A DNA stretch of 64,000 nucleotides, taken from assembly GCF_015840915.1 (NCBI RefSeq), contig NZ_CP060398.1, positions 186,001-250,000 on the forward strand, read 5' to 3'. Below the pieces are notes generated by a model. The model saw nothing but the letters and a program-made list of their open reading frames with translations. It had not been told where the DNA came from and made no database searches. The translations under genes were made by a program, and so were the position numbers. This document shows positions 1 to 64,000 of this stretch, piece by piece. The DNA comes from Synechococcus sp. CBW1002 (GTDB lineage Bacteria > Cyanobacteriota > Cyanobacteriia > PCC-6307 > Cyanobiaceae). Position 1 is the first letter of the stretch. Every line of letters starts with the position of its first letter.

Positions 1-1
1 C

Positions 2-1474
2 TCACTGCCCGCGGAGCTGGCGGTGCTGGTGGGGGTGGTGGAACCGGTGGAGGATGCCGGGGTGCCGGGCCTCTACAACAGCCTGGCCCTTGTGGAGCCG
101 GGCCAGTGGCGCTTCGTGGCCCGCAAACGGCTGCTGCCCACCTACGACGTCTTTGACGAGCAGCGCTATTTCCGCAGCGGCACCAGCGCCGCCGTGCTGG
201 AGCTGGTGCGCAGCGGCCGCCCGTGGCGCCTTGGGCTGACGATCTGCGAAGACCTCTGGGTGGACGAGCAGCTGCAGGGCCACCGCCTCGCCGGCGCGGA
301 TCCGATCGCGGCACTGCTGCCGCATCGGCTCGATCTGTTGCTCAACCTCTCGGCCTCCCCCTTCGGCCAGGAGAAGGTGGCCCTGCGGCAAACCCTGGCC
401 TCGCGCGCCGCCAGGCGCCTGGGCTGCCCGGTGGTGTACGTGAACCAGGTGGGCGGCAACGACGAACTGGTGTTCGACGGCGTCAGCTTCGTGGTGGATG
501 GCGAAGGGACGCTGGTGGCTCGCCTGCCCTGCGCCCGTGAAGCCCTCGGTTTCTGGGACGCCGCTCGCGACCAGGCCAGCGCCATCGCGCCGTTGCCCGA
601 GCGGCTGGAGCAGATCTTCCGCGTGCTGGTGCTGGGGGTGCGCGACTATGCCGGCAAGTGCGGCTTCCAGCGGGCGCTGCTGGGCCTGAGCGGCGGCATC
701 GATTCGGCCCTGGTGGCAGTGATCGCCGCCGCGGCCCTCGGCCCCGAGCAGGTGCGGGTGCTGCGGATGCCCTCCCCCTGGAGCTCCGCCGGGTCCCTCA
801 GCGACGCCACAGCCCTGATCGAACGGCTGCACCTGCCCAGCAGCACCCTGCCGATCGCTGCGCTGATGGACAGCTTCGACACGGTGCTGACCCCAGCGCT
901 GGGAGAAGCCCCCCGCGGGATCACGGCGGAGAACCTGCAATCCCGCATCCGCGGCACGCTGCTGATGGCCCTGGCCAACCAGGAGGGCCGGCTGCTGCTC
1001 TCCACCGGCAACAAATCCGAACTGGCGGTGGGCTATTGCACCCTCTACGGCGACATGAACGGCGGCCTGGCCGTGATCGGCGATCTCTACAAAAGCACCG
1101 TGTTTGCCCTGTGCGCCTGGCTGGACAGCCCCGCCGCAGGCCCCTGCCGCCGTGATCTGGGCCTGCCCGAGTGCGGCGAACTGGTGGGCAGGGCCATCCG
1201 CGACAAGCCCCCCAGCGCCGAGCTGCGGCCCGACCAGCGCGACAGCGACTCCCTGCCGGACTACGCCGTGCTCGATCCGCTGCTGAAGGCCTACATCGAG
1301 GAGCTGCGCACCCCCGAGCAGCTGATCGCTGCCGGCACCGATGCCGCCCTGGCCGAACGGGTGCATCGGCTGCTGCGTCTGGCCGAATTCAAGCGGCGCC
1401 AGGCTGCACCACTGCTGAAAGTGAGCGCTCGGGCCTTCGGCAGCGGTTGGCGGATGCCGATCGCCGCACGCTGA
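2..1474 (+). CDS. nadE: Glutamine-dependent NAD+ synthetase (5'-truncated by window edge)
   Basis: Makes NAD+ from nicotinic acid adenine dinucleotide, using ammonia released from glutamine. The frame is open from base 2, so the start and the beginning of the glutaminase domain lie outside the window. The nitrilase-type glutaminase part shows the catalytic Lys in RKRLLPTYD (Lys codon 125-127) and the catalytic Cys in TICEDLW (Cys codon 245-247). The C-terminal synthetase domain has the pyrophosphate-binding loop LSGGIDS at 686-706, followed by STGNKSELAVGY and YGDMNGG. The next gene on the same strand is ald. Family assignment is secure; only the 5' end is missing. Confidence 0.95.
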   Translation, partial: SLPAELAVLVGVVEPVEDAGVPGLYNSLALVEPGQWRFVARKRLLPTYDVFDEQRYFRSGTSAAVLELVRSGRPWRLGLTICEDLWVDEQLQGHRLAGADPIAALLPHRLDLLLNLSASPFGQEKVALRQTLASRAARRLGCPVVYVNQVGGNDELVFDGVSFVVDGEGTLVARLPCAREALGFWDAARDQASAIAPLPERLEQIFRVLVLGVRDYAGKCGFQRALLGLSGGIDSALVAVIAAAALGPEQVRVLRMPSPWSSAGSLSDATALIERLHLPSSTLPIAALMDSFDTVLTPALGEAPRGITAENLQSRIRGTLLMALANQEGRLLLSTGNKSELAVGYCTLYGDMNGGLAVIGDLYKSTVFALCAWLDSPAAGPCRRDLGLPECGELVGRAIRDKPPSAELRPDQRDSDSLPDYAVLDPLLKAYIEELRTPEQLIAAGTDAALAERVHRLLRLAEFKRRQAAPLLKVSARAFGSGWRMPIAAR

Positions 1475-1541
1475 TCCCGTCACGAATGCGTGGCAGTTCC
1501 GCCCCGGCCCCGCCAATCTGGTGCAAGCCCTGCAGTGGTCC

Positions 1542-2681
1542 ATGACAGCACCCGGCCTGACGGCCCCGATGGCCAGCATCGGCGTGCCTACGGAAATCAA
1601 GCAGGACGAGCAGCGGGTGGCGCTCAGTCCTGATGGGGTGCGCGAGCTGGTGGGCCAGGGCATGGAGGTGCGGGTGCAGGAGGGCGCCGGGCTCGGCGCC
1701 GGCATCGCCGACGATGACTACGCCGCGGCCGGGGCCCTTCTGGTGAGCTGCGAGGACGCCTGGGGCGCCCATCTGGTGGTGAAGGTGAAAGAACCGCAAC
1801 CGGAGGAGTTTCGCTATCTGCGCAGCGACCTGGTGCTGTTCACCTACCTCCATCTGGCCGCCTATCCCGAGGTGGGCGAGGCCCTGCTGGAGGCCGGTAC
1901 CACCGCGGTGGCCTACGAAACCGTGCAGCTCGAAGACGGCAGCCTGCCGCTGCTGGCGCCCATGAGCGAGATCGCCGGGCGCATCGCCGCCCAGGTGGGC
2001 GCCCATCTGCTGGAAAAGCCCCACGGTGGCCGCGGCGTGCTGATCGGCGGCTGTACCGGCGTGCGGCCGGCGCGGGTGGTGGTGCTGGGGGCAGGAACGG
2101 TGGGCTGGCATGCGGCACGGCTGGCGGCGGCGATGGATGCGGAGGTGTTCCTGCTGGATCACTCGCCCCAGCGCCTGCGCCGGCTGGAGGCCGACCGCAA
2201 GGGCCGCCTGGTGAGCCTGGTAAGCAGCCGCGGCCTGATTGAGCGGTTGGTGCCGGGGGCGGACCTGCTGATCGGCGCCGTGCTCACCCCCGGCGGCCGG
2301 GCCCCCACCCTGGTGGAGGAAGACCTGGTCCAGCGCATGAAGGCCGGCTCGGTGATCGTGGACGTGGCGATCGATCAGGGGGGCTGCATTGCCACCAGCC
2401 GCGAGACCACCCACACCGAACCGGTGGTGACGATCCATGGCGTGCAGCACTACGCCGTGGGCAACATGCCCGGCGCGGTGCCTTTCACCTCCACCGAAGC
2501 CCTGGTGAGTGTCACCCTGCCCTACATCCTGGTGATGGCTGGCCGCGGGCTGGCCGAGGCGGTCACCGACCGGCCCGAGCTGCTCTCGGGTCTGAACACC
2601 GTCAATGGGGCCGTCTGCCATCCGGGAGTGGCCAAGGCCCTGGGGGTATCGCCGCGCCACCCGATGGCCTGTCTGCGCTGA
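1542..2681 (+). CDS. ald: Alanine dehydrogenase
   Basis: NAD-dependent interconversion of L-alanine with pyruvate and ammonium. The N-terminal half carries the family start GVPTEIKQDEQRVALSP (substrate-binding Arg), VVKVKEP (Lys) and FTYLHLAAYPE (His). A Rossmann domain follows with VVVLGAGTVGWHAAR, then IVDVAIDQGGC with the conserved Asp. Length (379 aa) fits the family. The frame is open from a GTG at 1521, but homology begins close to the ATG at 1569; ATG 1542 is a compromise and 1569 is possible. It lies 67 bp after nadE on the same strand. Identity secure, start uncertain by up to 16 codons. Confidence 0.93.
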   Translation: MTAPGLTAPMASIGVPTEIKQDEQRVALSPDGVRELVGQGMEVRVQEGAGLGAGIADDDYAAAGALLVSCEDAWGAHLVVKVKEPQPEEFRYLRSDLVLFTYLHLAAYPEVGEALLEAGTTAVAYETVQLEDGSLPLLAPMSEIAGRIAAQVGAHLLEKPHGGRGVLIGGCTGVRPARVVVLGAGTVGWHAARLAAAMDAEVFLLDHSPQRLRRLEADRKGRLVSLVSSRGLIERLVPGADLLIGAVLTPGGRAPTLVEEDLVQRMKAGSVIVDVAIDQGGCIATSRETTHTEPVVTIHGVQHYAVGNMPGAVPFTSTEALVSVTLPYILVMAGRGLAEAVTDRPELLSGLNTVNGAVCHPGVAKALGVSPRHPMACLR

Positions 2682-2688
2682 GCTCCGT

Positions 2689-3774
2689 TCAAGCGAGGCG
2701 CCCCAGGGGCCGGCGCAGGCTGGCAGGGTCGATCCCCTCCCGCAGAGCCAGCACCAGACCAGCCGCTTCGGCGTAGGTCGTCACCTCCAGCACCTCAAGG
2801 CCCAGCGCCGCCCCGTCGACCGCCAGCACACAGGGATTGCCCCGCACGGCGATCACCGGGACCCCCCGCTCCGCGCAGGCCAGAACAGCTTCCCCCCCCA
2901 GGGCCATCGCCGGCGCCACCACCGCACCGATGTCCGCGGCGCGGATCAGGCCGGCCGCCCTGGAGGCAGCCGGTTCGCTCACCAGATCGGGGGCCCGGCT
3001 CAGGCCCACCAGAACGCAGGGCAGGAAGGTGTGGCCCAGCTCCTCCGCCGCGGCCCGCGGATCAAGGCTGGGATCGAGGGGCAGCGGCGCCAGGGCCGGA
3101 GCGTGGGCGCAGGGGCAACCCAGATGACGACTGAGCAGATGGCTGATCACGGCCTCGGCACCGGCCAGCCCATCGACCCCCGCCCCCTGGCGGTAGGCCG
3201 CCAGGGCTTCACTCTCGGGCTCATCGGGGAAACGGGCCACCACGGCGATCGCCGTGGCCCCGGCCGCCACCAGCTGCTCTCCCGCCCGCAGCAGCAGATC
3301 CGGGTGCGCCAGGCTGCCCCAGCTGGCACCACTGGGGCCAAGCGACAGGCTCACCTGCAGCGGTGCCTCGGTGGTGCGCACCGGGCCGATCGCCAGGCCA
3401 AGGCTGGCGCGGCAGGCATCGGCCGCCTGCAGATGGCGCTGACACAGGGGCTCCTCGATGCCGGCATCCAGCAGCAGACCTACCCGCCGCGCCGGAACCG
3501 GCGCCAGGGCCAGCTCACCGGCAGCGAATCGATTCAGGCTCCAGCCCTCCACGTAGTGCAACCGTGGATCGCTCCAGTAGAGCGCCGCCGCGTTCATCAC
3601 GTTGGGATGGGTGATCAGGCAGCCACTGGCGGCGGCGAGCAGCCGGGCCGCCGGCAGGCCATCGCCCGCGTAGCCGCCCACGGCACAGCCCACGCCGGTG
3701 GGGATCACCAGAAGGGTGGGCAGCGGCGGCGCCGCACAGCCGCTCAACACGCCGGTTTGGTGCTCAACAGCCAA
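2689..3774 (-). CDS. DUF3326 family protein
   Basis: A 361-aa protein matching the cyanobacterial/plastid DUF3326 family from memory. Recognisable stretches are LLVIPTGVGCAVGGYAGD near the N-terminus, LITHPNVMNAAALYW, PSGASWGSLAHPDLLL, AIAVVARFPDE, GVDGLAGAEAVISHLL and FLPCVLVGLSRAPDL. No biochemical role is known to me. It is the last gene of a minus-strand cassette and overlaps the upstream 67-aa gene by 31 nt, which suggests translational coupling. No signal peptide or clear membrane segment is evident. The start is the ATG just before the family homology. Confidence 0.8.
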   Translation of the reverse strand: MAVEHQTGVLSGCAAPPLPTLLVIPTGVGCAVGGYAGDGLPAARLLAAASGCLITHPNVMNAAALYWSDPRLHYVEGWSLNRFAAGELALAPVPARRVGLLLDAGIEEPLCQRHLQAADACRASLGLAIGPVRTTEAPLQVSLSLGPSGASWGSLAHPDLLLRAGEQLVAAGATAIAVVARFPDEPESEALAAYRQGAGVDGLAGAEAVISHLLSRHLGCPCAHAPALAPLPLDPSLDPRAAAEELGHTFLPCVLVGLSRAPDLVSEPAASRAAGLIRAADIGAVVAPAMALGGEAVLACAERGVPVIAVRGNPCVLAVDGAALGLEVLEVTTYAEAAGLVLALREGIDPASLRRPLGRLA

Positions 3775-3947
3775 ACCCCTTCGACCCTCAGCCCCCGATC
3801 AGGATCCACCGCCGTGATCGCCCAGCGCAGGGGCTCGGCGCCGCCGGGTTGGTTGGCCAGGGCGGCCCGGATCTGTGGCAGCAGAGCACCGGGCGCGGGC
3901 TTCAGCCACAACTCCAGTGGCTCGAGGCGCATGGGCGCAGCACTCAC
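3744..3947 (-). CDS. Small conserved-looking hypothetical protein (67 aa)
   Basis: I do not recognise a family. The 67-aa product begins MSAAPMRLEPLELWLKP and contains ALANQPGGAEPLRWAITAVD and GLRVEGVWLL, like a compact alpha/beta domain. The case for a real gene rests on context. Its GTG start (3947) overlaps the stop of the upstream ferredoxin gene as GTGA (3944-3947), and its 3' end overlaps the DUF3326 start by 31 nt. That tight same-strand packing is typical of coupled genes. Confidence 0.6.
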   Translation of the reverse strand: MSAAPMRLEPLELWLKPAPGALLPQIRAALANQPGGAEPLRWAITAVDPDRGLRVEGVWLLSTKPAC

Positions 3948-4306
3948 TTCTGAAACTGACCGAACTGAAGCTCGTAGAGCGCATCTTCCTGGCCGGCGAG
4001 CAGATCGAGGTCACTGCGGGGGAATGACACACACAACAGGGCATAGCCCTGCTCCTGCAGTTCCATCTTCACCCCCATGGCATCGGGCTGGTGCACACGG
4101 CCGCTGCGGAGCAGGGCTGCACAGGTGGTGCACACCCCCGAACAGCAGGAACTGGGCAAGGGCACGCCCGCTGCTTCAGCCGCGGCCAGCACGGTCTGGT
4201 CGGATCGGCACGGAAAACTGTGTCGCGTGCCGTCGATCTCGGCGGTGACGCTGAAGCTGGAGGAATCGGACACGAGCGGGATCGGACGGTCAGGCGCGCA
4301 GCCCAT
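3944..4306 (-). CDS. Plant-type [2Fe-2S] ferredoxin domain protein
   Basis: A 120-aa soluble electron carrier. The cluster motif is visible: SSCCSGVCTTCAALL gives the Cys-x4-Cys-x2-Cys spacing, and the fourth Cys is in GYALLCVSFPRSDL. It has an N-terminal extension of about 18 residues before the ferredoxin fold (FSVTAEIDGTRHSFPCRSDQ). ATG 4306 overlaps the end of the upstream oxygenase-like gene by 17 nt; a GTG 11 codons further in (at SDSSSF) is an alternative start. The neighbours suggest a dedicated electron donor for the adjacent oxygenase or DUF3326 protein rather than photosynthetic PetF; that role is inference. Confidence 0.85.
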   Translation of the reverse strand: MGCAPDRPIPLVSDSSSFSVTAEIDGTRHSFPCRSDQTVLAAAEAAGVPLPSSCCSGVCTTCAALLRSGRVHQPDAMGVKMELQEQGYALLCVSFPRSDLDLLAGQEDALYELQFGQFQK

Positions 4307-5087
4307 CTTCCCCGATGGCCTGCCACTGGCTGGGATGGGGCGCCAGGTACTCCGGCGGCCTGGAGCCAGGCGCGGCGGGCGGTGCGGTGAGCACAAAATC
4401 AAGACTGATCGAAAAGCGGTGATCGTCGGGCTCGTGGTTCTCCAGCACGGCGTGATCCAGGCAGGAGGGGAACAGCAGCAGCAGACCGGCTCGCGGCGCC
4501 ACATCCAGCCAGGCCGCATTGAAGGGAGAGGCGACGCCGATCGGGCCGCCATGGCCCACCGCCAGGCCGGGCACCAACTCGTTCACCTGGCGGACCGGGA
4601 AGAGACGCAGACAGCCATGCCGGCCACTGCCATCGCCATTGAGGTAATACACAGCACTGAGGTGTGCATTGGGATGGTGATGGCGGCCCACCACCTGCCC
4701 GGTCTCGCTCACCACCGGCCAACAGCGCTGCAGATGCAGCGCCACCGCGGAATCGCAGAAGCCCAGGGCGCCGAGGTAGGTCTGGGCATGGGCTGCGATC
4801 TCCGCCACCAGCGGCGCAAAGACCGGGTGGCGGTGCAACTGCCACACCCCATTGAGGTCTCCGGTCCAGGCGCAGCCGGGATCGGGGTTGGAGGCAGACT
4901 CACCGCGCAGCTCACAGATCGCCTGAATCTGCAGAGCCGTGTCGAGCGGATCGACCGCTCGCTGCACCTGACCGAGCGCCGTGGGGAAGAGGGCTTGGAT
5001 CTCCAGGCCTCCCAGTGGGGTCGCCCCATGTTGTGGGGATCCAGCATGAGGGCCAGATCCTGAAGCCACACCACCGTGCTCCCTCAT
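4290..5087 (-). CDS. Putative 2OG-Fe(II) oxygenase (TIGR02466-like)
   Basis: A 265-aa protein resembling the TIGR02466 group of double-stranded beta-helix proteins, related to 2-oxoglutarate/Fe(II) dioxygenases. Visible features are GRHHHPNAHLSAVYYLNGDG, whose His/Asn cluster is a plausible metal-site strand, and LFPSCLDHAVLENHEPDDH followed by RFSISLDFVL, whose distal His and Arg are plausible metal and 2OG ligands. The frame is open upstream to 5183, but ATG 5087 precedes the first family-like sequence. It is the first gene of the cassette with ferredoxin, the 67-aa protein and DUF3326. Substrate unknown. Confidence 0.72.
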   Translation of the reverse strand: MREHGGVASGSGPHAGSPQHGATPLGGLEIQALFPTALGQVQRAVDPLDTALQIQAICELRGESASNPDPGCAWTGDLNGVWQLHRHPVFAPLVAEIAAHAQTYLGALGFCDSAVALHLQRCWPVVSETGQVVGRHHHPNAHLSAVYYLNGDGSGRHGCLRLFPVRQVNELVPGLAVGHGGPIGVASPFNAAWLDVAPRAGLLLLFPSCLDHAVLENHEPDDHRFSISLDFVLTAPPAAPGSRPPEYLAPHPSQWQAIGEDGLRA

Positions 5088-5185
5088 CAACGAGACCTGT
5101 CGCACACGCCTGGATCCTGCCAAGCCCCACGTTCGGGCTGCAAACAGACGGGCACAGAAAGCCTCCGGGCACAAAAACATCACTC

Positions 5186-5215
5186 AAAAAGCCGTTCCCG
5201 GGATTCGGAAACGGC
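5186..5215 (-). terminator. Rho-independent terminator of the atp operon
   Basis: On the minus strand a 9-bp stem (GCCGTTTCC with GGGAACGGC, one G-T pair) and a 7-nt loop are followed by five T residues. It lies about 100 nt past the atpG stop, as expected for the operon end. Confidence 0.75.
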
Positions 5216-5317
5216 CATCTGAACAGCAGTTGCGGGACAACGAATGCTGGCCTGCAGGTGCCAAAGAGCCGAGAGAAGATCTCCGCTCAGAAGGCAACTG
5301 ATCTGGCCGTCAACAGA

Positions 5318-6271
5318 TCAGGCCATCGCCACGGAGCCACCGACCACCTCGAGGATCTCCTGGGTGATCGCCGCCTGGCGGGCTTTGTTGTAGTCCAGCG
5401 TCAGGCTCTTGGCGAGGGCCTTGGCGTTGTCGCTGGCGTTGTTCATGGCCGTCATCCGGCTGGCCAGCTCAGACGCCGCCGCCTCCTGCAGGGAGCGGAG
5501 CAACTGATTCTCCAGATACAGAGGCAGCAGGGCATTGAGCAGCTGCTCCGGGCTCTGGTCGAAGACGATGTCCGAGGGGATCTCGGGCTGATCGTTGGCA
5601 ACACCGCCGGCATCCACAGCCACGGTCAGGCGACCCTCGCGGGTGGTGAGACGGAAGATCTCGTCCTCGGGGGTGGCGATTCCCTGGGGATCCAGTGGCA
5701 ACAGGGTCTGCACCACGGGCTTGGAACTGACCAGGTTGATGAACTTGGTGAAGATGATCTCGACCCTGTCGGTACTGGCAGAGAGAAACTCAGCCAGTAC
5801 TTCAGTTGCGATACCACCGGCTTCGCTGGCGTTGGGAACCTGCTCGAGACCGGTGAAGGTGGCCCGGATCGGGTAACTGCGATTCTGGAAATAGGTGATC
5901 GCCTTACGGCCGATCAACACCAGATCCACGCTGTAACCCTGCTGCTTGAGCTCAGCGAAGCGTTGCTCGGTGCGCTTGATGATGTTGGCGTTGTAGCCAC
6001 CGCAGAGACCACGATCGCCCGTCACAGACAACAGCGTGATCGTACGCAGATCGCGGGATTCGAGCAGGGGCGAATCGGCATCCTCGAAGCGCATGCGCGA
6101 CTGAAGATTCTCCAGCACCCGTGCCAGGCGATCGGCAAACGGACGGCTTCGCAACACCTGCTCCTGAGCGCGCCGCACTTTGGCGGCCGCCACGAGACGC
6201 ATGGCCTCGGTGATCTTGCGCGTGTTCTTGACCGAACTGATGCGGTCGCGGATTTCCTTGAGATTAGCCAT
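5318..6271 (-). CDS. atpG: ATP synthase gamma subunit
   Basis: Central rotor stalk of F1 (called atpC in some cyanobacterial nomenclature). The 317-aa protein starts [20 protein letters not shown] and ends [20 protein letters not shown], both hallmark helices of gamma. It carries the extra segment typical of cyanobacterial and plastid gamma, around [19 protein letters not shown], without a plant-type redox Cys pair. The frame is open into atpA, but the ATG at 6271 matches the universal start. It is the last atp gene, 13 bp after atpA, and is followed by a hairpin terminator. Confidence 0.97.
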
Positions 6272-6284
6272 CAGTACGCCCTCC

Positions 6285-7862
<1,578 letters not shown>

Positions 7863-8411
7863 CTAGCTCACCTTGGCCAGGGCCAGACCGAGGCGACGAA
7901 CCTGTCCGGACAGGCTGGCGTCGATCACCTGCGAACCGACACTGACGGTGAAGCCGCCGATCAGAGCGGGATCGACCTTCTGGACGACCTCAACCTGCTC
8001 GGTGGCCGCCACGGTTTTGATCCTGCTGGTGATCTGGGCCAGCTGCTCGGCAGCCAACGTGGTGGCCGAGGTGACCGTCGCCAGGGCGATCCCGTTCTGC
8101 TGGCGGTAGAGGTCGAGCAGACGCTCCAGCACTGCATCCAGAACTTCGATGCGCTGGCGATCAGCCAACAGCTTGAGAAGATTCAGAAAGGTGGGCGTCA
8201 CCTGCTCCGCGAACAGAGCCTGGAGGGCACCCTTCTTGGCTTCGATCTCGATGACCGGCGAGGTCAACGCCTGGCGCAGATCATCGGATTCATTCCAGAG
8301 CGCCAGGATCTGACGGGCCTGGTCCACAACCTGTTCCAGTTCGTTGTGGGCTTCCGCCACCTGCAGGAAGGCTTCTGCGTAGGGCGTGGTGATGGAGTTG
8401 AGCAGCGGCAT
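7863..8411 (-). CDS. atpH: ATP synthase delta subunit
   Basis: Peripheral-stalk subunit joining the b/b-prime stator to F1 (atpD in some cyanobacterial naming). The protein is 182 aa. The C-terminal signature ALIGGFTVSVGSQVIDASLSG is clear, and the N-terminal helical domain begins ITTPYAEAFLQVAEAHNELE. The start codon overlaps the atpF stop by 1 nt in a TGATG arrangement, which favours translational coupling. Confidence 0.96.
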   Translation of the reverse strand: MPLLNSITTPYAEAFLQVAEAHNELEQVVDQARQILALWNESDDLRQALTSPVIEIEAKKGALQALFAEQVTPTFLNLLKLLADRQRIEVLDAVLERLLDLYRQQNGIALATVTSATTLAAEQLAQITSRIKTVAATEQVEVVQKVDPALIGGFTVSVGSQVIDASLSGQVRRLGLALAKVS

Positions 8412-8935
8412 CAGGCGTTACCCATCGATTGGATGGCCTGCTCGATGAAACGGGCCTGGGCCTGGTCATCGAGCTTGCCAGGAAGGCTTGAGAGGGCCTT
8501 GTCAATGGCCAGCTGGGCGGCCTGGCGTCGCAGCAGGGTGGTGACCCTGGCCGCTTCGGACTCGAGATCATTGCTGGAGCTCTGCTTGATCCGCGCCATG
8601 TCCTCGATGGTGCGCTTCTCGATCTCGAGGCGGATCGACTGGGCACGCTCCTTGCCTTCAGCGCGGATCTGATCGGCCTTCTTCTGGGCCTGACCAAGAT
8701 CCTGCTGGGCCGTGGCAAGCGAGGCCGTGGCCTTGGCCAGGCGCTCCTCTGCGTCCTTGAGATCAGAAAGGATGAGGGCCCGACGGCGCTCAAGGATGCC
8801 ACCGAGGAAGCTGGGGAGGAACTTCCAGAGGCAGGCGATCACGATCGCCAGGTTGATGATGTTGGATTCGAAGATGTTGAAGTTGAGGCCGAAGCCTCCC
8901 TCCGAAGCCATCACCAGGGGAAGGGGAAGATTCAT
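8411..8935 (-). CDS. atpF: ATP synthase subunit b
   Basis: Membrane-anchored stator subunit, 174 aa. A single N-terminal transmembrane helix ([20 protein letters not shown]) is followed by a long charged coiled coil ([20 protein letters not shown] onward). It overlaps the b-prime gene by 4 nt upstream and atpH by 1 nt downstream. Having both b and b-prime is characteristic of phototrophs. Confidence 0.96.
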
Positions 8936-9405
8936 TTGGTGGCAGCCAGCAGACGTTCGACGATCAGATCACCGAGTTGGTCGGCATCTCCCTGAAGCTG
9001 TGTCATGGCCGATTCCCGCTGGGAATCAATCTCACGACGCGCCTGTTCGCGCGATGCGTTGGCTTCGGCCGTCGCAGTGGCCAGGGCGTCACGATAGAGG
9101 CGATCGGATTCCTGTTCAGCGTCGAGGATCAGCTTCTGGGTGTGGAGACGGGCCTCCTTGAGCTGCTCCTTCAATTCAGTCTCCAGACGCTCCACCTGGG
9201 CCAGCTTCTGCTTGGCCTCGGCACGACTGGTACTGATGTAATCCTCTCGCTCTTCCACGACCCGACCGACCGGGCGGAAAAACAGGGCATTGAGAATGAA
9301 GGTGAGGACGACAATCTGCACTGCCATCAGCGGCAGAGTGGCGTCGAGGTCGAACAGACCTCCTTCGGGTGCACCTGCTTCGGCAAGCAGAAGCCAGCTG
9401 GTCAT
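8932..9405 (-). CDS. atpF': ATP synthase subunit b-prime
   Basis: Second, diverged stator b subunit, 157 aa (atpG in some cyanobacterial naming). It has an N-terminal membrane helix [20 protein letters not shown] and then [15 protein letters not shown] leading into a coiled coil rich in Glu, Gln and Lys. It heterodimerises with b in cyanobacteria and plastids. It lies between atpE and atpF and overlaps atpF by 4 nt. Confidence 0.95.
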
Positions 9406-9532
9406 GGGGCGGGAGTGGCGAGCGGACGTCCGGAGAAAAACCGGAGGGAGAACGCGGAGCGAACGGACAACGATGCGGACGAGGCCCAGGAAACCATCGG
9501 TTCCAGGGACCTCGGATCACATCCAGTTCCGA

Positions 9533-10683
<1,151 letters not shown>

Positions 10684-10770
10684 CTGGCTGGTGGGTTTCG
10701 GTGCCGCGCAGGCGGCGTTTCGGAAAACGACGGCGGAGCCGTCAGGCTTGAGCTAGTTCGGTCATGATCT

Positions 10771-11289
10771 TCAGCTGTCGAAGACAGCATTCAGAAGAAT
10801 GGCCGGCTTGTAGAGCAGAAAGCCGATCAGGGCAGGCAGCAACTGCAACTCGGGCAGGCGCGCCGCAGCGAGCACAAGCACCACAGGCACCAGAAGCTGA
10901 AACTTGCCCACAGACTTCGATCCGTTCCCGACTCGCTCAACACTGCGAGCAAGAAGCCGCAGGTAAAGCAAGCCGGCCATGGCGCCTACCAGCAGACTGC
11001 CGGCAGTGGCCAGATCAAAGCGGAGAGAGGTGATCACAACAGCCACTGCCGAAACGAGCAGCGTGGCCAGGATCAGGCGCTGCCGAAGCCGCGCGTAATC
11101 GTCCATCCCGTTGGAAGCCTTGGCCTCCGGGGCATCGGACGTGAGAACAGAGGCCTCGACACCGGCTGCGGGATGTCCCGGATCCGTGTCCTGAGGGACG
11201 GAGTCGTGAAGAGACACCGTCTCAGGGTGAGAATCCAGTGAGTCCTGCAAGCCCGCCGAAACTCTGTTATGGCGCGCGGAATCTATCAC
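10771..11289 (-). CDS. atpI: ATP synthase protein I (AtpI/Atp1-like)
   Basis: Assembly-type membrane protein encoded first in cyanobacterial atp operons. Hydrophobic segments are LILATLLVSAVAVVITSL, AGSLLVGAMAGLLYLRLLA, and the C-terminal LVPVVLVLAAARL and LLPALIGFLLYKPAILL. The first 61 residues from the GTG at 11289 are low in complexity and hydrophilic. An internal ATG at 11106 (MDDYARLRQRL) would give a more typical 111-aa protein, so the start is uncertain. It begins 7 nt after the methyltransferase stop, so the operon may receive read-through from that gene. Confidence 0.85.
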   Translation of the reverse strand: MIDSARHNRVSAGLQDSLDSHPETVSLHDSVPQDTDPGHPAAGVEASVLTSDAPEAKASNGMDDYARLRQRLILATLLVSAVAVVITSLRFDLATAGSLLVGAMAGLLYLRLLARSVERVGNGSKSVGKFQLLVPVVLVLAAARLPELQLLPALIGFLLYKPAILLNAVFDS

Positions 11290-11296
11290 GAGGGCC

Positions 11297-12553
11297 TCAC
11301 TCGCCAGGCCGCAGCAGCAGCAGGCGCTGCTCCAGCAACAGCCTGGCCGTGCTCAGCAGTTGGGCGCGGGACCAGTCCGGCAGCAACCGCTCCAGGGGCT
11401 GCTCCGGACCGGCCGCCTCAAGGGCCTGGAGCAGCAGAACACCCTCCTCCGAGAGGTCAAGCGGTGCCATGTCCGAATCCAGCAGGCTGGTACCAGGCCA
11501 GCCCCAGATGCACGGGTTGCGCACGCCGCGGGCTTGCAGCAGAACCGTGTCATCGGACCAGTCCGGTCGGAGGATCGGCCCCTTGGAGAGAAAGAACTCA
11601 AAGTGGCTGATGTCGGGATCCAGCTCCTGCACCAGTTGCCATTGCTGCCGTTCACTCAGGGCACGGGCTCGCTCGAGCAACTCGCCCTGCAGCAGCCTGG
11701 CCGGATCCCAGACGGCCGGATTGGAGAAGCCGGCGAAAGTCAGATCCGCCGAGGCCACGAAGGCGAAGAGACGATCCAGGTCGTAACTGGTCTCCTGCGG
11801 GTGCAGGTACATGTCGGCGAAGTTGGCATCGGCGGCCGTGTCCATGGCCCAGCGCTGCTCGTGATGGCGGCGCAGGCGATTGGAGGCAGGCAGGTCGGCG
11901 AACAGCTGCCGGCCGAGCCTCAGTCCGTCGGCGCCGCTGCCCGCACCCAGCAGGCCGAGGGCGCGCTGGGTGCGGTGGATCTCCCAGCGTCCGCCATCGG
12001 CATAGAGAAACAGGTGCAGGAGCCCCCCGGGCTTGAGCCGTGAGGCCAGGGCCGCCAGGCCGGCCGCCGGCTGGCGCAGATGGTGCAGCACCCCCACGGA
12101 ATTGATGTAGTCGAAGCTGCCTTCGTCGGCCAGGTCCAGCAGGCTGCGGTTCTCGATCCGCACCTGGGAACGCTCGCCGCCGCCGGAGCGACGCAGCCGC
12201 TCGCGGGCCACGGCCAGGGCACCGCTGGAGATGTCCACCGCCAGGATCTCGGAGCCGGGGTTGAGATGGGCCAGGTAATCGGTGCTGACACCCGTGCCGC
12301 ATCCGGCGTCCAGCAGCCGCAGCGGTCGCCCGCCCGCAGCCGCAGCGGGCAGGGCCCCGGTACAGGCCGCATAGGCCGCGTTGACACACCAACGCCAGTT
12401 GTATCCAGGCGGCGGGCCGTCCTGGAGCGGATCGCCCGGGTAGGGAAACCGGTCATAGAAGGCACTCACCACCGGGGTGGCGGCATCGGTGCTGGCACCG
12501 GGAGCGGCATCGGTGGCAGCCGGAGGAACCGATGGCGAGCCTGCGGAGGTCAT
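11297..12553 (-). CDS. Class I SAM-dependent methyltransferase
   Basis: A 418-aa protein with a Rossmann methyltransferase core at about residues 85-210. Motif I is LLDAGCGTGVSTDYL, motif II is ILAVDISSGALAVARERL, and a late strand is FDYINSVGVLHHL, followed by LKPGGLLHLFLYADGG. The C-terminal 200 residues are family-specific; I recognise no second domain beyond a winged-helix-like look near the end (LLLQALEAAGPEQPLERLLP). It is transcribed towards the atp operon with a 7-nt gap and divergently from apcE. Substrate unknown. Confidence 0.85.
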   Translation of the reverse strand: MTSAGSPSVPPAATDAAPGASTDAATPVVSAFYDRFPYPGDPLQDGPPPGYNWRWCVNAAYAACTGALPAAAAGGRPLRLLDAGCGTGVSTDYLAHLNPGSEILAVDISSGALAVARERLRRSGGGERSQVRIENRSLLDLADEGSFDYINSVGVLHHLRQPAAGLAALASRLKPGGLLHLFLYADGGRWEIHRTQRALGLLGAGSGADGLRLGRQLFADLPASNRLRRHHEQRWAMDTAADANFADMYLHPQETSYDLDRLFAFVASADLTFAGFSNPAVWDPARLLQGELLERARALSERQQWQLVQELDPDISHFEFFLSKGPILRPDWSDDTVLLQARGVRNPCIWGWPGTSLLDSDMAPLDLSEEGVLLLQALEAAGPEQPLERLLPDWSRAQLLSTARLLLEQRLLLLRPGE

Positions 12554-12770
12554 GCGGAGAGCCGGGGGGTGGGGCCGAGCTTTTCATGGCGTCCAGCCCA
12601 GACGGAAGGGATCGCATCGGGTTCGTCACGGGCCGGAGGGGGGCCGTGAGCGCCTCTGGACATCCGCCCCTCCATGGGGTCGAACCACGGGGCTGCAAAC
12701 ATTTGTTCATGGGCTCCCGAACGCCCGCAAGGCCAGCCGTAAGTTGTCCCAGCCCGGCTCGCTCTCGTTC
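12554..12770. promoter_or_regulatory. Divergent promoter region, methyltransferase/apcE
   Basis: This 217-bp spacer must hold the apcE promoter and that of the methyltransferase (and possibly atp). I see no convincing -35/-10 pair. The frame continuous with apcE upstream of 12771 lacks homology and is treated as untranslated. Confidence 0.4.
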
Positions 12771-15700
12771 ATGACCGTGACCGCCAGCAGCGGCAGCACC
12801 AGGGTCACACCCCAGCTCTACGACACCCTGCCGCTCTCCAGCGTCCGTCAGGCGGAGCAGCAGGACCGATTCCCCGACGGCGGGGAACTCGACAGCCTGA
12901 TCACCTTCTTCCAGAGCGGTCAGACCCGCGTGGCTGTGGCCCGGCGCATCGCCGCCAATGCTCAGACGATCGTGGCCAAGGCCGCAAACCGCATCTTTGC
13001 GGGCGGCACGCCCCTCTCCTATCTGGATGCGCCCCTCAGCAGCGGAGGCGACGAGACCCCTCTCGCCGCCGACCAGGCCGCATTTCAGCGTTCCGTGCAG
13101 ACCTTCACCGGTGCCGGAGCCGCCGCCAGCCGAGGCAACCTGATCCGTCGGCTGCTCGACGGCGCCGGCGGCGACGCCGACGTGCGCGTGATCCTGCCGA
13201 CTGGTTTCAACCCGATCTCGGTGGCTGTCTACGGCACCGAGCGGATGAAGAAGTCGGTCCGTGACATGGCCTGGTTCCTGCGTTACGTCGGCTATGCCGT
13301 GGTGGCCGGAGATCCCAGCATCCTGGCGGTGAACACCCGCGGCCTGCGGGACATCCTGGAGAAAGCCTGTTCGCTGGCGGCCACGAATGTGGCCCTGCAG
13401 GAGATGCGAGCCGCCGCCGCCGGCCTGTTCAAGGGCGAGCCGGAGGCCCGCCAGCTGGTGATCGATTACTTCAACGTGCTGCTCAAGGAGCTTGAGGTGC
13501 CGACGCCCTCGGCGCGTCAACGGCTCGGCAGCCCCGAGAACCAGGGACTGCAACTGCCCGCCATCTATGCGCTCTCCGCCGAAGGTGCGCAGCGCTTCAA
13601 CATGAAGCCCGGCATGAGTGGTGCCCAGAAAGCCGAGGTGATTCGCGCCGCCTACCGCCAGGTGTTTGAGCGCGACATCGTCAAGGGTTACAGCCAGGTG
13701 GTCTGCCCTGTGGAAGCAACCCAGGTGCGGCAAGGCCAGATCTCGATGCGCGAATTCATCCGTGCCCTGGGCCGGAGCAAGGAATATCGCCAGCAGTTTT
13801 ATGGCCGCTTCTCCAACAGCCGTGCGGTTGAACTGGCATTCCGCCACTTCCTCGGCCGGGGCCTGAGTTCCAAGGAGGAATTCACCCGCTACTTCGACAT
13901 CGTCAGTGCCCAAGGTCTGAACGGCCTAGTCGATTCGCTGATCAATACCCAGGAGTACGCCCGCGTCTTCGGCGAAGAGACCGTGCCTTACCTGCGCGAT
14001 CTCGGCGAGGAAGCCCAGGAGAGCGCCGGTTGGGGGTCGAACCGGAAGCTGTTCCGCTTCAGCGCTCCGTTTGAAGGAGCCCCGCAGTACATCACCCTCT
14101 ACTCGTCTTACCGCCAGCCCTTCGGCGATCAACACGCCTACGGCGGTGGTAACGATCCGCTCGGTCTCAACTACGGCGCCATCTTCCCGTCCGGCACGGC
14201 CAACGTGGCCACGCGTCCGGCTCCGTATGGTTATGACGCGCGCCGCATCCTGATCGGCAATGGCATGAGCCAGCCTGGTCAGATGGACAGCCCTCAGTTC
14301 CGCAAGGCCAAACCTCGTCGGGTCGGGCCCAAGGTGGTGCGGCTGCAGCAGATCGCCACCGGAGGCAATTCCGTGCCCCTGCGCGGTGGACAGCCCAGCA
14401 TCCGCGGCACTGAAGCCAGCACCCAGGCCGTGATCCGGGCGGTCTACGTCCAGATCCTCGGGACCACGGGCTATGCCGGTGAGTCCACCAAGGTGGAGGA
14501 GATCAAGCTCGAAAACGGTGACATCAGCCTGCGCGAGTTCATTCGCCAGGTGGCCCGCTCGGATGCGTTCCGGCGCCGTTACTGGAGCGGGCTCTACATC
14601 ACCAAGGCCATTGAGGTGATGCATCGCCGCATCCTCGGCCGGCCCACCTTCGGCCGCTGGGAGATCAACGCCTACTTCGACACGGCCGCACGCAAGGGTT
14701 TCTACGGCGTTGTCGACGCCATGATCAATTCCCCTGAATACAGCCAGAGCTTTGGTGAAGACACCGTTCCCTACGAACGCTTCATCACAGCGGCCGATGT
14801 CAATGCTCGCCGTGTTCCGGCCCTCAGGCGAGCCTTCAATGCCGCCGCGGTGGCTGATCTCACCCTGGCCAGGCGCCCTGACGTGGCACAGCCCCAGCGC
14901 CTGCAGACCGTGGGCGATCTGGTGCCCCGCAACCTGCCCGGTCGCCGCCAGGTGATCGTCGGTGGCTGGAGCGCCACTGTGGCCGGCGGTGAAAGCATGG
15001 CCAGCAGCCGTGTGGTCGAAGGCCCTGAAAGCATCCGCAAGGATCCGGAACCCACCCGTCGCTGGAGCCAGCCACGTTGGCAGCCCGGCGGTGGTGTCCC
15101 GATGCCCTGGCGCAGCGGCGTCGTCCCCGGCCCCGTCAAACCCCTGGGGGCACCAAGCGTTGGAGGTCCGAGCTGGTCTGCCACGGTGTCCACCACGCTG
15201 GTGGCTTCGCCCGCACGCCAGCCCGGTGCGGCGATGCGACAGGCCCTGCGCCCTGGCCGTCCCCAGGGGTACGGCCGTCGCCAAAGCCTCGGCATGCCTG
15301 TGGTGCTGACCAGCCTGCGCAGCGAAGACAAGCTGCAGCAGGTGATTGAGGCCAGCTACCGGCAATTGCTCAATCGTGTTCCCTTCTCTGCCGAACGGCT
15401 TGGGGATGCGGAATCCCAGTTGCGGGATGGCCAGCTGAGCGTCGCCGATTTTGTCGGCCAGATCGCCTCCAGCAGCCTGTTCCTGGATCGGCTCAACCGC
15501 ATGGCCCCGCTCCGAGCTGCCGCGGCCGCGCACCTGGCTCTGCTGGGCCGCGCCGCCCAGCCCGAGGAATCCAGTCGTTTCCTGGCTACCCGAGTGCGCA
15601 GTGGTCTGCTCAGCGCGGTGGAGGCTCTGCTCTCCAGCGACCATTACGCCCAGGCGTTCGGTCGCGACACGGTGCCCTACATCCGAGGATTGGATACCAG

Positions 15701-15791
15701 TGACGGCATCCCGCTGGAGACCGTGAACCGCACGGCAGCCCTCTATGCCGGCAATGCCGGCCTGACTCCAGCGCCGAAAGGGGCGATCTGA
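12771..15791 (+). CDS. apcE: Phycobilisome core-membrane linker (LCM)
   Basis: Terminal emitter and scaffold of the phycobilisome core, 1006 aa. Residues about 20-240 form a phycobiliprotein-like domain with the chromophore Cys at position 200 (GLRDILEKAC), interrupted by the hydrophilic PB-loop around residues 80-135. Three linker (REP) domains follow at about 285-410, 550-670 and 850-975. Each has the pattern of an AYRQ-like helix, SMREFIRALGRSKEYR-like and EYARVFGEETVPY-like stretches, joined by basic, Pro/Gly-rich arms. Three REPs predict a tricylindrical core (inference). ATG 12771 (MTVTASSGSTRVTPQLYD) is chosen over earlier in-frame starts. Confidence 0.96.
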   Translation: MTVTASSGSTRVTPQLYDTLPLSSVRQAEQQDRFPDGGELDSLITFFQSGQTRVAVARRIAANAQTIVAKAANRIFAGGTPLSYLDAPLSSGGDETPLAADQAAFQRSVQTFTGAGAAASRGNLIRRLLDGAGGDADVRVILPTGFNPISVAVYGTERMKKSVRDMAWFLRYVGYAVVAGDPSILAVNTRGLRDILEKACSLAATNVALQEMRAAAAGLFKGEPEARQLVIDYFNVLLKELEVPTPSARQRLGSPENQGLQLPAIYALSAEGAQRFNMKPGMSGAQKAEVIRAAYRQVFERDIVKGYSQVVCPVEATQVRQGQISMREFIRALGRSKEYRQQFYGRFSNSRAVELAFRHFLGRGLSSKEEFTRYFDIVSAQGLNGLVDSLINTQEYARVFGEETVPYLRDLGEEAQESAGWGSNRKLFRFSAPFEGAPQYITLYSSYRQPFGDQHAYGGGNDPLGLNYGAIFPSGTANVATRPAPYGYDARRILIGNGMSQPGQMDSPQFRKAKPRRVGPKVVRLQQIATGGNSVPLRGGQPSIRGTEASTQAVIRAVYVQILGTTGYAGESTKVEEIKLENGDISLREFIRQVARSDAFRRRYWSGLYITKAIEVMHRRILGRPTFGRWEINAYFDTAARKGFYGVVDAMINSPEYSQSFGEDTVPYERFITAADVNARRVPALRRAFNAAAVADLTLARRPDVAQPQRLQTVGDLVPRNLPGRRQVIVGGWSATVAGGESMASSRVVEGPESIRKDPEPTRRWSQPRWQPGGGVPMPWRSGVVPGPVKPLGAPSVGGPSWSATVSTTLVASPARQPGAAMRQALRPGRPQGYGRRQSLGMPVVLTSLRSEDKLQQVIEASYRQLLNRVPFSAERLGDAESQLRDGQLSVADFVGQIASSSLFLDRLNRMAPLRAAAAAHLALLGRAAQPEESSRFLATRVRSGLLSAVEALLSSDHYAQAFGRDTVPYIRGLDTSDGIPLETVNRTAALYAGNAGLTPAPKGAI

Positions 15792-15923
15792 GCGATCCTC
15801 CTCACTACTGAGATCGGCTCTCGGCCCCTGCCCTTTTTCTCGTTTCATCTGAAGCGCCTTTTGCACAGGAGAGAACTGGGGCAGACCGACCAGACGAGCA
15901 GACCAGGAGCCAAAGACCAGTTG

Positions 15924-15953
15924 GCCCACCCCCTTGCAGGGGGTGGGCTTTTC
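15924..15953 (+). terminator. Terminator downstream of apcE
   Basis: A perfect 10-bp stem (GCCCACCCCC, 15924-15933, with GGGGGTGGGC, 15939-15948) has a 5-nt loop and is followed by TTTTCT. It lies about 130 bp past the apcE stop and should separate apcE from apcABC transcription. Confidence 0.85.
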
Positions 15954-16311
15954 TGTGCCCTTGAAAAAGGGAAGAGCATGCGATGACGAATTCAAGCCAG
16001 ATTGCTGTCGAGAAGAAACACATCCATGCACACACGCATATCAACAACTCCGCCGAAAGCCCTTACGGGCCAAGGGATCTGCGAAATCGAGCCGCCGTGA
16101 AGAACTGTTACCGGGACCCGGAAACACTGGGAGGCTTGCCGCAGAATGAGCGGGCGGTCAGGCAATCTGGCCGCACCCACATGGCTGCGAATCTCAGACC
16201 AGCAAGGCCCCTAAACCCGGTCTGCCCTGAATTTCTGCCGTGTGGACTCCCAACCCACCCACCGGATACCGGTCTCCTCTCAGGCGACCGCTTGTTTCGA
16301 GGCAGAACTGC
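15954..16311 (+). promoter_or_regulatory. apcABC promoter and leader region
   Basis: About 360 bp without a supported gene lies between the apcE terminator and apcA. Strong expression of apcABC implies a promoter here, with a long leader likely. I cannot place -35/-10 boxes with confidence. Several short open frames on both strands have no recognisable content. Confidence 0.5.
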
Positions 16312-16797
16312 ATGAGCATCGTCTCCAACTCGATCATCAACGCGGACGCCGAAGCCCGCTACCTCAGCCCTGGCGAACTCGACCAGATCAAGGCTTTTGT
16401 AGGCGGCGGTCAGCGTCGTCTACGCGTAGCCCAGGTCCTCAGCGAGAGCCGTGAGCGCATTGTCAAGCAGGCCGGCGGCCAGCTTTTCCAAAAGCGCCCC
16501 GACTGCATCTCCCCTGGCGGAAGCGCCTATGGCGAGGAGATGACCGCCTCCTGCCTGCGCGACATGGATTACTACCTGCGCCTGGTGACCTACGGAATCA
16601 TCGCGGGTGATGTCACACCGATTGAAGAAATCGGCATCATCGGCGCCCGTGAAATGTATCGGTCCCTGGGCGTCCCCCTCGATGCCATGGCGGAATCCGT
16701 GCGCGAGATGAAGGCCGTCGCCGCCAGCATGCTGACGGGCTCCGATGCCGAAGAAGCTGGCACCTACTTCGACTATGTCGTCGGCGCCCTCTCCTGA
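16312..16797 (+). CDS. apcA: Allophycocyanin alpha subunit
   Basis: Core phycobiliprotein, 161 aa, binding phycocyanobilin at Cys-81 in [14 protein letters not shown]. The globin-like fold is evident from [20 protein letters not shown] at the N-terminus and [14 protein letters not shown] at the C-terminus. It is the first gene of apcABC, 42 bp before apcB. The ATG matches the family's fixed N-terminus. It forms the alpha-beta monomer that assembles into core trimers. Confidence 0.98.
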
Positions 16798-16839
16798 GGC
16801 TGCATCCGTCCTTCATCCACCGCTTCACACTCAGGATTC

Positions 16840-17328
16840 ATGCAAGACGCGATCACCAACGTCATCAACCAAGCTGACGTCCAGGGGCTTTACCTTGACG
16901 GCTCCTCCATGGGCCGCCTGGAGCAGTACTACGCCAGCGGTGAGCTGCGCGTCCGTGCCGCCGCCACCATCAGCGCCAACGCCTCCGGCATCATCAAGGA
17001 AGCCGTCGCCAAATCGCTGCTCTATTCGGACATCACCCGTCCGGGTGGCAACATGTACACCTGCCGTCGGTATGCAGCCTGCATCCGCGACATGGATTAC
17101 TACCTGCGCTACGCCACCTACGCCATGCTGGCCGGTGACACCTCCATTCTGGATGAGCGCGTTCTCAATGGACTGAAGGAGACCTACAACTCCCTGGGTG
17201 TGCCCATCGGAGCCACCGTCCAAGCCATTCAGGCCATGAAGGAATCCACTGCTGCACTGGTGGGTCCCGACGCCGGCCGTGAAATGGGCGTGTACTTCGA
17301 CTACATCAGCTCCGGCCTGGGTAACTGA
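16840..17328 (+). CDS. apcB: Allophycocyanin beta subunit
   Basis: Partner of ApcA, 162 aa. The chromophore Cys is at 81 ([19 protein letters not shown]), and Asn-71 in [11 protein letters not shown] sits at the position usually methylated on its side chain in beta phycobiliproteins. The ends [16 protein letters not shown] and [13 protein letters not shown] are typical. It lies between apcA and apcC with short gaps. Confidence 0.98.
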
Positions 17329-17362
17329 TCCCTGCTGCGGAACACCCTCGCGAGGATCCCCC

Positions 17363-17563
17363 ATGCGTCTGTTCAAGATCACAGCCTGCATCCCCTGCCC
17401 CGAAAAGGCACGCAGTCAAAGGGAACTGCAGAACACCTACTTCACCAAGTGGGTGCCCTTCGAGAGCTGGTTCGCTGAACAGCAGCGAATCATGAAGCAG
17501 GGGGGCAAGATTCTGAAGGTCGAACTGGCCACCGGTCGTCGTCAGCAGAACGTCGGTAACTGA
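17363..17563 (+). CDS. apcC: Phycobilisome core linker LC7.8
   Basis: A 66-aa core linker, the usual length, that caps allophycocyanin trimers. The start MRLFKITACIPCPEKARSQR is chosen inside a longer open frame because it matches the family. The CpcD-like fold is followed by IMKQGGKILKVELATGRRQ. It begins 34 bp after apcB and is followed by a strong terminator. Confidence 0.96.
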   Translation: MRLFKITACIPCPEKARSQRELQNTYFTKWVPFESWFAEQQRIMKQGGKILKVELATGRRQQNVGN

Positions 17564-17599
17564 ACACCAGGACCGGCACCATCCCTTTCACTCAGCCTC

Positions 17600-17624
17600 A
17601 GCCCGGCCAATGCCGGGCTTTTTT
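17600..17624 (+). terminator. Terminator of apcABC
   Basis: An 8-bp perfect stem AGCCCGGC/GCCGGGCT with a CAAT loop ends in a run of six T (17619-17624). It lies 37 bp after the apcC stop. Confidence 0.9.
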
Positions 17625-17722
17625 CATGGTCCAGGAACGGCTTTGATGGACAGATCTGTAGTCATGCTCTCGACAAACCGGGGGGTGGCCCGGCTGAATG
17701 GGGATCCTGCATCGCTGAAACG

Positions 17723-18976
17723 TTGACCGGTTCCCGTTCCAGAGCATCCCGCCGCAGCAGCGGCGAGGGTGGCAGTGGCGGCAGCTCCCTTCCAAGTGCT
17801 GCCGCCACTCGGATCGGCCCACGCGGGTTGCTCCCCCTGCCATGGTCCCAGTGGCCAGCGGAAGCGCGTCTGGTGCTTGGTTTGGTGGCCCTCTGGAGTC
17901 TGGTGGGAGTGTTGGTGCTCACCTCGGCCAGCTGGTGGGTTGCAGAACGGGAAATGGGAGACGGCGCCTTCTATGTCAAACGCCAGGTGATCTGGATGGT
18001 GGCCAGCTGGGGGCTTCTGTACCTCGGCATCTGCACCAACCTGCGCCGCTGGCTGCGACTGGCCGCTCCGGCCCTGCTGATCGGTGGTCTGCTGATCGCG
18101 GCCACGCTGGTCGTGGGCAGCACGGTGAACGGGGCCAGCCGCTGGCTGGTGATCGGGCCTCTCCAGATTCAGCCCTCGGAACTGGTCAAACCCTTCGTGG
18201 TGCTCCAGGGCGCCGCCCTTTTCTCGCACTGGCGCCGCATCGGGGCCGATCAGAAGCTGCTCTGGATCGGAGTCTTCGGAGTCCTGATCCTCCTGATCCT
18301 CAAGCAGCCCAACCTCAGCACCGCTGCTCTGCTGGGCCTGCTGCTCTGGTTGATCGCCCTGGCAGGTGGCCTTTCGCTGCAGCTGCTGGTCGGTTCCGCA
18401 GCTGCAGGAGGCCTGGTGGGCACCGCCAGCATCCTGGTGAACGAGTACCAACGGCTTCGCGTCACCTCCTTCCTGGATCCCTGGAAAGATGCCCAGGGCG
18501 ATGGGTATCAGCTGGTGCAAAGCCTGATGGCGATCGGCTCAGGCGGGGTGCTGGGCGAGGGCTACGGTCTCTCCACCCAGAAGCTGCAGTACCTGCCGAT
18601 TCAATCCACTGATTTCATCTTCGCGGTATTCGCCGAGGAATTCGGCTATGTGGGATCAGTGGTCTTGCTGCTGTTTCTGCTGCTGTTCGGTTTCGTGGGG
18701 CTCCGCGTTGCCCTGAGTTGCCGCAGCAACCAGCAACGGCTGGTGGCGATCGGTTGCACCACCCTGCTGGTGGGCCAGTCGATTCTCAACATCGCCGTGG
18801 CCAGCGGCGCCATGCCCACCACCGGTCTGCCGCTGCCGATGATCAGCTACGGCGGCAACTCGCTGCTCTCCAGCCTGCTGGTGGCGGGCCTGCTGATCCG
18901 CTGTTCCCTGGAAAGCAGCGGCCTTGAAGCCCCGCGTCGCAGGCGGCGGGAGCGTCAACCTGCCCCGATAGGCTGA
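17723..18976 (+). CDS. ftsW: FtsW, septal peptidoglycan glycosyltransferase (SEDS family)
   Basis: A multi-pass membrane SEDS protein that polymerises septal peptidoglycan. At 417 aa it has about ten hydrophobic helices. Family signatures are GAsRWL (GASRWLVIGPLQIQPSEL), RVTSFLDPWKDAQGDGYQL, LPIQSTDFIFAVFAEEFGY and ALPLPMISYGGNS-like TTGLPLPMISYGGNSLLSSL. The start at a TTG (17723) is tentative, since the first 35 residues are low in complexity. The preceding terminator makes it independent of apcABC. Confidence 0.93.
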   Translation: MTGSRSRASRRSSGEGGSGGSSLPSAAATRIGPRGLLPLPWSQWPAEARLVLGLVALWSLVGVLVLTSASWWVAEREMGDGAFYVKRQVIWMVASWGLLYLGICTNLRRWLRLAAPALLIGGLLIAATLVVGSTVNGASRWLVIGPLQIQPSELVKPFVVLQGAALFSHWRRIGADQKLLWIGVFGVLILLILKQPNLSTAALLGLLLWLIALAGGLSLQLLVGSAAAGGLVGTASILVNEYQRLRVTSFLDPWKDAQGDGYQLVQSLMAIGSGGVLGEGYGLSTQKLQYLPIQSTDFIFAVFAEEFGYVGSVVLLLFLLLFGFVGLRVALSCRSNQQRLVAIGCTTLLVGQSILNIAVASGAMPTTGLPLPMISYGGNSLLSSLLVAGLLIRCSLESSGLEAPRRRRRERQPAPIG

Positions 18977-19024
18977 GATCAAGATCCGTAGCCGAGGCGG
19001 GGCAGCCCCGCCCTTTCCACCCGT

Positions 19025-19765
19025 ATGACCAGCCTCGGGCTGACTCTGGCCGACTGGGCTCGTGCCAGTGAAGATCTGCTCAGCCACTCCCTCGAGCAGC
19101 CCGGGCCCTTTACCCTTGCCCTTGTCTTCGGAGCGGGCCTGCTGACCAGCCTGGGGCCCTGCTCGCTGTCGTTGCTGCCGGTCACCCTCGCCTACCTGGC
19201 AGGGTTCGGTGCGCCATCGGCCAACCCGCTGGCCCGGCCAGCTCTGCCGGTTCTGCGCAGCGTCAGCTTTGCCAGCGGCATCGTGGCGGCCCTCGTGTTG
19301 CTGGGCCTGGCCAGCGGTCTGCTGGGCCGTCTCTACGGCCAGTTGCCCAGTCAGCTGCCCCTGTTGGTGGCGGTGGTGGCCCTGATGATGGGCCTGAATC
19401 TTCTTGGACTGGTGAAGCTGCCGATGCCGGCCGGGCCTGATCCGGATCGCTGGCGCCGCCGTGTGCCGGCTCCGCTGGCCCCCCTGGCTGCCGGCCTCGC
19501 CTTTGGCCTGGCTGCCACCCCCTGCACCACGCCCGTGCTGGCGGTGCTGCTCACCTGGATGGCCCAGAGCGGCCGTCCCCTGGCCGGCATGCTCATGCTT
19601 ACCTGCTTCGGAGCCGGACAGGTGCTGCCGCTGCTCCTGGCGGGCACCGCCGCGGCCAGCCTGCCGGGCCTGCTGCGGCTGCGGCGCATCGGTCAGTGGA
19701 TTCCGACGATCAGCGGCGTGCTGCTGATCACCATCGGCGGTCTCACCCTGCTGAACCACCTCTGA
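19025..19765 (+). CDS. ccdA: Cytochrome c biogenesis thiol-disulfide transporter CcdA
   Basis: A membrane protein carrying reducing equivalents to the thylakoid lumen or periplasm for haem attachment to c-type cytochromes (System II). The 246-aa sequence has six hydrophobic segments and the paired cysteine motifs [19 protein letters not shown] and [17 protein letters not shown], diagnostic of CcdA. Its stop overlaps the ccs1 start as TGATG, coupling the two partners of the same pathway. Confidence 0.95.
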
Positions 19766-21174
19766 TGACCAGCAGCTCCGCCACCTCCTCGGGTCCGACC
19801 CGAACCCTGCAACGCCTGATCGCTGCACTGGCCGATCTGCGGCTGGCGATCGCCCTGCTGGTGGTGATCGCCATCGCCAGCGGCATCGGCACCGCCATCC
19901 CACAACAGGAAAGCGCCGAGCTGTATCACCGGATCTACGACAACCAGCCCTGGCTGGGGCTGCTGGACGGCGACGGCGTCCTGCGCCTGCAGCTTGATCA
20001 CGTGTATTCCAGCAGCTGGTTCCTCGCCTTGCTGGCCTGGCTGGGCCTGGCCCTTCTGTTGTGCAGCTGGCGGCGCCAATGGCCGGCCCTGCAGGCGGCC
20101 CTGCGCTGGATCGATTACCGCTCGCCCCGGCAGCTGAGCAAGCTCAGCCTGGCGGAAACCGTGAGCCTGGCACAGCCGCAGCAAGGCCTTGATCGCCTGG
20201 CCGATCTACTTGCCCAGCAAGGCTGGCAACTGCAACGTCATCCAGACCGCCTGGCGGCCCGCAAGGGGATCCTGGGACGGATCGGCCCCCTTCTGGTGCA
20301 TGCGGGCATGGTGGTGCTGATGGTGGGCGCCGCCTGGGGCTCCCTGGGGGGGCACCGGCAGGAACAGTTCCTCGCACCGGGAAGGGAACTGGAACTGCTC
20401 GACAGCCGAGGCCGCAGACAGCTCACCCTCGCCCTGGATCGCTTCGCGATCGAGCGCGATCCAGCCGGCCGCCCGGAGCAGTTCCGCTCTCAACTACGCC
20501 TGCTCAACCCCGCCGATCCAACCACCGGCGAGCCCAGTGTCAAGAAGGCCGAGATCAGCGTCAACCATCCCCTGCGCTACCGCGGCATCACCCTGTATCA
20601 GGCCGACTGGGCCCTGGCCGCCATCACCGTGCAGCTAGGCCGCAGCCCTCTGCTGCAACTGCCACTGCAGAGCTTCCCGCAACTGGGTGAACAGATCTGG
20701 GGCCTGGTGCTGCCCACCCGTCCGGATGGATCAGAGCCGGTGCTGCTCAGCCTCAGCAGCGAGGACGGACCGGTGCAGGTGTTCGGGCCCGACGGCCAGA
20801 GCCTGGCCCAGCTGGTGCCCGGTGGCCCCGCTCAGGAAGTGAAGGGACTGCCGGTCCGCGTGGTCAGCGTGTTGCCGGCCAGCGGCATCCTTCTGAAACG
20901 AGACCCTGGTGTGCCGCTCGTCTACACGGGCTTCGCCATTGCCCTGGCCGGCGGCGCTGCCAGCCTGATCGCCACCCGGCAGCTTTGGGCCATCGCGGAA
21001 TCCTCAGAATCGGCAGACAGCATCGAAAGCTCAAACGGGCTCAGCAGCGACCGTCCAGGCCGTCTGCACGTGGCCGGACTTTGCAACCGAAACCTCACGG
21101 CCTTCTCTCAGGAGCTGCCGTCCCTGCTGGCCCAGCTGGACCTGGAGAGGTCCACCGGCGCTCAGCAGGCCTGA
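19765..21174 (+). CDS. ccs1: Cytochrome c biogenesis protein Ccs1/CcsB (ResB-like)
   Basis: The ResB-like subunit of the System II haem lyase, 469 aa. N-terminal helices include [20 protein letters not shown] and [21 protein letters not shown]; a third helix lies at [20 protein letters not shown], then a large lumenal domain ([18 protein letters not shown]), and a last helix [19 protein letters not shown]. Start ATG 19765 overlaps the ccdA stop by 1 nt. Its 3' end converges on and overlaps queF by 13 nt. Confidence 0.93.
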
Positions 21175-21626
21175 CGGGTGCCATGGGACACCCGCACCAC
21201 GGTGTGGACATTGCCTCGGGGGTTGAAATCGGCCAGGAGCTCCATCCAGACCGGCTCGGCCGCAGCCACAAGGTCGTCGAGGATGCGGTTGGCCACCTCC
21301 TCGTGGGAAATGGCGCGATCGCGGTAAGCGTTCACGTAGAGCTTCAGGGCCTTGAGTTCCAACACCCGGGGGCCGGGCTGGTAGAGCAACCGCAGCACGG
21401 CGAAATCGGGATAACCGGAAAAGGGGCAAGTGCAGGTGAACTCCGGCAGCTCGATCGAGACCTCATAGGCCCGCCCCGGGCGAGGGTTTTCAAAGCAGAT
21501 CAGCTCAGCCTCGGCAATCGCCCGCTCGCCGTAGCGAGGGGTACGTGTCTGGTTTTCCGGGGAGGGGGTTGCGGCACTGCCGGCAGCAGAGCCACTGGCG
21601 ATCGCATTGGACGAGGCGGCGGTCAC
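21162..21626 (-). CDS. queF: NADPH-dependent 7-cyano-7-deazaguanine reductase QueF
   Basis: Reduces preQ0 to preQ1 in queuosine biosynthesis. It is the short, unimodular form (154 aa). The catalytic site reads [16 protein letters not shown]: Cys before Pro is the nucleophile and the Asp of YPDF the acid. It also has [20 protein letters not shown] and [16 protein letters not shown]. The frame is open far upstream, but GTG 21626 gives a normal N-terminus ([11 protein letters not shown]), then [18 protein letters not shown]. The first residues are uncertain. Confidence 0.93.
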
Positions 21627-21684
21627 GGGGCTCAGGCGGAGAAAGACAGACTCCTTCACTGGGCCTGTCAGGGGTTTCGGATGA

Positions 21685-22185
<501 letters not shown>

Positions 22186-22227
22186 TCCCCTGGGACCAGC
22201 ACGGCCGCTGGGCAACAAGCTCAAGTC

Positions 22228-22256
22228 AGCCCTTCAGCCATCTGAAGGGCTTTTTT
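22228..22256 (+). terminator. Terminator of glnB
   Basis: A 10-bp perfect stem (AGCCCTTCAG/CTGAAGGGCT) with a CCAT loop and six T (22251-22256) lies 43 bp past the glnB stop. Confidence 0.92.
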
Positions 22257-22410
22257 GTTTTCTTTCCTCGCGAGAGTTCCAGCCTCTGCGGGGATCCGAC
22301 CGCATCCCATCGTGGCGGATTCAGCGGACGCGCCAAATGGCTTCGGTCCGCCAGGAGACCTTCATCCGCACCGGCCAAGGCAACGCTCCTTGAGGTTTCG
22401 GACCCCTCCT

Positions 22411-23265
22411 TCAGGTTGTGGAGAGAGTGGCTGACACCACCTGCTCCAAGGCCGTTCGACGCTCCTGCTCGGTGCCCGCCAGCAGAGCTGCGGGATCAGA
22501 GCTCCCGCCATTGGCCACAGGGGCTCCGCACAGCCATAACAAATATTCATGATTACCAGCCGGTCCCGTGATCGGCGAAGCCACCAAGCCAAGAGGACGC
22601 AGGCCCTCCCGAGCAGCCGCGGTGATCACCCGATCAATGGCGTCGGCATGGGCTAAGGCATCACGCACCACCCCACCCTTGCCAACCCGTTCACGGCCAA
22701 CCTCAAATTGCGGTTTGACGAGCACCACAAGTTCAGACGTGGGGCTCAGGAGACGACCCAATGCCGGCAACACCAGCGAAAGCGAGATGAAGGAGACATC
22801 CGCCACCGCCAGATCCGGCCAGGGATCCTCTGGTGCATACAGCTGCTCGGGATGGAGGTGGCGCAGATTGGTGCGCTCCTTGAGCACCACCCTTGGATCT
22901 GTGCGCAGCCTCCAAGCCGTCTGGCCATAGCCAACGTCCACGCCGTACACCCGTGCGGCTCCGTGCTGGAGAAGGCAATCGGTAAATCCACCGGTGGAGA
23001 TGCCCCCATCAAGACAGACACGCCCAGCCACACGGATCGGGAAGTTTTCCAGGGCAGCCGCGAGCTTCTCGCCGCCACGGGACACATAGCGTGGAGGCTG
23101 CTCCACTTCCAGAGCGCGATCCAGTGCAACCGGCAGACCAGGCTTGTCCAGGATCTGGCCACCGCTGCGAACCCGTCCGGCACGAATAAGCTGCTGCGCC
23201 TGCTGGCGTGTAGCAGCAAGGCCCCGTTGCACAAGCTCCTGATCCAGCCTCTGCTTACCTGCCAT
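22411..23265 (-). CDS. tlyA: TlyA-family rRNA 2'-O-methyltransferase
   Basis: Homologue of TlyA (rRNA cytidine-2'-O-methyltransferase/haemolysin family), 284 aa. An N-terminal S4 RNA-binding domain (RLDQELVQRGLAATRQQAQQ, residues about 5-65) precedes an FtsJ-like methyltransferase domain (VCLDGGISTGGFTDCLL, YGVDVGYGQ, LAVADVSFISLSLVLPAL, VVLVKPQFEVGRERVGKGG). Where relatives often read LDVGASTGGF, this has LDGGISTGGF. ATG 23265 (MAGKQRLDQEL) is chosen over an upstream ATG without homology. Confidence 0.92.
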   Translation of the reverse strand: MAGKQRLDQELVQRGLAATRQQAQQLIRAGRVRSGGQILDKPGLPVALDRALEVEQPPRYVSRGGEKLAAALENFPIRVAGRVCLDGGISTGGFTDCLLQHGAARVYGVDVGYGQTAWRLRTDPRVVLKERTNLRHLHPEQLYAPEDPWPDLAVADVSFISLSLVLPALGRLLSPTSELVVLVKPQFEVGRERVGKGGVVRDALAHADAIDRVITAAAREGLRPLGLVASPITGPAGNHEYLLWLCGAPVANGGSSDPAALLAGTEQERRTALEQVVSATLSTT

Positions 23266-24275
23266 GGATCGCGACCAATTTCGATAACGCCAGGCAGCTT
23301 CGTTGGAGGAATACGCCCTCTTCAAGCATACGACCTCAACTGCTTGTCACACTCAAAGACCGGCACCGACAATCCGTCCCATTTCAATAGCGCACCCTGA
23401 ATTCAAGAATTCAGGAATTCCTTCCCAGGTCAACTACGGCATGAACAACCGCGCGTTGCATCCAGTCCTTTCCAAGAGATCTTAACGCCTCCTTCCACTC
23501 CTTACGCCCATACCATCGACAGATTAGCATGATTAACACGAAAGAAAGGTGAAGACGACCTTGCAGCCTCTGTGAATTCGCCTGCCCATGCGAGCCAACT
23601 TCTCCGATCAATCTTTCACCCATGCATGGCCAGGAAGACACAGCCAGCTCCATGGATGGCAATGAATCAGGCCTGTAGCAATCTTCAAGATTTCACCGAC
23701 ACTCAACTCCTGGATGAAAATTCTATTTCACAACCATTCCAGGAGCATTGTCGTGATTACCCTCCGCTGACCCGTTTCGACATTTCATCAAAAGCGCAGG
23801 CATAGCGGCCATTATCTTCACATTTGCCCGTCTGCCATTCCACATGATCCTCAGAGAGAATTTTTTGCATGCCGTGGTGATGAATCTGCCGCCTGGAAAG
23901 ACGAGCATTGACCAAAGCGGCGACAGAGGCACAACCAGATTCTCCAACGCTCCAGGAACCGTAAGCCGCACTGGCAGCAGTAAAGAACCGAATACCATCG
24001 TCCTCGAAGATCGGGTCAACCTTGGCAAGTCAGGCAACTCCATCCCTGAAGCAAAGCATCACTCTGGTGAGAACGTCCCTGTTCCACGACATCGTGAACG
24101 GCATCCGCGGGGCTTTTCACCACACCTTCCCCCTTTGAAACCTCTGGATGTTCCATGTCATCGCTGCCGCAAAACCCTCGTGATTCTTGCTGACAGCCAG
24201 CCAATGAAGGGCATCATCGGCTGGCTGTCGCCCGCTTCGCCATAGATTGGGCCGGTCGTCGCCACGCGCTGGCCC
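23266..24275. other. AT-richer intergenic region without a convincing gene
   Basis: About 1 kb between tlyA and purB. It is visibly more A+T rich than its neighbours and has frequent stops in all frames. Short frames exist at 23411-23662 (-), 23723-24043 (-), 23844-24245 (+) and 24016-24204 (-), none with recognisable content. One minus-strand frame (23757-24029) lacks a start but reads like a protein fragment and is listed separately. It looks like decayed or acquired DNA. Confidence 0.5.
23757..24029 (-). pseudogene. Possible gene remnant, start-less open frame
   Basis: A minus-strand frame open for 90 codons between stops, with no ATG until near its end. It translates to pieces with balanced protein-like composition, such as GIRFFTAASAAYGSWS, VGESGCASVAALVNARL and EWQTGKCEDNGRYACAFDE. 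The codons are not the GC3-rich ones of the neighbours. I do not recognise the family. A frameshift may have severed its N-terminus, but chance cannot be excluded. Confidence 0.3.
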
Positions 24276-25571
24276 TTGATCGAGCGTTACACCCTGCCCG
24301 CCATGGGCCAGATCTGGAGTGAAGAGGCGAAATTCCAGAGCTGGCTGGATGTGGAGATCGCCGCTACTGAAGCCAATCATCGCCTCGGTCGCGTTCCTGC
24401 CGAAGCCCTCGCCACCATCAAAGCCAGAGCTCGCTTTGAGGTGCCCCGCATCCTCGAAATCGAGGCGGAGGTGCGTCACGATGTGATCGCCTTTCTCACC
24501 AACGTGAACGAGCACGTGGGGGATGCCGGCCGCTACATCCATGTGGGGATGACCAGCTCCGATGTGCTCGACACCGGCCTGGCCCTGCAGCTCAAGGCCT
24601 CTGCTCAGCTGCTGCGTCAGGAGCTGGATGCTCTGGCCTGCGCCCTTCGGGCTCTGGCCCAGGAGCACAAAGACACCGTGATGATCGGCCGCTCCCACGC
24701 CATTCATGGCGAGCCGATCAGTTTCGGCTTCAAGGTGGCGGGCTGGCTGGCGGAGGTGGTACGCAACCAGGAGCGGCTCGAACGTCTCGAGCAAGTGGTG
24801 AGCGTGGGCCAGATCAGCGGCGCCATGGGGACCTACGCCAACACAGATCCCCAGGTGGAAGCGATCACCTGCGAGATCCTCGGCCTGGTGCCCGACACGG
24901 CCAGCACCCAGGTGATCGGCCGCGACCGCCACGCCGAATACGTCCAGACCCTAGCCCTGGTTGGAGCGGCCCTGGAGCGCTTCTCCACCGAGATCCGCAA
25001 CCTGCAGCGCACGGATGTGCTGGAGGTGGAGGAGAACTTCGCCAAGGGCCAGAAGGGCAGTTCCGCCATGCCCCACAAGCGCAACCCGATCCGCAGCGAG
25101 CGCATCTCCGGCCTGGCCCGCGTGCTGCGCAGCTACGTGGTGGCCGCCCTGGAGAACTGCGCCCTCTGGCATGAGCGCGACATCAGCCACAGCTCGGTGG
25201 AGCGCATGATGCTGCCCGATTGCTCGGTCACCCTGCACTTCATGCTGCGGGAAATGACCGACGTCGTGAAGGGTCTGGGGGTCTACCCGCAGAACATGGC
25301 CCGCAACATGAACGTCTACGGCGGCGTGGTGTTCAGCCAGCGGGTGCTGCTGGCCCTGGTGGCCTCAGGGCTGAGCCGCGAAGAGGCCTACCGGATCGTG
25401 CAGCGCAACGCTCACACCGCCTGGAACACCGAAGGCGGCAATTTCCGCGCCAACCTCGAGGCCGATGCTGACGTGACAAGCCGCCTCAACGCGGAGCAGC
25501 TGGCCGCCTGCTTCGCCACCGACCTGCACCTGGCCAACCTGGGGGTGATCTGGGAGCGGCTGGGGATCTGA
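24276..25571 (+). CDS. purB: Adenylosuccinate lyase
   Basis: Catalyses two fumarate-releasing steps in purine synthesis, 431 aa. The fumarase-superfamily signature GSSAMPHKRNPIRSERISG is intact. Active-site stretches include HVGMTSSDVLDTGLALQL and MIGRSHAIHGEPISFGFK. The start must be the TTG at 24276, since conserved IERYTLPAMGQIWS precedes the first ATG. It follows the 1-kb AT-richer spacer and converges with rfbC. Confidence 0.96.
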   Translation: MIERYTLPAMGQIWSEEAKFQSWLDVEIAATEANHRLGRVPAEALATIKARARFEVPRILEIEAEVRHDVIAFLTNVNEHVGDAGRYIHVGMTSSDVLDTGLALQLKASAQLLRQELDALACALRALAQEHKDTVMIGRSHAIHGEPISFGFKVAGWLAEVVRNQERLERLEQVVSVGQISGAMGTYANTDPQVEAITCEILGLVPDTASTQVIGRDRHAEYVQTLALVGAALERFSTEIRNLQRTDVLEVEENFAKGQKGSSAMPHKRNPIRSERISGLARVLRSYVVAALENCALWHERDISHSSVERMMLPDCSVTLHFMLREMTDVVKGLGVYPQNMARNMNVYGGVVFSQRVLLALVASGLSREEAYRIVQRNAHTAWNTEGGNFRANLEADADVTSRLNAEQLAACFATDLHLANLGVIWERLGI

Positions 25572-25599
25572 GGGCTGCAGCGATTGAGCACGCAGCTCC

Positions 25600-26172
25600 T
25601 CAGGCCTTCTGGCCTGAAGCCGGCAGCAGCGCCGGATCCTGGCCCGCCAGGGTGGGATTGGCCAGGTCCTTGACCGAGAGCTGCATCTCCACCCCTGGCG
25701 GCAGGTCGGGCCAGACAATGCCAACGGTGGGATCGTTCCAGGCGATCCCCTGTTCCGATGCCGGATGGTAATAATCCGAGCAGAGATAGCAGAAATCAGC
25801 CAGCTCACTGAGCACCAGGAAGCCATGGGCGAAGCCCGGCGGCACCCAGAGCTGCTGGTGGGTCACGTCGTCGAGCACCGCACCCACCCACTGGCCGAAA
25901 AAGGGAGAGCCGCGGCGCACATCCACCGCCACATCGAACACCGCCCCGCGGGAGCAGCGCACCAGCTTGCCCTGGGTCTGCACCAGCTGGTAGTGGAGAC
26001 CGCGCAGCACCCCCTGGCGGCTGCGGCTCTGGTTGTGCTGCACCAGCGGCGGAATTCCGGCCTGATCCAGCACGGTCTGGCGTGCCGTTTCCACAAAAAA
26101 GCCGCGGGCATCCCCGAAGACCTGCGGCTGCAGCAACAGCACCTCGGGGATGGACTGGGGAATGATCTGCAT
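25600..26172 (-). CDS. rfbC: dTDP-4-dehydrorhamnose 3,5-epimerase
   Basis: Third enzyme of dTDP-L-rhamnose synthesis, 190 aa. The cupin fold is recognised by VFGDARGFFVETARQ, the catalytic His in VLRGLHYQLVQTQGKLVRC, VFDVAVDVRRGSPFFGQWVG, and WVPPGFAHGFLVLSE followed by YLCSDYYHP. ATG 26172 (MQIIPQSIPEVLL) is the family-like start inside a longer frame. It is the last of four rhamnose genes, 154 bp after rfbB. Confidence 0.96.
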   Translation of the reverse strand: MQIIPQSIPEVLLLQPQVFGDARGFFVETARQTVLDQAGIPPLVQHNQSRSRQGVLRGLHYQLVQTQGKLVRCSRGAVFDVAVDVRRGSPFFGQWVGAVLDDVTHQQLWVPPGFAHGFLVLSELADFCYLCSDYYHPASEQGIAWNDPTVGIVWPDLPPGVEMQLSVKDLANPTLAGQDPALLPASGQKA

Positions 26173-26326
26173 GACGGTGAAACGCAGCCGGGGTAGAGAA
26201 GAGAACCGAGACAGGAAAGAACAGAACTGCAATGCGTCCAGACAAGAACGGTCCAGGACAACAACGAATCCAGAGGGAGACAACATCAGGGAACCCCAGG
26301 GCTGGGGAATCCCGAAGCCTCAGGGC

Positions 26327-27403
26327 TCAGACTCCCAGGGAGGCTCCGTACTGCGCTTCCAGGTAGCCGCTGTACTCCGGCGAGAGCAGCGGCTCCCACC
26401 AGCCACGGTTGGCCAGGTACCACTGCACCGTGCGCCGCAGGCCTTCCTGCACCGTCACCTGGGGCTCCCAACCCAGCGTGCGGCGAATGTGGGAAGCATC
26501 AATGGCGTAGCGACGGTCATGGCCGGGGCGATCCGCCACGAAGCGAATCAGCTCGCGGCAGGGCCGCACCGGCAGATCCGGCGCCAGCTCCTCCATCAGG
26601 TCGCAGAGGAGAGACACCAGATCGAGGTTGGCCACCTCGTTGTTGCCGCCGATGCAGTATGTACTGCCAGGCTCGCCGGCCAGCAGCACCCGCTCCAGGG
26701 CCCGGCAGTGGTCGTGCACGTACAGCCAGTCGCGCACGTTGGAGCCATCGCCATAGACCGGAATCGGCCGGCCGAGCAGGATGTTGATGAGCGTGAGCGG
26801 GATCAACTTCTCAGGAAAGTGATAAGGCCCGTAATTGTTGGAGCAGTTGCTGACCAGCACCGGCAGCCCGTAGGTGTGCTGCCAGGCCCGGGCCAGGTGA
26901 TCGCTGGCGGCCTTACTGGCGGCATAAGGCGAGCGGGGCGAATAAGCGGTGGATTCGCTGAAGGGAGGATCCTGCGGCTCAAGGCTGCCGAACACCTCAT
27001 CGGTGCTCACATGCAGGAAGCGCCAGTGCTCGGGTGAGCCGTTGGCCAGCCAATGGGCCCGGAAGGCCTCCAGCAAGGTGAAGGTGCCGCCCACGTTGGT
27101 GCGCAGGAAGGCACCGGGGCCGCTGATCGAGCGGTCGACGTGGGATTCTGCCGCCAGATGGGCCACATAGCTGATGGCCTGCGCCTGGAGCACCTGGGCC
27201 ACCAGCGCCGCATCGCCGATGTCGCCATGCACGAAGTGAACCCGGCCCGCATCGATCAATGGCGCAATCGTGGCGCGGTTGCCGGCGTAGGTGAGGGCAT
27301 CGAGCACCACCAGGCGATCCTGCGGATGGGTGGCGGCCCAGTGATGCACCAGGTTGCCGGCAATGAAGCCGGCACCGCCGGTGATCAGCAGATGGCGGGT
27401 CAT
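26327..27403 (-). CDS. rfbB: dTDP-glucose 4,6-dehydratase
   Basis: Second enzyme of dTDP-rhamnose synthesis, an extended SDR of 358 aa. It has the NAD-binding motif LLITGGAGFIAGNLVHHW, HLAAESHVDRSISGP, VSTDEVFGSLE with its catalytic Asp-Glu pair, and SPYAASKAASDHLARAW with the YxxxK motif. ATG 27403 directly precedes the Rossmann strand. It lies 114 bp after rfbD. Confidence 0.97.
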   Translation of the reverse strand: MTRHLLITGGAGFIAGNLVHHWAATHPQDRLVVLDALTYAGNRATIAPLIDAGRVHFVHGDIGDAALVAQVLQAQAISYVAHLAAESHVDRSISGPGAFLRTNVGGTFTLLEAFRAHWLANGSPEHWRFLHVSTDEVFGSLEPQDPPFSESTAYSPRSPYAASKAASDHLARAWQHTYGLPVLVSNCSNNYGPYHFPEKLIPLTLINILLGRPIPVYGDGSNVRDWLYVHDHCRALERVLLAGEPGSTYCIGGNNEVANLDLVSLLCDLMEELAPDLPVRPCRELIRFVADRPGHDRRYAIDASHIRRTLGWEPQVTVQEGLRRTVQWYLANRGWWEPLLSPEYSGYLEAQYGASLGV

Positions 27404-27517
27404 GGGGAAGACAACAACACAGAAGCTTTGCGGTCGAGACAAAGGGTGGTGGCAGTGCCATCCAGCGGACCTGGTGCGGCAGGGAGCCTCATCGCAGCCA
27501 GGTCATCGCAAGCCCCC

Positions 27518-28465
27518 TCATCGCCAGGCCTTCAGGCAATACCGCAGATCCTCGTGCCAGTTCGGCAGGGGAAGACCAAAGGTCGCCTCGAAGCGGGAGC
27601 CATCCAGCCGTGAGTTCGCCGGTCGGGCCGCTGGGGTTGGATAGGCACTCGACGGGATGGCACTGAGGGCGGGGGCGCGCTCCAGCAGGCCGAGGTCCAC
27701 CGCCTCCGCGAAGATCGCCGCAGCAAAATCGTGCCAGCTCACGGCGTGTTGGCCGGCGTAGTGATAAGTGCCCCAGGGCAGCCCTGTGGCGATGGCTGGC
27801 TCGGCCAGGTGCAGCAGGGTGCGGGCGATCGCTTCGGCACTGGTGGGGCCACCGATCTGGTCATCCACCACAGACAGGGCCGGACGATCCCTACCCAGCC
27901 GCAGCATCGTGCGAACGAAACTGGAGCCCTGGATGCCGAACACCCAGCTCACCCGCAGCAGCAGGTGGGGACCACCGGCCGCCCGTAGCGCCTCCTCCCC
28001 GGCCAGCTTGGTTGCGCCATACACCCCCAGGGGGCCGGTCGGATCATCTTCCCGCCAGGGCGACTCACCACAGCCGTTGAACACATAATCGGTGGAGAGG
28101 TGCATCAGGGGTAGATCACGCGCCGCACAGGCCTGGGCCAGCACACCCACACCAACGGCATTCACCGCGTGGGCGAGCTCGGGCTCACTTTCGGCCCGAT
28201 CCACCGCCGTGTAGGCGGCGGCATTGATCACCAGGGCAGGCGCCAGCTGATCGAGCATCGCTTCCAGCTGCAGGGCCAGTTCGTCCGAAGGAGCCGCCAG
28301 ATCGATCGCAGGCCGCCCTCCCGCCACCAGGGAGCGATCGGGCAGCAACACCGGTGCCAGGGCCTGCAGGGCGCTTGCCACCTGGCCGCTGCGACCGATG
28401 AGCAGCACCGGGGCCGAAGAGAACGAGGTCGTTCGAGAAGAGCTGGCAGGAACAGGAGTGCTCAT
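27518..28465 (-). CDS. rfbD: dTDP-4-dehydrorhamnose reductase
   Basis: Final NAD(P)H-dependent step to dTDP-L-rhamnose, 315 aa. It shows [17 protein letters not shown] (Rossmann loop), [38 protein letters not shown] and [18 protein letters not shown] (YxxxK). Its start overlaps the rfbA stop by 4 nt, as usual in this operon. The first 18 residues are Ser-rich and less certain. Confidence 0.96.
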
Positions 28466-29364
28466 GCGCAGCGCTCCGCCAGGAGGCCTTCGAGATAGGC
28501 GCCATAGCCGCTTTTGTGGAGCGGTGCCGCCAGCTGTGCCATCTGGTCATCACTGATCCAGCCCTGCCGCCAGGCCACTTCTTCGGGGCAGCCGATCTTG
28601 AGGCCCTGGCGTTTTTCCAGGGTGCGGATGTAGCTGCCCGCCTCATGCAGGGAATCACAGGTACCGGTGTCCAGCCAGGCCATGCCGCGGCCCAGCAGTT
28701 CCACCTGCAACTGCCCCCGCTCCAGATACAACCGGTTCAGGTCGGTGATCTCCAGCTCACCACGCGCCGACGGCCTCACCTGATGGGCCAGCTCCACCAC
28801 CTGGGCGTCATAGAAATACAGACCGGTCACGGCGTAGTTGGAGGCTGGCACCGCCGGCTTTTCCTCCAGGGAGGTGACACGGCGCTGGGCATCGAACCCC
28901 ACAACGCCGTAGCGCTCCGGATCCGCCACCCGATAGGCGAACACCGAGGCACCATCACCTCGAGACGCTGCAGTCTGCAGGGAAATCGAGAGATCGTGCC
29001 CATAGAACAGGTTGTCGCCCAGAACCAGGGCCGCCGGATGCCCGTCCAGAAAGGTCTCCCCGATCAGGAAGGCCTGGGCCAGGCCATCGGGGCTGGGCTG
29101 CTCGGAGTAGGAGAAGCGCACACCCCAGCGGCAACCATCGCCGAGCAGATCCTGGAAGCGAGGCAGATCATGCGGGGTGGAGATGATCAAAATGTCCTGG
29201 ATGCCCGCCAGCATCAAGGTGGTGAGCGGGTAATAAATCATCGGCTTGTCGTAAACCGGCAATAGCTGCTTGCTCACCGCCTGGGTGATCGGATGCAGGC
29301 GTGTGCCACTGCCACCGGCCAGGATGATGCCGCGGCGACCAGAGGACTTGAACGAACCTGACAA
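28462..29364 (-). CDS. rfbA: Glucose-1-phosphate thymidylyltransferase
   Basis: First enzyme of the pathway, forming dTDP-glucose, 300 aa. The nucleotidyltransferase signature [20 protein letters not shown] is followed by [36 protein letters not shown] and [15 protein letters not shown]. It is the first gene of the rhamnose operon; the operon promoter should lie in the 220 bp between here and the IS630 pair. Confidence 0.97.
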
Positions 29365-29585
29365 GAATTCACGAGTGCTGGCGATACTTTCCCACAGGCG
29401 TGTGGTCGATCCCTGGCCTCCTGATCCACCAGGATGGATTCTGAGCCAGTGAGCTGGGATTCATCTGAAGGGTGTCGTCTAGGCAGGGTCTGGATAGCCT
29501 AGGAATATGCTTGAACCAAGGATTGAGAGTCGTGTCCCAGTCTTGACGGCAGTTTCTCGGCAGGCGGTTGTCCAGAGGATCCCCA
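29365..29585. promoter_or_regulatory. rfbA upstream region
   Basis: 220 bp between the rfbA start and the left end of the first IS630 element. It probably contains the rfb operon promoter (minus strand); no clear boxes or gene seen. Confidence 0.35.
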
Positions 29586-30733
29586 GTGTTCCGTCCCGCA
29601 AATACACGGTAAAATATGGGGGTGTCTCCTCGCGGGGTCGTTTCATGCCGACCGGTCGGCCCATGGCTCCTCTGGAGCTTTCGGCTGATGAGGCCAGCCA
29701 GCTCCAGAGCCTGGCTGGATCAAGAACCTTGCCGCATTCGATCGTTCATCGGGCCCAGATCGTGCTGGCCTGCGCTGCTGGTGACACCAACACCGCTGTC
29801 GCGAAGCGCTTTGGGGTCCGCGGCTCAACCGTGGGCAAATGGCGGCAGCGCTATATCGATCTGGGCATCGAGGGCCTGCATGACGAACTGCGTCCCGGCC
29901 GTCCCCGCACCTACGAGGACGACAAGGTGGCCGAGGTGATCAACCGGGCTCTGCAGACCAGGCCTCCCGATGGCAGCACCCACTGGAGCGCACGGACTTT
30001 GGCTGCAGCGACTGGGATCTCCAAGACCACGGTTCACCGCTGGCTGCAGACCTTCTCGGTCCAGCCCCACCGGCAGAAGCACTTCAAGCTCTCGACCGAT
30101 CCGTTCTTTGTCGAGAAAGTCCGGGACATCGTCGGCCTGTACCTGAATCCGCCCGACAAGGCGATGGTGCTCTGCGTCGACGAGAAGACCCAGATCCAGG
30201 CCCTGGACCGCACCCAGCCGCTGCTGCCCATGGGTCTGGGCTACGTGGAGGGGGTGACCCATGACTACATCCGCCACGGCACCACCACCCTGTTCGCCGC
30301 CCTGGACGTGGCCACCGGAGAGGTGATCACCCAGTGCAAACCCCGCCACCGGCACCAGGAGTTCCTGGGATTTCTCCGGCAGATCGAGACGTCGGTTCCC
30401 GATGACCTGGACATCCACCTGATCGTGGACAACTACTGCACCCACAAGCACGCCAAGGTCAGGTCCTGGCTGGCGCAGCGGCCCCGCTTCCACGTGCACT
30501 ACACGCCCACGTATGCCTCCTGGCTCAACCAGGTGGAGCGTTGGTTTGGGATCATCACCCAGCGAGCGATCCGCCGGGGCAGCTTCTCGAGCGTCAAAGA
30601 ACTGATCGCCAAGATCGAGCAGTTCGTGGCGGCCTACAACAAGACCAGAGCCCCGTTCAACTGGACCGCGACGGCGGACTCAATCCTGGAGAAGCTCCAG
30701 CGACTTTGTTCGCAAATCTCCGGGACGGCACAC
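29586..30733 (+). mobile_element. IS630-family element, copy 1
   Basis: About 1148 bp. The left end is GTGTTCCGTCCCGCAAATA, and the right end, read inverted, is GTGTGCCGTCCCGG. The TA after the right end fits the IS630 target duplication, while the left flank reads CA, so the duplication or the end has mutated. It encodes one intact transposase and lies in tandem with copy 2. Confidence 0.85.
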
Positions 30734-30736
30734 TAG
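29645..30736 (+). CDS. IS630-family transposase (copy 1)
   Basis: A DDE transposase of 363 aa. The N-terminal helix-turn-helix region (TNTAVAKRFGVRGSTVGKWR, then [20 protein letters not shown]) is followed by the DDE catalytic core: first Asp in [15 protein letters not shown], second in [15 protein letters not shown], and Glu in [14 protein letters not shown]. The frame is open upstream outside the element, but ATG 29645 aligns with the copy-2 start. The stop TAG is built from the TA target dinucleotide plus the next base outside the element. Confidence 0.93.
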   Translation: MPTGRPMAPLELSADEASQLQSLAGSRTLPHSIVHRAQIVLACAAGDTNTAVAKRFGVRGSTVGKWRQRYIDLGIEGLHDELRPGRPRTYEDDKVAEVINRALQTRPPDGSTHWSARTLAAATGISKTTVHRWLQTFSVQPHRQKHFKLSTDPFFVEKVRDIVGLYLNPPDKAMVLCVDEKTQIQALDRTQPLLPMGLGYVEGVTHDYIRHGTTTLFAALDVATGEVITQCKPRHRHQEFLGFLRQIETSVPDDLDIHLIVDNYCTHKHAKVRSWLAQRPRFHVHYTPTYASWLNQVERWFGIITQRAIRRGSFSSVKELIAKIEQFVAAYNKTRAPFNWTATADSILEKLQRLCSQISGTAH

Positions 30737-30867
30737 GAGTTTGCTGAAAAAGCCCCGAGGCCGTCATGCCTTGAGCCTGACCTTTGGGCGCAGCGCCCGT
30801 GAACACTGGGCTCGAAGTCAGGCGTTCCCGGGTTGAATGGCCCTTGACGGGGTTTTTCAGCAGTCTC
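30737..30867. mobile_element. 131-bp MITE-like element at the IS630 junction
   Basis: Non-coding, with terminal inverted repeats of about 20 bp (GAGTTTGCTGAAAAAGCCCC on the left, GAGACTGCTGAAAAACCCC on the right read inverted) and flanked by CTAG at 30733-30736 and 30868-30871. The ends match those of the IS5-type element at 62189-63557 (GAGTTTGC, G or T, GAAAAACC). The interior holds a GGGCGC/GCGCCC hairpin and no ORF. Its ends and 4-bp duplication suggest it is mobilised by that IS5-type transposase. Confidence 0.75.
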
Positions 30868-30870
30868 CTA

Positions 30871-32013
30871 GTGTGCCGTCCCGGAAATAACAGCTAGAAT
30901 CGAGAGTGTCACCCGAGGTGCCTTGTGGCGCTTGGTCGTCCGATGCCTCCGCTGGTCCTCAGCGAGGACGAGGTTCAGCAGTTGCGGGCCCTTGCAAATT
31001 CCCGGTCGTTGCCGCATTCGATCGTGCAGCGCGCTCAGATCGTGCTGGCCTGCGGTGCCGGCGAGACCAACACCGCCATCGCCAAACGGATGGGGCTGAC
31101 GGGGATGACCGTTGGCAAGTGGCGCAAGCGGTACCGGGAGCTGGGCCTGGAGGGCCTGCATGACGAGCTGCGGCCGGGTAGGCCTCGCACCTACGAGGAC
31201 GACACGGTGGCGGAGGTGATCAACCGGGCACTGCAGACCAAGCCCACCGATGGCAGCACCCAGTGGTCTGCGCGCTCCCTCGCGGCTGCCACCGGCATCT
31301 CCAAAACCACCGTTCACCGCTGGCTGCAGACTTTCTCGGTCCAGCCCCACCGGCAGAAGTCGTTCAAGCTCTCCACCGACCCGTTCTTTGTGGAGAAGGT
31401 CCGCGACATCGTCGGCCTGTACCTGAACCCTCCGGATAAGGCGATGGTGCTCTGCGTCGACGAGAAGACGCAGATCCAGGCACTGGACCGCACCCAGCCG
31501 CTGTTGCCCATGGGCCTGGGTTACGTGGAGGGCGTCACCCACGACTACATCCGCCACGGCACCACCACGCTGTTCGCTGCTCTGGATGTGGCAACAGGCG
31601 AGGTGATCACCCAATGCAAGCCCCGCCATAGGCATCAGGAGTTCCTGGGGTTCCTGCGCCAGATCGAGAAGTCGGTCCCCGAGGAGCTTGATGTCCACTT
31701 GATCGTCGACAACTACTGCACCCACAAGCACGCCAAGGTGAGGGCCTGGCTGGCGCAGCGGCCCCGCTTCCACGTGCACTACACACCGACCTACGCCTCC
31801 TGGATCAACCAGGTGGAGCGTTGGTTTGGGATCATCACCCAGCGGGCGATCCGACGCGGCAGCTTCTCCAGCGTCAAGGAGTTGATCTCCAAGATCGAGC
31901 AATTCGTGGCGGCCTACAACAAGACCAAGGCGCCGTTCAACTGGACGGCCACAGCGGATTCAATCCTGGAGAAGCTCCAGCGACTTTGCTCGCAGATCTC
32001 CGGGACGGCACAC
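30871..32013 (+). mobile_element. IS630-family element, copy 2
   Basis: About 1143 bp with perfect 15-bp terminal inverted repeats (GTGTGCCGTCCCGGA) and TA on both sides (30869-30870, 32014-32015). Same orientation as copy 1 and clearly related but diverged, with many synonymous differences, so the pair is not a fresh duplication. Its right end abuts the helicase stop codon. Confidence 0.88.
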
Positions 32014-32016
32014 TAG
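30925..32016 (+). CDS. IS630-family transposase (copy 2)
   Basis: 363 aa from a GTG start ([20 protein letters not shown]), intact and close to copy 1 over its length; the catalytic core is nearly identical ([44 protein letters not shown]). Differences concentrate in the N-terminal DNA-binding half. Its TAG stop uses the flanking TA and the first base beyond. On the opposite strand the same TA provides the helicase stop. Confidence 0.93.
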
Positions 32017-34874
32017 AGGGTAGGGCTGTCCCCAGGAGCCACAACCACAGCCTCACTTGCTACCGCCGACCCAGATCCAGATCCCGCCGGGGCGGCAGCC
32101 TGTTCCACCAGATCCTCGATTTCGCAGACGGGGAAGCGGTTGATCGCCTGCAGGGCACGGCGGGAGTTGCGGCGCAGCTGCTCGCTGATCGCCTCGCAAT
32201 AGGGAATCTGGGCGAGCAGATCCACCGTGCGGCGCAGGATGCGCACCACGTCGCCTTCATCGAGGGAGGTGCTGGCGATCACATCGGTCCAGCTGGCCCC
32301 TCGGGCCCAGGCCTCCACCAATCCCGTGAGTTCGGGCTCCCACCAGACCGGCACCACCACCTTGCCGCGCTCCTGCTGGCGCTGCAGCTCCCGCCGCAGG
32401 CCGCGCAGGTCGTGCAGGGCTTCCTCCACCGCCGGTGGCGGAGGGAAGGCGCACCAGAGATCGGGGCGATTCACCTCCGTGGAGATCGCCTCGAGCACCG
32501 CGGCCAGCTCGGCGGGGTCGAGCCCATCGAGATGGCCACTCATCAGAGCGAGCCCCAACCAGAGCTCGTTGTCGCCCCGCAGGGCCGCCACGGTGCGGCC
32601 CACTTCCGTGGGCTCCAGCCCCTCCGCTCCATCCAGCCCCCCGAAGAAGCGCAGGATGTCGATCAGGGCCAGGAACGTATCCCAGTGGCGGTTGGAGCGG
32701 TGATGCAGCAGCGTCTGGCGCTCCTCGATCTCCACCGCGAGCTCCTCCATGCGGCGATGGTGCTGCTTGAGCCGCTTGCGGTCGCCCCAGCGATGGGCCG
32801 GATGCAGCTCCAGCTCCTGCTCGAGCTGCTGCACCAGCCGCGCCTGCTCCTGCACCTCACCGGCCAGGTCGAACTGGGGGGTGCTCATGTCGTGGCGACG
32901 GGCCATCGAAGCCACCGCCAGGGCCAGACCACCGCTGGCCTGGTCGCCATGGCGCAATTCACCCTGATGCTGCAGCTCTGGTGGATCCAGCTGGCTCACC
33001 TGCAGGCAGCTGAGCTCGGCATGCAGGCTCACCACGGCATTGCAGGGGAGCAGCAGCCACTGGTTCTCATCGGTGAGGCAGAGCAGCAGGGGGAACTGGC
33101 CGGGTCCGGGCACCTTCCGCACGATCACCGCCGGTGTCACCCGGCCCCGCAACTGGGGCGCCCGCAGGCTCACCAGGGTGCCTTCGCTGGAGAACTGCAG
33201 CGCCAGGGTGAGTTCGTGCACCAGGGTCTCCTCGGCCTGGTGCTGCAGGATCCGCAGCAGGCGGCGCTCCTCGCGCAGGCGGCCGCGCTGCTTCTCATAA
33301 TCTTCGAAGTCGTCCCAGGGCACATCGCCGCTGCCGGCCTCCAGGGAGGCGAGCTGGGCCCCCAGTTCGGCAATGCGGGCCTCGTCGTCCGCCAGGTCGA
33401 GGGTGGCGAGATACCGCCCGAAACTGCGTTCCACCAGCTCCCGCGCCTTGGCCAGGTCGTAGCGCTGCAGCAGGTTGAGCACCATGCCGTAGCTGGGCGT
33501 GAACTGGCTCACCAGCGGATCGGCCGGGCTGGTGGCCAGAGCCCCCGCTTCCCGCACCCCCTCGAAGCGGCTCTGCACCGTCACCACATAGCCCTGCACA
33601 TCGAGGCCGCGCCGGCCAGCCCGGCCTGCCATCTGCAGGAACTCGCTGCCCATCAGCGGGCGGTGGCCCCGCTCGGTGCGCTTGGACAGCGAGGAGATCA
33701 CCGTGGTGCGGGCCGGCATGTTGATGCCCGCCGCCAGGGTTTCGGTGGCAAACACCACCTTGATCAGGCCCTGCTGGAACAGATCCTCGATCAGCTCCTT
33801 CCAGGCCGGCAGCACACCGGCGTGGTGGGAGGCGATGCCCCGCAGCAGCGGTTCGTCGTGCCCCTCCCGCACCGCCTCCGGCGTAGCGGCCACGTAAGCC
33901 TCAAGGCGCACCGCAATCCGCGCCTGTTCCTCAGGGGTGACCAGGCAGAGCCTGCCCATGTCGCGCACGCCCTTGTCGCAGCCGCGCCGGCTGAAGATGA
34001 AGTAGATCGCCGGCAGCATGTCCCGCTCAGCCATCTGGGCCACCACGAACGCCAGAGGCGGCGCCTCGGGCTGGGGTGGCCGCGGCGGCTTGGGACCCTT
34101 GCGGCGGGTGGTCTTGGGAGGCCGCCAGACCTTGCAGTTGGGGTGCAGTCCCGTGCCTTCGTCGTTGAGCAAGGGGTGGAGACCCTTGGCGCTGCAGAAG
34201 CTGAAGGCCAGCGGCACCGGCCGGAAGTCGCTGTGCACCAGGCGGGTGGGGCCGTGCACCCGCTCGATCCAGTCGGTGAGCTGGCCGGCATTGGCCACCG
34301 TGGCGGAGAGCGCCACCAGCTGGATCGGCGGCGGGCAGTGGATGATCGATTCCTCCCAGACGGTGCCGCGCTGGGAATCATTCATGTAGTGGCACTCATC
34401 CAGCACCACCGCCTCGACATCCGCCAGGGGGTCGTCGTCGGGATGGTCGATCTCCGCGTAGAGCATGTTGCGGAAAATCTCGGTGGTCATCACGACGATC
34501 TGGGCCTCGCGGTTGAGGCTCAGATCGCCGGTGAGCAGACCCACCTTCTCCGCCCCGAACTGATGGCGGAAATCACGCAGTTTCTGATTGGAGAGGGCCT
34601 TGAGCGGCGTGGTGTAAAAGACCTTCTGTCCATGGGCCAGGGCGCGGTGGATGGCGTACTCACCCACCAGGGTCTTGCCAGAACCGGTAGGGGCACTCAC
34701 CACCACCGAATGCCCCTGATTCAGCGCATCAATCGCCTCGAGCTGGAAGGGATCGAGCGAAAAGGGAAACAGTTGGTCCAGCGCGGGCACTGTCGGAGAG
34801 TGACCAGCCTGAGAAAGACCATCCTGGGAGGGACCAGCCTGGGGCGAATCAGCGCGTTGGCCGGGGCTTGGCAT
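32013..34874 (-). CDS. Ski2/Mtr4-like DEAD/DEAH-box RNA helicase
   Basis: A 953-aa superfamily 2 helicase widespread in cyanobacteria and plastids and related to Ski2/Mtr4; probably acts in RNA metabolism. Motifs in order are Walker [22 protein letters not shown] in [17 protein letters not shown], motif [17 protein letters not shown], and motif [21 protein letters not shown]-terminal helical DSHCT-like domain follows (ICPF-type region [14 protein letters not shown], then [17 protein letters not shown]). Its stop TAG overlaps the IS630 copy 2 right end by one base. Confidence 0.92.
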
Positions 34875-34883
34875 GGGCGGATC

Positions 34884-35903
34884 CTAGGGGCGGGCTGGCC
34901 CGGATCCGCTGCGGGAACGCCACCAGGCGGCCAGCAGGCTGCCCAGCACCGCGTGCACCACAGCCGAGATCGCACCGGGCAGGGCCGTGAGTGGGCTGGT
35001 GAAGGCCGAGCGGGCCAGCACCACCGCCAGGCCCGAGTTCTGCATCCCCACCTCGATGCTCACGGTGCGGCGCACCGCCAGGCCCGCGCCCCAGCTGCCA
35101 TAGCCCGCCAGGGCAGGAATCCAGTATCCCAGCAGGAATCCGCCGCCATGGAGCAGCAGCGCCGCCAGCAGCAGCAGCGGCCCCTGGGCCAGCAGGTTGT
35201 CGCGCTGGCTCCCCACCACGCTGGCGACGATCAGCACGATCGCCACCACCGCCACCGGCGGCATGAGCGGCTCCACCCGCCGTGCCGCCCGGGGCGTCCA
35301 GCGTTTCAAGGCCACCCCGAGGGCCACCGGCAGCAGCACCACCTGCAGCACATCCAGCAGCAGCTTCCAGCCATCCACCGGCACGTAGCGGCCTGCCAGC
35401 AGGCTGGTCAACAGCGGGGTGAGTCCAACCGCCAGCAGGGTGCTGAGGGTCGTCATCACCACTGAGAGCGCCACATCCCCGCGCCCGATCAGCGTCACCA
35501 CATTGCTGGCGGTGCCGCCCGGACAGCAGCCCACCAGGATCAGGCCCACCGCCAGGGCAGGCTCCAGCCGCAGCCCCCAGGCCACCAGCGCCGCCAGAGA
35601 CGGCATCACCAGGTACTGGGAGAGCACCCCCAGGCCCGCCGCTGCCGGCCGGGCCAGCACCCGCCGGAAATCCGCGAGCTGCAGCCCCAGCCCCATGCCC
35701 AGCATGATCACCGCCAGGGCCCAGACGATCGCCGGCCCCTTCAGCCAGGTGAACAGCTGCGGAAACGGCAGCGACAGCAGCGCCGCCGCCAGGGTCCAGA
35801 CGGGAAAGAGCAGGGTGAACCGTTCCAGCAGCCTCAGGTGCGGCGGCAGGGCGGCGAGCGGCACAGCAGGTTGCCGCGGGGCTGCTTGAGGCGGTGGGGC
35901 CAT
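34884..35903 (-). CDS. Bile acid:sodium symporter family (BASS) transporter
   Basis: A polytopic membrane protein of 339 aa with about ten helices. BASS hallmarks are VGLILVGCCPGGTASNVVTLI and the sodium-site-like RRTVSIEVGMQNSGLAVVLA. Cyanobacterial relatives transport organic anions such as bicarbonate or pyruvate with sodium; the substrate here is unknown. Upstream in-frame ATGs at 35930 and 35987 are possible. It ends 9 bp upstream of the helicase gene on the same strand. Confidence 0.9.
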   Translation of the reverse strand: MAPPPQAAPRQPAVPLAALPPHLRLLERFTLLFPVWTLAAALLSLPFPQLFTWLKGPAIVWALAVIMLGMGLGLQLADFRRVLARPAAAGLGVLSQYLVMPSLAALVAWGLRLEPALAVGLILVGCCPGGTASNVVTLIGRGDVALSVVMTTLSTLLAVGLTPLLTSLLAGRYVPVDGWKLLLDVLQVVLLPVALGVALKRWTPRAARRVEPLMPPVAVVAIVLIVASVVGSQRDNLLAQGPLLLLAALLLHGGGFLLGYWIPALAGYGSWGAGLAVRRTVSIEVGMQNSGLAVVLARSAFTSPLTALPGAISAVVHAVLGSLLAAWWRSRSGSGPARP

Positions 35904-36021
35904 CGACGGCAGATCAATCTTGCCGCCCATCCTGCTCAGCGGAACTGGAAGCACCAGTGCAAGACCCCGCATCAGAACAGGGGACAACGGGCGACAGCCT
36001 GGCGCTGCTTAGGGTGGGTGG

Positions 36022-37248
36022 ATGCGGCAGCCAGTGCCGGTGCACGAGCCGATCAGCACAGCCCCCCACTGGCGTGAGCAGCTGATCGCCAGCCTGGCCG
36101 CCCTGCCGACCGAACGCCACCGCCGGATCCGCACCTTCCGGCCCGGCGGCAGCGCCGCCTCCTTGCAAGACGCGCACGCGAACGGCACCCCCCTGCTCGA
36201 TCTGGCCAGCAACGATTACCTGGGCCTGGCGCGCCATCCGGCCCTGGCCCGGGCCGCAACGGCCTGCCTGAACGAGGAAGGCCTCGGTGCCGGCTCCTCA
36301 CGGCTGGTCTGCGGCAGCCGGCCCATTCACGAAGCCCTGGAGCGGGCCCTGGCCCACTGGCTCGGCCGGGAACGGGTGCTGCTCTTTCCAAGCGGCTTCC
36401 AGGCCAATCTCGCCGCGGTGACAGCCCTGGCGGATCGCCACAGCCTGGTGCTGGCCGATCGGCTGATTCACCACTCCCTGCTGGTGGGCGTGCAGGCCAG
36501 CGGTGCCCGGCTGCAGCGCTTCCGCCACAACGATCTCCGCGACCTTGACAGGCGTCTGTTGGCGGCGCGCCAGGCCGATCCGGGGCGGCGTCTGCTGGTG
36601 CTGAGCGAAAGCCTGTTCAGCATGGAGGGCACCAGCCCGCCAGTGGAGGCCCTGGCACGGCTGTGCGGGCGCCACGGGGCCCTGCTGCTGCTGGATGAGG
36701 CCCATGCCCTGGGGGTGCTGGGACAGGGGGGGCGCGGCCTGGCCTGGGGACTACCCGCTGTGACCCTGGTGAGCGGCACCTTCGGCAAGGCCTTCGGTGG
36801 GGGCGGTGCCTTCCTCGCCAGCGATGAGCTAGTGGGCGACTGGCTGCTGCAGCGCAGTGGCGGATTCCGTTACACCACAGCCCTGGCACCGCCCCTGGCG
36901 GCGGGGGCGCTCGCCGCGCTGGAACTCCTGAAGAACCGGGAAGCCTCTGGCCAGGAGGCCGGCCCGGCGCTGCTGGAGCGGGCCCGGCGTTGGCGCGATG
37001 GCCTTGCGGCTGCAGGCTGGCCCAGGCCCGCCGGCCACGGCCCGATCCTGGCGCTGCTGGTGGGAGACGACCAGGGAGCGCTCGACCTCCAGGCCCGCCT
37101 TGAAGCCGCCGGCCTGCTGAGCGTGGCGATCCGCCCGCCCACGGTGCCGGAAGGCCAGGCCCGGCTGCGCCTGGTGCTGCGCGAGGATCTGCCGTCGGGC
37201 AGCCTGCGTCGCCTGCTGGCGGCCCTCGGTTCACCACCTGCGCCATGA
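36022..37248 (+). CDS. bioF: 8-amino-7-oxononanoate synthase
   Basis: PLP enzyme condensing pimeloyl-ACP with alanine in biotin synthesis, 408 aa. The PLP lysine is Lys-256 in LVSGTFGKAFGGGGAF. It also has LDLASNDYLGLARHP, GSSRLVCGSRPIHEALE and LLLLDEAHALGVLG. First gene of the biotin cluster; its 3' end overlaps bioK by 4 nt. The first residues may be slightly over-extended. Confidence 0.95.
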   Translation: MRQPVPVHEPISTAPHWREQLIASLAALPTERHRRIRTFRPGGSAASLQDAHANGTPLLDLASNDYLGLARHPALARAATACLNEEGLGAGSSRLVCGSRPIHEALERALAHWLGRERVLLFPSGFQANLAAVTALADRHSLVLADRLIHHSLLVGVQASGARLQRFRHNDLRDLDRRLLAARQADPGRRLLVLSESLFSMEGTSPPVEALARLCGRHGALLLLDEAHALGVLGQGGRGLAWGLPAVTLVSGTFGKAFGGGGAFLASDELVGDWLLQRSGGFRYTTALAPPLAAGALAALELLKNREASGQEAGPALLERARRWRDGLAAAGWPRPAGHGPILALLVGDDQGALDLQARLEAAGLLSVAIRPPTVPEGQARLRLVLREDLPSGSLRRLLAALGSPPAP

Positions 37249-38045
37249 CCCTCCAGGTGATCGCCATGCACGGCTGGGGCGGCGACAGCCGGGCCTGGGA
37301 ACCCTGGCGGCAGCTGGCGGAGCAGCGGGGCTGGCAATGGCAGAGCGGCGAACGGGGCTACGGCTCCCTACCGCCACTGCAACCCACCTGGATCACAAGC
37401 GGCGCGGCCGCGGCCGGGCCCCGGGTGCTGATCGGCCACTCCCTCGGCCCCCACCTGGTGCCGGCGACCGTGCTGGCAGCCGCCGATCTGGTGGTGCTGC
37501 TGGCCAGTTTCGGGTGCTTCGTGCCGGAGGGCCGCGATCGCCGGCGGCTGCAGCGGGGGCTGGCCGGTATGGCGGCGCCGCTGCAGGCCCACCTGACCAG
37601 TGGCAAGGAGAGCAGCGAGCGTGCCGTTCAGAGCATGCTCGCGGCCTTTCTGCAGCAAGCGGCCGATCCTGCTGATGCAGCCCTGCTGCCCCCCGGACCG
37701 GAAAGCGACCCGATCACCCCCGCGGGCTGCCGGCGCCTGCTCGATGACCTGGAACGACTGGAACACTGCGACGGCCTGCCGACCGGATTTCCCGCTGCGG
37801 CCCAGGTGCTGATCGTGGAGGCGGAGGCCGATCGGATCGTGGTGCCCGCCGCCCGGACCCTGCTGTGCGACGCCCTTCCCACAGCCGCGGTGGAGGTACT
37901 GCCCGGCGCCGGCCACAGCCTGCTGCAGACCAACGTGGTGCCGTTGGTGTTCAGCTGGCTGGAGGCCAGGCTGTGCCCGTGGGGCCAGGCAGGGGGGAGC
38001 GGTGCATCGGCCTCGGAGCCGGTACCGGCTGGGTCTGCCGAATGA
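37245..38045 (+). CDS. bioK: Pimeloyl-ACP methyl ester esterase, BioK type
   Basis: An alpha/beta hydrolase of 266 aa placed between bioF and bioC, where picocyanobacteria carry BioK in place of BioH. It removes the methyl ester that BioC adds, releasing pimeloyl-ACP. The catalytic triad is visible: Ser-66 in VLIGHSLGPHL, Asp in EAEADRIVVP, and His in LPGAGHSLLQTN. The oxyanion segment is AMHGWGGDSRAWE. It overlaps its neighbours by 4 nt on each side. Function rests on gene position plus motifs. Confidence 0.85.
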   Translation: MTLQVIAMHGWGGDSRAWEPWRQLAEQRGWQWQSGERGYGSLPPLQPTWITSGAAAAGPRVLIGHSLGPHLVPATVLAAADLVVLLASFGCFVPEGRDRRRLQRGLAGMAAPLQAHLTSGKESSERAVQSMLAAFLQQAADPADAALLPPGPESDPITPAGCRRLLDDLERLEHCDGLPTGFPAAAQVLIVEAEADRIVVPAARTLLCDALPTAAVEVLPGAGHSLLQTNVVPLVFSWLEARLCPWGQAGGSGASASEPVPAGSAE

Positions 38046-38851
38046 CGGATGCCGCGGCCTTCGGCACGACAGCGGCGACGCGATTCGGCTCGCAGGTGCG
38101 GCAGCGATTCGCCGGTGGAGCCAGCGACTACGACCAGGCGGCCCATCTGCAGCGCGCGGTGGCTTGGCGGCTGGCACACCACTGCCGCGAGCTGCCGCTG
38201 CCGCCAGGCCCCAGAGCAGACCTCGGCGCCGGCACCGGGCTGCTCAGCCGGGCCCTGCTGGAGCAATGGCCCTCGTCTTACGGCTCGCCCCGGCTGCAGC
38301 AGATCGATCTCTGCCCCGAACTGCTGGCCCGCAACCCACTGGCCAACGGCCAGGAGCAGCGGGGCTGGGATCTCGAGCGCGGGCTGCCAGCGGAGGTAGA
38401 GCCGGCGGCCCTGCTGGTCTCCAGCTTCGCGCTGCAGTGGCTGGAGCACCCGGCGGAGCAGCTGGAAAGCTGGTGCCACAGCCTCGTGCCAGACGGCTGG
38501 CTGGCCCTGGCGGTGCCCACCAGCGGCAGCTTTCCCCAATGGCGCGCCGCCGCCGCCGCCGCCGCCGTGCCCTGCACGGCCCTGATCCTGCCGAACGCAG
38601 CGGAGCTGTTCGCCGCGACCAAGCGTGGCGGACTGGTGCTGCGGCACTCCCAGGTGCTCCACTTTCAGCGGCCGTGCGTCGACGGGCGCGAGGCCCTGGG
38701 ACGGATGCGCACCCTTGGCGCTGGAGCCAGCCGCAGCGCGCCACTGTCCCCGGTGCAGCTGCGACGGCTGCTGCGCCACTGGAAGCAGCCCGGTCTTTCT
38801 TGGGAGGTGTTGCTGCTGCTCGGCTCTCGCCCCACTGCCGGGGGCAGCTGA
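38042..38851 (+). CDS. bioC: Malonyl-ACP O-methyltransferase
   Basis: SAM-dependent methyltransferase that starts pimelate synthesis by disguising malonyl-ACP, 269 aa. The N-terminal RFAGGASDYDQAAHLQR pattern is typical of BioC. Motif I is ADLGAGTGLLSRALLE, followed by LVSSFALQWLEHPAEQLESW. ATG 38042 overlaps the bioK stop as ATGA. The upstream in-frame sequence is a shadow of bioK. Confidence 0.9.
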   Translation: MTDAAAFGTTAATRFGSQVRQRFAGGASDYDQAAHLQRAVAWRLAHHCRELPLPPGPRADLGAGTGLLSRALLEQWPSSYGSPRLQQIDLCPELLARNPLANGQEQRGWDLERGLPAEVEPAALLVSSFALQWLEHPAEQLESWCHSLVPDGWLALAVPTSGSFPQWRAAAAAAAVPCTALILPNAAELFAATKRGGLVLRHSQVLHFQRPCVDGREALGRMRTLGAGASRSAPLSPVQLRRLLRHWKQPGLSWEVLLLLGSRPTAGGS

Positions 38852-38935
38852 CGAGGGCAGCTGACGGGGGGCGCTGAGCAGAATCACGCGTGCTGCTGCG
38901 GTTCTGCACGCAGTGACGCTGTCTTCGTCAACACG

Positions 38936-39664
38936 ATGCCCGCCATCCACCGCCACGACCCATCCAGCACCGACCCAGGCACGGCCAGCGAAACAGCGAG
39001 CTACGACGCCGAAGAGAACCGCAGTGGCCTGGTGATCTGCGGCACCGACACCGACGTGGGCAAGACGGTGGTGAGTGCCCTGGTGGTGCAGGGCCTGGGG
39101 GCCCGCTACTGGAAACCGGTGCAGAGCGGCCTGGACGGCGAGGGGGATCGGGGCCGGGTGCAGGATCTGCTGCATCTGCCCCCGGAACGGCTTCTGCCCG
39201 AGGCCTACCGGCTGCAGGCACCGGTCTCACCCCATTGGGCCGCCGAGCGACAGGGCCTCACGATCGACCCCGAGCGGCTCAGGTTGCCCGCCGGCGCGGG
39301 AGCCCTGGTCGTGGAAACCGCCGGTGGTCTGCTGGTGCCGCTGCGCCGCGACTGGCTGCAGATCGAGCAGGTTCAACGCTGGGGGCTGCCGGTGCTGCTG
39401 GTGGCCCGCAGCGGCCTGGGCACCCTCAACCACACTCTGCTCTCGCTCGAAGCCCTGCGGGCCAGGCGGATCCCGGTGCTGGGGCTGGTGCTGAACGGCC
39501 CCCTCCATCCCGACAACCCCCGCACCCTCGAAGAACTGGGGGGTGTGCCGATACTGGCGGAGCTGCCGCCGCTCGACCCCCTGGAGGCCAGCGGCCTGCA
39601 ACGACAGTGGCAGCGTTCCGAGCTGCCCCGTAAGCTGGCCCAATGGGCAAGAAACACCTCTTGA
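38936..39664 (+). CDS. bioD: Dethiobiotin synthetase
   Basis: ATP-dependent ureido-ring closure in biotin synthesis, 242 aa. The P-loop VICGTDTDVGKTVVSALV is clear, with YWKPVQSGLDGEGDRGR and VVETAGGLLVPL characteristic of BioD. It follows bioC by 84 bp. The first 25 residues before the P-loop strand are hydrophilic and may be partly untranslated. Confidence 0.94.
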   Translation: MPAIHRHDPSSTDPGTASETASYDAEENRSGLVICGTDTDVGKTVVSALVVQGLGARYWKPVQSGLDGEGDRGRVQDLLHLPPERLLPEAYRLQAPVSPHWAAERQGLTIDPERLRLPAGAGALVVETAGGLLVPLRRDWLQIEQVQRWGLPVLLVARSGLGTLNHTLLSLEALRARRIPVLGLVLNGPLHPDNPRTLEELGGVPILAELPPLDPLEASGLQRQWQRSELPRKLAQWARNTS

Positions 39665-39798
39665 TCAGCGGTGCCGTCGCCGTTCTTTGCGGAGCCATCC
39701 TGGTGCTCTTCACCGACATTGAAGTGCGGACTGTCCGCTGGTTCAGTTGCGGACCCCTGAGCACCAGCAGAGAAAAAAGTTCGGAAGTCTGCCGCTGA
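39643..39798 (+). CDS. Small membrane protein between bioD and bioA (51 aa)
   Basis: A 51-codon frame overlapping the bioD 3' end by 22 nt. The product has one hydrophobic segment (HLLISGAVAVLCGAILVLF), then a polar tail with two cysteines (RWFSCGPLSTSRE, SEVCR). I do not recognise it. ATG start and same-strand overlap suggest coupling to bioD, but it could be chance. Confidence 0.45.
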   Translation: MGKKHLLISGAVAVLCGAILVLFTDIEVRTVRWFSCGPLSTSREKSSEVCR

Positions 39799-39931
39799 TC
39801 CCACGGGTCCCTCCCTCTTCCAGGCAGACATCCGCATCCAGCGGTCGAGGATCCCAGTCAGCCATGACATCAGGGAATGAGGAGGACCACCATTCGGTTG
39901 TGCTTTGAATTCCTGGCAGCACAGCCGCACC

Positions 39932-41260
39932 ATGCCGATCCGGATGAACGGAACCCAACTCCCTGAGTGTCTGGATCCGGTGGCCTCTCCTGGCTCTTCC
40001 TGGCATCCCAATCTCTGGCATCCCACCACTCAGGTGGCCACGGCCGAGCCACCGCTGCGGGTGGTTGCCGGCAAAGGCGTCTGGCTGGAACTGGAGGATG
40101 GTCGTCGCCTGATCGACGCGATCAGCAGCTGGTGGGTGACCCTGCACGGTCACGCCGAACCGCGCATCGCCGCGGCGATCGCCACCCAGGCCGTCACCCT
40201 CGAGCAGGTGATCTTCGCCAATTTCCGCCACCCCCCGGCCGAACGGCTGGCCGAACGGCTCAGCGCCGTCACGGGGCTGGACCGCCTCTTCTTCTCAGAC
40301 AACGGCTCCACCGCCGTGGAGGTGGCCCTCAAGATCGCCTGGCAGTGGTGGCACAACCGCGGTGAGCAGCGCTCCCAGCTGATCGCCTTCAGCGGGGCCT
40401 ACCACGGCGACACCTTCGGGGCCATGGCGGTGGGGGAACGCTCCGCCTTCTCAGCAGCGTTCGAGCCGTTGCTGTTCCACGTAGCCCGCGCCCCCTGGCC
40501 CGCCACCTGGTGGGCTGACGCCACGGTGGAGGCCCGCGAGCAGGAGGCCCTGCAGCAGCTCGACAGCCTGCTGGAAACCCCGACCGCCGCCGTGATTCTC
40601 GAGCCGCTGGTGCAGGGGGCCAGCGGCATGGCGATGGTGCGGCCGGCCTTCCTGCAAGCCGTGGAACAGCGGGTGCGGCAGGCCGGCGCCCTGTTGATCG
40701 CCGATGAGGTGCTCACCGGCTTCGGCCGCTGCGGGGCCCTGTTCGCCAGCCAGCGGGCAGGCATCCAGCCCGACCTGATGGCCCTCTCCAAGGGCCTCAC
40801 CGGTGGCTTCCTGCCGATGGGGGTGACCATGGCCCGCGAAGGGCTGTTCGAGGGATTCGTGGGGAATCAGCCGGAGCTCACTTTCTTCCATGGCCACAGC
40901 TTCACCGGCAATCCGCTCGGCTGCGTCGCCGCCCTGGCCAGCCTCGATCTGCTGGAGGAGAACCCCGATCGCTACCGGGGAATCGAAGAACGCCACCGCC
41001 CCCATCTTGAACGGCTGGCGGCCCATCAGCAGGTGAAGCGGCCGCGACTTATGGGCGGCATCGCTGCCTTCGATCTGGGGGCCGAACCGGCCAGTTATTT
41101 CAATCCGGCCGGCAAGGAGCTGGCACGGCGAGTGCGGGAGCACGGGGTGTTTCTGCGGCCCCTGGGTTCCGTGGTGTATCTGATGCCGCCCCTGTGCATG
41201 GAGGCGGCGGAACTGGACGCCTGCTACGCCGCCATCGCCACGGCGCTCGACGAGGGCTGA
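39932..41260 (+). CDS. bioA: Adenosylmethionine-8-amino-7-oxononanoate aminotransferase
   Basis: PLP aminotransferase converting KAPA to DAPA, 442 aa from ATG 39932 (ATG 39905 or 39944 possible). Key segments are DAISSWWVTLHGHAEPRI, SDNGSTAVEVALKIAWQWW, FSGAYHGDTFGAMAVGE, LIADEVLTGFGRCG, and ALSKGLTGGFLPMG with the PLP lysine (codon 40790-40792). It is the last gene of the cluster; bioB is not in the window. Confidence 0.95.
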   Translation: MPIRMNGTQLPECLDPVASPGSSWHPNLWHPTTQVATAEPPLRVVAGKGVWLELEDGRRLIDAISSWWVTLHGHAEPRIAAAIATQAVTLEQVIFANFRHPPAERLAERLSAVTGLDRLFFSDNGSTAVEVALKIAWQWWHNRGEQRSQLIAFSGAYHGDTFGAMAVGERSAFSAAFEPLLFHVARAPWPATWWADATVEAREQEALQQLDSLLETPTAAVILEPLVQGASGMAMVRPAFLQAVEQRVRQAGALLIADEVLTGFGRCGALFASQRAGIQPDLMALSKGLTGGFLPMGVTMAREGLFEGFVGNQPELTFFHGHSFTGNPLGCVAALASLDLLEENPDRYRGIEERHRPHLERLAAHQQVKRPRLMGGIAAFDLGAEPASYFNPAGKELARRVREHGVFLRPLGSVVYLMPPLCMEAAELDACYAAIATALDEG

Positions 41261-41275
41261 GCCTGCGGGTGCCCT

Positions 41276-41542
41276 TCAGGGCCCAGCCAGGATCGCCGCC
41301 TCCACATCGGCGCGGGGCAGTCCGTAGGGGAAGTGCCGCACGCTCTGCTGACCCTCCTGGTGCCAGGTCACCTTGAGTTCGTCAATTTCCAGCACGATCT
41401 GGGCGCTCCAGCGGGGCTGGTGCAGATCCCACTGGGATGGATCCGTCCGCGACTGGCTCCCGCCCAGCTGGCGCAGCCACTCCTCCAGTCGGGGCAAGGG
41501 GTGCTTGTAGAGAGGGATCTCGGGAGGAATCGGGCTCGCCAT
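41276..41542 (-). CDS. DUF3143 family protein
   Basis: An 88-aa cyanobacterial protein of unknown function. The family pattern is seen in [37 protein letters not shown] and FPYGLPRADVEAAILAGP. It is encoded just downstream of the J-domain protein gene, a recurring arrangement in cyanobacteria as I recall it. Here the J-protein frame runs 161 nt into this gene. Confidence 0.85.
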   Translation of the reverse strand: MASPIPPEIPLYKHPLPRLEEWLRQLGGSQSRTDPSQWDLHQPRWSAQIVLEIDELKVTWHQEGQQSVRHFPYGLPRADVEAAILAGP

Positions 41543-42101
41543 CGTCGTGAAGGGCTGCGGCGGTGCCCTCAGTCTGCGACGCAGGTCGCTCGCCAGGCTG
41601 CGCGGTGGCTGCTTTGACCGGTGGGAGTTGGGCCGCCTCCACCCACCAGCTGGGGCGCTGGATCATCTCCACCCCCCGGGCCCAGGCCAGCCCCAGGCCC
41701 AGCACCAGACTCAGCACCAGGGCACACCCCAGCAACAGCAGTGCGAACCACTCACCCCCGGAGAGAGGACGACGCACCGGCGCCGGCCGGGGCGTGGCGC
41801 GCGACGGGGCCGCCGGTCGGCTGACGGGCGCCACCGCCGCCAGGGCTGCGGCACGGCGCAGCTGGGCGTCGTAGGCCTGCCGGCGCTGCGGATCACTGAG
41901 CACGGCATAGGCCTCCTGCAGCCGCTGAAACGCGGCCGCGGCCTCAGCCGCGGGCAGGGTGGTGGTGTCGGGGTGGAAACGCTTGCTGAGATTGCGAAAG
42001 GATTGCCGCAGGTCCTGGGCGCTGGCGCCCGGATCCAGCTGCAGCAAGGCGTAATGGGTCGGTGTGGGCAGGAGGCTGGAAGGGGTCGTCGGGCTGGGCA
42101 T
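41382..42101 (-). CDS. J-domain membrane protein
   Basis: A 239-aa protein with an N-terminal J domain ([26 protein letters not shown] carrying the HPD motif, then [18 protein letters not shown]), a Pro/Ala-rich linker, and one transmembrane helix ([19 protein letters not shown]), followed by [20 protein letters not shown]. It may recruit Hsp70 to a membrane. The last 53 or so residues overlap DUF3143 in another frame and look like shadow translation. The true end may be nearer 41540 if a frameshift is present. Confidence 0.75.
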
Positions 42102-42186
42102 GGCCCCAGGGCTTGGCCGCGGCCGCCACGGGGCTGCCGCCAGGATGTGGGGGATCCTAGGGAGAACAGTCCTGGATCCTCCGCCG

Positions 42187-43014
42187 ATGCCGAGCCGGCC
42201 CGATGCCCCCACCCCGGAGGATGCCGCCCCGGAGGATGCCACGGCCAGTGCACCTGCCGATACCGCTGCCGGTCCGGCGCTGTGGCAGGCCCTGGGTTGG
42301 CAGCCCACGCAGCAGCAGCAGCAGCAGTTCTCAGCGCTCCAGGAGCAGCTGCGCCTCTGGAACGGCCGGCTCAACCTCACCCGCCTGGTGGAGGGCGAAG
42401 ACTTCTGGATCGCCCAGGTGTTCGACAGCCTCTGGCCCTTCCTGCCGCTGCTTGAGGCCGAGGCGGTCGCTGCCACTGACGCTTCACCCCTGGAGCTGAT
42501 CGACGTGGGCACCGGCGGCGGCTTCCCGGGGCTGGCGGTGGCGATCGCCCTGCCCCGGGCCCGTCTCACCCTGGTGGATTCGGTGGGCCGCAAGGTGGAA
42601 GCGGTCCGGGCCATGGCGACGACCCTGGGCCTGGGCGAGCGGGTGAACCTGCGCTGCGAGCGCATCGAGAAGACGGGTCAGGCGGCCGCCTGCCGCGGTC
42701 GTTTCGACTGGGCGATGGCCCGGGCCGTCGCCAGCGCGCCGGTGGTGGCCGAATACCTGGTGCCGCTGCTGCGCCCCAGCGGCCAGGCCCTGCTCTACCG
42801 CGGCCAATGGAGCAACGACGATCAGGCCGCCCTGGATCGGGCCCTGGTGCCGCTGCGGGCCCGTTGCGCCCTGAGCCAAGCCCGTGACCTGCCGGCCGGC
42901 CGCGGCATCCGCCACGCCCTGATCTTGACCCCCACCGGCCCCTGCCCCCGCACCTATCCGCGGGCGGTGGGACTGCCCAGCAAGCAGCCCCTGGGTACGG
43001 CCATCGCCCGCTGA
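42187..43014 (+). CDS. rsmG: 16S rRNA (guanine-N7)-methyltransferase RsmG
   Basis: Methylates G527 of 16S rRNA, 275 aa. Signatures are [19 protein letters not shown], the SAM loop [37 protein letters not shown] and [22 protein letters not shown] 42187 follows an Ala/Pro-rich N-terminal extension of about 30 residues. Divergent from the J-protein gene, convergent with the aldo/keto reductase (5-bp gap). Confidence 0.95.
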
Positions 43015-43019
43015 CGGGA

Positions 43020-44249
43020 TCAGGGAACCGCCAGACGCTTGGTTGGCTGCCCCCCGACCCGATGACGCAACTGGCGCAGCAGCTCGGGAATCCGCGCGGC
43101 CCAGGGGCTCTTGCCCAACACCGCCTGAAGCTCCTGTTCGCTGACGGCGTGATCGAGCTGATCGGCGTTCTCCCCAGGAAACCAGTGGCTGCCGTTGCCC
43201 AGCAGCCCATAGCGAGCCCGGGCGAAGCTCTCCAGATCCCAGGCTTCAAGCAGCTCGTACAGCCACAGCAGCACCGGCAGATTGATCTGGCCGGGGGTAT
43301 GGGTCCAGTCCGGCAGGCCCTGGAACGCGGTGGCCAGCCAGGCCGCACCCAGGCGCTCGCGTCGTGCCGCCTGCAGGCGCTCCAGAATGGGTGGCAGCAG
43401 CTCGCCGGCCCGGGGCAACAGCTGCACCGCCTCCAGATGGAGATCCAGATCGGCCGGCCCTGCCGCCCCCACACTGATCGTGTGCACGCCGGGGTCAGCG
43501 AGGCAGAAGAGATCGTTGAACACGATCGGATGCAGTGGTTCGCAGAGCTCCAGCAGACGCGGCGACGGACTGTGCAGATGGCCGCCCTTGTCGGTGGGAC
43601 TGATCACGAACACCCCCATGTCGTGGGCACGGGCCCGATCGATGGCGGGGCGATTGTCCTGGCGGATGAAGTACCAGTGCAGGTTGACGTAATCAAACTG
43701 ATCGCTCTCGATCGCCGCCAGGATCAGCGGCAAGGGCGCATGGGTGGAGAAGCCCACCGACCCGATCCGGCCCTGCTGCTGCCAGCGGCGCACCACCTCC
43801 AGGCAGCCGCCGGGCCGCAGGGTCTGATCGAGATGCTCGGGCAGGTTGATGCCATGCACCGCCAGCAGATCGATGCGGCCGGGGCTGTGGGGATCGTCCA
43901 GCCCGAGTCGCCGGAAGCTGCGCTCCAGCTCGGCTTCAAAGGCGGCCGGATCCTCAGCGGGGGGCACCTTGGTCTGCAGAAGCCGATGCGGATCGCTGAC
44001 CGAACCGAGCAGATCGCCCAATTGACGTTCGGAGGTGCCGTAATGGCGTGCGGTTTCGATGTGGTGCAGGCCCGCTGCCGCCGCCGTCTCCAGGGTGGCG
44101 CGCAGATTGGCCTGGCTGGCCGCGGTGATCGCATCGGCCGGTAGATCGCTCCAGCTCTGCTGGAAGCGCATCCCCCCCAGCGACAGCACCGGCATCGCCA
44201 GCTCGGTGCGGCCGAAACGGCGGCTGGGGATCGGGGAGAAGACGCTCAA
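43020..44249 (-). CDS. Aldo/keto reductase family protein
   Basis: A 409-aa NADPH-type aldo/keto reductase. The barrel begins RRFGRTELAMPVLSLGGMRF, with the catalytic Tyr in IETARHYGTSERQLG, the catalytic His in DLLAVHGINLPEHL, and Lys in LLQTKVPPAEDP. The C-terminal about 100 residues are helical; the 4Fe-4S domain found at this end in some relatives is absent (no Cys cluster). A separate ferredoxin gene lies 39 bp upstream, suggesting a split version of the same redox unit. Substrate unknown. Confidence 0.88.
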   Translation of the reverse strand: MSVFSPIPSRRFGRTELAMPVLSLGGMRFQQSWSDLPADAITAASQANLRATLETAAAAGLHHIETARHYGTSERQLGDLLGSVSDPHRLLQTKVPPAEDPAAFEAELERSFRRLGLDDPHSPGRIDLLAVHGINLPEHLDQTLRPGGCLEVVRRWQQQGRIGSVGFSTHAPLPLILAAIESDQFDYVNLHWYFIRQDNRPAIDRARAHDMGVFVISPTDKGGHLHSPSPRLLELCEPLHPIVFNDLFCLADPGVHTISVGAAGPADLDLHLEAVQLLPRAGELLPPILERLQAARRERLGAAWLATAFQGLPDWTHTPGQINLPVLLWLYELLEAWDLESFARARYGLLGNGSHWFPGENADQLDHAVSEQELQAVLGKSPWAARIPELLRQLRHRVGGQPTKRLAVP

Positions 44250-44288
44250 AGAGACGGCAGGTCAGGCGAGGAGCCCAGACGGTTGATG

Positions 44289-44687
44289 TCAGCCAAGCGA
44301 GGAAAGGCGGCGCGGCAGGGTCCGCTTCAGCCGGGAGGAGGAGGGAAGCCCCAGGGGCTGAATGTCCTGCTGCTCAAGCTCGGCTTCCAGGGCCGGCAAC
44401 CGTTCGTAGGCCACCCAGTGAATGCAATCCACCGGACAGGTCTCGATCGCCTCCTGAATCCGTTCGGTGCTGTCGCCGTCCTGGCGAATGGCACGGGAAC
44501 GGCCCCAGTTGGGTTCCACCACGAAGGTGTTGGTGGCCACGTGGGTGCAGTAGCGGCAGCCGATGCAGACCGCTTCATCGACCCACACCGCCTGCTGGCG
44601 CAGAGCACCACCCAACACCGGCTCAAGGCCACTGGGGGCGTCGACCTCTGTGGAAGCGGTGCGGAAGGCGAGAGCCGGGTCGCTCAC
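44289..44687 (-). CDS. 4Fe-4S ferredoxin
   Basis: A 132-aa soluble ferredoxin. One cluster motif is VCIGCRYCTHVATNTF (Cys-x2-Cys-x2-Cys) with its partner Cys in ETCPVDCIHWV. The N- and C-terminal arms have no extra motifs. GTG 44687 is chosen because it overlaps the upstream Ycf35 stop as GTGA; a TTG at 44696 is also in frame. Cyanobacterial and plant relatives of this ferredoxin occur near ycf35. Confidence 0.9.
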   Translation of the reverse strand: MSDPALAFRTASTEVDAPSGLEPVLGGALRQQAVWVDEAVCIGCRYCTHVATNTFVVEPNWGRSRAIRQDGDSTERIQEAIETCPVDCIHWVAYERLPALEAELEQQDIQPLGLPSSSRLKRTLPRRLSSLG

Positions 44688-45076
44688 CCGTCCCAACGGG
44701 TCACGACCAGCTCGATGGAACCATCGACCTGACTGGTCTGCTCACTCACCTGGAACCCCTCTTCAGCGGTGGCGGCCAGGATGCTGCGCAGGGCATAGCG
44801 CTGCTGCAACTGAGCGAGGAAGCGCTCCACCGGAATCGGCTGCTTCCAGAGATCCAGATCCGTCACCAGTTCATAGCTGCCGGCCTCAGCATTCCAGCGG
44901 AAGCCGATATCAGCACCACTGCTCTGGGACACGGCCAGATCGGCCGTCACGGTCTGGCCGCGATAGCCACGGACCGGCCGCTCGCCCTCGGCCGGGGCAT
45001 GGCCCAGATCGGTGAGGGCAGCCACCAGCGCCTGGCGGTCGCGCAGCTCGGTTTTGACAGTGCTGAAGTGAGACAT
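44684..45076 (-). CDS. ycf35: DUF1257 protein, Ycf35
   Basis: A 130-aa protein of the Ycf35 family, also encoded by some algal plastids, of unknown function. The start MSHFSTVKTELRDRQALVAA and the blocks YRGQTVTADLAVSQSSG, IGFRWNAEAGSYELVTD and FLAQLQQRYALRSI match the family as I know it. It lies between DUF2997 and the 4Fe-4S ferredoxin, overlapping the latter by 4 nt. Confidence 0.9.
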   Translation of the reverse strand: MSHFSTVKTELRDRQALVAALTDLGHAPAEGERPVRGYRGQTVTADLAVSQSSGADIGFRWNAEAGSYELVTDLDLWKQPIPVERFLAQLQQRYALRSILAATAEEGFQVSEQTSQVDGSIELVVTRWDG

Positions 45077-45094
45077 GGTTGAGCTGAACGCAGA

Positions 45095-45325
45095 TCAGGC
45101 GGAGGTGGAGCCGAGCTGTTCGAGGGACTGGGACTGGCTGGCGATGGCCCCCTGGGAGACCCCGGACTGAAAGGCCTCAGCCGTGGGGCGGCGCTGCTGC
45201 ACCGAACCGAGGCGCGCCTCGATCCGCTCGGTGAGTTGCTGGCAGCCTTCACCCTGGATTCCTTCCACCGTCTCCTCGACCCGACCATCGGGCCGGATGC
45301 GGAAACGGATGGTCCGTTGTGCCAT
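45095..45325 (-). CDS. DUF2997 family protein
   Basis: A 76-aa protein matching DUF2997, a small family regularly found next to Ycf35. The N-terminal block RTIRFRIRPDGRVEETVEG is followed by GEGCQQLTERIEARLG, including the single Cys usual at this place. The C-terminal tail is Ser/Gln-rich. It is 18 bp upstream of ycf35. Confidence 0.88.
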   Translation of the reverse strand: MAQRTIRFRIRPDGRVEETVEGIQGEGCQQLTERIEARLGSVQQRRPTAEAFQSGVSQGAIASQSQSLEQLGSTSA

Positions 45326-45367
45326 CCCAGATCCAAAAGGGTTGCTGGATGTTAGCGGTGATTCCGC

Positions 45368-46213
45368 TCAGCTGAGCAGGCCCTCCTCCACCAGGGTCTG
45401 CAGCCGTTCCAGCACATCCGGCTGCTCCAACTGCTCGAGGGCGATCCGCGCCTCGTCCCGCACGCTCGATTCACCGTCTTCGAGCATGGTGTGCAGCAGG
45501 GTCTGCACCACGTCCTGCTGGCGGGGTTCCACCAGTTCCGGATAGAGGCGACCCAGGGCCCAGGCGCTGTTGCTGCGCACGGCGGGTTCACTGTCGATCC
45601 GCAGGCTCTGCAGTAGCTGGGCCGCCGCGGGATCGGCCTTGGCTGGCCCTGTGCTGCCCGCGTCCGCCAGGGAACTGGCCGCCCAGAGCCGCACCGCCGC
45701 CACGTCCACCTGCAGGGCTCGGATCAGGGGATTGAGAATCGGCGCCTCGGGGTAATTGCCCAGACTCCAGGCCACCGCCTTGCGGACATAGCCGTTGTCG
45801 TCGCCGGAGAGCAGACCCAGCAGGGGCTCCACGGCCAGAGGATGGGGATTGCGCCCGAGGGCATAGACCGCACTCATGCGCACGATCGGGCAGCTGGCAC
45901 CCAGCAGAGGCAGCAGCAGGGGGTTGGAGCGCGGATCGCGATGCTCACAGAAGATCCGCAGACCCTGCATGCGCTGGTCGTGGCTGCCCTGCAGCAGCTC
46001 CAGACCGGCATCGCATTCGGCCGCCACATCGAACGATTCCGGCCCGAGGCTGTCGAGCTCATCGAGCGGGTCACCGAGCAGTTCCTCCGCGAGCTCGCGG
46101 GCCAGCACATCCGGATCAAGGGCCAGCTCGGGCGGACTGAGCCACTGGGGGGGCGTGGCGCCAGGCTCGGCCTGAGGATCACGCGGATCGGAGGGCTGAT
46201 GGTCTTCGCTCAT
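45368..46213 (-). CDS. HEAT-repeat protein
   Basis: A 281-aa protein with an acidic N-terminal region (about 75 residues) and then four to five HEAT repeats, for example SCPIVRMSAVYALGRNPHP, DDNGYVRKAVAWSLGNYPE, AAVRLWAASSLADAG, EPAVRSNSAWALGRLYPEL and GESSVRDEARIALEQLEQ. Probably a protein-protein interaction scaffold. Repeats resemble the PBS-lyase HEAT type but catalytic identity cannot be claimed. It lies 42 bp upstream of DUF2997. Confidence 0.88.
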   Translation of the reverse strand: MSEDHQPSDPRDPQAEPGATPPQWLSPPELALDPDVLARELAEELLGDPLDELDSLGPESFDVAAECDAGLELLQGSHDQRMQGLRIFCEHRDPRSNPLLLPLLGASCPIVRMSAVYALGRNPHPLAVEPLLGLLSGDDNGYVRKAVAWSLGNYPEAPILNPLIRALQVDVAAVRLWAASSLADAGSTGPAKADPAAAQLLQSLRIDSEPAVRSNSAWALGRLYPELVEPRQQDVVQTLLHTMLEDGESSVRDEARIALEQLEQPDVLERLQTLVEEGLLS

Positions 46214-46238
46214 GGCGGCGGTCCCGTCGGCGAGGAGA

Positions 46239-46382
46239 TCAGAGGAGCGGAGCCGGGGCCGCCATGTCCCCGGGCAACCAGATGCGCGCACTCACCGCGA
46301 CCAGGGCCAGGCCGAAGAGCAGCACGATCGCCGCCGGCAGCAGGGTAGAGCGAAAAAATTGCACGGAATCCAGACTTTGCAT
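46239..46382 (-). CDS. Small single-pass membrane protein (47 aa)
   Basis: 47 aa from ATG 46382 (MQSLDSVQFFRST), with one transmembrane helix LPAAIVLLFGLALVAVSARI and a short tail. A GC-rich in-frame extension upstream lacks protein character. It is the first gene of the minus-strand group leading to the HEAT protein (25-bp gap). I do not recognise the family; size and composition are typical of conserved cyanobacterial mini-membrane proteins. Confidence 0.55.
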   Translation of the reverse strand: MQSLDSVQFFRSTLLPAAIVLLFGLALVAVSARIWLPGDMAAPAPLL

Positions 46383-46467
46383 CCCATTGTGACGGCCCAG
46401 GGTGACGGGCCTTGGTGGCGGCACACCCGAAGGCTGCCCCTAGGGTTCGCCCACTCGCCCCGCACTG

Positions 46468-47790
46468 ATGGCGTCTGAACGGATGGCGTCTGAGCCGGCA
46501 GCGACCCCTGGCCCCGCGCAGCACCGAGAGACAGACGGCACCGTCCGCCGCCTCGTGGCCGTGAGCGCCGAGGGTGTGGCCAGCGGCGCCCCGTTGATGG
46601 TGGGCAGCAAGCTGCTGCAGGGCTGGCTCACCGCCAGCGGCGTCCCCCTGGCGCTGATCGGCCTGATTCCGCTGGCGGAACTGCCGTACACGCTGAAGCT
46701 GTTCTGGGCGCCCCTGCTCGACCGCTGGCCGATCCCCTGGCCCGACCGGCGGCGGGGCTGGCTGCTGCTGATGCAGGTGATGCTTGTGGCGGTGATCGCC
46801 GCCATGGCGCTGCTGCGGCCCAGCACCGACCCGGCCAGCCTCACGGCCATCGGCATCGCAGCGCTGGTACTGGCGATCTGCAGCGCCACCCAGGACATTG
46901 CCGTGGATGCCTACCGCACTGACCTGCTGCCGGAACACGAGCGCGGGCCGGGCGCTGCCGCAGCGGCTTTGGGCTACCGGGCCGCCATGCTGGCCATCGG
47001 CGCCGGAGGGTTTCTGCTGGCAGGCCGCTACGGCTGGCCCGCCGCGTTCCTGGCCGCCGCCGCACTGGTGGGGGCGGTGATTCCGTTCACGCTCACGGCA
47101 CCGAAGCTCAGACCGGTGGATCATGCCGTGACCAGCCTGCGCCAGGCCGTGCTGGGCCCGGCGCGGGAGTTCGTGCGCCGGGCCGGACCAAGCCGCACCT
47201 GGCAACTGCTGCTGCTGGTGCTGCTCTACCGCTGGCCCGATGGCCTGCTGAGCGCCATGGCGATTCCCTTTCTGCAGCTGCGGGGCTTCAGCGAGGCGGA
47301 GATCGGCCTGGTGCAAGGCGGCTGGGCGATCGGCGCCACCATCGTGGGCACGGTGCTGGGCGGGGCCCTGTTCGCCTGGCTGGGCATGAACCGCTCCCTG
47401 TGGCTGTTCGCCCTGGCCGGAGCCCTGGGCAACCTCAGCTACTGGGCCCTGGCGCGCTTCGGCGGCGGCTTCGCCGGACTGATCGCGGCGGTGAGCCTGG
47501 AGAACGTCAGCGGCGGCATGGTGGGCGCCGTGTTCGTGGCTCTGCTGATGAGCCTCTGCAATCCGCGCTTTTCCGCCACCCAGTACGCCTTGCTTTCAGG
47601 CGTCTATGCCATGAGCCGCTCGATCCTCTCGGCACCGGCGGGCGTGGTGGCGGAGCGGGTGGGCTGGCCCGGATTCTTCCTGTTCACGGTGGCGGCGGCC
47701 GTGCCGGCCTTTCTGCTGCTGGCGCGCCTGGCACCCTGGAACGAAGCGGAAGCCCGCGGTGCCTTCGATCCGGCCAAGGATCCCACCTGA
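46468..47790 (+). CDS. MFS transporter, AmpG-like
   Basis: A 440-aa twelve-helix major facilitator related to AmpG muropeptide permeases. Diagnostic parts are SEGVASGAPLMVGSKLLQGWL-like SAEGVASGAPLMVGS, LPYTLKLFWAPLLDRWP, ICSATQDIAVDAYRTDLL and YRWPDGLLSAMAIPFLQL. It may import cell-wall turnover products, but substrate is inferred from family only. The start could be either of two ATGs (46468, 46483). Divergent from the small membrane protein gene. Confidence 0.85.
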   Translation: MASERMASEPAATPGPAQHRETDGTVRRLVAVSAEGVASGAPLMVGSKLLQGWLTASGVPLALIGLIPLAELPYTLKLFWAPLLDRWPIPWPDRRRGWLLLMQVMLVAVIAAMALLRPSTDPASLTAIGIAALVLAICSATQDIAVDAYRTDLLPEHERGPGAAAAALGYRAAMLAIGAGGFLLAGRYGWPAAFLAAAALVGAVIPFTLTAPKLRPVDHAVTSLRQAVLGPAREFVRRAGPSRTWQLLLLVLLYRWPDGLLSAMAIPFLQLRGFSEAEIGLVQGGWAIGATIVGTVLGGALFAWLGMNRSLWLFALAGALGNLSYWALARFGGGFAGLIAAVSLENVSGGMVGAVFVALLMSLCNPRFSATQYALLSGVYAMSRSILSAPAGVVAERVGWPGFFLFTVAAAVPAFLLLARLAPWNEAEARGAFDPAKDPT

Positions 47791-47814
47791 CCGGTCTGGA
47801 CAGGCTGTTGGCCT

Positions 47815-48884
47815 TCAGGCCGGCGTGAGGCGTCGGCGCAGCTGCCCGCAGGCCGCATCCTGATCCAGGCCTCGGCTGGCCCGCACACTCACGGCCACAT
47901 GCCGCTCCTGCAACGCGCGCCGGAAGGCCTCCACCCGCTCAGAGCTGGGGCGCTGAAATTCCTCCTCCGCAATCGGGTTGTAGGGAATCAGATTCACGTG
48001 GCTCTGGAACCCCCGCAGCCGCTGGGCCAGGGCCGCCGCCTGACGGGGGTGATCGTTGAGACCACCGAGCAGGATGTATTCGAAACTCACCCGCCGGCCG
48101 GTGATCGCCACGTAGCGGCGGCAATCCTCCAGCAACGTCTCGATCGGGTAGGCATGGGCGGTGGGGATCAACTCCTCCCGCAGCCGCTGATCCGGTGCAT
48201 GCAGGCTCACGGCCAAGGTGAACTGGGCCCGGCCCAGGCGCTCCAGAGCCCGTTCGGCCAGAGTCGGCAGCGTGCGCGGCACACCCACCGTGCTCACGGT
48301 GATCTGACGCTGGGCCATGCCCAGATCGCGGCAGAGACAATCGATGGCCGCCAGCACAGCGTCCGTGTTGAGCAGCGGTTCGCCCATGCCCATGAACACC
48401 ACATGGCTGGGGCGCAGATCCATCGCCTGGCGCACACTCAGCACCTGATCCACGATCTCGTGCACGGCCAGGGAGCGTTGCAGGCCGCCCTTTCCCGTGG
48501 CGCAGAAGCGGCAGGCCATCGGGCAGCCCACCTGGCTGCTGACACACACCGTGAGGCGCCCCTCCGCCGGAATTCCAACGGCTTCCAGGCTGAGGCCGTC
48601 GGCGGTGCCCAGCAGCAATTTGGTGGTGCCGTCGCGGGCGACGCTGCGGTGCAGCTCGCTGGAGCGACCGATCCAGTCAGAGGAACCCTCTGGTGGCACG
48701 GCGGCCAGGCTGTCGCGCCAGGCCTTCGGCAGCGCCGAGACATCCGAGAGACGCCGGGCTCCTTTGGCATAGATCCAGTCGTGCAGCTGCCGGCCACGAA
48801 AGGCTGGCTGGCCCTGGGATTGCGCCCACGACTCCAGCTCCGCCAGCCCCATCCCCAGCAGAGGCACAGCCGCCGAGCTCACCA

Positions 48885-48885
<1 letters not shown>
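47815..48885 (-). CDS. rlmN: 23S rRNA (adenine-2503-C2)-methyltransferase RlmN
   Basis: Radical-SAM methyltransferase acting on 23S rRNA and some tRNAs, 356 aa. The Cys-x3-Cys-x2-Cys cluster motif is in [18 protein letters not shown]. Also seen are [35 protein letters not shown], and the C-terminal [18 protein letters not shown] with the methyl-carrying Cys. Start ATG 48885 forms TGATG with the hli stop. Confidence 0.95.
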
Positions 48886-49061
<176 letters not shown>

Positions 49062-49122
49062 TCAGAACGGCAGTCCGGCGCCGACCGCAGGGGGTGCGGA
49101 AGATCGACGCCGGATCCAGACC

Positions 49123-53277
<4,155 letters not shown>

Positions 53278-55182
53278 TCAGGCGGCAGCCACCGCGTCGA
53301 TGATGGTGTGATTGATCACAACACGACCCACCGTGGTGAGCAGATAGCGGCTGATCAAGGCGCCGTCTTCATCGAAACGATCGCGGCGATACTTCCACTG
53401 CTCGATGCGGGTCCCGTCGCTGAGGGTCTCCTCCTGCAAGGGAGCGCTCTCCTCGTCGTCGCTCTCCACCTCACCGGAGAACCGCACCCAAACCCAGTCA
53501 TGCAGGGTGAGGTGCTTCTCCTCAAAAGCGGCAATCACATCGTCGAGGCTGGCGAAGCTGCGGCGGCGATCGCCAAACGCAGGCTTGTCGTAGTCGGGCT
53601 TGACGGCCGTGAGGTAGTAGGCGCCGAGCACCATGTCCTGGGAGGGGGTGATGATCGGCTCACCCGTGGCCGGCGAGAGGATGTTGTTGCTGGCCAGCAT
53701 CAACATGCGAGCTTCCGTCTGGGCCTCAATCGCCAGGGGCACGTGCACAGCCATCTGGTCACCATCAAAGTCGGCGTTGAAGGCGGGGCAGACCAGCGGG
53801 TGCAACTGAATCGCACGCCCATCGACCAGCTTCGGCTCGAACGCCTGAATGCCGAGGCGGTGCAGGGTCGGGGCCCGGTTGAGCAGGATCGGATGGCCTT
53901 CGATCACCTCCTGAAGCACCTGCATCACCTCATCATCGGCGCGCGCAATCAGCTTCTTGGCAGCCTTGATGTTGTTGACGATGTTCTGACGGATCAGGCG
54001 ATGGATCACGAACGGCTGAAACAGCTCGATCGCCATCTCCTTGGGCAGACCACACTGGTGCATCTTGAGCTTGGGGCCCACCACGATCACGGAACGACCG
54101 GAGTAGTCGACCCGCTTGCCGAGCAGGTTCTGACGGAAACGGCCCTGCTTGCCCTCGATGATGTCGCTCAGCGACTTCAGGGCACGGTTGTTGGCCCCCA
54201 CCACGGTGCGGCCTCGGCGGCCGTTATCGATCAGAACATCAACGGCTTCCTGCAGCATCCGCTTTTCATTGCGGACGATGATCTCAGGAGCAAGGATCTC
54301 CTGCAGACGGCCTAACCGGTTGTTGCGGTTGATGACGCGACGATAGAGATCGTTCAGGTCGGAGGTAGCAAAGCGACCCCCATCGAGCTGCACCATCGGA
54401 CGCAGATCGGGCGGGATCACTGGGATCACATCCAGCACCATCCAGTCGGGCTTGGCACCGGTGGCGATGAAGTTGTCGATCACGCGCAGACGCTTGATCA
54501 GTTTGGCCCGCTTCTGACCCTTGCTGGCGGCGATATCCTCGCGCAGCTGCTCAGCGATCACGGGCAGATCAAGGTCTTCGAGCAGCTGCTTGAGGGCCTC
54601 GGCGCCGATCCCCACCTGGGGCTCATTCTCGATCTCCGAATCCTCGGCGTAAATCTGATCTTCGATTTCAAGCCACTCATCCTCGGTGAGTAACTGCTTG
54701 TAGGTGAGATCCTTGTGATCGCCCTTGTCGAGCACCACGTAGCAGTTGAAGTAGACGATCTGCTCCACATCCCGCAGGGGCATGTCGAGCAGAATCGCCA
54801 CGTAGCTGGGGATTCCCTTCAAATACCACACATGCGAGACGGGGGCCGCCAGCTTGATGAAGCCCATGCGATGACGCCGCACGCGGCTCTCGGTCACCTC
54901 GACACCGCAACGCTCGCAGACGATGCCGCGGTGCCGCACGCGCTTGTACTTGCCGCAGTGACACTCCCAGTCCTTCGACGGGCCGAAGATCTTCTCGCAG
55001 AACAAGCCGTCCATCTCCGGCTTGAGCGTGCGGTAGTTGATCGTTTCCGGCTTGGTCACCTCACCCACCACCTGACCGTTGGGCAGCGTGCGCTGCCCCC
55101 ACTGCATGATCCGCTCGGGGGAAGCGAGCGTGATCTTGACGTAGTCGAAGTGATTCTCGGTGCGGAGGTTGCTGTTGGACAT
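53278..55182 (-). CDS. rpoC1: RNA polymerase gamma subunit (beta-prime N-terminal part)
   Basis: The first half of the split beta-prime, 634 aa. The N-terminal zinc ribbon is [20 protein letters not shown]. The catalytic Mg-binding loop is [18 protein letters not shown]. The bridge between them includes the clamp and [18 protein letters not shown]. The split at this position is a cyanobacterial and plastid trait. It lies between rpoB and rpoC2. Confidence 0.98.
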
Positions 55183-55228
55183 GGGCTTGGAGCGCGCGGA
55201 GGTCGAAGGGAACGGAACGGATCAGCGA

Positions 55229-58519
<3,291 letters not shown>

Positions 58520-58784
58520 GCGGTGGACCTGCAGGAACGGTGGGGTAGAAGATGGGCTCGGTGGAACGGCAACGGCTGTGGACGCCGCTGGAGGATTGCC
58601 ACCGATTGGGCTTGAGGGGTTGGGGTGCAGCTGAGGCCGGTGAGCCAGTGCAGGAGAGTTCCGACATGCGAACAGCCGCTCCTGGGTCCAGGAACGGCCG
58701 CCGCTGCCGGCTCTCTTTACGGGACTCGCTTCACGGCTGCAGGCGTCGGCAAAGGAGCGCTTCCGCTACCAAGGCAATAAAAAA
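58520..58784 (-). promoter_or_regulatory. rpoB upstream leader
   Basis: 265 bp between tatD and rpoB with no supported gene. Just after the tatD stop the minus strand reads a T-rich run, TTTTTTATT, without a clear preceding stem. The long spacer probably holds an rpoB promoter and/or a leader RNA. Confidence 0.35.
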
Positions 58785-59579
58785 TCATACACTGTCAAGC
58801 CCAAGTCCAAACAAGCGTGCTGCGTTGGCACTGCTGGTCTGGGCCACCTGCTCGAGGCTCTCGCCCCTGAGCTCGGCAACCCTGGCGGCCACGGCCGCCA
58901 CGAAGGCGGGTTCGTTCCGCTTGCCTCGCCTTGGCACGGGGGCCAGGAACGGACAATCGGTCTCGACCAGAAAACGATCGGCGGGCACCGCCCGAGCGCA
59001 GGCATGGGTGGCTTCGGCCTTGGGGAAGGTGACCGTGCCGCTGAAGCTGATGAACAGACCGAGCTCCAGAAAACCGGCCATCTCTTCAGGGGTTCCGCCC
59101 CAGCAGTGCATCACCCCACGGGGGCAACGCTGATCGGAGGCGCGATCGCGCAACAGATCGAGCATGGGCTCGGCCGCATCACGGCAGTGGATGATCACCG
59201 GCAGATCGAGCTCCACCGCCAGGTCCAGCTGGGGTACAAGAACCGCCAGCTGCTCGTCGAGATTCCGGACCCGGAACAGATCCAGACCCAGTTCGCCGAT
59301 GGCCACAACCCGAGGATCGTCGATGGCGGCCTGACGCAGCACCCTGGCGGTATCGGACTGCCAGTGCTCCGTATCCAGAGGATGGACACCCACGGAATAA
59401 CGGAGCTCGGGGAAACGGTCCGCCAAGGCACGGATCGCCGGGATCTCCGAGGGCTCAACGCAGGCATGGACCAGGCGCCGAACTCCGGCGTCACGCCAGC
59501 GCTGGGCCACGAGATCGATGTCGTCGTCGAAGTTTCGAAAAACGATGTGGCAATGGCTATCGACCAGGGTCGCCGGCAT
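58785..59579 (-). CDS. tatD: TatD family metal-dependent hydrolase
   Basis: A 264-aa TIM-barrel DNase/hydrolase. Metal ligands are seen in LVDSHCHIVF (His-x-His), GELGLDLFRV (Glu), PVIIHCRDAAEPML (His), GVMHCWGGTPEEM (His) and FLVETDCPFLAPVP (Asp). Complete over the usual family length. It lies between rpsT and rpoB, an arrangement common in cyanobacteria. Confidence 0.93.
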   Translation of the reverse strand: MPATLVDSHCHIVFRNFDDDIDLVAQRWRDAGVRRLVHACVEPSEIPAIRALADRFPELRYSVGVHPLDTEHWQSDTARVLRQAAIDDPRVVAIGELGLDLFRVRNLDEQLAVLVPQLDLAVELDLPVIIHCRDAAEPMLDLLRDRASDQRCPRGVMHCWGGTPEEMAGFLELGLFISFSGTVTFPKAEATHACARAVPADRFLVETDCPFLAPVPRRGKRNEPAFVAAVAARVAELRGESLEQVAQTSSANAARLFGLGLDSV

Positions 59580-59624
59580 GGGGCCTTGCAGAGGGACTGA
59601 GGTGATCGACCGGAAACGGCCGGA

Positions 59625-60002
<378 letters not shown>

Positions 60003-60051
60003 CTAGCGTGCTTACAACCTCTGCAGCGCCGGTCTTCCGCGCCTCCGCCCC

Positions 60052-61389
60052 GTGGTTGCCTCCGCCCCTGCCGCCGCCCCCGACCGCGCCCAAGGTCCGT
60101 TGCGACTGACGGTGCTCCACGATGCGACGGCGGCGCGGGAGCGGCTGGAGGCGATCGCCGAACGCACCAGCGGCAGCCGCCTGCTGCAGGAACAGCAGCG
60201 GGTGGAAGAAATCCTCGAGCAGGTGCGCCGCCAGGGCGACCAGGCGCTGCTGGAGCTGACCGAACGCTTCGATGGCATCCGCCCCGACCCGCTGCGGATT
60301 GCGCCGGAGCGCCTGGCGCAGGCCTGGCAGGAATGCCCGAGCCAGCTGCAGGACGCGCTGACCCTGGCGCACCAGCGCATCCTCGCTTTCCACGAGCGCC
60401 AGAAGCCAGAGGATCTGGCCGTGACCGGCCCCCACGGCGAGCAGCTCGGGCGCCGCTGGCGACCGGTCGAGCGGGCAGGGCTGTACGTGCCCGGCGGGCG
60501 GGCCTCCTACCCCAGCACCGTGCTGATGAACGCCGTGCCGGCTCGGGTTGCCGGCGTCGAACGCCTGGTGATGGTGACCCCACCGGGCCCCGGCGGTGAA
60601 CCGAACGCCACGGTGCTTGCCGCCGCCCATCTGGCCGGGGTCAGGGAGGTGTATCGGATCGGCGGCGCCCAGGCCGTGGCGGCCCTGGCCTACGGCACCG
60701 AAACGATCCCCCGGGTGGATGTGATCAGCGGCCCGGGCAATCTCTACGTGACCCTGGCCAAGAAGGCGGTCTACGGGCGGGTGTCGATCGATTCGCTGGC
60801 CGGCCCCAGCGAGGTGCTGGTGATCGCCGATCACACCGCCCGAGCTGATCAGGTGGCCGCCGATCTGATGGCCCAGGCCGAACACGACCCCCTGGCTGCC
60901 GCGATCCTGCTCACCACCAGCGCCGAACTGGCCGCGGCCATGCCGGCGGCCCTGGAGGCCCAGCTGGCTGGCCACCCGCGGGCCGCCATCACCCGCAGCG
61001 CCCTGGAAGCGTGGGGCCTGATCGTGCTCTGCGCCGATCTGGAGGAGGCGGCGGCCCTGAGTGATCGCTTCGCTCCGGAACACCTGGAGCTGCTGGTGGA
61101 CGATCCCCAGTCTCTCGCCGAGCGCATTCGCCATGCCGGCGCCATCTTCCTGGGCCCCTGGAGCCCCGAAGCCGTTGGCGATTACCTGGCCGGTCCCAAC
61201 CACACCCTGCCCACCTCCGGCACCGCCCGCTTCGCCGGTGCCCTGAGCGTGGAGACCTTCCTGCGCCACACCAGCCTGATTCACTTCAACCGGGCAGCGC
61301 TGGAGGCCACGGGCGCGGCGGTGATCACCCTGGCCGAAAGCGAGGGGCTGCATAGCCATGCCGAATCGGTGCGGCGGCGACTGGGCTGA
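60052..61389 (+). CDS. hisD: Histidinol dehydrogenase
   Basis: Last two NAD-dependent oxidations of histidine synthesis, a Zn enzyme of 445 aa. Signature blocks are [77 protein letters not shown], and [19 protein letters not shown]. The start is a GTG at 60052, the only nearby start in frame. Convergent with rpiA. Confidence 0.96.
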
Positions 61390-61419
61390 GCCCCTGGGCG
61401 CCGCCGCAGGCCCGAGGCT

Positions 61420-62133
61420 TCAGCGCTTCACCAGATCCCGGACACCGGGCACGCCATCGACGATCTCTCCCACCAGCACCTGATCGGTGAGGTTCACGAA
61501 CAGGCCGTTCTCCAGCACGCCAGGCAGGTTGTTGATCTCCCTCTCCAGGCCGAGCGGATCGGTGATCCCGCCGGCAAACGCCGCATCGAGCACGAGATTG
61601 CCCTGATCGGTCACCACCGGCCCGGCCTTGCGGACGGCCATGCGCAACTCCGCCGTGGCCCCCAGCGTGATCAGCTCAGCCTGGACCTGTCGCCAGGCAC
61701 CGGGCAGCACCTCCACCGGCAGCAGAAAACCCAGGTTGAGGGTCTCCACCAACTTGGTGGCATCCACCACCACCACGAACCGATCGGCACGGCGGGCCAC
61801 CAGTTTCTCCTGCACGTGGCAGGCACCGCCGCCCTTGATCAGCTGGAAGGAGGGATCCACCTCGTCGGCGCCGTCGATCGCCAGATCGATGCGCTCGATC
61901 GCATTGAGGCTTCTGAGCGGAATCCCCAGTTCCGCCGCCAGCACCTCGCCCTGGAACGACGTGGTCACCCCCACGATGTCCTTCAGCTCACCCTGCTGGA
62001 GCTTGGCTCCAAGGGCTCGGATCATCAGGGCTGCGGTGGAACCGGAACCCAGCCCCAGCACCATGCCGTCCTGGATCTGCTCGACCGCAGCCTCAGCCAC
62101 GGCCTGCTTCATGCGGTCCTGCAGATCGGCCAT
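61420..62133 (-). CDS. rpiA: Ribose-5-phosphate isomerase A
   Basis: Interconverts ribose-5-phosphate and ribulose-5-phosphate in the pentose phosphate and Calvin cycles, 237 aa. Motifs are [37 protein letters not shown] with the catalytic Asp, [13 protein letters not shown] with the essential Lys, and [18 protein letters not shown]. The IS5-type element lies immediately upstream (56 bp), possibly interrupting its promoter. Confidence 0.96.
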
Positions 62134-62188
62134 GCCCTGTGCAATCGGAGGGCCGTGACCGTAGCAATGGACCTGCCGGCAGCCTTAA

Positions 62189-63557
62189 GAGTTTGCGGAA
62201 AAACCGCCTGAGAAGCAGCGTTTTTCCCTCCTGAGAGCTGGTGCAGCTCATTTCGGTCTGGTTTTCAGAGTTTCAGCGGCTCAGAGCTCCCCTTTTGGTG
62301 TGTTTTGCCCCTTTGGGGCTCCCTGATCACTGCCGTCTGGGCACACTTCTGGGCAACCACCTGTTCACGCCGCCGCCATCGCCGGTTTGAGCAGGTTGCC
62401 CAGGCGGATCAGGTTGTAGGCGATCACATTCAGGCCGAACACCGCACTCACCTTCTCGGTGCCGCGCAGCTTGAACTGGCGCAGACCTCCCCACTGTTTG
62501 ATCCAGCCAAACACCTTCTCGATGCCGCGGCGGGCATGGATCGACTTGGCGTAGCCCACGTGGCGGGTGGTGCGGCCATCGATGGCGGAACCACCAGATC
62601 GGGCGGTGTTCTGCACCACGTGCGGCGTCACGCCGATGCGGCGCATCTCGGCGACAAAGCCCCTGGTGTCGTAGTGCTTGTCGGCACCGATGGTTTTCTG
62701 GTGGGCACCGGGACGATCCGCGGCCATGGCTTTGGCGGCATCCCGCTCCCCGGTGCCCGTGGCTTGCGTGACCTTGCAATCGACGATCAGGGCATGGCGG
62801 TTGTCCATGAGCACATGACCCCGGTAGCTCGGTTGAGCCGGGTGGGCGTTGGATTTCCGGGCCAGCAAGGCGTCGGGATCACTGCCGGAGCGGTGGGTCT
62901 TGTTGCTGAGCTTGATGCCTCGGAAATCCCCTTTCGCTCGCTTCTTGCCGGGCTTTGGAGCGCCAAAACCCTCGCCAGGGCCTGACGGCGGTGGCGGCGG
63001 ATCGTCCTGCCCATCGATCCGCTCCAGTGAGGCATGGGAGGCCCAGGCCTGCAGCAAGGTGCCATCGACGGAGAAGTGCTCGTCACTGAGCAGCGGCTTG
63101 ACCTCCGGAGCACCCATCAGCTTCTCCAGGAACTTCCCCATCACCTGCTCGTTCAGCAGCCGCTCCCGGTTTTTTGTGAATGTGGTGGGATGCCAGATCG
63201 GATCATCTGGGCTCAGCCCCACAAACCAGCGGAACAGCAGGTTGTAGTGGAGCTGCTCGAGCAGCAACCGCTCCGAGCGGATGCCGTAGAACGCCTGCAG
63301 CAACGAGGCCAGCAGCAGTTGCTCCGGCGGCACTGATGGCCGGCCTTCTGCGGCGTACAGATCACAGAAGGTGGGATTGAGGCGATCGAGGGCCTGATCG
63401 GCCAGCTTGCGGATCCGCCGCAGCGGATGGCCGGCCGGGATCCGATCCTCAATCGACACGTAGGAGAACAGGGAGCCGCTGCGCTCCCGTTGACCTCGCA
63501 TCTGGGCTGGACAGCTGGCCCATTCTTGCAGAGATGGCCGGGTTTTTCAGCAAACTC
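62189..63557 (-). mobile_element. IS5-type insertion sequence
   Basis: A 1369-bp element with terminal inverted repeats GAGTTTGCGGAAAAACC (left) and GAGTTTGCTGAAAAACC (right, read inverted). TTAA flanks both ends (62185-62188 and 63558-63561), a 4-bp target duplication. It carries one intact transposase. Inserted between rpiA and the HtrA-like gene, 9 bp after the latter's stop counting from the duplicated TTAA. Confidence 0.92.
62365..63501 (-). CDS. IS5-family (DDE) transposase
   Basis: A 378-aa transposase. The N-terminal DUF772-type domain (SYVSIEDRIPAGHPLRRIRK, VPPEQLLLASLLQAFYGIRS) is followed by the DDE_Tnp_1 core: FSVDGTLLQAWASH (first Asp), KTIGADKHYDTRGFV (second Asp region) and RRGIEKVFGWIKQWGGLRQF (Glu). 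The protein is uninterrupted, so the element may be active. A proline-rich linker (DDPPPPPSGPGEG) sits before the central domain. Confidence 0.93.
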   Translation of the reverse strand: MRGQRERSGSLFSYVSIEDRIPAGHPLRRIRKLADQALDRLNPTFCDLYAAEGRPSVPPEQLLLASLLQAFYGIRSERLLLEQLHYNLLFRWFVGLSPDDPIWHPTTFTKNRERLLNEQVMGKFLEKLMGAPEVKPLLSDEHFSVDGTLLQAWASHASLERIDGQDDPPPPPSGPGEGFGAPKPGKKRAKGDFRGIKLSNKTHRSGSDPDALLARKSNAHPAQPSYRGHVLMDNRHALIVDCKVTQATGTGERDAAKAMAADRPGAHQKTIGADKHYDTRGFVAEMRRIGVTPHVVQNTARSGGSAIDGRTTRHVGYAKSIHARRGIEKVFGWIKQWGGLRQFKLRGTEKVSAVFGLNVIAYNLIRLGNLLKPAMAAA

Positions 63558-63570
63558 TTAAGCGGGAGCC

Positions 63571-64000
<430 letters not shown>

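Follow-up and report, generated by a model that had tools for sequence, protein, structure and literature searches.

The closest described system is cluster d, a cyanobacterial gene cluster published in 2014 by Cassier-Chauvat and Chauvat, in which fed3 is followed by a gene labelled DUF650 and by a DUF3326 gene (PMC4284462). It was marked for Synechococcus WH8102, WH7803, CC9311 and PCC 7942, Nostoc PCC 7120 and others, and the fed3 of Synechocystis was not marked within it in the 2014 table (PMC4284462). Mutant data exist for the Fed3 type of ferredoxin (PMC4284462, PMC8887894), and DUF3326 is annotated in a potato gene (PMC13294368); the sampled passages that mention DUF3326 give no function, and the sampled part of the Fed3, core-gene and slr1828 literature holds nothing beyond the papers cited here. 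The available parts of the cluster d paper make no mention of a fusion, a spread beyond Cyanobacteriia or an inserted 2-oxoglutarate (2OG) oxygenase gene. Here, we analyse a locus with the same order (a plant-type ferredoxin, one further gene and DUF3326 as the third) in a 64,000-nt stretch of the genome of Synechococcus sp. CBW1002 (the window; NZ_CP060398.1, positions 186,001 to 250,000). The cluster itself was thus known already. What is new here concerns its middle gene: profile comparisons show, at the level of sequence, that the 67-amino-acid (67-aa) protein that it encodes corresponds to a detached N-terminal domain of DUF3326.

Layout of the locus and identity of the ferredoxin

The first-pass annotation had placed four minus-strand genes at 2689–5087, and all four are present in the list of open reading frames (ORFs; Table 1). 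The identities given to them also hold up in the Pfam and NCBIfam scores: the DUF3326 protein matches the whole of PF11805 (479.8 bits against a cut-off of 25, model positions 2–337 of 337), and in the longest ORF the best stretch begins at residue 20; the ferredoxin matches Fer2 PF00111 with 61.6 bits; the 2OG oxygenase-like protein, whose distant solved relatives include 2rg4 and 3bvc, matches 2OG-FeII_Oxy_5 PF13759 (67.1 bits) and TIGR02466 (73.8 bits), both above cut-off; and the small protein matches nothing in Pfam-A or NCBIfam at E 0.1. In this last respect it differs from the cluster d middle gene with its DUF650 label; as the two genes occupy the same position, the DUF650 label may just have been applied loosely. 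The ORF upstream of the cassette is, judging by its sequence, presumably atpG.

Table 1 Features of the locus, in window coordinates
Feature	Position	Strand	Remarks
DUF3326 gene (PF11805)	2689..3747	−	352 aa from favoured TTG 3747; alternative start 3774
67-aa gene, GTG start	3744..3947	−	family motif PLRWAIT...VEAVV; no Pfam/NCBIfam match
Plant-type [2Fe-2S] ferredoxin gene	3944..4273	−	109 aa from favoured GTG 4273; ATG 4306 possible
2OG-Fe(II) oxygenase-like gene (PF13759/TIGR02466)	4290..5087	−	lineage-specific neighbour, outside the conserved module
Presumed atpG (ATP synthase gamma)	5318..6271	−	ORF upstream of cassette; context only

If the longest starts are used, the successive overlaps of 17, 4 and 31 nt described earlier are arithmetically correct. 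That of 4 nt (GTGA), between the ferredoxin and 67-aa genes, is backed by a same-genus genome (G001) that keeps GTG 3947 and not ATG 3932, whereas the 17-nt and 31-nt overlaps are disfavoured by the likely start positions in relatives. Both possible ferredoxin starts, ATG 4306 and GTG 4273, are conserved in G001, and relatives mostly begin at or near GTG 4273, a start that would separate the ferredoxin gene from the end of the 2OG gene by 16 nt. The DUF3326 start at 3774 is TTG in the window and GTG in G001; in five more distant relatives from the window's own family, DUF3326 starts 11–19 codons before the PTG motif, so that TTG 3747, with a 4-nt TTGA overlap with the 67-aa stop, is favoured.

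The ferredoxin appears to be Fed3-like, neither PetF nor FdC2. Its likeness to Fed3/Fx3 (Synechocystis slr1828) comes from cluster membership and from the exclusion of PetF and FdC2. In a tree with bootstrap values that are not settled, it falls outside the PetF clade (14 rows) and the FdC2-like clade (8 rows, 99/94), and the cluster-type ferredoxins do not form one clade. The window ferredoxin ends in QFGQFQK and FdC2-type rows are about 13 residues longer; an FdC2 identity was rejected on the tree and this shorter end. The same genome has separate PetF (L228) and FdC2-type (L333) genes.

Conservation of the small protein and its fusion to DUF3326

We compared 140 neighbourhoods from 40 families, a hand-chosen, non-random sample of 41 from the window's own family and 99 others. 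An HMM seeded by an LRW motif search in the same neighbourhoods places the 67-aa gene at most 1 kb upstream of DUF3326 in 119 of the 140, covering 34 of the 40 families; this conservation of order is far beyond chance. No place within 1 kb was found in the other 21, among them one at a contig end (L085) and one with the gene 4.3 kb upstream (L064). With the favoured start choice, 13 of 41 own-family cases show an overlap of exactly 4 nt between the two genes. The pair is preceded by a related plant-type ferredoxin in 80 of the 140 neighbourhoods and not in the other 60, although detection used similarity to the window protein alone and may miss divergent ones. The first-pass annotation would have been refuted by an order unique to this genome; instead, the ferredoxin/67-aa/DUF3326 cluster is conserved across cyanobacteria, a conservation in which the 2OG gene has no part outside the own family (0/99).

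Genome-wide, the 67-aa family is present in 352 of 368 Cyanobacteriia genomes (a profile count which, like the fusion tests, used alignment A1), and the ORF is therefore a real gene. An LRW motif is invariant across the 80 aligned rows of A1, which is no proof of gene reality because those rows were chosen by LRW; departures from the motif occur in an own-family member (L142) and a sister (L207). The protein is predicted to fold as strand-helix-strand-strand (model pLDDT 86.5), and neither a PDB sequence search (no convincing match) nor a Foldseek search of the model (no confident fold among the families listed) linked it to a known structure. Within Cyanobacteriia, both genes are missing in 7 genomes and only one in 13 (Fisher p 2e-8), a statistic also raised by assembly gaps and physical linkage. 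Outside the class, the two genes are adjacent in four relatives (L204–L207; 20–32 bits, 0/200 shuffles each).

A domain homologous to the 67-aa protein is fused to DUF3326 in L216, L219, L279, L281, L287 and L290. These fusions come from relatives outside Cyanobacteriia and from other phyla, with NRPS genes alongside in four cases, and the fused domain is N-terminal and thus in the same order as the separate genes. The extensions of L216 and L219 were each matched by 0 of 200 shuffles, and those of L279, L281, L287 and L290 by 0 of 500 each. Profile–profile comparison gave a probability of 92.5 for L216, L219 and L220 together and of 95.5 for L279, L280, L281, L287 and L290, against 0.3–0.6 for three control stretches of DUF3326. 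Among 19 extensions compared with the cyanobacterial profile, 4 scored above every one of their own shuffles and 15 did not; an iterated profile added L257, L266, L270 and L280 and none of the rest. By bit score, L290 (16.0) stands above every shuffle of the test set, and L279 (13.0), L287 (12.8) and L281 (6.8) are exceeded by the top-scoring shuffle from a different sequence (14.0). Taken singly, the N-terminal extensions of L217, L218 and L220 are not provably the 67-aa domain, and homology is unproven for the extensions of the cyanobacterial and actinobacterial paralogues (hhalign 22.9 and 2.5). As the domain is fused in other lineages, the 67-aa and DUF3326 proteins are best read as one protein in two pieces. 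Some PF11805 members carry the small domain in fused form; as a separate protein, it received no Pfam match.

Gene context, distribution and structure of DUF3326

Paralogues from Moorena bouillonii, Prochloron didemni, Streptoalloteichus hindustanus and others share the DUF3326 core; one (L222) is 31% identical to the window protein. They form one chain in biosynthetic-type clusters, in contrast to the two separate genes of the window, and in L279, L281, L287 and L290 the N-terminal domain of paralogues beside PLP-decarboxylase-like or NRPS genes matches the 67-aa family. We classed 30 of 80 loci as paralogue or fused and 49 as a comparison set, leaving out L273 (3.3 kb, partial). By counts backed by a Pfam check, a PLP decarboxylase-like gene lies near 24 of the 30, NRPS genes near 6 and either near 28, a PLP link that partly reflects shared descent because a single query was used to select these loci by similarity; 1 of the 49 comparison loci has a PLP match, and 0 of the 140 canonical neighbourhoods has either gene type nearby. 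This context suggests an amino-acid-type chemistry for DUF3326.

DUF3326 is found in 357 of 368 Cyanobacteriia genomes and in 83 of 87 genomes from other classes of the phylum, with no match in the plasmids and phages searched. Photosystem genes (Photo_RC) were detected in 0 of 22 DUF3326 genomes tested outside Cyanobacteriia, which argues that DUF3326 is not a photosynthesis protein; a photosynthesis-only role was rejected. A 44-row alignment contains many invariant residues. A glycine-rich PTG...GG.AGD stretch together with E198, H215 and E235 stays invariant even in a wider 16-row set, while D94, D192 and H203, invariant in Cyanobacteriia, are not conserved in the wider family. The AlphaFold2 model (pLDDT 88.8) gave no catalytic fold among the families listed by Foldseek (best E 0.005, TM 0.2), and a PDB sequence search returned no convincing match. 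A VIA comparison yielded no confident fold among the families listed (best Z 8.9 over 104 residues); an Asp/Glu racemase-like structure, 2eq5, reached Z 8.6 over 123 residues, with LacI cores and lumazine synthases scoring level.

A probable two-piece protein in a proposed three-gene module

We favour an explanation, to which as a whole we give a probability of roughly 60%, in which a Fed3-type ferredoxin, the 67-aa protein and DUF3326 would constitute a conserved three-gene module located after the atp operon, the 2OG oxygenase gene being an insertion confined to this picocyanobacterial lineage. The 67-aa and DUF3326 proteins would be a single protein split in two, probably co-translated through 4-nt stop/start overlaps, and the pieces may form a complex that acts as an enzyme on a small, probably amino-acid-like substrate, as the paralogues in NRPS or PLP-decarboxylase gene clusters suggest. 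More weakly, the adjacent ferredoxin might give or take electrons for this reaction in oxygenic cyanobacteria.

The first-pass annotation had instead proposed a coupled oxygenation system with its own ferredoxin, which would reduce either the 2OG oxygenase itself or the product that this enzyme makes, the 67-aa and DUF3326 proteins being partners. Contiguity of the four genes in the window fits this proposal, as does the proximity of the 2OG gene to DUF3326 in part of the own family (at most 1 kb in 18 of 41 neighbourhoods, a larger distance in 3), but the gene is near DUF3326 in 0 of 99 others despite homologues in 61 genomes outside the own family (91 of 368 overall), and it was rejected as a module member on this basis. 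Moreover, 16 of 41 own-family neighbourhoods, from genomes of 1.3–2.4 Mb, keep atpG and the 67-aa/DUF3326 pair with neither the ferredoxin nor the 2OG gene, so that this exact adjacent ferredoxin gene is not obligatory. By established chemistry, 2-oxoglutarate is itself the electron source of 2OG oxygenases, and a ferredoxin is not required. The H-x-D/E motif is also absent at its expected place, the first motif reading HHHPN, with no acid, in all 21 own-family homologues, in which the distal His of the putative iron triad and the Arg expected to bind 2OG are invariant (21/21). Coupled oxygenation is, on this evidence, very improbable. Alternatively, one promoter behind the atp operon might serve all these genes without their having a common function. 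An atpG homologue is found at most 3 kb upstream in 37 of the 41 own-family neighbourhoods, which, like the gain and loss of the ferredoxin and 2OG genes, speaks for such hitch-hiking, yet atpG is upstream in just 9 of 99 others, where the 67-aa/DUF3326 pair is retained, and the two proteins are linked by natural fusions. It is thus unlikely for the locus as a whole, although it is the best reading for the 2OG gene and may apply to the ferredoxin.

The C-terminal ELQFGQ of the ferredoxin resembles the tail of FdC2 (Fed2), which has been linked to Mg-protoporphyrin cyclase (PMC8408499), and would make the cassette one for chlorophyll synthesis with the ferredoxin as donor to the cyclase; the tree, however, largely refutes this view by placing the FdC2-like clade apart from the window ferredoxin, and the genome's own distinct FdC2-like gene and the occurrence of DUF3326 in genomes lacking photosystem genes also speak against it. 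A non-enzymatic role for DUF3326 and the 67-aa protein, as a binding or assembly factor for, for example, iron-sulfur or carrier proteins, is improbable to a much lesser degree, and we regard it as a minority reading. The absence of an enzyme fold in the Foldseek and VIA comparisons, the weak likeness to LacI/periplasmic-binding-like cores (Z 8.9, 104 residues) and the variability in the wider family of several polar residues invariant in Cyanobacteriia all favour it, as does the fact that NRPS clusters also encode helper proteins such as MbtH; the residues invariant in the 16-row set, by contrast, look like a ligand or active site.

On the two-piece enzyme reading that we prefer, a broader history can be sketched tentatively, and we think it less probable than not to hold in full: a hitherto unrecognised enzyme of two subunits, passed down from the ancestor shared by all Cyanobacteriota, whether photosynthetic or not, might perform a housekeeping step on an amino-acid-derived metabolite, with Fed3 wired in as a dedicated ferredoxin by oxygenic cyanobacteria and fused copies recruited several times to NRPS or PLP-decarboxylase pathways in unrelated phyla.

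The earlier statement that none of the four proteins has an assigned role needs amending for the ferredoxin, given the mutant data on its type. DUF3326 is near-universal in the sampled cyanobacteria, and its fused relatives in NRPS-type clusters provide a first functional lead. Because its front piece is encoded separately, work on DUF3326 alone may miss half of the protein, and the relatives in biosynthetic clusters offer tractable organisms and chemistry for finding its reaction. If the explanation is true, the poorly understood Fed3 ferredoxin would gain a candidate client.

Gene structure and conservation of the cassette

The four genes overlap or closely follow one another on the minus strand of a genome that is assembled as a single 3.85-Mb contig (completeness 99.74). 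Pfam and NCBIfam assigned three of the products to a 2OG-Fe(II) oxygenase-like family (PF13759, TIGR02466), the Fer2 ferredoxins and DUF3326, and contained no match for the 67-aa protein. Comparison with a same-genus genome, G001, backs GTG 3947 as the start of the 67-aa gene. An alternative DUF3326 start at 3774 is possible (TTG in the window, GTG in G001), but we favour TTG 3747 because DUF3326 of five more distant Cyanobiaceae relatives starts 11–19 codons ahead of the PTG motif. G001 retains two ferredoxin starts, ATG 4306 and GTG 4273; among the remoter relatives examined, most begin at or near the position of the latter. Of the overlaps of 17, 4 and 31 nt in the first-pass annotation, the favoured starts leave the middle one intact and change the others, giving junctions of +16, −4 and −4 nt. 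In each of the four genes, and likewise in the upstream atpG, it is the third codon position that differs most often from G001 (codon positions 1/2/3: 11/9/57 in DUF3326 and 9/6/16 in the 67-aa gene).

Coordinates of the cassette, its flanking genes and related loci (L, loci; G000, own genome)
Feature	Position	Strand	Remark
Four cassette ORFs	2689-5087	minus	ORF calling on the window
Convergent gene, which we take to be alanine dehydrogenase-like	1521-2681	plus	Ends 7 nt from the DUF3326 end
Gap between convergent gene and DUF3326	2682-2688		
ORF, presumably NAD-synthetase-like	23-1474		
Second, weaker 2OG homologue of the own genome	G000:C1:3289258-3289776		57 bits; distant from the cassette
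ORFs downstream of canonical DUF3326 genes	L004:2681-3289; L009:2495-3622		
Trichodesmium DUF3326 paralogue	L272:5250-6317		Split in two ORFs

Of 368 Cyanobacteriia genomes, 321 of them good, 357 carry DUF3326 (317 of the good ones) and 352 carry the 67-aa family (313 of the good ones), which was detected with a profile from an 80-row alignment. We analysed 140 DUF3326 neighbourhoods selected to cover 40 families, comprising 41 from Cyanobiaceae and 99 others. The 67-aa gene lies on the same strand within 1 kb upstream of DUF3326 in 119 of them, representing 34 families, and a ferredoxin related to that of the window lies upstream in 80 (25/41 and 55/99, respectively). The other 16 Cyanobiaceae neighbourhoods all come from genomes of 1.3–2.4 Mb and lack such a ferredoxin, but retain atpG together with the 67-aa gene and DUF3326. 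On these counts, ferredoxin-67aa-DUF3326 is a conserved unit with the 67-aa gene and DUF3326 as its core. The first-pass annotation was largely right in what it observed. The 2OG gene lies within 1 kb of DUF3326 in 18 of the 41 Cyanobiaceae neighbourhoods, farther off in 3 and in none of the 99 outside the family; the accompanying proposal of a coupled oxygenation system is unsupported for this gene. Genome-wide, 2OG homologues occur in 91 of 368 genomes (30 Cyanobiaceae, 61 outside). Related proteins also turned up in 20 phage records, from cyanophages and a single pelagiphage, none of them reaching 60% identity. We read the 2OG oxygenase as a passenger gene in the window's lineage.

Neither DUF3326 nor the 67-aa protein was matched in three of the four genomes sampled from genus g61, one of these three being 99% complete, and the fourth has both; a natural double loss is possible. 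Several canonical DUF3326 genes are followed by ORFs that we take to resemble a CPBP-type membrane protease, in L009 together with a presumably DUF3531-like gene.

Type of the ferredoxin

A 51-row ferredoxin tree, whose bootstrap had not settled, separated an FdC2-like clade (8 rows, 99/94) and a PetF clade (14 rows, 100/99) from a remainder that was not resolved as one clade. The window ferredoxin falls in this remainder, as does every one of the 25 sampled cluster neighbours; by their coordinates, its four rows lacking a cluster label (L238, L241, L251 and L252) are the clusters' own ferredoxins counted twice. Assignment of the window ferredoxin to PetF or FdC2 was rejected, as it falls outside both clades and the genome encodes separate PetF (L228) and FdC2-like (L333) ferredoxins. 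By exclusion and cluster membership, we call it Fed3-like.

The cluster is already published in part: PMC4284462 gives ‘cluster d = fed3; DUF650; DUF3326’ in many cyanobacteria, in which DUF650, judged by position, is likely to be the 67-aa gene. For Synechocystis fed3/fx3 (slr1828), two papers conflict: PMC4284462 describes the gene as essential, whereas PMC8887894 describes its complete deletion, with normal autotrophic and impaired photomixotrophic growth.

The 67-aa protein as a domain of DUF3326

Of 87 genomes from other classes of the phylum, 83 encode DUF3326; a photosystem reaction-centre gene was detected in none of 22 other-class genomes tested (the Synechococcus elongatus control was positive). 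From this search we took 20 DUF3326 loci, 18 from other classes and 2 second copies in Cyanobacteriia. Four of them (L204–L207) have an adjacent 67-aa homologue (20–32 bits; 0/200 shuffles each), and in L216 and L219 DUF3326 itself begins with a homologous stretch that carries an LRW or VRW motif (9.8 and 11.3 bits, respectively; 0/200 shuffles each). Grouped with L220, these two matched the 67-aa family with a profile–profile probability of 92.5. At the remaining 14 loci, including all from the small-genome family f44, the 80-row profile detected no 67-aa homologue either within DUF3326 or next to it.

When named genomes were scanned with a paralogue as query and the best 80 of 246 relatives were kept, further fusions emerged in other phyla: L279 and L290 (Acidobacteria), L281 (Anaerolineae) and L287 (Catenulispora) each scored better than 500 of 500 shuffles, and for L280 (Proteobacteria) one of 500 shuffles was equally good with the cyanobacterial profile and none with an iterated profile. 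As a group, these five matched the cyanobacterial 67-aa profile with a probability of 95.5, compared with 0.3–0.6 for three control stretches. Other N-terminal extensions reached 22.9 (cyanobacterial paralogues), 2.5 (an actinobacterial group), 42.2 (L269–L271) and 0.1 (L217/L218), and could not be proved to be this domain; scored with the cyanobacterial profile, only 4 of 19 extensions came out above every one of their shuffles. The extension is absent from DUF3326 in two archaeal genomes (L284 and L288) and one clostridial genome (L283). These profile comparisons show homology between the 67-aa protein and the fused form, and we regard the protein as a domain of DUF3326.

AlphaFold2 modelled both proteins confidently: DUF3326 with pLDDT 88.8 and pTM 0.89, and the 67-aa protein, a strand-helix-strand-strand arrangement, with pLDDT 86.5 and pTM 0.67. 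Comparison with solved structures gave no convincing fold: Foldseek reached at best E 0.005 with TM 0.2 for DUF3326 and E 1.4 for the 67-aa model. In VIA, the best DUF3326 hit had Z 8.9 over 104 residues, with LacI cores, Argonaute pieces, lumazine synthases and racemase-type proteins tied.

Paralogue contexts and proposed function

Thirty loci of the paralogue scan were classed as paralogue or fused. A PLP decarboxylase-like gene lies in the fetched stretch at 24 and NRPS genes at 6, with one or the other at 28 (L270 and L290 have neither), although shared descent makes the independent events fewer than these counts; such genes occur at 1 of 49 other scan loci and in none of the 140 canonical neighbourhoods. 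The linked loci span cyanobacteria, actinobacteria, one acidobacterium, one anaerolinean and proteobacteria, and three PLP genes checked with Pfam were OKR_DC_1 or Orn_Arg_deC_N. These contexts suggest that the DUF3326 unit may carry out chemistry on amino-acid-like substrates.

A block recurs in Prochloron didemni (L262), Anabaena sp. FACHB-1237 (L258, identical to L221) and Trichodesmium erythraeum (L272): a DUF3326 paralogue, an OKR_DC-like PLP enzyme, a pair of methyltransferases, of which one is CmcI-like by Pfam in L262, and what we take to be a cupin-like gene. It looks like an undescribed small-molecule pathway; the Trichodesmium paralogue looks broken. In Pseudonocardiales and Streptoalloteichus (L275–L278), each of the four paralogues has an Orn/Arg-decarboxylase-type PLP gene in its neighbourhood, joined by an FAD amine-oxidase-like gene in L276 and L278.

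In the main texts of the open-licence papers searched, two of which mention DUF3326, we did not find a description of the biosynthetic-cluster fusions, of the domain relationship or of a spread beyond photosynthesis. Most likely, the 67-aa protein and DUF3326 would be translated in a coupled fashion and then associate into a single functional protein that corresponds to the fused form. From the paralogue contexts and the invariance of E198, H215 and E235 of DUF3326, which holds even in a wider set in which several other polar residues vary, we infer that this protein is probably an enzyme acting on a small metabolite. Although the 60 of 140 neighbourhoods without such a ferredoxin weaken the case, the Fed3-like ferredoxin encoded alongside would probably exchange electrons with it in many oxygenic lineages.
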